From the IMG/VR virus record IMGVR_UViG_3300046655_000536, positions 1 through 28,218 of that record: 28,218 nucleotides of DNA. One strand, 5' to 3'. This document shows, one piece after another, positions 1 to 28,218 of the stretch (its first letter is position 1; the number at the start of each line of letters is the position of its first letter). This DNA is from a virus. Position numbers and translations under genes: made by a program. The notes under the pieces are model-generated. The model was not told the origin of the DNA and ran no database searches. It saw only the letters and a list, made by a program, of their open reading frames with translations.

Positions 1-2490
1 GTCATCGTTTATAGTTACAAGACCACTAGCTATATTAACATCAATTACATCAGTTGTTACTGCTTGGTTGTTAGCATCACCTGCGAATATTTTTCCTTCA
101 TTTAGGTTAGGTACGGCATTGGTTCGACCTGCACCCATGATGTAAATTTGTCCACTACTACCATCAACTCGTATAACCTTAGCAATCTTCTGAAGCAGAT
201 TACTTTCACCAGTTGGTGGTGTATTTACAAGCGTACCACTAGGACCAATAAACAACTCATCGCCTACGGTGAACCCACTTGTGTCTATTCCTATTAATTT
301 ACCATGGGTAACTATATCACCCATAGCATTATTGTTTACATTTGCTGATAAAATACCAATAGAAGGCATTGTGCCACTACCATCCGAATCAGCTACATCT
401 ATGGTAAATTGTTGACCTTCTACATTTTGTCCTGATATGTAAACTGGTGTACCTTTTGTTAATGTGCCACCTGTATCATTCTTTCCTTGTACGTGAATAG
501 CACCAGTTAAATCGCCAATAAAGTCAGCCGTTACTGTGTTAAATGTAACATCATCCCCAGTTCCTAATTCTAAATTATCTCTTGCAGTAGCTACATTTTG
601 TAAGTCAGATAGGTTCTGTGACTTCTCTAAATAGATAGAACCACTACCAGTGTTTCCTCCTGAGCTTCCTATTGCATTACCACCAGTCGAGCCACTGCCA
701 CTTGTAACATAGAAAGTGTCTAAGTCGTCATCTGTTGCTGTCTCAACATTTAATTCGATAGCGTTTACATTCCACACATAAGATTTGCTATCCCATGAAC
801 CACCGAGAAAAAAGAATACAGTACCACCATCATTAAAGTAATTTAATGTTGTGTCAGGTTCATACTCACCATATAACTGCGCCCTAAGATTCCTTCTGTT
901 ATTTCTACTAATGTCAAGTATCTCTGCTAGCAATAACTCTTGATGATTTGTATATGTACTAGCACCATCTCTACGCCATTGACTTAAAATAGTATCGTCT
1001 GATTTTTTTAAAGCAGATAAAGATGCACTTGTCGGTCCTTGGCCAAATTGCCATGTTCCGTAGTCATAATCAACGTTATATTCTCCAGTCTGGGTTAAAC
1101 TATAATCAATCGCTGAAGTTACGCCCTCTATCTCGTCTGAATACTCAAGGTTAAAAACTATATCACGTAAATACCAATAAACGTCGTTGATTCCAGTTTG
1201 TGGCTTAAATTCTACTTTAAGCTGACCATCCGCTAGCGCAGGTATAGGGTCGGTAATTATTTGCTCAAATACTTTAAAAACATAATTACCATCGCTATCT
1301 GTTGTTTGATGTGTTTCGGGAACGTTTACATTTATTTCTGTTTCTGTTGTTGTCCAGCTATTCCCATCAAAATAATAGTCTGTTGCCGTTCCAGTATCTA
1401 CCCATATTTTTACGTTAAATACGTTTGTGTTACCTATTGTGCTTGCTGTGTTAGCGTACCAAAGATTAAACTCTAAACTTAGGTTTCCAGTACCATCAGC
1501 TTGCCAGTACTGCTCGTGTACAATATCAGCATCACCAACATCAAACCAGTATTCACGATTAAATTTCATACCTTGGAAGATGCTCTTATGGTCAAACTGA
1601 CCTCTTACTACTTTAATGCCACCAAAGTAGTTATTTGTTGAGCCACCCAATATTCTAAGATTACCCGCACTTGACTGAAATGTTGTTGCGCCAAACTGAA
1701 AAGTTAAATCAGTAGCTGTTTTAACCCCATCTTTATCGTATGTAAACTTTCGAACAGCACTCGGTGTTTCTACTGCACTTATTTGCGTGAGTGTCCAATC
1801 ACCATTTGCTTGTCTAAGTATTACACCATATGCCCTGAGTAAATACAGCAAGGCTGTTTCAAGGGTTAAAGGTCTATCCTCCTCGTCATCTGTCTGCCCA
1901 TATATTCTGAATCGTTCTTTTTCATGATACACTTGATTTAGTATATCATCACCATCGTTTAACGCGTTAGCCTCCCATGCTGTAAAACTTAATATATCAT
2001 TGTCATATCCGAGTGTATTTAGTATATCAGCAATAAGTACAATAGCCTTTTCTTTTTCAGGCGTAGTAGTGAGAGTAAACTCACCTCGTAATAGAATATC
2101 CTTTGCGACTATCTTTGCTGTCTGATTACCATAATTTTGTTCTGATATGGTTATTAAGTCAGGTACAACAAATCCAGTCCAAATTACATCCGAACCTCTC
2201 TTTAATCGTACAGCATACTCCCCAATTTCGCTTTCTGCGATGCTTATTATCTCTGACCTATGGCTACTATCATCTACACTTATATCGCCAGTACACGACG
2301 ATTTTTGAAGCAAATTAATAGAACGGAAATCACTCTCTTCATAGTTTCTTTTTATAGAGATGCCATTCCACTCAGTACTTGAACCACTATAACCACTCTG
2401 AAGAATTTCAAACGTATATGTATATACTGTCGAATCTGTATCGATAATTTTCTTATCGACGAAATAATATTTTAATCCGTAACCCGTCAT
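1..2490 (-). CDS. Large tail tip/fibre protein, 3' end beyond window
   Basis: An uninterrupted minus-strand frame of 830 codons runs from ATG at 2490 through the left edge. The ATG overlaps the tape-measure stop as ATGA, so the genes are translationally coupled. The first ~590 residues look like a tail hub/baseplate-type protein rich in aromatic and beta-forming residues (for example YFGGIKVVRGQFDHK and FNREYWFDVGD). A Gly/Ser linker follows at about residues 590-615. The rest has the fibre-type pattern common in environmental phages: SQNLSDLQNVATARDNLELG, then TFNTVTADFIGDLTGA, KGTPVYISGQNV, GDELFIGPSG and IMGAGRTNAVPNLNEG. Position after the tape measure fits an adsorption or tail-tip role. 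The call of tail protein is firm; the exact role (hub or receptor-binding fibre) is inferred. The gene is partial only because the window ends. Confidence 0.85.
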   Translation of the reverse strand, partial: MTGYGLKYYFVDKKIIDTDSTVYTYTFEILQSGYSGSSTEWNGISIKRNYEESDFRSINLLQKSSCTGDISVDDSSHRSEIISIAESEIGEYAVRLKRGSDVIWTGFVVPDLITISEQNYGNQTAKIVAKDILLRGEFTLTTTPEKEKAIVLIADILNTLGYDNDILSFTAWEANALNDGDDILNQVYHEKERFRIYGQTDDEEDRPLTLETALLYLLRAYGVILRQANGDWTLTQISAVETPSAVRKFTYDKDGVKTATDLTFQFGATTFQSSAGNLRILGGSTNNYFGGIKVVRGQFDHKSIFQGMKFNREYWFDVGDADIVHEQYWQADGTGNLSLEFNLWYANTASTIGNTNVFNVKIWVDTGTATDYYFDGNSWTTTETEINVNVPETHQTTDSDGNYVFKVFEQIITDPIPALADGQLKVEFKPQTGINDVYWYLRDIVFNLEYSDEIEGVTSAIDYSLTQTGEYNVDYDYGTWQFGQGPTSASLSALKKSDDTILSQWRRDGASTYTNHQELLLAEILDISRNNRRNLRAQLYGEYEPDTTLNYFNDGGTVFFFLGGSWDSKSYVWNVNAIELNVETATDDDLDTFYVTSGSGSTGGNAIGSSGGNTGSGSIYLEKSQNLSDLQNVATARDNLELGTGDDVTFNTVTADFIGDLTGAIHVQGKNDTGGTLTKGTPVYISGQNVEGQQFTIDVADSDGSGTMPSIGILSANVNNNAMGDIVTHGKLIGIDTSGFTVGDELFIGPSGTLVNTPPTGESNLLQKIAKVIRVDGSSGQIYIMGAGRTNAVPNLNEGKIFAGDANNQAVTTDVIDVNIASGLVTINDD

Positions 2491-4922
2491 CGACCCAAGC
2501 TGTAATTGGCTTCACTTAACGCCAACACAAGGTCAGTACCCTTTACTCTAAATTCACCACCGAGTTGCATTCTTTGACTCGCTCCTTGTGCTTGCAATCC
2601 TCCAAAGTCCTTCATCGCAAGTATGTTATCGTTTGGATGAAACTCAACAACCTTACCACTATCAGTTATAAGAGCATCACCTACGCTTGTTTTGTTTCCA
2701 AAAAGGGCTCCTCCTATTTTCCCAAGCAGTCCACCACCTTCGCCAAAAAAACCCGATGTCATTTTACCACCTATTGTCAGCCCGCCACCTAGTGTAAAGG
2801 ATAAAAGCATCTGAATACCCTTGCCAAGCATTGCCTTGCCTAATTCTTTTAATTGGTCAAGCAGGCTTGTCCCCTGCATAATAGCAGTGGTAAAAGCATC
2901 AGCTATAGAATTGCCCAAATCTTTATAAGCCTGATTCATTATCATCGTGTTTGATGTAATATCTCTTGCTCCTTTTATTATTTTAGCAAAAAATCCAAGT
3001 GTCTGCTCTGCCTGAACTGGGTCTGTTTTTATTGTTGCATCAGCTTGCTCTCCAGTCTCTGATGGTGCTGTTAATGATAAATTTAACAACTCAGACAAGC
3101 CAAGCATATCTAATAATCCAGTACTAGCTGAGCTTATGTAATCCCCTAAACTTTTAAATTCATTGTTATAATCTTTCTGCTCTGTTTTTAGGCCTTCTAA
3201 TTCATTTGCCAGCATCCTGAATGGATTGACTTTATTTAAGTCTGAAAGGCCTTCACTTATATTTCCTGCAAAATCAATACCAGACTCAGACAATCTTTCT
3301 GCATATTCTGCTTGAGCCTGCAGGCCATCAGCTACCTCCTGAATAGACTTAGAAGCGCCCTCCATAAATGGTATCTTTGAGAATGCCTCAGCTGTTTTAC
3401 TGGCGATATCTGCAACAATCCGTAGCACCTTGGCCTTCACAGTTTGAAAGCTAGAAATCATCCAATTAAAGAAATCACCAAATGCACCAGTAAATGTTCT
3501 TATCAAAATTAAGAACGCATCAAGGAAGACACTAAATGGATTAAGCTTTATAACAAGCTGTGCTAGTGATACAAGCGTGTTTCTCCACCAAGATACATCG
3601 CTTATTCTTTCAATAACTGCATTCCAGTTGTCAAGCAAGTAAAACAAAACCCCTGACAGCGCCACCACTCCTGCGATTATAGCTGTTATAGGGCCTCCTA
3701 ATAAAGCTATTGCTCCGGCTATTACCCCAAGCGCTGTTCCAACAACAACAAGGGCAGGTCCTAATCCTGCTAATATTGCAAGCAACTTCATTACAGACTC
3801 TTTTGTTTCATCAGAGGCATTTGTAAAGGCTCTCACCTTGTCAGCTACTGAATCAACCACTGTCTCTAATTTTTTTAATATTCCTAAATCCGCAAGCTCA
3901 ATAAACATTCCCTCAATGGCTGAACGCAACTCGGTAAAAGCCCCACGCAGTCCTTGCATCTGAGTGTCTGCAACTCTTTTTGCTGTGCCACCTGAATCTG
4001 AAAGACTTGCTTCAAATTCTCTTAGCTTATCAGTGCCTTGCGATAATAGCGCAACAAGTCCAGGACCTGCTCTTTTCCCAAATATATCAATAGCCTCTTG
4101 AGTGCCCCCTGACTTTTGGGTCAATGTATCAAGAATATCAGCCATTGGGAGCATGTTTCCATTAGCATCATTCATTGAAAATCCTAGCTCTTGAGATGCC
4201 TCCCCTAACGTAGTTAATATACCTCTCAGGGTAGTGCCTGCCATGCTTGCCTGAATACCTGCATCCGATAGCATACCTATAATAGCTGATGTTTCTTCTA
4301 GTGAAACACCCATGCCTGCTGAGATAGGCGCTACAAATTTCATAGCATAGCCTAACTGCATTAAGTTAGTATTGCTTGTAGTGAAGGTTTTTGCCATTAC
4401 ATCGACCACATGGTCAATCTCGCTCGCATCCTTACCAAATCCAGTAAGAATATTTGATGCAATATCACTAGCTGTGGCTAAATCCATCGCACCTGCACTA
4501 GCCAAATTCAATACTCCCGGCATAGCTTTCATTATCTCAACAGTATTAAAACCTGCCATTGCCAAAAAGTTCATTCCTTGAGCTGCCTGACTTGCTGTAA
4601 ACTTTGTCGTGCTACCTAGTTCTTTTGCTTGGTCACGTAATAAAGCAAACTCTTCACCAGTAGCACCAGTTACTGCTTTTACCTGATTCATGGCCTGCTC
4701 AAAATCCATAGCAGTTTTTACCATGGCCACACCAAGCCCAGTTATTGGAACTGTAAGCCTTCTAGTTAGTGTTTGGCCAGTTGCTTTGACTTCTTGACCA
4801 AATCCTTTTAATAAGCCACTAGCTTGCCTTAAACCTTTTTGAAGGCCCTTTATATCAGCGCCTAGTATAGCATTAAATCCACCTATGCTTGTTGTATTAC
4901 CACCTACTGTTGTTGACGCCAT
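2487..4922 (-). CDS. Tail tape measure protein (TP901 family)
   Basis: This 811-residue protein sets tail length and is threaded through the tail tube. The N-terminal third carries the TP901-type minor tail domain: MDFEQAMNQVKAVTGA near residue 72, then LGSTTKFTASQAAQGMNFLA, ASDIASNILTGFG and GVSLEETSAIIGMLSDAGIQ. Hydrophobic segments lie around residues 385-430 (LLAILAGLGPALVVVGTALG and ALLGGPITAIIAGVVALSG), as is normal for tape measures that contact the host membrane. The start is ATG at 4922, overlapping the upstream chaperone gene by 19 bases, with GGAG six bases before it. By the usual ~1.5 angstrom per residue, the tail would be roughly 120 nm. Next to it are the G/GT chaperone genes upstream and the large tail protein downstream. 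Confidence 0.93.
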   Translation of the reverse strand: MASTTVGGNTTSIGGFNAILGADIKGLQKGLRQASGLLKGFGQEVKATGQTLTRRLTVPITGLGVAMVKTAMDFEQAMNQVKAVTGATGEEFALLRDQAKELGSTTKFTASQAAQGMNFLAMAGFNTVEIMKAMPGVLNLASAGAMDLATASDIASNILTGFGKDASEIDHVVDVMAKTFTTSNTNLMQLGYAMKFVAPISAGMGVSLEETSAIIGMLSDAGIQASMAGTTLRGILTTLGEASQELGFSMNDANGNMLPMADILDTLTQKSGGTQEAIDIFGKRAGPGLVALLSQGTDKLREFEASLSDSGGTAKRVADTQMQGLRGAFTELRSAIEGMFIELADLGILKKLETVVDSVADKVRAFTNASDETKESVMKLLAILAGLGPALVVVGTALGVIAGAIALLGGPITAIIAGVVALSGVLFYLLDNWNAVIERISDVSWWRNTLVSLAQLVIKLNPFSVFLDAFLILIRTFTGAFGDFFNWMISSFQTVKAKVLRIVADIASKTAEAFSKIPFMEGASKSIQEVADGLQAQAEYAERLSESGIDFAGNISEGLSDLNKVNPFRMLANELEGLKTEQKDYNNEFKSLGDYISSASTGLLDMLGLSELLNLSLTAPSETGEQADATIKTDPVQAEQTLGFFAKIIKGARDITSNTMIMNQAYKDLGNSIADAFTTAIMQGTSLLDQLKELGKAMLGKGIQMLLSFTLGGGLTIGGKMTSGFFGEGGGLLGKIGGALFGNKTSVGDALITDSGKVVEFHPNDNILAMKDFGGLQAQGASQRMQLGGEFRVKGTDLVLALSEANYSLGR

Positions 4923-5236
4923 TGCTTTCTCCGTTTGTTGCTTCTCTCGATAATATCCTCAAAATCTGGTCGGCTCATTTTTTTATCGGCTTTTTCGTTT
5001 TTAAGTGGAAGCATTTTATTAGGTGTTAATTTTCTCCTGCCTTTATTATCTAAGCCTGAGTAAACGGAAGTAAGATAGGAATTTAAACGCATCACTGTAT
5101 AGTCATGCAGTACATTCTCCTCGAAAGCCCTCGCCATAAGATTAAAGTCGTAAACAGTAGTTTTTCTTATATTTTCAGGCATTAAACCCATTCGGTAGCC
5201 CAAAATATACAAGTCCTCTAATGTTGTTACCGACCC
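4904..5236 (-). CDS. Tail assembly chaperone T part, expressed by -1 frameshift
   Basis: This frame has no good start of its own at its 5' end but is open back into the end of the upstream chaperone gene in the -1 frame: after KK of that gene it reads GSVTTLEDLYILGYRMGLMP. This is the lambda G/GT arrangement just before the tape measure gene, so the product is probably a G-T fusion of about 206 residues that loads the tape measure protein during tail assembly. The T part is 110 residues, with a basic, Gln-rich C-terminus (RSNKRRKQWRQQQ). Independent initiation at ATG 5191 or 5182 is the alternative. The protein sequence itself is not diagnostic; the call rests on position, frame relation and length. 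Confidence 0.72.
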   Translation of the reverse strand, partial: GSVTTLEDLYILGYRMGLMPENIRKTTVYDFNLMARAFEENVLHDYTVMRLNSYLTSVYSGLDNKGRRKLTPNKMLPLKNEKADKKMSRPDFEDIIERSNKRRKQWRQQQ

Positions 5237-5523
5237 TTTTTCGGCCGAGGGCTCTTTAGGTTTCCCACAGATTCTCGAACTAAGTCAAATATCTCAGATA
5301 ACTGTGAAAAATCCATTGTACCTATTGCCTCTTTTGGAACTTCTTTGCCTCCTGACGAGGATAAGGCTTGGATAAATAGCTTAATGTTAGCAACCTTGTC
5401 AAGCGCCTCATCAATACTATTTAGCCCAACCCCTGCCTCTTCAGTAAAACGCTCTAAAGCGTTGAGGTCAAACTTAAAGAAATACTCGACACCATCTATC
5501 GAAATTGATTTCTTACCTTTCAT
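5227..5523 (-). CDS. Tail assembly chaperone G-like protein
   Basis: A 98-residue protein between tail tube and tape measure genes. It begins MKGKKSISIDGVEYFFKFDL and has the short beta start plus helical body (ALERFTEEAGVGLNSIDEAL, FSQLSEIFDLVRESV) typical of gpG-like tail chaperones of siphoviruses. Its role would be to coat the tape measure protein before tube polymerisation. The ATG at 5523 touches the stop of the tail tube gene. The last codons (PRPKKGR, then stop) contain the A-rich slip site that appears to lead into the T frame. Function is inferred mainly from gene order. Confidence 0.75.
   Translation of the reverse strand: MKGKKSISIDGVEYFFKFDLNALERFTEEAGVGLNSIDEALDKVANIKLFIQALSSSGGKEVPKEAIGTMDFSQLSEIFDLVRESVGNLKSPRPKKGR
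5236..5242 (-). other. Probable -1 ribosomal frameshift site (G/GT)
   Basis: Minus-strand GAAAAAG is read in zero frame as ..G AAA AAG. A lysine tRNA on AAG can slip back one base to AAA. Three codons later the zero frame ends in TAA (5227-5229), while the -1 frame stays open to 4904. The heptamer is not the ideal A AAA AAG, so an A-AAG single-codon slip is the more likely mechanism. No clear downstream pseudoknot was worked out. Confidence 0.55.
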
Positions 5524-5939
5524 TAGCTAACAGCTACTCTAGATAAAGCTCCATCACCAGTAAAGCTACCAGATAGAGTTGCTGTATCTTCATTCGCTGC
5601 AACTAAACTAACAGAAGATAAAGAAGCTGTGCCAGTATAAGAAACACCCTTTGTAGTATATGCTCCTGACTGTGGCTCAAATTCAATATCAGCTTGTGTT
5701 CTGTTTATAAGATAGTCGACTAATATATCAACAGTCCCAGTTGTAGTTTCAAAATCAGCGATTCCGTCTAGGTCAACGCTCCATGATTTTTGTCCTTGAA
5801 TATGCTCAGCCCATCCTGCCGAATCTTTTGTGGATGAGTCAGGTAAATCCATTTCAATGTTAAGTGTTGCCGAAGTGGTCGCTGCAAATGCAGTACCATC
5901 GTCTTTCAGCAAAATTAATGTTCCGTTTACTGCTGCCAT
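5523..5939 (-). CDS. Major tail protein (tail tube)
   Basis: A 138-residue beta-rich protein, MAAVNGTLILLKDDGTAFAA at its start, with the TP901-1-type tail tube pattern: LNIEMDLPDSSTKDSAGWAE, then GQKSWSVDLDGIADF and a C-terminal SLSSVSLVAANEDTATLSGSFTGDG. It forms the tube around the tape measure. Position between the tail-terminator gene and the chaperone genes is canonical. It is separated from the gene upstream by 68 bases (5940-6007), unlike its tightly overlapping neighbours, which suggests separate expression; no convincing promoter was found there. A 7-bp inverted repeat (GTGTATT / AATACAC) brackets that gap. Confidence 0.88.
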   Translation of the reverse strand: MAAVNGTLILLKDDGTAFAATTSATLNIEMDLPDSSTKDSAGWAEHIQGQKSWSVDLDGIADFETTTGTVDILVDYLINRTQADIEFEPQSGAYTTKGVSYTGTASLSSVSLVAANEDTATLSGSFTGDGALSRVAVS

Positions 5940-6007
5940 TGTGTGTGTATTTAATTGAAGTTAAACTTTGTAAAAGATAAAAAAATCTAAGGACTTTTAA
6001 TACACCC

Positions 6008-6436
6008 TTATTTTTCTTCTATTACGTGACGAAATCTTAACTCCCGAATGAAGTAAGTATAGGTATCAGTCTTTTCTTTAATAAAAATGTCATTATCTAC
6101 AACCGAGGTTATGACATTAAAGTCATTTAAGTTAAAAGGAACTGGCCTTGCTCTTATAATCTCTTTTACTTGATTAACGACGTTATTTAATTTTGCACGA
6201 CTTCCATTATCCAAAGAAAACCTATCTACAACGCTCAATGAAAAAGTTACATTATCCATAAACGTTGACTTTGTAGAATTATCAGTAAGGGTTGTATCTG
6301 CAAACTGTATATGTGGATAAGTCCCATTAGAAGGAACCTCATCATAAACTGGCACTGGACTACCACTTAATGTTACATTAGTGTTTAGTAATGTATAGTA
6401 CGCTGTTTGAAGTTGTGTTGTTGAGTCCTTAGCCAT
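6008..6436 (-). CDS. Tail completion/terminator protein (DUF3168-like)
   Basis: A 142-residue protein of the DUF3168/tail-terminator type. Visible hallmarks are TAYYTLLNTNVTLSG near the N-terminus, VPVYDEVPSNGTYPHIQFAD (the conserved YD..P....PYI segment) and an alternating beta segment FSLSVVDRFSLDNGS, with IRELRFRHVIEE at the end. The family caps the tail tube and interfaces with head closure proteins. It overlaps the HK97 gp10-like gene by eight bases and precedes the tail tube gene, the normal order. Confidence 0.82.
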   Translation of the reverse strand: MAKDSTTQLQTAYYTLLNTNVTLSGSPVPVYDEVPSNGTYPHIQFADTTLTDNSTKSTFMDNVTFSLSVVDRFSLDNGSRAKLNNVVNQVKEIIRARPVPFNLNDFNVITSVVDNDIFIKEKTDTYTYFIRELRFRHVIEEK

Positions 6437-6860
6437 TTTTCATCAACCTCTTGAGATTTTTTATTAGATTTGGTTTTTCAGCTTCAAACGCAGGAAATAA
6501 ATATGGACGTGGCCTTACACCACCCCCACCACCGTTTGATTTTTTAAACTGTATAGCTACATCAGAGTAATCAACACCACTTATTTTTGTATTCACCCTT
6601 GACCTAGTTCCGAACTCAACGTAAGGAGCATACTCAACATTTGTATATACCCTCCTTCCTATGCCACCAAACTTCTCTGTTTTTAAAGATGAGCGTAGCC
6701 TTCCACTATCTACTGGTACACGATTTTTTGCATCACTCTCTATTTTTAATGCTGAAGCATTTATAAGAAACTCCGCTTTTTTTTTCATCTTAGGAGTGAG
6801 GGTTTCAACATTTCTCATAACCCTTGCAAACTGCTTTTTATTTAAGGAAGTTCTAAGCAT
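6429..6860 (-). CDS. HK97 gp10-like neck/tail component
   Basis: A 143-residue protein with the HK97-gp10 pattern: LINASALKIESDAKNRVPVD, SGRLRSSLKTE, VYTNVEYAPYVEFGTRS and, near the end, RPRPYLFPAFEAEKPN. Family members join the connector to the tail (head-tail joining). A glycine tract (NGGGGG) precedes the conserved RP.P(Y/F) motif. ATG at 6860 overlaps the upstream gene by eight bases, and its end overlaps the tail-terminator gene, indicating a translationally coupled head-tail closure module. Confidence 0.88.
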   Translation of the reverse strand: MLRTSLNKKQFARVMRNVETLTPKMKKKAEFLINASALKIESDAKNRVPVDSGRLRSSLKTEKFGGIGRRVYTNVEYAPYVEFGTRSRVNTKISGVDYSDVAIQFKKSNGGGGGVRPRPYLFPAFEAEKPNLIKNLKRLMKNG

Positions 6861-7227
6861 TTACATCCTCAACAGCTACAAGTTCTGTATATGAATGTTG
6901 CTCTCCTCTATCTCTTGCATACTCTATGTTAAATGTGCGCCCATCGTACTGCGCTCTTAACAAATAATCGTATGTGGCTCTATCATATCCAAGGTCAACA
7001 AAATCATCTCTATAACGAGTTACAATTTTATACCTTATCTTGCCTTTTAATCCACCTATTTCGTAAGCCTCAGAGCCTGATACAGCGCTTATATTAGCCC
7101 ATACAGTTGATAGTGTATTCCAGTCTTGTGTATTCCCTCCCATACCATCCGATGTTAGAGAATAATACTGAAAAGTTATTCTCTGTTTCATCAAGCCAAC
7201 ATTCGCTTGTCTGTTCTTTGTTTTCAT
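6853..7227 (-). CDS. Head-tail adaptor (SPP1 gp16-like stopper)
   Basis: A 124-residue protein with the head-closure/adaptor pattern: MKQRITFQYYSLTSDGMGGN, TQDWNTLSTVWANISAVSGSE, then IRYKIVTRYR and FNIEYARDRGEQHSYTELVA. Members close the DNA exit channel and provide the site for tail docking. It lies between the gp6-like connector (gap of three bases) and the gp10-like gene. Confidence 0.85.
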   Translation of the reverse strand: MKTKNRQANVGLMKQRITFQYYSLTSDGMGGNTQDWNTLSTVWANISAVSGSEAYEIGGLKGKIRYKIVTRYRDDFVDLGYDRATYDYLLRAQYDGRTFNIEYARDRGEQHSYTELVAVEDVNA

Positions 7228-7230
7228 TCA

Positions 7231-7836
7231 TCAGATTAGTTTGGTGTATTTCTTAAAGAATGACTTAGAATTATTAGGTAATTCAGATACGCTACCTTCT
7301 ACTAAATCTTGTCTATCTTCGTATGACGAAAGTACACATTTTTTAAGACCAGTTATAATGCCATTAGGAATAGTTGTATATCCTGCGACATACACAACCT
7401 TTAATCGTATTCTCTGAAATGGCGCTTCATACGCATCGACAGAATTAAATACTATTGTGTCACCTTGTAAATAATAATCATCCCCGACAGTCAATGCAGT
7501 TTCAGTGCCTTGGTTATTGATGGTTTTGACAGAACTCACCGACTGTACGGGGAATAATGGTAAATCAACTCTTTGCCCGAAGCTTTCCCATTCAGCAGTT
7601 ACTGTCTTTTCTATGAGTTGAAATGAAAAGTTTTGCTCTACCATATCAATAATGCCAGCAACCAAGGATGTTATTAGGCTGTCATCATCACTTGTTTCGA
7701 CTTTCATCCACGCTTTTGCATCGGATGTGCTCAATACATCTGTTGCAGAATTTGTTCCAGTATTGGTTGTCGATACTGTTACAACTCCATTTAAACCATA
7801 GTCAGGTGTCCGTATGCTACTACTAAGCAAGCCCAT
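7231..7836 (-). CDS. Head-tail connector (gp6-like/YqbG-type)
   Basis: A 201-residue protein. Its centre has the connector pattern LSTSDAKAWMKVETSDDDSL followed by LVAGIIDMVEQNFSFQLIEK, then LPLFPVQSVSSVKTINNQGT and LKVVYVAGYTTIPNGI, and a final helix LKKCVLSSYEDRQ. This is the organisation of HK97 gp6-like proteins that bind under the portal. Residues 1-35, rich in Ser/Thr, are outside the usual domain. ATG at 7836 overlaps the upstream gene by 14 bases. Confidence 0.85.
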   Translation of the reverse strand: MGLLSSSIRTPDYGLNGVVTVSTTNTGTNSATDVLSTSDAKAWMKVETSDDDSLITSLVAGIIDMVEQNFSFQLIEKTVTAEWESFGQRVDLPLFPVQSVSSVKTINNQGTETALTVGDDYYLQGDTIVFNSVDAYEAPFQRIRLKVVYVAGYTTIPNGIITGLKKCVLSSYEDRQDLVEGSVSELPNNSKSFFKKYTKLI

Positions 7837-8107
7837 TTAATTCATCCATAAGTTTTACAGCTTTACTTTTTGTCATTCTATCAATTATTTGATTGCCTTT
7901 TTTGACGTAATACATTGTTTTTGTAGTTTCGTCTTTTTCGATATGTATTTTATCCGCCTTGTTGTAAGCACGTTTATCTTCTTTTGTCTCATACAATAAG
8001 CCACGCTTTAACATATCAGTCAATGTTGATGAATCAGCGTTAAATGCTTGGTCAATTTTGTACGGTTTTTTACCGTATCTAAAGTTTTTTCTACATCTAT
8101 AAGGCAT
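7823..8107 (-). CDS. Small basic protein between capsid and connector genes
   Basis: A 94-residue lysine-rich protein (MPYRCRKNFRYGKKPYKIDQ) not recognised by family. Its second half reads as a beta hairpin (KDETTKTMYYVKKGNQIIDR) and a short helix. The place immediately after the major capsid gene and before the gp6-like connector is often occupied by a small head protein or a Rho-N/SAP-like domain protein; no clear LEM/SAP motif was seen here. ATG at 8107 is the only sensible start. A tRNA-like hairpin lies just upstream. Confidence 0.7.
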   Translation of the reverse strand: MPYRCRKNFRYGKKPYKIDQAFNADSSTLTDMLKRGLLYETKEDKRAYNKADKIHIEKDETTKTMYYVKKGNQIIDRMTKSKAVKLMDELNGLA

Positions 8108-8124
8108 AACAGTAATTTAGTTAG

Positions 8125-8168
8125 AAGGATGGGCAGGAATCGAACCTGCCCAAGTTCCAAACATCCTT
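8125..8168 (-). other. tRNA-like T-arm plus acceptor-stem structure
   Basis: Read on the minus strand, GGGCAGG TTCGATT CCTGCCC (8131-8151) is a 7-bp stem with a canonical tRNA T-loop. It is enclosed by AAGGATG at 8162-8168 and CATCCTT at 8125-8131, a 6-7 bp outer stem resembling an acceptor stem. Only about 10 bases lie where the D and anticodon arms should be, and there is no CCA. It is therefore a tRNA remnant, mini tRNA-like structure or processing signal, not a working tRNA. It sits in the 70-base gap after the capsid gene. Confidence 0.55.
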
Positions 8169-8177
8169 ATGGTAATC

Positions 8178-9407
8178 TTAAGAATTACCTGCATTCTGTA
8201 TCGCAGTAGTAAAGTTACCAAACGCACCTGCATTAGGCAAGTATGTTGGTAGTGCTAAACGACCACTAATTTGTACAGTTACTAAGTCTTTAACCACATT
8301 GTCTTGGTCTTGCTCGTAGAAACGAACCTGCATAGACTCACGGTCAAATAAAGTACATAACTGCGGGAAATCAGCAACTAAGAAGTCATTAGCATTTCCA
8401 TCGGTTGCATTGATTGCGTTTGTAGCAATAATAGGTACGCCACGAACAACTGGAGTACGGCTACCAAATACAACATCGTCAGGGAATACATAACGTCCGT
8501 CTGAATCCTTTCTACGAATCATTTCATAGAAACGACCTATTGACATCATAATTGCAGATGGTCGATAGTTTCTATCCTCTACCTGCTTGATTGCTTCCAT
8601 TAAAACATCATGCTCAGTTGCATTAGCATCTAACACATACTGGTCTAAAGTATAATCAGTAGAAGTCACAGTTAAGCCATAAGTAGAGTCATATAGCAAC
8701 CAAGAATCTTCTTCTTTCATATACTTCTCCATACCTCTTAAAGATATATGGCTAGCTAGTCCTGCAGTATCATTCAATGCTTCTTTAGAAACACGGAAAT
8801 GAGCAGCAATCTTTTCAACAACAGCATCAGTTGCAGTTAGGTCAAAATCGTTTTGTCCAGAGGCATCACCTTCAGCAACAATAGCAGTATTGTCTGTGAA
8901 GTTGCTTTCTTTGATGTAACGAATTTTGTCGCTGTTAGTCGTGCCATTTGGTAGGAATTGTCGCACGTGAGTTTTTCGCTCAGCATCGTACTTCATGCCT
9001 GCAACATAATCAGCAGGAACTACATCACCAGTATAAGCATCAGCTTCAGTTATAACAGCCTTGGTGCTCATTGTAAAGCCAGATGTTTGTCCAGCCTTAA
9101 ATGCTTCCATTTGCTCTTGAGTACTTTTGCTTTCTAAAGCTTCTTGCATCATGTTCTTTACAGAACCCTTTTGTGCATTTCCACCAAGACGATTATGGCT
9201 TTTTTCAATAGCTTCTAATCTGTCTTTTTGGCTAGAAATTAACTCTTCAATGTTTTTGATTTCAGACTTGGTAGCTGAATCAGCCTCGCCTGCAGATTTT
9301 ACCTGCTCTTGTAATTTATCGTAACGGTTTTCAAGGTCGCCTTTAAGCACATCCATGTGGCTTTTTACCGACTCAAGTCCTTCAGATATAGTTTTCTCTA
9401 AGTCCAT
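8178..9407 (-). CDS. Major capsid protein (HK97 fold)
   Basis: A 409-residue HK97-type capsid protein. Residues 1-~105 form a charged coiled coil (MDLEKTISEGLESVKSHMDV, VKNMMQEALESKSTQEQMEA), the delta/scaffolding domain normally removed by the prohead protease. The capsid part begins around residues 110-130 (TKAVITEADAYTGDVVPADY), with EKIAAHFRVSKEALNDTAGL, DSWLLYDSTYGLTV, and the P-domain/A-domain end VRGVPIIATNAIN and FYEQDQDNVVKDLVTVQISG. It overlaps the protease gene by 10 bases, so the two are coupled. Unusually for this genome, a strong Shine-Dalgarno AGGAG lies eight bases before the ATG, as expected for the most abundant late protein. Confidence 0.95.
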   Translation of the reverse strand: MDLEKTISEGLESVKSHMDVLKGDLENRYDKLQEQVKSAGEADSATKSEIKNIEELISSQKDRLEAIEKSHNRLGGNAQKGSVKNMMQEALESKSTQEQMEAFKAGQTSGFTMSTKAVITEADAYTGDVVPADYVAGMKYDAERKTHVRQFLPNGTTNSDKIRYIKESNFTDNTAIVAEGDASGQNDFDLTATDAVVEKIAAHFRVSKEALNDTAGLASHISLRGMEKYMKEEDSWLLYDSTYGLTVTSTDYTLDQYVLDANATEHDVLMEAIKQVEDRNYRPSAIMMSIGRFYEMIRRKDSDGRYVFPDDVVFGSRTPVVRGVPIIATNAINATDGNANDFLVADFPQLCTLFDRESMQVRFYEQDQDNVVKDLVTVQISGRLALPTYLPNAGAFGNFTTAIQNAGNS

Positions 9408-10969
9408 TTTTGGAACTCCTTTTGAATTTTTATTTTATTATTAAAGTTATCAAACAGCTTTAGAATAAGCTCGGCTTCATCTTCTTTTGGAGTGACTTGA
9501 GTCGGCTCTTTAGAGATAAGTGAGCTTTTTAATGCTTCTTCGAGATGCTTGATTTGTTTTTCAATTAGCTTATATGTTTCATCAGTATAATCACCTGAAT
9601 AAAACGCTTTTGAAAGTTCTTTATATTTATCGACACTGTCCTTTACATTCCCCTTCATCATGCCACCAGTGCTAAGTTCGTTAGCACCCCAAGTAACTGT
9701 TGACCCCTCCCACATTTTAGCCTCTTTAACCATGTAGCAGTCTTTTTCGTTGTCGTATTCTCTTTTTACAAAATTAATGCCAACAGAATGCTCTGTTAGA
9801 ACACCTTGCTTATATAATTTTAAAACATCTGTACCCAAATTAGTATCAGCTATCATTGTTCTAAAGTATAATCCTTTTCCATCCTCAATTAACTCCATTG
9901 GTTTACCAAGAACTTGTAATGGGTCGTGTTGATAAAGATGCATGATTCTATTTTTACCATAAGGCCCATTCTCCTTGATGGTCTTTTCATAGCAACCCTT
10001 CATCATTACATCACCATCAGAATCTTTAAAGTCAAATACAGAATAGTACCCCTCGACTATTCTTTTGTCGACATCGACTCCTCTAATTTCAGTGCTTGTA
10101 TTTTTTGTAATCCAAGGTAAGCTCATATTTTTATCCTGCCTTTGTTCTTCTAGTTGAATATTTCTGTCATGACTACTACAAGCCATGTAATAAGTTTCGC
10201 CATCCATAGAGTGCGTGTGCGTTCCGTTGCAACCTAAAAAATCTGCATACTCTTCTGCCTCTTCTCTAGTTCTAAAATATGATAGCTGTGGTTTTTTTAT
10301 TACTATCTCAATGCCATCAGACTTAGAACTCTGTGGGTGCCCTTTTGGTAACAAATCTGTATCATGCTTTCCACCCTTAAATCTACCAGTTCTTAAAACT
10401 GTAAGAAAGCTGTTGACTCGCCCCATCGCCCATTGCTGTGCGCTACTAACATTAGGTCGAACAGATTGAGGATTTGTTCTATATGCCCCAATGCCTCTAT
10501 CGTAAACCTTTTTTAATGTACCTGCTGTTGTTCTTTTGCTGGCTACATCACCTACTTTTTCGTTATGCTCTTTAGCTTTATCTCTAAGAGTGTCCATAAT
10601 CCCCTTAGTTTCTTCAGCTTCTTTTTGCTCCTTCTCTTCTAAATATTCAGCATCAATTCTTTTTTTCTCTTCATCTATTTGCTTTGATTTTCTTATAGCC
10701 CAATCAATACCCGAAGTTCCTCCCCAGCAATCCCACATCAAACCACCACAACCCTCGGTATATGGAACATCTTTATTTTGTCTATGCCTATTAAAAGAAG
10801 CCATTCTTTTTACAGTTCTCTCGCTCAAACTCTCCCTGCTTGCAAGTTGATTTGCTCTTTGCCAGCCTACTGGAGTACCGCAATTTTTCGGATTTCCCGA
10901 CTCTTCTCGGTACTTTAATGCCCTTTTTGCGTTATTTGAGGCTGATTGTGGGTAATCGTTGTAACTCAT
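9398..10969 (-). CDS. Multidomain prohead protease (U35/HK97 type)
   Basis: From ATG 10969 the product is 523 residues, far longer than a usual prohead protease of about 200. The C-terminal half (from about residue 295) is the protease: RIVEGYYSVFDFKDSDGDVM, catalytic His in MHLYQHDP (about residue 348), catalytic Ser in TEHSVGINF (about 395), then a charged tail. The N-terminal part holds other conserved blocks: a segment with AKRALKYREESGNPKNCGTP, VGWQRANQLA and LMWDCWGGTSGIDWA (about residues 12-92), a coiled coil (100-145), a block RGIGAYRT..SAQQWAMGRVNSFL (about 157-189) and YFRTREEAEEYADFLGC (231-247). An in-frame ATG at 10126 preceded by AGGA could give a protease-only form of 242 residues. 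A longer frame from TTG 10990 is rejected because that TTG lies in the promoter -7 box. It matures the capsid delta domain. Confidence 0.88.
   Translation of the reverse strand: MSYNDYPQSASNNAKRALKYREESGNPKNCGTPVGWQRANQLASRESLSERTVKRMASFNRHRQNKDVPYTEGCGGLMWDCWGGTSGIDWAIRKSKQIDEEKKRIDAEYLEEKEQKEAEETKGIMDTLRDKAKEHNEKVGDVASKRTTAGTLKKVYDRGIGAYRTNPQSVRPNVSSAQQWAMGRVNSFLTVLRTGRFKGGKHDTDLLPKGHPQSSKSDGIEIVIKKPQLSYFRTREEAEEYADFLGCNGTHTHSMDGETYYMACSSHDRNIQLEEQRQDKNMSLPWITKNTSTEIRGVDVDKRIVEGYYSVFDFKDSDGDVMMKGCYEKTIKENGPYGKNRIMHLYQHDPLQVLGKPMELIEDGKGLYFRTMIADTNLGTDVLKLYKQGVLTEHSVGINFVKREYDNEKDCYMVKEAKMWEGSTVTWGANELSTGGMMKGNVKDSVDKYKELSKAFYSGDYTDETYKLIEKQIKHLEEALKSSLISKEPTQVTPKEDEAELILKLFDNFNNKIKIQKEFQKWT
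9416..9420 (-). promoter_or_regulatory. Shine-Dalgarno site of the capsid gene
   Basis: AAAAGGAG lies upstream of the capsid ATG with AGGAG eight bases from the start codon. Most other starts here have only A-rich leaders, so this is a distinctive strong initiation site embedded in the 3' end of the protease gene. Confidence 0.6.
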
Positions 10970-10987
10970 AGGTGTAAATGTTTGCAA

Positions 10988-11020
10988 CAAAGATAGGTAT
11001 TTTTTACACCATTTAACAAT
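10988..11020 (-). promoter_or_regulatory. Bacteroidetes-type promoter for the capsid operon
   Basis: On the minus strand a perfect -7 element TATCTTTG (10988-10995) is preceded, after 21 bases, by ATTG (11017-11020), one mismatch from the -33 TTTG. The expected transcription start is about 10-15 bases before the protease ATG at 10969. The site lies in the 176-base gap after the glycosyltransferase gene, exactly where the protease-capsid-tail operon begins. Confidence 0.75.
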
Positions 11021-11057
11021 TTCGTATATTTATTTGGTGGTAATATAATTTTTAGTT

Positions 11058-11183
11058 ATGGATAAAGTAATATACAGAGTGCAAGAACAGCTTGATAACA
11101 ACTGGGTTGTTGATAAGAATGACATCCAGTTACTGTTGATGTTTGCTATTTGTTACTGGAAACAAGTAAGTGAATCTCATTAG
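11058..11183 (+). CDS. Possible 41-residue plus-strand protein
   Basis: This is the only plus-strand frame lying largely in an intergenic gap: MDKVIYRVQEQLDNNWVVDK, then a hydrophobic stretch IQLLLMFAICYW. Its last 38 bases overlap the end of the glycosyltransferase gene on the other strand. A weak promoter-like TTCG-21-TAATTTTT precedes it. It could be a small divergently transcribed gene or chance; coding is not proven. Confidence 0.28.
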   Translation: MDKVIYRVQEQLDNNWVVDKNDIQLLLMFAICYWKQVSESH

Positions 11184-11811
11184 CTAACTGATTTTGTCGG
11201 GTGTTCTTTTGTTCCCTTCGATGAATAGATTGTCGTAGATGACTTTCTGCGCTTTTTATCCAAAACATCCTATGCTTCAAACAAATTATACGAATATTTT
11301 TTTTAGCACATTCTAAAGAGGCCATTAAATCACTCATGCGATAATCCTTCCACTGGGTAGCATCAAACCTTATAGTATCTGTATGAAACGCGCTTACCCC
11401 AGTCCCTGCTACATCTATTTGATAATCAGAATCAACTGTTCGTAAGCATTGGTAAGTATGATGGCCAGTATAGTAAGGTAAATTTATTCCTTTAAGCTTT
11501 CGGCCATGAAAAGTTAGCCATGTGTTCGGGTATTTTTTTAAAGCCTTTAAAATTGTTTCTACATAGTCAGGTGGATAAATTATATCATCGTCGCAAGATA
11601 GGTAGATTCCCCTGCTCTTTGGTAGCCAAAAAAACTTAGCATTATCTGTATAATCGCAACCATTAAAAACCTGAACATTATCACCATTTACCTCGGGTAT
11701 ATAATCGTTGCCATATACACGAACAACATCCACTTGAAAACGCAAGCTATCGACCACCTTCTGTAAGGTTTCTTTTCTTGCTTTTATAGTGGCTAGATTT
11801 GCAGTTATCAT
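11146..11811 (-). CDS. GT-A glycosyltransferase (family-2-like), second copy
   Basis: A 221-residue GT-A fold glycosyltransferase. Evidence: N-terminal MITANLATIKARKETLQKVV (the short start of a GT2-like nucleotide-binding domain), DDD at residues 74-76 in GIYLSCDDDIIYP (the metal/nucleotide-sugar DxD), DVAGTGVSAFHTDTIRF in the acceptor region, and YRMSDLMASLECAKKN with Asp161 as a candidate base. It is 42 bases downstream of a small membrane-protein gene and is the last gene before the capsid-operon promoter. Possible targets are phage DNA, a virion protein or a host surface polymer. Given the TET/JBP-type oxygenase elsewhere in the genome, DNA-base sugar addition is a testable option but not shown by this sequence. 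Confidence 0.82.
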   Translation of the reverse strand: MITANLATIKARKETLQKVVDSLRFQVDVVRVYGNDYIPEVNGDNVQVFNGCDYTDNAKFFWLPKSRGIYLSCDDDIIYPPDYVETILKALKKYPNTWLTFHGRKLKGINLPYYTGHHTYQCLRTVDSDYQIDVAGTGVSAFHTDTIRFDATQWKDYRMSDLMASLECAKKNIRIICLKHRMFWIKSAESHLRQSIHRREQKNTRQNQLANEIHLLVSSNK

Positions 11812-11853
11812 GTCATTCCAAAATTCCGACCCCAGTATTCTGTCATATTATAG

Positions 11854-12027
11854 TTATAACTTTTTGCTTATTGTACTAAGCAATAGTTCTATCTTTTTAT
11901 CTATCAAAATTATCATGTCACTTTTTAATGCAATAAAAAACAAAACAAGTATTATTGCTACTTGCCAATCATAAAACATTGCCCATATCAAACAAGTAAT
12001 GCCTGCAATTATTCCTAATATTTTCAT
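11854..12027 (-). CDS. Small membrane protein between two glycosyltransferases
   Basis: A 57-residue frame beginning MKILGIIAGITCLIWAMFYD, followed by VAIILVLFFIALKSDMIILI and a basic end (STISKKL). It has one or two membrane segments. Its ATG overlaps the upstream glycosyltransferase stop as ATGA, good evidence that it is a real coupled gene. Function unknown; a holin-like or membrane-anchoring role is possible. Confidence 0.65.
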   Translation of the reverse strand: MKILGIIAGITCLIWAMFYDWQVAIILVLFFIALKSDMIILIDKKIELLLSTISKKL

Positions 12028-12668
12028 CTACTTACAAGTGGTTGAATTTTTCTTAGTTTAGGATGCATCTTACTTTCGTGCTTCCCATGATAACATAATG
12101 ATTTTTGTGGAAAGTACATAGGAATGCCTTTTTTGTAGAATGCTCTGCTTTGCGACCATCCAACACCACTACTTGTCATGCTTCTTCCGAACCTCGTTAT
12201 GCTTACATCTTCCTGCTTAAAATTTATTGCCTCTAGGGTTTCTCTGTTTGTAAAATAACCGCAATCAGCGTAACTACTTAAATAGCTTGAAATGCCTGCC
12301 ACGTCTATTTTCTTGTGCTTTATAGGTGTCCATATCTCTGGTCGGCCATCATTTAAAAGATTGTACACATAGTTACCCTTAACGTTGTTGTTTATGTACT
12401 TTGTTTTTTTATGCTGAACGTTCAAAAAATCATCAGGTAGGAATAAAAAAAAATCATTATCTGATTGCTTGCATATATCAAGAGCATATTGCCAATTTTT
12501 ATAGAACAGCTCTTTTCCTTTGTGACGTAATCTATGAAATTCAGATATCCCTACAAAAGGCATAGGGTCAAAGTTGCTTCCATCGTCAATAACTATAGGC
12601 TTTTCAGGGCATTGCTCAATGACCCTTTTTAGCATTTTAGGTCTGTTATAGCTAAATATCAGAATCAT
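12024..12668 (-). CDS. GT-A glycosyltransferase (family-2-like), first copy
   Basis: A 214-residue protein starting MILIFSYNRPKMLKRVIEQC, with IVIDDGS at residues 25-31 (the classic GT2 nucleotide-binding acid pair) and FLFLPDDF at 74-81 (DxD-type metal site). Later come GVGWSQSRAFYKKGIPMYFP and a His-rich end YHGKHESKMHP. It overlaps the Mu F-like gene by 17 bases and is coupled to the following membrane-protein gene. Inserted among virion genes, it would be expressed late. Substrate unknown: candidates are modified DNA bases, capsid or host glycans. Sequence similarity to the second GT-A gene is low, so this is not a recent duplication. Confidence 0.85.
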   Translation of the reverse strand: MILIFSYNRPKMLKRVIEQCPEKPIVIDDGSNFDPMPFVGISEFHRLRHKGKELFYKNWQYALDICKQSDNDFFLFLPDDFLNVQHKKTKYINNNVKGNYVYNLLNDGRPEIWTPIKHKKIDVAGISSYLSSYADCGYFTNRETLEAINFKQEDVSITRFGRSMTSSGVGWSQSRAFYKKGIPMYFPQKSLCYHGKHESKMHPKLRKIQPLVSR

Positions 12669-13629
12669 CTAACATTCCTGACAAACCAAAACCAAGCCCA
12701 ATATCAAAGCCAGCATCAAATATCTCTTCGGGTATAATAGGCTCATATGTTAATGTGCATCGACAGTTAATTGTGTTTCCTGCACTTGCTTGTGATGAAT
12801 CTCCAGGATATTGCATTAACTCACCACTAACATTAAAAAAGCCTTGTGCATCTGCACTTCTTCCGCTCATTGACCAATGGTCAAAAAATCCACCTTTTAA
12901 ACCTCTTGTTCTGTCGTCCATAGTTGAAAGCCACTTTTTTATAAATGGAACACCACTTTCCTGCGCACCAAGAAGGCTTCCTGCGTTTGAAGCTGAAACC
13001 ATCTCTGTTCTTCCTATTAACCTACCTCTTTTTTTAGAAAACCCATAATCATTGCTAACTGTTTTTGCAAAATTAGGTATTGATGTGCCATCCTTTAATC
13101 CTAAAACAACCTGCTTGCGTATTCTTTTTCGAGTAGTTTTTGATACTCGTACAATCTTATCTGTTGTATCACTTTGCCTAAGCCATCTTCTTGCTATTGC
13201 TCTCCAATTAGTTTTAGCTTTTTTCTGTGTTTTTTGCAACTGATTAAAGCTATCTATTGCAAACATAGGTATAATCCTTTCATATACCTCAGTATAAGCT
13301 GAATCTATTGGCTCGTCTGTTACTATTCCCTCTAAGTCAAAATCAATAGAGCCAGTGCGCTCAACCTCATCGAGGTATTGTTTTAACTGTATTTTTAATG
13401 CTTTTGTAAATACACGCTCTGCAAAAGGCTCTAATGCTTTTCTTTTGCTATCTATTGTTTTCCACTCAATGTAATCTTGCTGTATCTTTTTTCTATTCTC
13501 ATCACGATAAGTATTGTAGCAAATAGCAATAGCCTGCTCATTTGGAGTGCCTTCATTTAATAAAAAACGAACACAGCGACCCATGTAATCACCTCTTGGC
13601 TCGTTTTTATTTGGTTTTGGAATCGGCAT
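12652..13629 (-). CDS. Phage Mu F-like head morphogenesis protein
   Basis: A 325-residue minor head protein. Residues 1-50 form a small N-terminal domain (NEPRGDYMGRCVRFLLNEGT, then QAIAICYNTY) often fused in phages of Bacteroidetes. The Mu F/SPP1 gp7-like domain follows: LKDGTSIPNFAKTVSNDYGF, IGRTEMVSASNAG (about 205-217), STMDDRTR (235-242), DHWSMSGRSADAQGFFNVSG and the end motif INCRCTLTYEP (287-297). Such proteins bind the portal and help start DNA delivery or head assembly. The ATG follows directly on the U-tract of a terminator, so expression must come by readthrough. A block of lysis genes separates it from the portal gene. Confidence 0.9.
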   Translation of the reverse strand: MPIPKPNKNEPRGDYMGRCVRFLLNEGTPNEQAIAICYNTYRDENRKKIQQDYIEWKTIDSKRKALEPFAERVFTKALKIQLKQYLDEVERTGSIDFDLEGIVTDEPIDSAYTEVYERIIPMFAIDSFNQLQKTQKKAKTNWRAIARRWLRQSDTTDKIVRVSKTTRKRIRKQVVLGLKDGTSIPNFAKTVSNDYGFSKKRGRLIGRTEMVSASNAGSLLGAQESGVPFIKKWLSTMDDRTRGLKGGFFDHWSMSGRSADAQGFFNVSGELMQYPGDSSQASAGNTINCRCTLTYEPIIPEEIFDAGFDIGLGFGLSGMLDDSDI

Positions 13630-13660
13630 AAAAAAAACTAGCTCCTATCACAAAGCTAGT
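13630..13660 (-). terminator. Intrinsic terminator before the Mu F-like gene
   Basis: Minus-strand ACTAGCT, loop TTGTGATAGG, AGCTAGT is a perfect 7-bp hairpin followed at once by a T7 tract whose end abuts the ATG at 13629. It ends the lysis-gene transcript. Its loop shares GTGATAG with the terminator at 16048-16084. Confidence 0.75.
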
Positions 13661-13682
13661 CAAATTAACTAAGATGGAAAGA

Positions 13683-13988
13683 TTATGATAAAAGTTCTCC
13701 AAGCACCTGCATAAATTGCTCTACATCATCAGCTGTTATCCAGCCTAATATAAGCGCTGTTGTAAGCATTATAGCTACAATATTACGGAGTGTAAATGCC
13801 TCAAGAAGCTCGCTTTTAGTTTGACTCCATTCTCCTGCAACCACTGCCTTAAGCGCTTTTCCAATGAATTGGTTTGGCAAGGGCAGTATGTCGAGCGCTC
13901 CGTGCAACACTTGTCCGGCTTTGTTTTTTCCTTCAGCAACTTCTGATATAATGCGTACAATTTTCCATTCCTTAATAGGTTTTTTCAT
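13683..13988 (-). CDS. Holin-like membrane protein
   Basis: A 101-residue protein with an amphipathic N-terminal half (LHGALDILPLPNQFIGKALK) and one clear membrane segment, NIVAIMLTTALILGWI (about residues 69-84), followed by an acidic tail (DDVEQFMQVLGELL). It follows the coiled-coil membrane protein and the M15 peptidase with an ATGA overlap, making a three-gene lysis set. Phage lysis proteins of Bacteroidetes with this pattern are common, but no holin family was recognised with certainty. Confidence 0.65.
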   Translation of the reverse strand: MKKPIKEWKIVRIISEVAEGKNKAGQVLHGALDILPLPNQFIGKALKAVVAGEWSQTKSELLEAFTLRNIVAIMLTTALILGWITADDVEQFMQVLGELLS

Positions 13989-14251
13989 TTCATCATCTCC
14001 GATATAGCATTAAATAAAGCACTTGACCCTAAGCCTGCACCAGTTGCCCAAGCTATAATCTTTTGCTTAAACTTAACCAGTTCAGCTATTTGTTTTTCGT
14101 TATTTGTTACTTTCTTTACAAGCCCTTCCTGACCAAACTCATTACCAAGTAAGGCTTCTTTAATATCTTGTATATCTTTAGCAAGCAACTCAATCATAGC
14201 CTCAAGGTTATTTACTTTATATTTCAGGTCTTTAAATTCTTGGTCAGTCAT
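13985..14251 (-). CDS. Coiled-coil protein with C-terminal membrane segment (XhlA-like)
   Basis: An 88-residue protein: a long heptad-rich helix (MTDQEFKDLKYKVNNLEAMI, LLAKDIQDIKEAL, VTNNEKQIAELVKFKQKI) then a short hydrophobic end, IIAWATGAGLGSSALFNAI. This layout matches XhlA/hemolysin-type lysis accessory proteins that sit at the membrane beside a holin and endolysin. It overlaps the peptidase gene by eight bases and the next gene by four. Confidence 0.65.
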   Translation of the reverse strand: MTDQEFKDLKYKVNNLEAMIELLAKDIQDIKEALLGNEFGQEGLVKKVTNNEKQIAELVKFKQKIIAWATGAGLGSSALFNAISEMMK

Positions 14252-14615
14252 AATAGTGCCAAATTACATTAGATGGTTTATCTTTGTCAATGTCCACATG
14301 AATAAAATTATTTCCTATGCCAATGCGACTCAGGCCAACAGAAAGTAAGGAGTTAATTATTTTATATCTAGCAATGCTATCCTGAACCTTTAAATCTATT
14401 GCTAAACCTTTTGTGTGACTACTTGTTCCATCTCTGCCTTGTTCTTTTTCCCAAATTTTGCTTCTAAAGCCCGATGTCACTATAAAAGGCAACCCTGCTA
14501 CCTGCCGTGCAATATCGAGCTTCTTCATTAAAACATGGTCCATATCTTGCAACTTGCATGGTGGATTACAAGTTTCAAAATCTCTTTGAGAAAAATATTT
14601 AAGCTCCGTATTCAC
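14244..14615 (-). CDS. M15-family peptidase endolysin
   Basis: A 123-residue zinc peptidase of the M15 (Peptidase_M15_4/M15A-like) type, which cleaves peptide bonds in peptidoglycan. The motif SSHTKGLAID (His67, Asp74) and GIGNNFIHVDID (His106) supply the expected zinc ligands and catalytic site; LPFIVTSGFRS (42-52) is the conserved strand before them. Length is normal for a single-domain phage enzyme with no wall-binding domain or signal peptide, so export needs a holin. The start is GTG at 14615, overlapping the portal gene by 17 bases; no ATG occurs before residue 25, which would cut the domain. Confidence 0.9.
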   Translation of the reverse strand: MNTELKYFSQRDFETCNPPCKLQDMDHVLMKKLDIARQVAGLPFIVTSGFRSKIWEKEQGRDGTSSHTKGLAIDLKVQDSIARYKIINSLLSVGLSRIGIGNNFIHVDIDKDKPSNVIWHYYD

Positions 14616-15993
14616 TTTTCAATAGTTTTATCTCTTCCTCCGATAGTTCCGTGCTACCCTCGGAAACTAGATTCATTGGAATATAACGGTTGTCATCACC
14701 TAATGGTTCGTAGCCCATCTCCTTTCTTTTTTCATCAGCTGTTAACCACCACGCATTATTTAACCAGCTCACTAATGTTTCTCGGTCTTGACTAAGAGCA
14801 TCAATAGCCTGAACATCAAAGTCTAAATGATATTTATTACCAGTTTTCTCGTTAAATATTGGAACGAGCGCACGATTCATTTCTGCATAATCTCTCGATA
14901 ACTCAGGTATTACATTATCAAGATACAGCTGTTTTCGGCTTTCTTTCTTGTTGGCGTGTGTTTTGTTATCAGGGTCATTAAGTAATTCGCTTGGATAATT
15001 AAATACATTGCAAATATCTCGTTGCGTCATCTTACCTGCTTCAATAATTTCTAAATCGACTGGTGGCACCCCAAACTTTTCAAATCCTAATTTTACGCTT
15101 GAAACAAGCCAGTTCTTATAATTATCAGGGCCTTGCATCTGCCTTAAGTACTGTTCTAACTGACTTCTTTGCATTGGTGTGAGTTGTTCTAAATCAGGGT
15201 CGGTTGGATACACAACGCCACTTGCACCACCATTCTTCAGGGCCTTGCTTAAAGCTTGGTCGCCATCATTTCCTAGTCGCACAGACCTTCTCGCTGCTTT
15301 TAATGGACTCATTCCATATAAGTGTGAGCCAACAGCATCATAATCAGGATTCCAATATTTCCAGTGCATTACGGTATTAGCATCTAATTTATGCCCATCA
15401 TGACCGTACATATCAATAACATAGCCTTCAATTAATGACTCGTATGTTGGATTGGCTACAATTTTTGTAAACTGTGAAGGCATTACCCACATTTCACCAA
15501 AAGTCCCATCACCAAGCTCAACAAAGTGCGTATATCCGTTGCCAGTGATAAGCTGAAATCCCTTCATGTTTTCGTACCATTCAGGATAGCCTTGTAATGG
15601 ATTAGGATTATTTATTAACTTATAGAGAGGGTCTTGAGAATCCTCAACAGTTTCAAACGCCTCTTCTTTAAGCTCTAATAAATTATCGAGATTTTTTCTG
15701 CTTGCCTTTACAAAGTTTGCTTTTTGCAGACTACGATATTTTGTGGCCTTTCTCTCATCTTTTACTATGTGAACAATAGGAGGAACAGATGCTCCTGCTT
15801 TTGTGATTCCATTTATAACAGAATATACATCAGGGTTTAATTCATACCCATCTTCTATGTAAGCATTCTGCGTGTCATCAATGCTTATCGGTAGCCCTCT
15901 ATGAAATCTAAAAAGCTGTCTATTTAATTCATTATATATACGCTCATTAGGCGCTTTTGTTGCTCGGAAGGGAACAAGGTCAGATAATCTCAT
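14599..15993 (-). CDS. Portal protein (HK97/SPP1-like)
   Basis: From ATG 15993 the product is 464 residues, a normal portal length. It shows the HK97-type portal pattern: SVINGITKAGASVPPIVHIV, PLYKLINNPNPLQGYPEWYE, MKGFQLITGNGYTHFVELG, WKYWNPDYDAVGSHLYGMSP, LKAARRSVRLGNDGDQALSK, a Gln-rich stem region (MQRSQLEQYLRQMQG), MTQRDICNVFNYPSELLNDP and a C-terminal clip part (RETLVSWLNNAWWLTADEKR, MGYEPLGDD). It forms the dodecameric DNA channel. A longer frame opening at TTG 16035 is less likely. A strong terminator lies just upstream, and no convincing dedicated promoter was found between that terminator and the ATG. Confidence 0.93.
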   Translation of the reverse strand: MRLSDLVPFRATKAPNERIYNELNRQLFRFHRGLPISIDDTQNAYIEDGYELNPDVYSVINGITKAGASVPPIVHIVKDERKATKYRSLQKANFVKASRKNLDNLLELKEEAFETVEDSQDPLYKLINNPNPLQGYPEWYENMKGFQLITGNGYTHFVELGDGTFGEMWVMPSQFTKIVANPTYESLIEGYVIDMYGHDGHKLDANTVMHWKYWNPDYDAVGSHLYGMSPLKAARRSVRLGNDGDQALSKALKNGGASGVVYPTDPDLEQLTPMQRSQLEQYLRQMQGPDNYKNWLVSSVKLGFEKFGVPPVDLEIIEAGKMTQRDICNVFNYPSELLNDPDNKTHANKKESRKQLYLDNVIPELSRDYAEMNRALVPIFNEKTGNKYHLDFDVQAIDALSQDRETLVSWLNNAWWLTADEKRKEMGYEPLGDDNRYIPMNLVSEGSTELSEEEIKLLKSEYGA

Positions 15994-16047
15994 GAGGTAA
16001 AATTTATTTGCATCTAATTTAACAAATTTTAACAAAGTTTGAAACCA

Positions 16048-16084
16048 ATAAAAAAAGCCACCTAACTATCACGCTAGATGGCTT
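16048..16084 (-). terminator. Intrinsic terminator between accessory operon and portal
   Basis: Minus-strand AAGCCATCTA, loop GCGTGATAGT, TAGGTGGCTT forms a 10-bp stem (one U-G pair) followed by a T-tract. It lies after the DnaA-like gene and before the portal gene. It is the strongest terminator in the window and shares GTGATAG in its loop with the one at 13630-13660. Confidence 0.85.
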
Positions 16085-16107
16085 ATTTCTACTAAGTTTA
16101 GGTATGC

Positions 16108-16428
16108 TTAAAAGTAAAGTTTTGTGTATAATTTTTGATACTGCTTGTCATAGCTTAGTCTATCAAAGTGACTTGCTTTATAATGCAATATAGATGAATG
16201 ATGCATTTTTAATAGACTAGCAAGTTCAGATATAGTTAAATCGCACCAATAACAAAACAATGAGCGAATTCGAACATAATGCTCTATCCTGCTACGATTA
16301 AATAGCTCGCTTGATTCTACATCAACAGCATTGCAGTATTCATAAACTATATCATGATAACGATAAAATATTTGAGACTGTTGATTATCCTCGTGCGCTA
16401 AGAAAGCATTTAATGCTAAGGTGTACAT
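16108..16428 (-). CDS. DnaA domain IV-like DNA-binding protein
   Basis: A 106-residue protein. Its C-terminal part resembles the DnaA domain IV helix-turn-helix: SRIEHYVRIRSLFCYWCDLT, ISELASLLKMHHSSILHYK (about residues 66-84), comparable to the DnaA signature in which a helix ending near His-Ser/His-Thr contacts the DnaA box. There is no AAA+ ATPase domain. It might bind DnaA boxes to influence phage or host replication, or act as a regulator. It ends the small-gene operon, immediately before a strong terminator, and overlaps the Cro-like gene by 13 bases. Confidence 0.7.
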   Translation of the reverse strand: MYTLALNAFLAHEDNQQSQIFYRYHDIVYEYCNAVDVESSELFNRSRIEHYVRIRSLFCYWCDLTISELASLLKMHHSSILHYKASHFDRLSYDKQYQKLYTKLYF

Positions 16429-16607
16429 TCTTTTTCTTTTATTAATTGAAGTGAACGTATTAACTGAAAGCTAGCATTCTTGGCCTTACCATTCTTAAAA
16501 TAATAGATAGGCGTTGTTCCTAGTCCAGTTTTTCTTGCTAGGTCTGGAACGTGCTTGTCTTGAAGCCATTCATATATCTCTTGCTCTTCTTTAATTGATT
16601 TTGTCAT
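16416..16607 (-). CDS. Small helix-turn-helix protein (Cro-like)
   Basis: A 63-residue protein with a helix-turn-helix-like centre: VPDLARKTGLGTTPIYYFKN (about residues 20-39), then GKAKNASFQLIRSLQLIKE, the arrangement of small Cro/CI-type DNA-binding proteins. ATG at 16607 overlaps the upstream stop as ATGA. A candidate for the factor acting at the repeated palindromes at 17383 and 18129, though this is only inference. Confidence 0.6.
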   Translation of the reverse strand: MTKSIKEEQEIYEWLQDKHVPDLARKTGLGTTPIYYFKNGKAKNASFQLIRSLQLIKEKECTP

Positions 16608-16852
16608 GATAATTCATCCTCTGTAAGCTCTTCAGAATACATCCTAATTATTCTTCGGGCATCGTTAAATGCAACGATTATTCCATAATAGTAATCTTTG
16701 TTATTAGCCTTTTTGTGCAGGGCTCTTGCATTATTTAAGTGCGCCTCAAAGCATTGGTCAATGCAATCTAACAAGTGCTCCTTGTTTTCTTTGTGTAGCT
16801 TTAAAAAATTTCTTGATTCTTCAGATAAATATGCATTTTTCATGTGTTCCAT
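16604..16852 (-). CDS. Hypothetical helical protein
   Basis: An 82-residue mostly helical protein from ATG 16852 (MEHMKNAYLSEESRNFLKLH), rich in Asn, His and charged residues, with DYYYGIIVAFNDARRIIRMY near the end and an acidic terminus (EELTEDELS). Not recognised. It couples to the Cro-like gene by an ATGA overlap. Confidence 0.7.
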   Translation of the reverse strand: MEHMKNAYLSEESRNFLKLHKENKEHLLDCIDQCFEAHLNNARALHKKANNKDYYYGIIVAFNDARRIIRMYSEELTEDELS

Positions 16853-16872
16853 AATAGTCCTCAAAAGTTAAT

Positions 16873-17145
16873 TTATTTTTGTAGTGGATAAAGAACGCTA
16901 TAAACTGGTTCATCACCACGTAGTTTTTTGTATTTTTTCAATCGACTATCAGCAACATCCTGCATTCTACCATCATAGCCCACATGCTCTCTGTCAGGCT
17001 TATCGACAACAACATTGCCAAGCCATACAGTTTTATTGCCAATCAGCCCAAAGTATTCTTTATACCAACCCATGTGATTAGGGTCTTGCTCATACAGTTT
17101 TATATGGCAGGTTTTATCTAGTCGTTTTTTCTTTTGCTCAGTCAT
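16873..17145 (-). CDS. Hypothetical basic protein
   Basis: A 90-residue protein: basic N-terminus (MTEQKKKRLDKTCHIKLYEQ), a beta-rich middle with YFGLIGNKTVWLGNVVVDKP and a basic C-terminal part (RLKKYKKLRGDEPVYSVLYP). Family unknown. The start ATG is in the recurrent ACTAAGATG context, supporting its choice. Confidence 0.7.
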   Translation of the reverse strand: MTEQKKKRLDKTCHIKLYEQDPNHMGWYKEYFGLIGNKTVWLGNVVVDKPDREHVGYDGRMQDVADSRLKKYKKLRGDEPVYSVLYPLQK

Positions 17146-17163
17146 CTTAGTATTGTTTTTTAA

Positions 17164-17364
17164 TTATAAGTTAATATCCCAAACGTACATTTTAGCTTCA
17201 TACAAGGTTGCAAAAAGTTGGTCATATTGCTCTTCCTCATATCTTGCAAAAATATCTGCATCAGGGTGGCTTACTACCCACTTGCATTGACCTTCAATTG
17301 TAATATCGAAGTAGATTTCAAAACCGTTTGTTAGTTGATAGTGGCCTTTGTTTATTTTATTCAT
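17164..17364 (-). CDS. Hypothetical acidic protein behind promoter module
   Basis: A 66-residue protein (MNKINKGHYQLTNGFEIYFD, then CKWVVSHPDADIFARYEEEQ). Alternating beta segments then a helix; no family recognised. It is the first gene after the 39-bp promoter module at 17383-17421 and starts in the ACTAAGATG context. Confidence 0.7.
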   Translation of the reverse strand: MNKINKGHYQLTNGFEIYFDITIEGQCKWVVSHPDADIFARYEEEQYDQLFATLYEAKMYVWDINL

Positions 17365-17382
17365 CTTAGTAATTCCTTTATT

Positions 17383-17421
17383 GTTTACTTAAGGATAAAT
17401 AAACTTTAGATAGCTTGCAAA
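17383..17421 (-). promoter_or_regulatory. 39-bp promoter/palindrome module, copy B
   Basis: On the minus strand TTTG (17418-17421) is followed 20 bases later by TATCCTTA, a variant of the Bacteroidetes -33/-7 pair; it can also be read as TTGCAA-17-TATCCT. The imperfect palindrome GTTTATTTA-TCCT-TAAGTAAAC (17383-17404) covers the -7 region. It drives the 66-residue gene. Nearly identical to copies at 18129 and 26286. Confidence 0.7.
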
Positions 17422-17445
17422 TATTTTTTTAATTTTTTTTTAATT

Positions 17446-17751
17446 TTATTCAAAAGCTACGTGATTCTCATCTGTGGCATAGATACTAATGTGATTTTTT
17501 TCAGCCATTAGTGGCTTTCTCTCTAGCATACGTTCAAACGACTCGGCACTACCTAGAATAATCCTTGTCATTTCTGACCTACGTTCGACAAAGCTTTTTA
17601 GCTTTTTGTGTTGCTCTTCTGTTTCACAAAACCAAACAGCATAGCTTATTACATCCTTGGCCTGACCCCATCCACTAAGGAAGGTGTCAGTACCCATTAC
17701 AAAGTATTTTAGTTTTTGTTTTTGCTCTTCTGTTCTTCTATCCTCAATCAT
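17446..17751 (-). CDS. Hypothetical protein
   Basis: A 101-residue protein with a helical charged N-terminus (MIEDRRTEEQKQKLKYFVMG), TDTFLSGWGQAKDVISYAVW in the middle and ISIYATDENHVAFE at the end. It looks like a soluble alpha/beta accessory protein; family not recognised. Lies one base after the stop of the zinc-ribbon gene, and upstream of promoter copy B. Confidence 0.7.
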   Translation of the reverse strand: MIEDRRTEEQKQKLKYFVMGTDTFLSGWGQAKDVISYAVWFCETEEQHKKLKSFVERRSEMTRIILGSAESFERMLERKPLMAEKNHISIYATDENHVAFE

Positions 17752-17752
17752 T

Positions 17753-17980
17753 TTATTCCACCTCTGTTCTATCTGTTAATGTTAATATAAGTTCTGAGTT
17801 TTTATAGTCATCACCACATTCTTGGCACACCCAATGGTAGTCATATCTTGACTCAACCCAGTTGTCCTCTTGATAATGGTAGTTACAGCTATGACAATGG
17901 CGTATCTCGTCATTTTTTCCCATCCAAGCACGTAGCTCTTCTATTCTGTCGTTGTCTATTGTTATATCTGTTTTTGGCAT
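17753..17980 (-). CDS. Small zinc-ribbon protein
   Basis: A 75-residue protein with two CxxC pairs, HCHSC (Cys29, Cys32) and VCQEC (Cys52, Cys55), about 20 residues apart, forming a likely zinc ribbon; an N-terminal helix RIEELRAWMGKND precedes it. The hinge between the pairs is aromatic (YHYQEDNWVESRYDYHW). Start ATG in the ACTAAGATG context, 11 bases after the acidic mini-gene. May bind nucleic acid or a host protein; no precise function. Confidence 0.75.
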   Translation of the reverse strand: MPKTDITIDNDRIEELRAWMGKNDEIRHCHSCNYHYQEDNWVESRYDYHWVCQECGDDYKNSELILTLTDRTEVE

Positions 17981-17991
17981 CTTAGTAGTTT

Positions 17992-18108
17992 TTAGTTGTT
18001 GTTGTCTTCTTGTTCATCAGGATTCCAAGAATCCTCATCATCATGCATCTCTGCATAGTCCATATCAGTTAAATATTCATCTTCAAAAATTCTTATTGGG
18101 CTGTTCAT
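17992..18108 (-). CDS. 38-residue highly acidic protein
   Basis: MNSPIRIFEDEYLTDMDYAE begins a 38-residue frame with 14 Asp/Glu and almost no basic residues, ending in NNN. It is the first gene of promoter copy A and has the ACTACTAAGATG context, so it is likely real despite its size. Small acidic early phage proteins are sometimes DNA mimics or inhibitors of host enzymes; that is speculation here. Confidence 0.6.
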   Translation of the reverse strand: MNSPIRIFEDEYLTDMDYAEMHDDEDSWNPDEQEDNNN

Positions 18109-18128
18109 CTTAGTAGTATTAGTTATTT

Positions 18129-18167
18129 GTTTACTTAAGAATAAATAAACTTAATATAGGTTGCAAA
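18129..18167 (-). promoter_or_regulatory. 39-bp promoter/palindrome module, copy A
   Basis: Minus-strand TTTG (18164-18167), 20 bases, TATTCTTA, with palindrome GTTTATTTA-TTCT-TAAGTAAAC at 18129-18150. Upstream of the acidic mini-gene and the whole small accessory operon that runs to 16108. Differs from copy B at only four of the 39 positions. Confidence 0.7.
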
Positions 18168-18186
18168 TATTTTTTAAAATATTTTT

Positions 18187-18202
18187 AGGAACGAGTGTTC
18201 CT
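18187..18202 (-). terminator. Hairpin after the large terminase gene
   Basis: AGGAAC, loop of four, GTTCCT forms a 6-bp hairpin a few bases after the terminase stop. It is followed by A/T-rich sequence but no clean T-run, so it may be a weak terminator or an RNA-end-stabilising hairpin. Confidence 0.35.
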
Positions 18203-18206
18203 TGCT

Positions 18207-19397
18207 TTAAACTATTGATATATCTAAAGCTTTTTTCTTCATTTTACTCATTACAGCATACCTTCCCGCATCTATAAGGTGATTGTATGAGTCGATAGGT
18301 TTATTTATAGGAAGCCCTGACCTATCTTTTGCCCACGTATAGCTTGAAAATTCCTCAATTAAATCTTTGCTTTGAGCGTGAAGCTTTATTGGATAATCTT
18401 GAAGCATTTGTATTCCAAACATAACCGAGTCCCTTCCTTTGCTTGCAGGTGTAACCCAAGCTCCACTATTCCGAAGCTCGGCTATACTTTTTGGCTCGGC
18501 ACTATCAGCTACTATGTTATCCGTAATACCTAAATCTTTTATTATTTTGCCAATACTTTGGTTGGTAAGTTGCTTTTGATACAGATGTTGCTTCCAATAT
18601 AATGCGCCACCGTGATAGCGAATCTCAACTAATGCTGTTGGGTCGTTTGTATATCCCCAGTCAAGTCCATAGACTCTCCACTTATATTCCTCAGGCCACT
18701 TGTTTGTAACTTCAAAGTCAGGGAAAACCAATCCCTCAAGCCTTCCTACCTCTCCAAGGCCATAGACCTGCCATCTGTATTGGTTAGCTGTACCTCGCTT
18801 TATATTCTCAGGTGTTGGCTCGTACAGCAGAATTTTCTCCCTGATAGATGGCTGTATAAAAGCGTTATCCCTAAATGTTGAAACAAACCAATCTACATCA
18901 TCTCTACCGTACAGCTTTTCGTGTGCCCAAAAACTCGCCGAGGGATTAAAGTCAATGATTGACTGATGGCTTGTTCTCATACTGATTTGCTCAAAAATAC
19001 CATATTCAATTCCGTTTGCTTCATTAAAAAAACAATGTGTTCTTTTACCTGACCGAGCATCTATTTCATCATTGTATGATTTGAACTCAATGTTTGAGCC
19101 TTTCTTGAAGGTAAAAAGCCTATCTGATTTATTGTGATTGACAAGTTGTTGCTGACAATAAGGGTCGCTGAATATTATATTCTGTGCATCTCGATATGCT
19201 CCAACTCTTAAGTTTGGTATATCCTGCCCAACAACAGTAATAATCAAGTCCTCTTCTTTTGTTGCTAGCGATATAAGATACTGAAGGATAGCGTAGGTTT
19301 TACCCGAGGATGTTCCTCCCTGATGAACTACGTATGGCTTTTTAGATTCTAGTGTCCAAAAGAAAAGGTCATTTACTTGTATCTTGTGGCCTGACAT
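18207..19397 (-). CDS. terL: Terminase large subunit
   Basis: A 396-residue packaging motor and nuclease (PBSX/SPP1-like). The ATPase has Walker A GGTSSGKT at residues 27-34 and a Walker B-like strand THCFFNEANG at about 120-129, then SMRTSHQSIIDFNPSASFW (coupling region). The RNase H-fold nuclease shows acids in GLDWGYTNDPT (Asp246), IVADSAEPKSI (Asp298) and SYNHLIDAGRYA (Asp376). The start ATG 19397 (MSGHKIQVNDLFFW) overlaps the small subunit by 29 bases; a TTG six bases earlier is less likely. It lies directly downstream of the oxygenase/small terminase genes, so packaging and DNA modification share one operon. Confidence 0.95.
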   Translation of the reverse strand: MSGHKIQVNDLFFWTLESKKPYVVHQGGTSSGKTYAILQYLISLATKEEDLIITVVGQDIPNLRVGAYRDAQNIIFSDPYCQQQLVNHNKSDRLFTFKKGSNIEFKSYNDEIDARSGKRTHCFFNEANGIEYGIFEQISMRTSHQSIIDFNPSASFWAHEKLYGRDDVDWFVSTFRDNAFIQPSIREKILLYEPTPENIKRGTANQYRWQVYGLGEVGRLEGLVFPDFEVTNKWPEEYKWRVYGLDWGYTNDPTALVEIRYHGGALYWKQHLYQKQLTNQSIGKIIKDLGITDNIVADSAEPKSIAELRNSGAWVTPASKGRDSVMFGIQMLQDYPIKLHAQSKDLIEEFSSYTWAKDRSGLPINKPIDSYNHLIDAGRYAVMSKMKKKALDISIV

Positions 19398-19746
19398 ATT
19401 CAAAGGTTACCTTGTTAATTTTTTCACCATCTGTTGTATGGTCATTGTACTGCATCGACAAGGCTTTTCTTTCTTCATCTGTGCATATTAACTTATAAAG
19501 AGCAAGCAGTCCAGTTGGTGAGGTGCTTTTGTGTAGCTTTGAACGTATGCTTACTTTTATTTTTGCTTTGTTTTTTTCAATCGCATCTTTTATAGTGTCC
19601 ATTTCGTCAGAATCCAATGGGAAGTGTTTGTAGAATGTTTCTCTTGATATTCCTAAATATGATGACACATCAGATATAAAAAATAGGTTGTGACTATCAA
19701 TTAGTTCTAATGATTTTCTATATAGTTCTTCTTTTTTGTAAGCCAT
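19369..19746 (-). CDS. terS: Terminase small subunit-like HTH protein
   Basis: A 125-residue protein with an N-terminal helix-turn-helix, FISDVSSYLGISRETFYKHF (about residues 23-42), a charged oligomerisation helix (IKDAIEKNKAKIKVSIRSKL), LLALYKLICTDEERKALS and a C-terminal beta piece INKVTFEYV. This is the normal layout of small terminases that recognise phage DNA. Overlap with the large subunit supports it. Its ATG touches the stop of the oxygenase gene. Confidence 0.88.
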   Translation of the reverse strand: MAYKKEELYRKSLELIDSHNLFFISDVSSYLGISRETFYKHFPLDSDEMDTIKDAIEKNKAKIKVSIRSKLHKSTSPTGLLALYKLICTDEERKALSMQYNDHTTDGEKINKVTFEYVRPQDTSK

Positions 19747-20636
19747 TAATTTGCCTTTTTGTTTGCAATTAACTCTTTTTCGCTTCCCTCTTCAAGCTCT
19801 CTTTTTCTTTTTCTTAATGTATCAAGATGCTCAGGATTAAGCCTATTCTTTTCACGAGCTGTTTTGACTTTTCTTATCCTTGCTATTTCATCGTCAAGTG
19901 GCTCGCACTTCCACATCTGTTCTAAAGAGTAATATACTATTGAATATCTGTAAGCAAGTTCGTTTTTATATTCAATACTGCTCACACCGTGAAGTATATC
20001 TTGGCCATTGAATATTGTTAGAGTATTATCCTCAACCTCTAAAGCAATATCAAGCGCAGGTATTACTAAATATCCCCCATCGACATCTTTTTTGAACACA
20101 ACCATATTTGATAGAACACCTTTAAAGTTGCCACTATCAAAGTGATATTTTAGCGCATTGTTTTTGTTAACAATACCCGATGTGAATGGGCTTCCACCTA
20201 TTGTCCAGTCCTGCATCACCTTATCCTCAACAAGGTTGTTGTGATATTCAAACTGTTCAGGAAAGTATTTATTATACATACCAGTCAATTCTTTTGCAAA
20301 GCTTGTTATTACGTGGTGTTGTTTCTTTTCATTAATGGCCATTGCAGTTGTGGAGCAATAGTCTTGTCGCATAGCCAGCCTTGGTGAATATCCAAAGATA
20401 GAGCTTTGACTTACGAGGCCACGTGACCTTTTACCCTTGGTGTATTTTATATTCTTAACAGCCCACCTTAAGCCTGATGTATCTGTTTCTAGCTTTTTGT
20501 ATAGAACGGTTGGCTGATTGTTGCAATATATAATACAGTCCTCTTTAATAAGGCGAGATACATCTGAACGCTTGGCAGTTGTTTTCTTGTATCTATCTAA
20601 ATCAATCTCAATAGGTTCAATGTCAATTCTTTTCAT
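19746..20636 (-). CDS. TET/JBP-family 2OG-Fe(II) DNA base dioxygenase
   Basis: A 296-residue oxygenase predicted to oxidise the methyl group of thymine or 5-methylcytosine in DNA, using 2-oxoglutarate and iron. The core reads WTIGGSPFTSGIVNKNN, then ALKYHFDSGNFKGVLSNMVV with His165-x-Asp167 as iron ligands and Asn170 as the family-typical Asn, GGYLVIPALDIALEV (187-201), LTIFNGQDILHGV with the second iron His216, and AYRYSIVYYSL with Arg230 for 2OG. The N-terminal segment (YSPRLAMRQDYCSTTAMAIN) also fits JBP/TET proteins. The last ~50 residues are a highly charged helix (RKRKRELEEGSEKE) outside the core. It overlaps the glycosyltransferase gene by 14 bases. Substrate base is not decided by sequence; no C5-methyltransferase is visible, which favours thymine. 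Confidence 0.87.
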   Translation of the reverse strand: MKRIDIEPIEIDLDRYKKTTAKRSDVSRLIKEDCIIYCNNQPTVLYKKLETDTSGLRWAVKNIKYTKGKRSRGLVSQSSIFGYSPRLAMRQDYCSTTAMAINEKKQHHVITSFAKELTGMYNKYFPEQFEYHNNLVEDKVMQDWTIGGSPFTSGIVNKNNALKYHFDSGNFKGVLSNMVVFKKDVDGGYLVIPALDIALEVEDNTLTIFNGQDILHGVSSIEYKNELAYRYSIVYYSLEQMWKCEPLDDEIARIRKVKTAREKNRLNPEHLDTLRKRKRELEEGSEKELIANKKAN

Positions 20637-21528
20637 AGTGTTCTATAATTTGCTTCCAAGTATCGTTTGATTTTGTCATTATATTGGCCTTCAATGGCTC
20701 TTTGTTTACAGCCTCTAAAAGCTCTTTTGCATTTGAAACAACATAGCAGTTAACATTCTCCTTCCATATACTGTTCGGATTATCTGCCCACTTTTTGTGA
20801 ACTATTATTGTTTGATTCCAATAGTCAGCTTCAAGAAAAGTGTATTGAGTTCCTCCGCCATCATTCTTGATAACAGACAAGTCAACAAGCTTTTTATATC
20901 CTCCGTATATTTTCTTACTATCGTTGAATGTTTTGCCATATTCACCTAGGTAATATTTATCAAAACCTAGTGGCTTTAATTTATGAAAATAATAGAACGG
21001 ATTCTTACTTCCGTAAATATCAATATTTGCACCAAGATTATTAGCCTCAACGATTGTATGTGTTCCCTTGTCAAAATCAACACGACTCGGTGCAACAGCA
21101 TTGCCCTTTGAAAGAACGCTTCCTTTCTCATACTTGTAAAAGGGATGTTCTATAAAATCGTTATCTATTCCCATTCCAATCAACAAGTCAGCAACAGACT
21201 TTCTTATAGTTATAACTTTCTTTGAGGCCCTGAGAAAGGATATTACGTTTTCATCAAGCTCCGTAGGGTCGTGTATTACAACAATGCTATTCTTAAAATA
21301 TTTAAGGTGTTCTCTATGCTTTTTATCAATAGCTAGAAGGAACTTGTTTTCAAGAACACGAGCTTTCTCAAGTGCAATATTTTTATAATGAACACCATAT
21401 CCGTATCGTCCACTTCCACGACCTGAGCCTGATATTTTTAGTATTGACTTTTTTGTGAGCAAAGCTAAATGCGCACTAAAAGAAACCCATCCACCATATT
21501 TACTATTAGCTAAATAAAAGTATGTCAT
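20623..21528 (-). CDS. GT-B glycosyltransferase beside the oxygenase
   Basis: A 301-residue glycosyltransferase of GT-B (GT4-like) architecture. N-terminal half: KYGGWVSFSAHLALLTKKSI (Gly-rich first loop), then ISGSGRGSGRYGYGVHYKNI and SIVVIHDPTELDENVISFLR. C-terminal half: APSRVDFDKGTHTIVEANNL (146-165), the usual second-domain start, and DGGGTQYTFLEADYWNQTII (223-242) with Glu233 in the place of the EX7E/donor motif. It is translationally coupled to the TET/JBP gene, so it likely adds a sugar to the hydroxymethyl base that enzyme makes. The sugar and linkage are unknown. Alternative: surface-glycan transferase, less likely in this operon. Confidence 0.8.
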   Translation of the reverse strand: MTYFYLANSKYGGWVSFSAHLALLTKKSILKISGSGRGSGRYGYGVHYKNIALEKARVLENKFLLAIDKKHREHLKYFKNSIVVIHDPTELDENVISFLRASKKVITIRKSVADLLIGMGIDNDFIEHPFYKYEKGSVLSKGNAVAPSRVDFDKGTHTIVEANNLGANIDIYGSKNPFYYFHKLKPLGFDKYYLGEYGKTFNDSKKIYGGYKKLVDLSVIKNDGGGTQYTFLEADYWNQTIIVHKKWADNPNSIWKENVNCYVVSNAKELLEAVNKEPLKANIMTKSNDTWKQIIEHYEKN

Positions 21529-21529
21529 A

Positions 21530-22108
21530 TTATTTATATGTTTCTAACAGAAATAATACTACATCAGTATTGCTGTCAATATTTTCTGATTCTCCAACTT
21601 CTTCTAGTTTTTTTAGTGCATACTCGTATTGCTCGCTGTCAAAGTACAAAGTTATTTGCTTCACCTTGTTGTTTATATATGTATCGAGGTTCTTGTCAAG
21701 TTCATCTTTATCAAACTCAGGCTCGACAGCATCGTCAAAGTATGCTCCGGGAATATCAAGCCCCCACTCTGATAGGTCTTGAACCTCCCATTCGTTTGCT
21801 AGCACATCCCAATCCCATTCACCAAACGAAGCGTTATCCTTTATAATAAATTCTTTTTTCTGTTGTTCAGTAAAATTATTTATTTGAATTATTGAAACTT
21901 TCTTTAATCCTAGTTCAATGCAAGCTTGTAGTCGCATATTGCCACCAAGTACAGTATTGGTTTCATCTACAATTATAGGCCTCAGGTCCATCATTTGAGG
22001 AAATTCCTTTATAGATTTTTTAAGCTTTATAAACTTATCACCTTTTATCACCCTTGGATTGTCAGGGCTAACTTTAATTGTATTTATAGGTACTTTAATA
22101 GATTCCAT
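21530..22108 (-). CDS. ParB-like nuclease/N-terminal-domain protein
   Basis: A 192-residue protein from ATG 22108, one base after the upstream stop. It opens MESIKVPINTIKVSPDNPRV and has VLGGNMRLQACIELGLKKVS (53-72), the ParB box with Gly-Asn-Met-Arg, then EFIIKDNASFGEWDWDVLAN and DLSEWGLDIP. In many phages this same stretch is followed by a DNA methylase domain; here there is only an acidic tail (DAVEPEFDKDELDKNLDTYI) and no methylase. ParB-like proteins recur with phage base-modification genes, where they may act as nuclease, CTPase or regulator. A longer frame from TTG 22198 is rejected. Confidence 0.85.
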   Translation of the reverse strand: MESIKVPINTIKVSPDNPRVIKGDKFIKLKKSIKEFPQMMDLRPIIVDETNTVLGGNMRLQACIELGLKKVSIIQINNFTEQQKKEFIIKDNASFGEWDWDVLANEWEVQDLSEWGLDIPGAYFDDAVEPEFDKDELDKNLDTYINNKVKQITLYFDSEQYEYALKKLEEVGESENIDSNTDVVLFLLETYK

Positions 22109-22109
22109 G

Positions 22110-22664
22110 TTATGCTTTTTTTGTTTCATATCTTCTTTGAAATTCCTTTTGTATTCGATTAAAATAAGATTTAGCGTTTTTTGTTCCAAATAAGCCAAAA
22201 TCTGTTGAGTTGTTATTTATTTTGGTAATAATTTTATATTGCTCAATAATTGTTTTGTCAGGCCATGATTCTAAACTTGTTTGAGCTATCTCTTTTGTAG
22301 ATAGTTCTTTATGTTGCAGGAAAACGCCTGCATTTAGCTTGTACCAATCGTTAAAGCATTTAGCCAAGGCTGATATATTATTTCCATAACGCTTGGCCTC
22401 GTCGTAAATAACAGCCATCAGCCACTTAGGATATACTTCAATAAAAGGTATGTCATCTCCAAACAAAGGATTTTTTACCATCAATGTTTCATGTAGTCTT
22501 ACAAGATATTTTTTGAGGGCCTCCTTTTCTGTTGGTAGTTCTTTTGTTGCTCCAATATCAGTATGAAACTTATAAAGAGTATTTAATAAATCTTTATTGT
22601 ATTCAAATCTTGTACTTATTTCGTAATAATTATTTGCTTCTTTTTTTGTGTTTGCTATTCTCAA
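22110..22664 (-). CDS. Hypothetical protein between replication and ParB genes
   Basis: A 184-residue helical protein (YYEISTRFEYNKDLLNTLYK, FIEVYPKWLMAVIYDEAKRY, ALAKCFNDWYKLNAGVFLQH, then IIEQYKIITKINNN). Family not recognised. A 4-base overlap with the replication protein gene, and tight spacing to the ParB gene, suggest a replication-linked role, perhaps as a helicase-loader-like partner, but no Walker motif is present. Confidence 0.7.
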   Translation of the reverse strand: MRIANTKKEANNYYEISTRFEYNKDLLNTLYKFHTDIGATKELPTEKEALKKYLVRLHETLMVKNPLFGDDIPFIEVYPKWLMAVIYDEAKRYGNNISALAKCFNDWYKLNAGVFLQHKELSTKEIAQTSLESWPDKTIIEQYKIITKINNNSTDFGLFGTKNAKSYFNRIQKEFQRRYETKKA

Positions 22665-23323
22665 AACGGGTCACTCCATCTGTCGTTTTTGTTCTTGTTA
22701 AATTTTACATAATTGTTTGCCCATGTACTTGCTTGTAGTTTCCAGTTATGAATTTTTTTACCATTCTTGTGCTTCCAACCAAGCCCACTATAATAGTTAA
22801 TAAAATTCTCGGACTCTATCTCTAGGTCTGATGAATTTATTTTCCCAGTTCCTTCAAAATATACAAGAGCCTCTGCCTTGTTGGGTGGGTTCTTTTTTAC
22901 ATTTTTATCATTCTTAACATTCTTATCATTCTTAGTAGTTGTTGATTGTTTGTTGTTGGTTTGTTGTTCTTTTGTTGTTCGTTTGTTGCTATCTGTGAAT
23001 TCATCAAACTCCTCCTCCTGATAAGCATTGTAATTACATACAGTTATAACCGTTCCTTTGCTTGTTGATTGTTTGTTGATTTCACCAGTACTTTCCAATT
23101 TTTTAAAAACAGTTCTTAATTGTTGTGTAGTAAGCGTAAGCTCATATTGCATCACCTCAAAGCTTGTTACAAATGTACCTCTTTTTATAAGAGTTCCACG
23201 ATATGCTTTGTCTTTATGATTTGCTTTAAGAAGGCAGTGCAAAAATACTCGTAAGCAATTTGGCTCAGAATACCACTCCCAATCAAGAAACTGTCTATGT
23301 AATTTAATCCATCCTTTGTACAT
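22661..23323 (-). CDS. Replication initiator (lambda O/DnaD-type)
   Basis: A 220-residue protein. Residues 1-~105 form a winged helix-turn-helix (WIKLHRQFLDWEWYSEPNCL, RGTFVTSFEVMQYELTLTTQ, QLRTVFKKLESTGEINKQST). A low-complexity linker follows (KEQQTNNKQSTTTKNDKNV). The C-terminal part, FINYYSGLGWKHKNGKKIHN with WKLQASTWANNY, fits the helicase-loader-binding C-domain of phage replisome organisers. Starts in the ACTAAGATG context. The coding sequence contains iteron-like repeats (22901-23078), as in lambda O, where the origin lies inside the gene. Confidence 0.8.
   Translation of the reverse strand: MYKGWIKLHRQFLDWEWYSEPNCLRVFLHCLLKANHKDKAYRGTLIKRGTFVTSFEVMQYELTLTTQQLRTVFKKLESTGEINKQSTSKGTVITVCNYNAYQEEEFDEFTDSNKRTTKEQQTNNKQSTTTKNDKNVKNDKNVKKNPPNKAEALVYFEGTGKINSSDLEIESENFINYYSGLGWKHKNGKKIHNWKLQASTWANNYVKFNKNKNDRWSDPF
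22901..23078 (-). repeat. Iteron-like repeats in the replication gene; candidate origin
   Basis: On the plus strand are four tandem 11-bp units, GTTTGTTGTTG, GTTTGTTGTTC, TTTTGTTGTTC, GTTTGTTGCTA (22948-22991). Next to them are two 18-bp units beginning ATTTTTATCATT / ATTCTTATCATT (22901-22936). A perfect 17-bp direct repeat starting TTGTTGATTG occurs at 22939-22955 and 23062-23078. The 11-bp period is one helical turn and is out of register with codons, so it is not just a protein repeat. Position in the linker of an O-like gene matches the lambda origin. Confidence 0.6.
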
Positions 23324-23349
23324 CTTAGTTGATTATAAATAAAATAAAC

Positions 23350-23721
23350 TTAGAAAGGTAAATCATCGTCAATTTTTTCTATATCAACATTAACTGACGG
23401 CTCGTTTTTTTGGTCACTCTTGCCACCAAGCATCTCAAGCCTATCACATACAATCTGTGTGCTGTATTTTTTCTCACCATCTTTTTCATATACGCTTGTG
23501 TTTATTGAACCCTCAATACAAACCAAGCTTCCTTTGCTCAGGAATTTTTCAGCTATCTCAGCTGTTTTAGAAAAGCATACTATGTTATGCCATTCAGTTT
23601 GCTCCTCACCTTTTATTTTTTTACTCGTTGCCATAGAGAACTTGCAAATCTGCATATTGCTTTGAGTAAACTTTGTTTCAGGGTTTTTCCCTAGTCTGCC
23701 TATTAATATTACTTTATTCAT
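23350..23721 (-). CDS. ssb: Single-stranded DNA-binding protein
   Basis: A 123-residue OB-fold SSB. Start MNKVILIGRLGKNPETKFTQ, then WHNIVCFSKTAEIAEKFLSK (residues 43-62) and GSINTSVYEKDGEKKYSTQI; the C-terminal tip DDDLPF is the standard partner-binding peptide. It is short compared with bacterial SSB because the linker is only about 18 residues. It binds ssDNA in phage replication and ERF-mediated annealing. Eight-base overlap with the NinG gene; downstream is the replication gene. Confidence 0.96.
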   Translation of the reverse strand: MNKVILIGRLGKNPETKFTQSNMQICKFSMATSKKIKGEEQTEWHNIVCFSKTAEIAEKFLSKGSLVCIEGSINTSVYEKDGEKKYSTQIVCDRLEMLGGKSDQKNEPSVNVDIEKIDDDLPF

Positions 23722-24139
23722 GATATAAGTTTTTGTCTTTATTTAATTTTTCAGCTTCTTGTTTGTAGTATTTGGCCAAGTCCATGACCTCTTGTTTTGT
23801 ATATTTATGTATTAGTCTTGCTTGACTTTCTAAGAACCTTGCAGTTCCTATTCCGTATCGTACATCTATTTGCTGACCATGTCTGTACTGCTCGCCTGCC
23901 TGAAAGTTATTACACCTCTGACATTGAGCGTGCGCGTTTTTCTCATCCCATCTAGTTGCTAGATATCTACGACTTTGAAAGTGCCCACAGTCCATCTCAG
24001 CCCAATGCTTGACAGTATCGCAAGTTATACAATTGCACATACCGTACTCGTCAGAATCTCGCAAGCGTATGTACTTACTAAACCAAGTGTCGCATGTTTT
24101 CTTGGCCGAAGAGAGATTCTTGCTTTTGTTTAGTCCCAT
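23714..24139 (-). CDS. ninG: NinG/Rap-type recombination protein
   Basis: A 141-residue zinc-finger protein of the lambda NinG type. It reads CDTWFSKYIRLRDSD, then CNCITC (Cys37/Cys40 pair), MDCGHFQSRRYLATRWDEKN, AHAQCQRCNNFQAGEQY (Cys73/Cys76), and an end helix (VMDLAKYYKQEAEKLNKDKN). The family is a structure-specific recombination endonuclease acting with ERF/Red annealing proteins. Encoded between the ERF block and SSB, so it fits a recombination module. ATG 24139 overlaps the upstream HTH gene by 62 bases, which is long but keeps the conserved N-terminus. Confidence 0.92.
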   Translation of the reverse strand: MGLNKSKNLSSAKKTCDTWFSKYIRLRDSDEYGMCNCITCDTVKHWAEMDCGHFQSRRYLATRWDEKNAHAQCQRCNNFQAGEQYRHGQQIDVRYGIGTARFLESQARLIHKYTKQEVMDLAKYYKQEAEKLNKDKNLYHE

Positions 24140-24350
24140 GCTTTAATGTATATATTGCTATTGTTGTTTTATTACCTAAACGAGTGGTAACAGTTTTATC
24201 GACTGTTGTAATATTATGCCCTGCACCCCTTAGGTCAAAGATAACTGCTGACAGTCTTGTTATTCCATATTCTTCAAATGCCTGCCAAGATGAAATACTT
24301 CCGTATCGCCTCAAATGGTCAAGCACTATTTTATACTGTGTCTGTTTCAT
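24078..24350 (-). CDS. Winged-helix protein (HTH_39-like)
   Basis: A 90-residue DNA-binding protein: QYKIVLDHLRRYGSISSWQA, then FEEYGITRLSAVIFDLRGAG (residues 25-44) and beta wing TTRLGNKTTIAIYTL. This is the small phage helix-turn-helix type that precedes recombination genes. A C-terminal tail (HGTKQKQESLFGQENMRH) is overlapped by the NinG start. Likely a regulator or recombination-associated DNA binder. Confidence 0.78.
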   Translation of the reverse strand: MKQTQYKIVLDHLRRYGSISSWQAFEEYGITRLSAVIFDLRGAGHNITTVDKTVTTRLGNKTTIAIYTLKHGTKQKQESLFGQENMRHLV

Positions 24351-24481
24351 TGTTTTTTTTGTTTAATTTTTGCGAACCTTCTCCAGTCAGTAACCGCTAT
24401 GGCAATTGCATACAATGCTAAAAAGCCAAGCACTTGTGCTACTATCCCAATGGTATCAAGCAATACTTTTATTACTTCCAT
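24347..24481 (-). CDS. 44-residue membrane protein
   Basis: MEVIKVLLDTIGIVAQVLGF continues to a single hydrophobic segment (LALYAIAIAV), then a basic end (WRRFAKIKQKKQ). The stop overlaps the next ATG as ATGA and the start lies inside the end of the upstream gene, the same coupling as its neighbours, so it is probably real. Function unknown. Confidence 0.6.
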   Translation of the reverse strand: MEVIKVLLDTIGIVAQVLGFLALYAIAIAVTDWRRFAKIKQKKQ

Positions 24482-24650
24482 TTCGGTAGTCCTGAATCTT
24501 TCTTATTGTTGTATATGATGGGTCGACTGCCCTTTTGTCTATAAAGGCTCTGATTCGTGGGGCGGGTATCCTCGTTGAAAAGGACACCTCGTTTACATTT
24601 TGTTTTTTTACCCACTCACGTAATGTTTCTAGTTCTTTTTCAGGTGTCAT
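24456..24650 (-). CDS. Small putative Cro/CI-like DNA-binding protein
   Basis: A 64-residue protein. VNEVSFSTRIPAPRIRAFID followed by PSYTTIRKIQDYRNG looks like a degenerate helix-turn-helix of the Cro/XRE type (recognition helix near residues 29-38). ATGA overlap with the ERF gene. A candidate early regulator. Confidence 0.62.
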   Translation of the reverse strand: MTPEKELETLREWVKKQNVNEVSFSTRIPAPRIRAFIDKRAVDPSYTTIRKIQDYRNGSNKSIA

Positions 24651-25186
24651 AGTGTTTTTAATAGTTCAAAGTTGTCTTTTGATATTCCTACACCTTTCTG
24701 TCTTAAGAGACTTCTAACTGCATCTGCATCTAATTTTTGGTCTTGCATGTATTTTACAGTTTTATCCCAATTGTCCGTATTAGGATTGAGCCACTCACTT
24801 ACAGATGGCGCTTTGTTATACTGCTTGGGTTGTGCTACTGTTTTATTAGCATCATCATCTTCTGCCTCTATGCCTAACAAAGACTGCAAAGTATATCTGC
24901 GGTAGTATGTAATGCACGAGCCTATCTTCTGTGGGTCTTGTAAGTCAGGTAAAGGCAGAAAAGCCTCAACCGAGTCGCCACTTTCTGTATCTATAATAAT
25001 CGTGCCTACATTATTGTCTTTTATGGGTTGCAATAACAATAAATCTTCCGCAATCAATGCGGGTCGCACAGCCTCAATAAGCTGATTAATGTCAAAGTAC
25101 CTACTATTGTAAAATGGGTTAGTAGCATCTTTCTTCATCTTGTCCATCGTGCTTGTTACTTTAAATAACTTTTTGTAAATCTTCAT
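24647..25186 (-). CDS. erf: ERF-family single-strand annealing protein
   Basis: A 179-residue recombinase of the ERF superfamily, which anneals complementary single strands in phage recombination. Core motifs: FYNSRYFDINQLIEAVRPAL, the Gln-containing LLLLQPIKDNNVGTIIIDTE, AFLPLPDLQDPQKIGSCITY and YRRYTLQSLLGIEAEDDDAN (93-112), the diagnostic (A/C)ITY.RRY..........DDDAN end. The C-terminal 60 residues are a separate charged part. It is close to SSB and NinG, its normal partners, and overlaps the upstream gene by 26 bases. Confidence 0.93.
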   Translation of the reverse strand: MKIYKKLFKVTSTMDKMKKDATNPFYNSRYFDINQLIEAVRPALIAEDLLLLQPIKDNNVGTIIIDTESGDSVEAFLPLPDLQDPQKIGSCITYYRRYTLQSLLGIEAEDDDANKTVAQPKQYNKAPSVSEWLNPNTDNWDKTVKYMQDQKLDADAVRSLLRQKGVGISKDNFELLKTL

Positions 25187-25583
25187 TTGTTCGCTCCATC
25201 TTTATAAATCCGTTTCCTTGTTTAGTTTTTACTGGTTCAATTATTTCACCAGTATGATTGTCAACGATGCTCACCCCATCTTTGGTGGCAATCTTTATTA
25301 GCTTTTCAATTCTGCGCTTTTCAGCGTCAGCCTCTTTCCACATAGACGAAGATTTGAAGTCAAATGACATCCTTCCTGCCATGTGCGTTATTTTGTTTCC
25401 ACTTACTATAAGTGATTCTTTGTCATCAAGATAAGTTAGCTCATCTATAATTTGACTTTCTATCTGCTTAATCGCATATTCGATTTCGCTTTTTAAGGAG
25501 CGCAAAGTTACGTAAGCGTTGCTTGCTTTGAGTTGCCCTCCTTCTACCTTTTTAATTAGGTTATATGGCTCTTCTATTGGCAT
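25161..25583 (-). CDS. Helical protein preceding ERF
   Basis: A 140-residue protein of long charged helices (SLKSEIEYAIKQIESQIIDE, then KEADAEKRRIEKLIKIATKD) around a short GNKITHMAGRMSFDF segment. Proteins of this outline often precede phage recombinases, but the family is not certain (Gp157-like or nuclease-inhibitor-like are options). ATG 25583 overlaps the upstream mini-gene by 23 bases. Confidence 0.72.
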   Translation of the reverse strand: MPIEEPYNLIKKVEGGQLKASNAYVTLRSLKSEIEYAIKQIESQIIDELTYLDDKESLIVSGNKITHMAGRMSFDFKSSSMWKEADAEKRRIEKLIKIATKDGVSIVDNHTGEIIEPVKTKQGNGFIKMERTNEDLQKVI

Positions 25584-25713
25584 AGTTTACTAAGTATGTT
25601 CCAGTTATAGTTAATATTAAGCCTTGTATGGCTATGTGTTTTAGTGTATCTCCTTCTGCCATAAGAAAGGCGAGAAAGAGAAAAGTTGATATATATGCTA
25701 TTATTTTTTTCAT
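25561..25713 (-). CDS. 50-residue membrane protein
   Basis: MKKIIAYISTFLFLAFLMAE then IAIQGLILTITGTYLVNYAN: two hydrophobic segments with a short basic end. The start follows an A-rich leader ending ATTAAGATG, a near match to the recurring early-gene start context. Overlap with the next gene supports it. Function unknown. Confidence 0.62.
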   Translation of the reverse strand: MKKIIAYISTFLFLAFLMAEGDTLKHIAIQGLILTITGTYLVNYANRRAI

Positions 25714-25760
25714 CTTAATTATTTATTTGTTTTAATATAAAAAAATATTTTTTAAATATT

Positions 25761-26033
25761 TTAGTCAATTTTATAGAGTTCTACCGTAGTAATATAATAG
25801 GGTACATACAAAGACTTGGTAAAGCCTTTATATTTATATTGTATACTTTCACTAAAAGTGTCTATCCATATCATATCAGAATGAGTTTCGTCAAAGTGTA
25901 TATCTTTTAAGTCGTAGTCCTCTTTGATTTTTGCCTTTGCACCCTGAAGGGTTGTATAATGTTCAGTAATTTTTACGTTGCTAGGATTTTTTATGTCTTT
26001 ATAAACGACTATCCATGTTATTGCTTTTTCCAT
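25761..26033 (-). CDS. Hypothetical protein
   Basis: A 90-residue alpha/beta protein (MEKAITWIVVYKDIKNPSNV, QGAKAKIKEDYDLKDIHFDE, YVPYYITTVELYKID). No family recognised. Lies four bases after the preceding gene in the early operon driven by promoter copy C. Confidence 0.7.
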   Translation of the reverse strand: MEKAITWIVVYKDIKNPSNVKITEHYTTLQGAKAKIKEDYDLKDIHFDETHSDMIWIDTFSESIQYKYKGFTKSLYVPYYITTVELYKID

Positions 26034-26037
26034 ATCC

Positions 26038-26265
26038 TTACCAGTTTTTTAGTTCTTGATTGATTAGGGCTTCCTCGAGGGCAGGTTGTATCACTTCAGC
26101 GATAAGCCACTCTTCGACATTCCACATTGCATTCATTGCATTAAATCGCACATCATTTTCTCTTTCTTTTGCTTTACCACGCACGTCTTGTAGAAGCTCT
26201 ACTTGTGCTCTGTTCTCAGCCATTAAGCTTAGTATTCTTTCGTTCATTAGTTTTGTTGTTTTCAT
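26038..26265 (-). CDS. Small helical protein, first gene after promoter copy C
   Basis: From ATG 26265 in the ACTACTAAGATG context the product is 75 residues (MKTTKLMNERILSLMAENRA, then AMWNVEEWLIAEVIQPALEE). Longer translation from TTG 26295 would begin inside the promoter palindrome and is rejected. Mostly coiled helix; function unknown. Confidence 0.7.
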   Translation of the reverse strand: MKTTKLMNERILSLMAENRAQVELLQDVRGKAKERENDVRFNAMNAMWNVEEWLIAEVIQPALEEALINQELKNW

Positions 26266-26285
26266 CTTAGTAGTATTTGTTTTTG

Positions 26286-26324
26286 GTTTACTCAATGATA
26301 AATAAACTTTATATACCGAGCAAA
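26286..26324 (-). promoter_or_regulatory. 39-bp promoter/palindrome module, copy C
   Basis: TTTG (26321-26324), 20 bases, TATCATTG (seven of eight to TAnnTTTG; best of the three copies). Palindrome GTTTATTTA-TCAT-TGAGTAAAC at 26286-26307. It heads the early recombination/replication block. The sequence just upstream, after the phosphoesterase gene, is T-rich on the minus strand and may include a weak terminator. Confidence 0.72.
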
Positions 26325-26391
26325 TAATTTTATAAAATATTTTTAAAAAAAATAAAAAAGTAAGCTGAAGATGAGCTGAGGTCTTAAAAAA

Positions 26392-27279
26392 TTAGAAACT
26401 TTCTACTGGCGTTTCTATCACTTGGGTAATTATGTTTTGGTCTGAATTTGATTTCTTAAGCTTGAAATCTACAAACCAACCTCCAATGTCGGTAGGATTA
26501 AAATTCTTTTCAACTGCCCAACCTGACTTACCTGCACCAATGCCATCAACATAGCTGCCCGACTGAATGTATTTTATTTTGTCTTTGTAGATTCTGCCAT
26601 TTGGTGAAACTCTCATTCTAGCAGTCGATGGGTCGTACCATTTCTGATGTGTATGACCACGGACCAAGATATTAGCATCTGGGTATTTCATCGCTTCGAT
26701 TTGAACATCTAGCATACCCTTAGAACGTTTAGCACTTCCACCAAAGCCATGATGGTAGTGTATCTTACAAATCTGACTGGAGCGCTTGTTCCTTAATCGC
26801 AAAAACACCCAGCCAGAATATGCACCCAACTGGATATTAACACCATGCTCCAAGTTCAATGCCCAAACGATTGAACGTAGTATGTCGTGGTTGTGAAATT
26901 TGTTTATGGTCTTTTCGTGATTACCATACGATATAAGGGCTATATTCTTTGCGTAAGGCTTTAAAAACTCTATAGTGTATTCTGCTACCAAATCAAGATA
27001 GGTACGCCCGTGCTGAATGAATTGTGGGTCTATATCCTCACGTTGCAGTCGTCTATCTCCATACGACCCCATGACATCTAACAAATCGCCAAAAATAAAG
27101 ATAAGCCCATTGGCTTCTTTTATTTCGTCAAAGTGTCTTTTAAGTATATCCCTTTTACACCCAATAGAATCTAAGTGTATATCAGAACAAAAAAGTGTGG
27201 GAACTATGTCAGTAGAACGGCATCCATCAAACTCAAATAAATGCACATTTTCGGACAATTCTTCAACGTGCTTTTTCAT
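26392..27279 (-). CDS. Calcineurin-like metallophosphoesterase
   Basis: A 295-residue two-metal phosphoesterase. The motif set is complete: SDIHLD (Asp33, His35), FGDLLD (Gly64-Asp65), YGNHE (Asn120, His121), HYHHGF (His174-177 region) and RGHTHQKW (His209, His211). Such enzymes in phages cleave phosphodiesters, often as DNA nucleases or end-processing phosphatases; the actual substrate is not visible. It has its own promoter with a leader of about 20 bases, and is set between tail-module genes and the early block. Confidence 0.9.
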   Translation of the reverse strand: MKKHVEELSENVHLFEFDGCRSTDIVPTLFCSDIHLDSIGCKRDILKRHFDEIKEANGLIFIFGDLLDVMGSYGDRRLQREDIDPQFIQHGRTYLDLVAEYTIEFLKPYAKNIALISYGNHEKTINKFHNHDILRSIVWALNLEHGVNIQLGAYSGWVFLRLRNKRSSQICKIHYHHGFGGSAKRSKGMLDVQIEAMKYPDANILVRGHTHQKWYDPSTARMRVSPNGRIYKDKIKYIQSGSYVDGIGAGKSGWAVEKNFNPTDIGGWFVDFKLKKSNSDQNIITQVIETPVESF

Positions 27280-27303
27280 ATAATTTGGTTAGTAAAGGTT
27301 TAC

Positions 27304-27334
27304 CAAAATTATTGAATTTAAACTGAAAAGCAAA
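27304..27334 (-). promoter_or_regulatory. Bacteroidetes-type promoter for the phosphoesterase
   Basis: Exact TTTG (27331-27334), 19 bases, exact TAATTTTG (27304-27311) on the minus strand, ending 24 bases before the ATG at 27279. Perfect match to the -33/-7 form. Confidence 0.82.
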
Positions 27335-27363
27335 ATTACCAACAAATTACCCACACACTAGAA

Positions 27364-27501
27364 TTACTCTTCAGTCTTTTCTTCAGCTTGAGCCTTTAAG
27401 GTATTTTCATACCCTTGCTTTACATATCTGATTTCATCAAGTTGCATCTGTAAACGTGCTTCTTGAACTTTCAGTTCTTCGATTCTTTCTTCTAATGTCA
27501 T
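27364..27501 (-). CDS. 45-residue coiled-coil protein
   Basis: MTLEERIEELKVQEARLQMQ then LDEIRYVKQGYENTLKAQAE: one long amphipathic helix with heptad Leu/Ile, ending in acidic EEKTEE. It has its own promoter 22-28 bases upstream. Short coiled-coil proteins of this sort are common near phage tail genes; function unknown. Confidence 0.68.
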   Translation of the reverse strand: MTLEERIEELKVQEARLQMQLDEIRYVKQGYENTLKAQAEEKTEE

Positions 27502-27528
27502 CTTGTATAATTATATTAGGGTTAAGAC

Positions 27529-27559
27529 CAAATATAACTACCAAGCCAATCCTTTCAAA
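27529..27559 (-). promoter_or_regulatory. Bacteroidetes-type promoter for the coiled-coil gene
   Basis: Exact TTTG (27556-27559), 19 bases, exact TATATTTG (27529-27536). Lies across the end of the DUF7936-like gene; 28 bases from the ATG at 27501. Confidence 0.75.
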
Positions 27560-27855
27560 GTCGCAGGATTCTTTTGTGCTTCTATTTGGTCGGTCAATGA
27601 TTGCTCTACATCTTCTTCGCCTACTTCAGCTTTAACCCAACCAAGAACGATAGGTTCAGTCAAGTCATCAAAAGCGATGTAATCTTCTGAAGATGGTTCA
27701 GGTTGGAAAGAGCAAGAACCGTACCGTCTGCCTGAATAAGACAAAGCGTCATCGCCTTCTCCAACAGTTTCGGTATGGGAGCAATCCCAATGTGCTACAA
27801 CAACTCCTTTGTCAGAGTCGTTAGTGTATTCTAGTGTGTTAATTTTCCAGTTCAT
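27538..27855 (-). CDS. DUF7936-like small phage protein
   Basis: A 105-residue protein with a recognisable phage pattern: MNWKINTLEYTNDSDKGVVV and AHWDCSH, GRRYGSCSFQPEPSSEDYIA, FDDLTEPIVLGWVKAEVG and the end IEAQKNPATLKGLAW. This set of blocks (hWt...., YG...F.P....FI.F.dLTe..vlgWV, knP....G.pW) marks a common small protein of phage tail modules, role unknown. Its ATG overlaps the upstream stop by one base. Confidence 0.75.
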   Translation of the reverse strand: MNWKINTLEYTNDSDKGVVVAHWDCSHTETVGEGDDALSYSGRRYGSCSFQPEPSSEDYIAFDDLTEPIVLGWVKAEVGEEDVEQSLTDQIEAQKNPATLKGLAW

Positions 27856-28088
27856 TATTCTGAGTCAGAGTTAAAGTTTGAGCGAATATCGTCAGTCCAG
27901 TAAGCGTTACAAACGTCTTGAACGCTTTGTGGTAAGCTAGTAATATCGTCTAATGGCGTTACTAGGCTTCTGTGATGTGCTTGTGAAATGACTTCACCAT
28001 CATCTAGTACCTTCGTGGTTAAGCGAAGTTGTACTACGCCCGATTCTAGGACTTCTATTTTTGAGTATGATTCTTGTTTTTCTAGCAT
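27855..28088 (-). CDS. Conserved tail-module small protein
   Basis: A 77-residue protein, MLEKQESYSKIEVLESGVVQ, then LRLTTKVLDDGEVISQAHHR and SLVTPLDDI, ending AYWTDDIRSN. The blocks ysKIEVLe.G..QvR..T.i..dGeeIs...hR..l.P.dD and .WTd. are widely shared among small proteins encoded next to tail fibre genes. Function unknown. It starts five bases after the right-edge gene's stop. Confidence 0.75.
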   Translation of the reverse strand: MLEKQESYSKIEVLESGVVQLRLTTKVLDDGEVISQAHHRSLVTPLDDITSLPQSVQDVCNAYWTDDIRSNFNSDSE

Positions 28089-28093
28089 TGTTT

Positions 28094-28218
28094 TTAAGTT
28101 AAATATGATACTGTTATAGTAAAGGAATCGCCTGCCGATAAGCCCGAAATAGGTGTTAAAGATAATGAGCCATTATCTACATTACCAAAAATACCTAATT
28201 TGGTGCTAGTATCACCCG
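28094..28218 (-). CDS. 3' end of a beta-rich tail-type gene, partial
   Basis: An open minus-strand frame enters at the right edge and ends at TAA 28094-28096. About 40 residues are visible: GDTSTKLGIFGNV, then GSLSLTPISGLSAGDSFTIT and VSYLT. This beta-rich end looks like a tail fibre C-terminus. It could be the end of the same gene that leaves the window at position 1 if the molecule is circular; the frames would need one base (plus any multiple of three) between the two edges. Confidence 0.65.
   Translation of the reverse strand, partial: GDTSTKLGIFGNVDNGSLSLTPISGLSAGDSFTITVSYLT

Follow-up and report, generated by a model that had tools for sequence, protein, structure and literature searches.

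Which base does a phage make when a TET/JBP oxygenase and a glycosyltransferase are encoded side by side next to the terminase? The question is raised by a locus on a linear virus record from IMG/VR (28,218 bases, GC 36.7%), which was analysed over its whole length and is called the window below. The oxygenase needs a 5-methylpyrimidine, which can be thymine, always present in DNA, or 5-methylcytosine (5mC), made by a methyltransferase. The window is part of the genome of a long-tailed phage, as shown by its head, portal, tape-measure and connector genes, which are accompanied by genes for a DnaD-like loader, a NinG-like protein and an Erf-like annealing protein. It probably does not span the complete genome, and a distant methyltransferase could lie outside it.

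The cassette is encoded on the minus strand and runs from a ParB-like gene through the transferase and TET/JBP genes to the genes for the probable small (TerS) and the large (TerL) terminase subunit (Table 1). The coordinates given in the initial annotation, including the 14-base overlap of the transferase and TET genes, agree with the gene calls and the junction sequences. One spacer base separates the ParB-like gene from the transferase gene, and the TET stop overlaps the TerS start codon (TAATG). Such junctions are those expected of an operon with translational coupling.

Table 1. Genes of the modification and packaging cassette in the window
Feature	Position	Strand	Evidence
ParB-like N-terminal-domain protein, 192 aa, first cassette gene	21530..22108	minus	PHROG, homologues
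Glycosyltransferase, unnamed GT-B-like family, 301 aa, motifs GGW, VIHDPTE, SRxDxDK, DGGGTQYTFLEA	20623..21528	minus	23-member alignment
TET/JBP 2-oxoglutarate/Fe(II) oxygenase, 296 aa, H165 x D167 xx N170, H216, R230	19746..20636	minus	Pfam, model
Probable terminase small subunit	19369..19746	minus	weak phrog_309 match, position, junction
Terminase large subunit, likely ATG start at 19397	18207..19403	minus	Pfam Terminase_3C, Terminase_3

An IMG/VR scan with the oxygenase yielded 127 relatives, and 80 were kept (58-78% identity). Together with the window and a copy of the window, they form the 82 loci compared here. The order ParB, variable enzyme, TET, TerS and TerL recurs in most of the 80 related contigs, and a chance arrangement of the cassette can therefore be excluded. 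TerL, which matches Pfam Terminase_3C (8.8e-22) and Terminase_3 (3.8e-7), has a homologue in 76 of the 82 loci. The TerS candidate is a weak call (phrog_309, E=0.0019) backed by its position, and it sits between TET and TerL in relatives too. With this reservation, the ParB-domain gene upstream and both terminase genes downstream are confirmed as first described. A ParB homologue is likewise present in 76/82 loci. The window's ParB-like protein matches ParB-domain PHROG families with E-values to 4e-28 and 2e-26, falls under the Pfam cut-off for ParB_N (1.8e-4), and keeps the GxxRxxA motif (G56 N57 M58 R59.. A62; residue conservation over 74 sequences). It was read as 192 aa from the ATG at 22108. 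A mechanical open reading frame from the TTG at 22198 was rejected as too long, most relatives measuring 191-205 aa.

Profile match and predicted fold both identify the oxygenase as a genuine TET/JBP protein. It scores 49.7 bits with Pfam Tet_JBP (PF12851; cut-off 34.9, E=3.2e-13). Its AlphaFold (AF2) model has a pLDDT of 88, and the 26 best matches of this model in a Foldseek search of the PDB are CcTET, CMD1, NgTET1 and TET2 (E 4e-12 to 6e-9), with FTO and ALKBH ranking behind the TET and CMD1 structures. The residues first proposed for the active site, His165, Asp167, Asn170, His216 and Arg230, stand at exactly the positions given and show no variation across 27 aligned sequences. H165, D167, H216 and R230, aligned in 60 sequences, correspond to the HxD...H iron ligands and the 2-oxoglutarate arginine. 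The catalytic residues, the Tet_JBP match and the fold matches thus place the protein among TET/JBP enzymes and not in an unrelated family of 2-oxoglutarate oxygenases. Tet_JBP is the only Pfam domain above cut-off in its 296 aa; neither the J-binding domain of JBP1 nor the SWI2/SNF2 domain of JBP2 was found, and the protein was therefore not filed as a JBP. The residue three positions after the HxD motif, Asn or Asp, largely divides phage TETs into two tree halves. As a marker of the substrate it was rejected: phage Cr30, which has an amino acid:DNA transferase (ADDT), carries Asp, and human TET2, a 5mC enzyme, also carries Asn.

Many RefSeq homologues and the matched PHROG family (phrog_6059) are labelled 'queuine tRNA-ribosyltransferase'. 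Such a label would suit a role outside DNA, in which the oxygenase and the transferase modify RNA or decorate the capsid or the host surface and stand next to the terminase by accident. This is highly improbable. The label is a misannotation contradicted by the Tet_JBP match and the fold, and even distant phages constantly pair the genes with ParB, terminase and enzymes of DNA hypermodification.

The gene between ParB and TET varies. In 64 loci, this slot holds one of two TAGT clusters (PF20691), the commonest transferase there. The GT-B-like transferase is found in eight contigs, including the window, and lies on the opposite side of TET in three of them; a ninth contig (L017) holds a fragment. 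L058-L061 have no gene between ParB and TET. In L052-L054, the slot is filled by ADDT (PF18724) together with a P-loop protein and an FAD-dependent oxidoreductase, and the TET, 64% identical to that of the window, groups with it in one clade (L052; support 99/98). A search with the ADDT of L053 brought up nine more contigs (L137-L145), all with TET beside ADDT. A Siphonobacter relative, the sister locus L087, carries ParB, a P-loop protein alone, TET and terminase. Within the MED4-117-like TET subclade, the window's transferase family occurs in L092-L097, and ADDT with a P-loop protein in L137-L140. As the content of the slot changes while ParB, TET and terminase stay, these three make up the conserved unit, behind which the enzyme of the second step can be exchanged. 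Among bacterial genomes, close TET proteins were seen only in Bacteroidota (Siphonobacter) and Ignavibacteria contigs. These carriers hint at hosts of a similar kind, without identifying the host of the phage.

In the cultured actinophages Tonitrus, MakoManhole and Prince, the order is ParB-TET-ADDT-kinase-terminase. The cassette of Rhodococcus phage Tonitrus was read by its authors as thymidine hypermodification (PMC11955845), and the TET of Mycobacterium phage Prince is annotated as 'thymidine hydroxylase'. ADDT is present in 5/15 annotated TET phages. Mycobacterium phage Nigel shares the general cassette type with Prince, Arthrobacter phage Bolt007 and Nonlabens phage P12024L. By Pfam naming and the published thymidine-hypermodification pathway, ADDT, the kinase and the FAD enzyme can be read as enzymes of 5-hydroxymethyluracil (5hmU) chemistry. 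Co-expression of the cassette with packaging seems to be selected, as the terminase link is shared by actinophages, cyanophage MED4-117 and pelagiphage HTVC112P.

The transferase belongs to a family that was labelled 'GT28' in the analysis after its cluster number and is distinct from CAZy family GT28. The window protein has no Pfam family at E<=1, no PHROG match at a meaningful score and no match to TAGT (PF20691), which relatives' proteins in the same slot do match. As tblastn queries against 50,697 phage records, neither it nor two distant members gave a match, and a profile search of PDB sequences with the 23-sequence alignment returned nothing useful. Its model (7-sequence alignment) was of poor quality, with a pLDDT of 51, and was set aside. 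Distant members match the GT-B nucleotide-sugar domains Glyco_trans_1_2 or Glycos_transf_1: one homologue exceeds the cut-off of PF13524 (25.6 against 25), and two others match PF00534 weakly. The name 'GT-B transferase' in the initial annotation is thus plausible through distant homologues, though the protein has no Pfam or PHROG match of its own. In the alignment of 23 members, GGW, VIHDPTE, RxDxDK and DGxGxQYxxLxA are invariant.

The family has at least 97 relatives in IMG/VR. It was surveyed in 78 transferase-bearing contigs beyond the TET-seeded set, many of them near-duplicates: Tet_JBP was found in 49 and a thymidylate-synthase-family protein in 25 (one a partial match below cut-off). 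The remaining four are cut at the gene (L099, L113) or carry neither protein (L100, L171). No contig tested for both had the two together. TET and transferase adjoin each other in most of the inspected loci. A CMP 5-hydroxymethylase is the best PDB match of the thymidylate-synthase-like protein examined (L118), with thymidylate synthases ranking lower. The helical domain of the 5hmdU DNA kinase (HMUDK_hel) was found in 18/18 tested contigs of the thymidylate-synthase type and in 0/23 of the TET type. As the transferases linked to thymidylate-synthase-family proteins form one clade, the switch happened once and counts as a single event. The family accompanies either source of the hydroxymethyl group, and one source belongs to a 5hmU pathway; action on 5hmU or a near derivative would best explain this pairing.

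A C5-methyltransferase and a nucleotide-level hydroxymethylase were searched for in the window and 41 relatives. No C5-methyltransferase (PF00145) exceeded the cut-off in these 42 contigs (846 kb; ten of at least 28 kb), while the search controls were positive in 10/14 reference genomes. A fragment match in L034 (15 bits, sub-threshold) was treated as noise. No hydroxymethylase of the thymidylate-synthase family (PF00303) was found in the same contigs either; TET is therefore left as the one evident origin of 5-hydroxymethyl groups in these phages. The reported lack of a C5-methyltransferase and a nucleotide hydroxymethylase in about 28 kb thus withstood a search with positive controls. The 5hmdU DNA kinase (PF18723, HMUDK) is absent from the window, and ADDT and kinase-like P-loop proteins are confined to its relatives.

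The oxygenase might nevertheless act on 5mC, made by the host or by a phage methyltransferase beyond the contig, with the transferase glycosylating 5-hydroxymethylcytosine (5hmC). Characterised phage TET enzymes are described as working in this way (PMC12730594), and so, reportedly, do the systems of Burke et al. 2021. In T-even phages, the substrate of TAGT is glucosylated hydroxymethylcytosine (PMC13216743), and a TAGT in the slot is therefore no evidence for thymine. Three of the 78 transferase-bearing contigs do carry a C5-methyltransferase: in the near-identical L103 and L105 and in L161, it shares the contig with TET and the window's transferase family, about 5 kb apart, and a 5mC route is possible there. 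In Melnitz-3, an HhaI-type methyltransferase adjoins the TET, but this TET sits on a distant tree branch, and the other 14 of the 15 annotated TET phages lack PF00145. For the window, a 5mC route is unlikely. Its own group has no such methyltransferase in 42 contigs, and thymidine enzymes take the place of the transferase in the same slot of sister phages. The dependence on host 5mC considered at the outset is not supported, for the same reasons.

Comparative evidence from related genomes favours thymine over 5mC as the substrate, since enzymes of thymidine hypermodification occupy the transferase slot within the window's own TET clade, the cultured relatives mostly lack a C5-methyltransferase while five have ADDT, and the transferase family pairs with TET or a thymidylate-synthase-family protein. 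The base-J-like alternative of the initial annotation is thereby favoured. Iyer and co-workers are said to have predicted thymine as the substrate of phage TET/JBP proteins in 2013. The window itself carries no thymidine-specific enzyme, and the thymine reading is drawn from its relatives.

A mixed or partial route can also be considered. Thymine and 5mC might both be oxidised, as TET enzymes can be promiscuous, or 5hmU might stay partly free, with the sugar placed on a later thymine derivative or another target. In phages of the thymidylate-synthase type, the 5hmdU kinase domain beside the transferase would compete for the hydroxyl group, and the acceptor may be a later intermediate. Such a route is quite unlikely for the window, as no tested TET-type contig has a 5hmdU kinase domain with the transferase, and the obvious acceptor is therefore the TET product.

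Overall, the claim of a hypermodification cassette built from a TET/JBP oxygenase and a glycosyltransferase is supported by gene identities, gene order and recurrence. From these comparisons, the cassette probably makes glycosylated 5hmU, a base-J-like base, in the phage DNA after replication and around packaging (T -> 5hmU -> glycosyl-5hmU). Late in infection, the ParB-like protein would bind the phage DNA, possibly with CTP like chromosomal ParB since GxxRxxA is kept, and it is the likely DNA-binding partner that would place the sites of action of the enzymes. The TET/JBP protein, with iron and 2-oxoglutarate, would then hydroxylate the 5-methyl group of selected thymines to 5hmU. In a second step, the GT-B-like transferase would cap the hydroxyl with a sugar from a host nucleotide-sugar. 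The terminase would package the modified DNA; with the coupled genes lying directly upstream of the terminase, modification would take place as packaging starts. Resistance to host restriction or CRISPR nucleases is the likely benefit. Whether the family is, more broadly, a widespread dedicated 5hmU-DNA glycosyltransferase, supplied with 5hmU by TET/JBP or from a nucleotide-level source, so that base-J-like thymine would occur in many bacterial viruses, beyond kinetoplastids and their relatives, is in our judgement evenly balanced.

Cassettes joining TET to a glycosyltransferase or to thymidine enzymes are known kinds, predicted or annotated in cultured phages. The statement that either outcome would be new for this phage type was thus overstated, as ParB-TET-terminase cassettes with thymidine enzymes are annotated in Tonitrus and Prince. 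Three things appear to be new, with no record found in the sources searched: the transferase family, the rule by which it pairs, and second-step exchange within one phage group. Nor was a report of glycosylated 5hmU in any phage found in the literature searched. If the cassette makes a base-J-like base, a post-replicative route from thymine to a sugar-bearing base exists in phages. This would provide a prokaryotic parallel to, and a possible source of, base J, as well as a new enzyme family to label thymine in DNA and a further phage means of escaping restriction. The swap of the second step behind one oxygenase suggests that phages alter their DNA coat by single-gene exchange, and it gives a genome rule to separate thymine-TET from cytosine-TET systems.

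Several known systems resemble the cassette in part. The alpha- and beta-glucosyltransferases of T4 carry out the kind of step predicted for the window, a GT-B-type transfer of a sugar to a 5-hydroxymethylpyrimidine in DNA, but they act on 5hmC made at the nucleotide level, and the window protein has no Pfam or PDB sequence match to them. Phage 5mC-TET systems also combine TET and glycosyltransferases on phage DNA. The cytosine hypermodification described by Burke and co-workers in 2021 and Pyle and co-workers in 2024 reportedly relies on a phage C5-methyltransferase, whereas none was found in the window or its 41 relatives. TET and TAGT (PF20691) are combined in Arthrobacter phage Bolt007 (order ParB-TET-TAGT-deacetylase), in Nonlabens phage P12024L and in most of the window's relatives, with the glycosyltransferase gene before or after TET and ParB in most; TAGT is another family, unmatched by the window's transferase. 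The cassettes of Tonitrus, MakoManhole and Prince have ParB beside TET, the terminase downstream, no C5-methyltransferase and a TET in the same tree half. Their second step is a kinase and an amino acid:DNA transferase, in contrast to the glycosyltransferase of the window. Base J is known from kinetoplastids, where the thymine hydroxylases JBP1 and JBP2 and the base-J glucosyltransferase form the pathway. The phage cassette likewise has a TET/JBP oxygenase followed by a glycosyltransferase, with glycosylated 5hmU as the predicted product. It differs in its oxygenase of 296 aa, which has neither a recognisable J-binding nor an SNF2 domain, in its GT-B-like transferase of an unnamed family, in its ParB-like partner and in its terminase-linked operon.

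The deacetylase gene of the Arthrobacter phage Bolt007 was assigned to the PIG-L type by a Pfam family match (PF02585 at 1.9e-12). The gene set of this phage suggests that the oxidised base receives N-acetylglucosamine, from which deacetylation then yields an amino sugar, a chemistry that is testable in Bolt007, a phage in culture. In 14 relatives, an additional sugar transferase (Gly_transf_sug, cluster 23) lies immediately upstream of ParB, and it may lengthen the sugar into a chain. The FkbM-type methyltransferase of MED4-117 and HTVC112P perhaps O-methylates the hydroxymethyl group or a sugar. As for the cassette with an amino acid:DNA transferase (ADDT) in L142, it is unusual in its greater length, and one of its proteins looks like a D12-type methyltransferase.

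Coordinates of the compared loci
Locus	Source	Positions	Genes
L133	Arthrobacter phage Bolt007, OP985600	4306-6577	ParB, TET, TAGT-like transferase, PIG-L type GlcNAc deacetylase
L030		3988-4698	Cluster 23 sugar transferase (PF04488), example
L127	Cyanophage MED4-117	3222-4705	TET adjoining FkbM-type methyltransferase (PF05050); ParB and terminase nearby
L125	Pelagiphage HTVC112P	4001-5597	TET adjoining FkbM-type methyltransferase (PF05050); ParB and terminase nearby
L142		969-5208	ParB, TET, ADDT, then PLP-enzyme-like protein and apparent D12-type methyltransferase
L087	Siphonobacter sp. BAB-5405	8895-12834	Window-like TET with ParB, P-loop protein, TerL

Across L087 and two other bacterial contigs (L086 and L088), the window-like TET is accompanied by ParB, TerL and either TAGT or a P-loop protein, and the three loci are likely prophages of Bacteroidota and Ignavibacteriota. 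In phrog_6059 and among many gene 2 products of actinophages in RefSeq, TET/JBP oxygenases carry the names 'queuine tRNA-ribosyltransferase', 'SNF2 DNA repair protein' or 'DpdA-like', which look like misannotations.

In further operons (L112, L114-L119), the GT-B-like transferase is found with HMUDK_hel (5hmdU DNA kinase helical domain), a thymidylate-synthase-family protein and one member of variable type, either a nucleotidyltransferase/cupin-like or a radical-SAM/SPASM protein. Possibly, these operons represent another, so far uncharacterised thymidine hypermodification.
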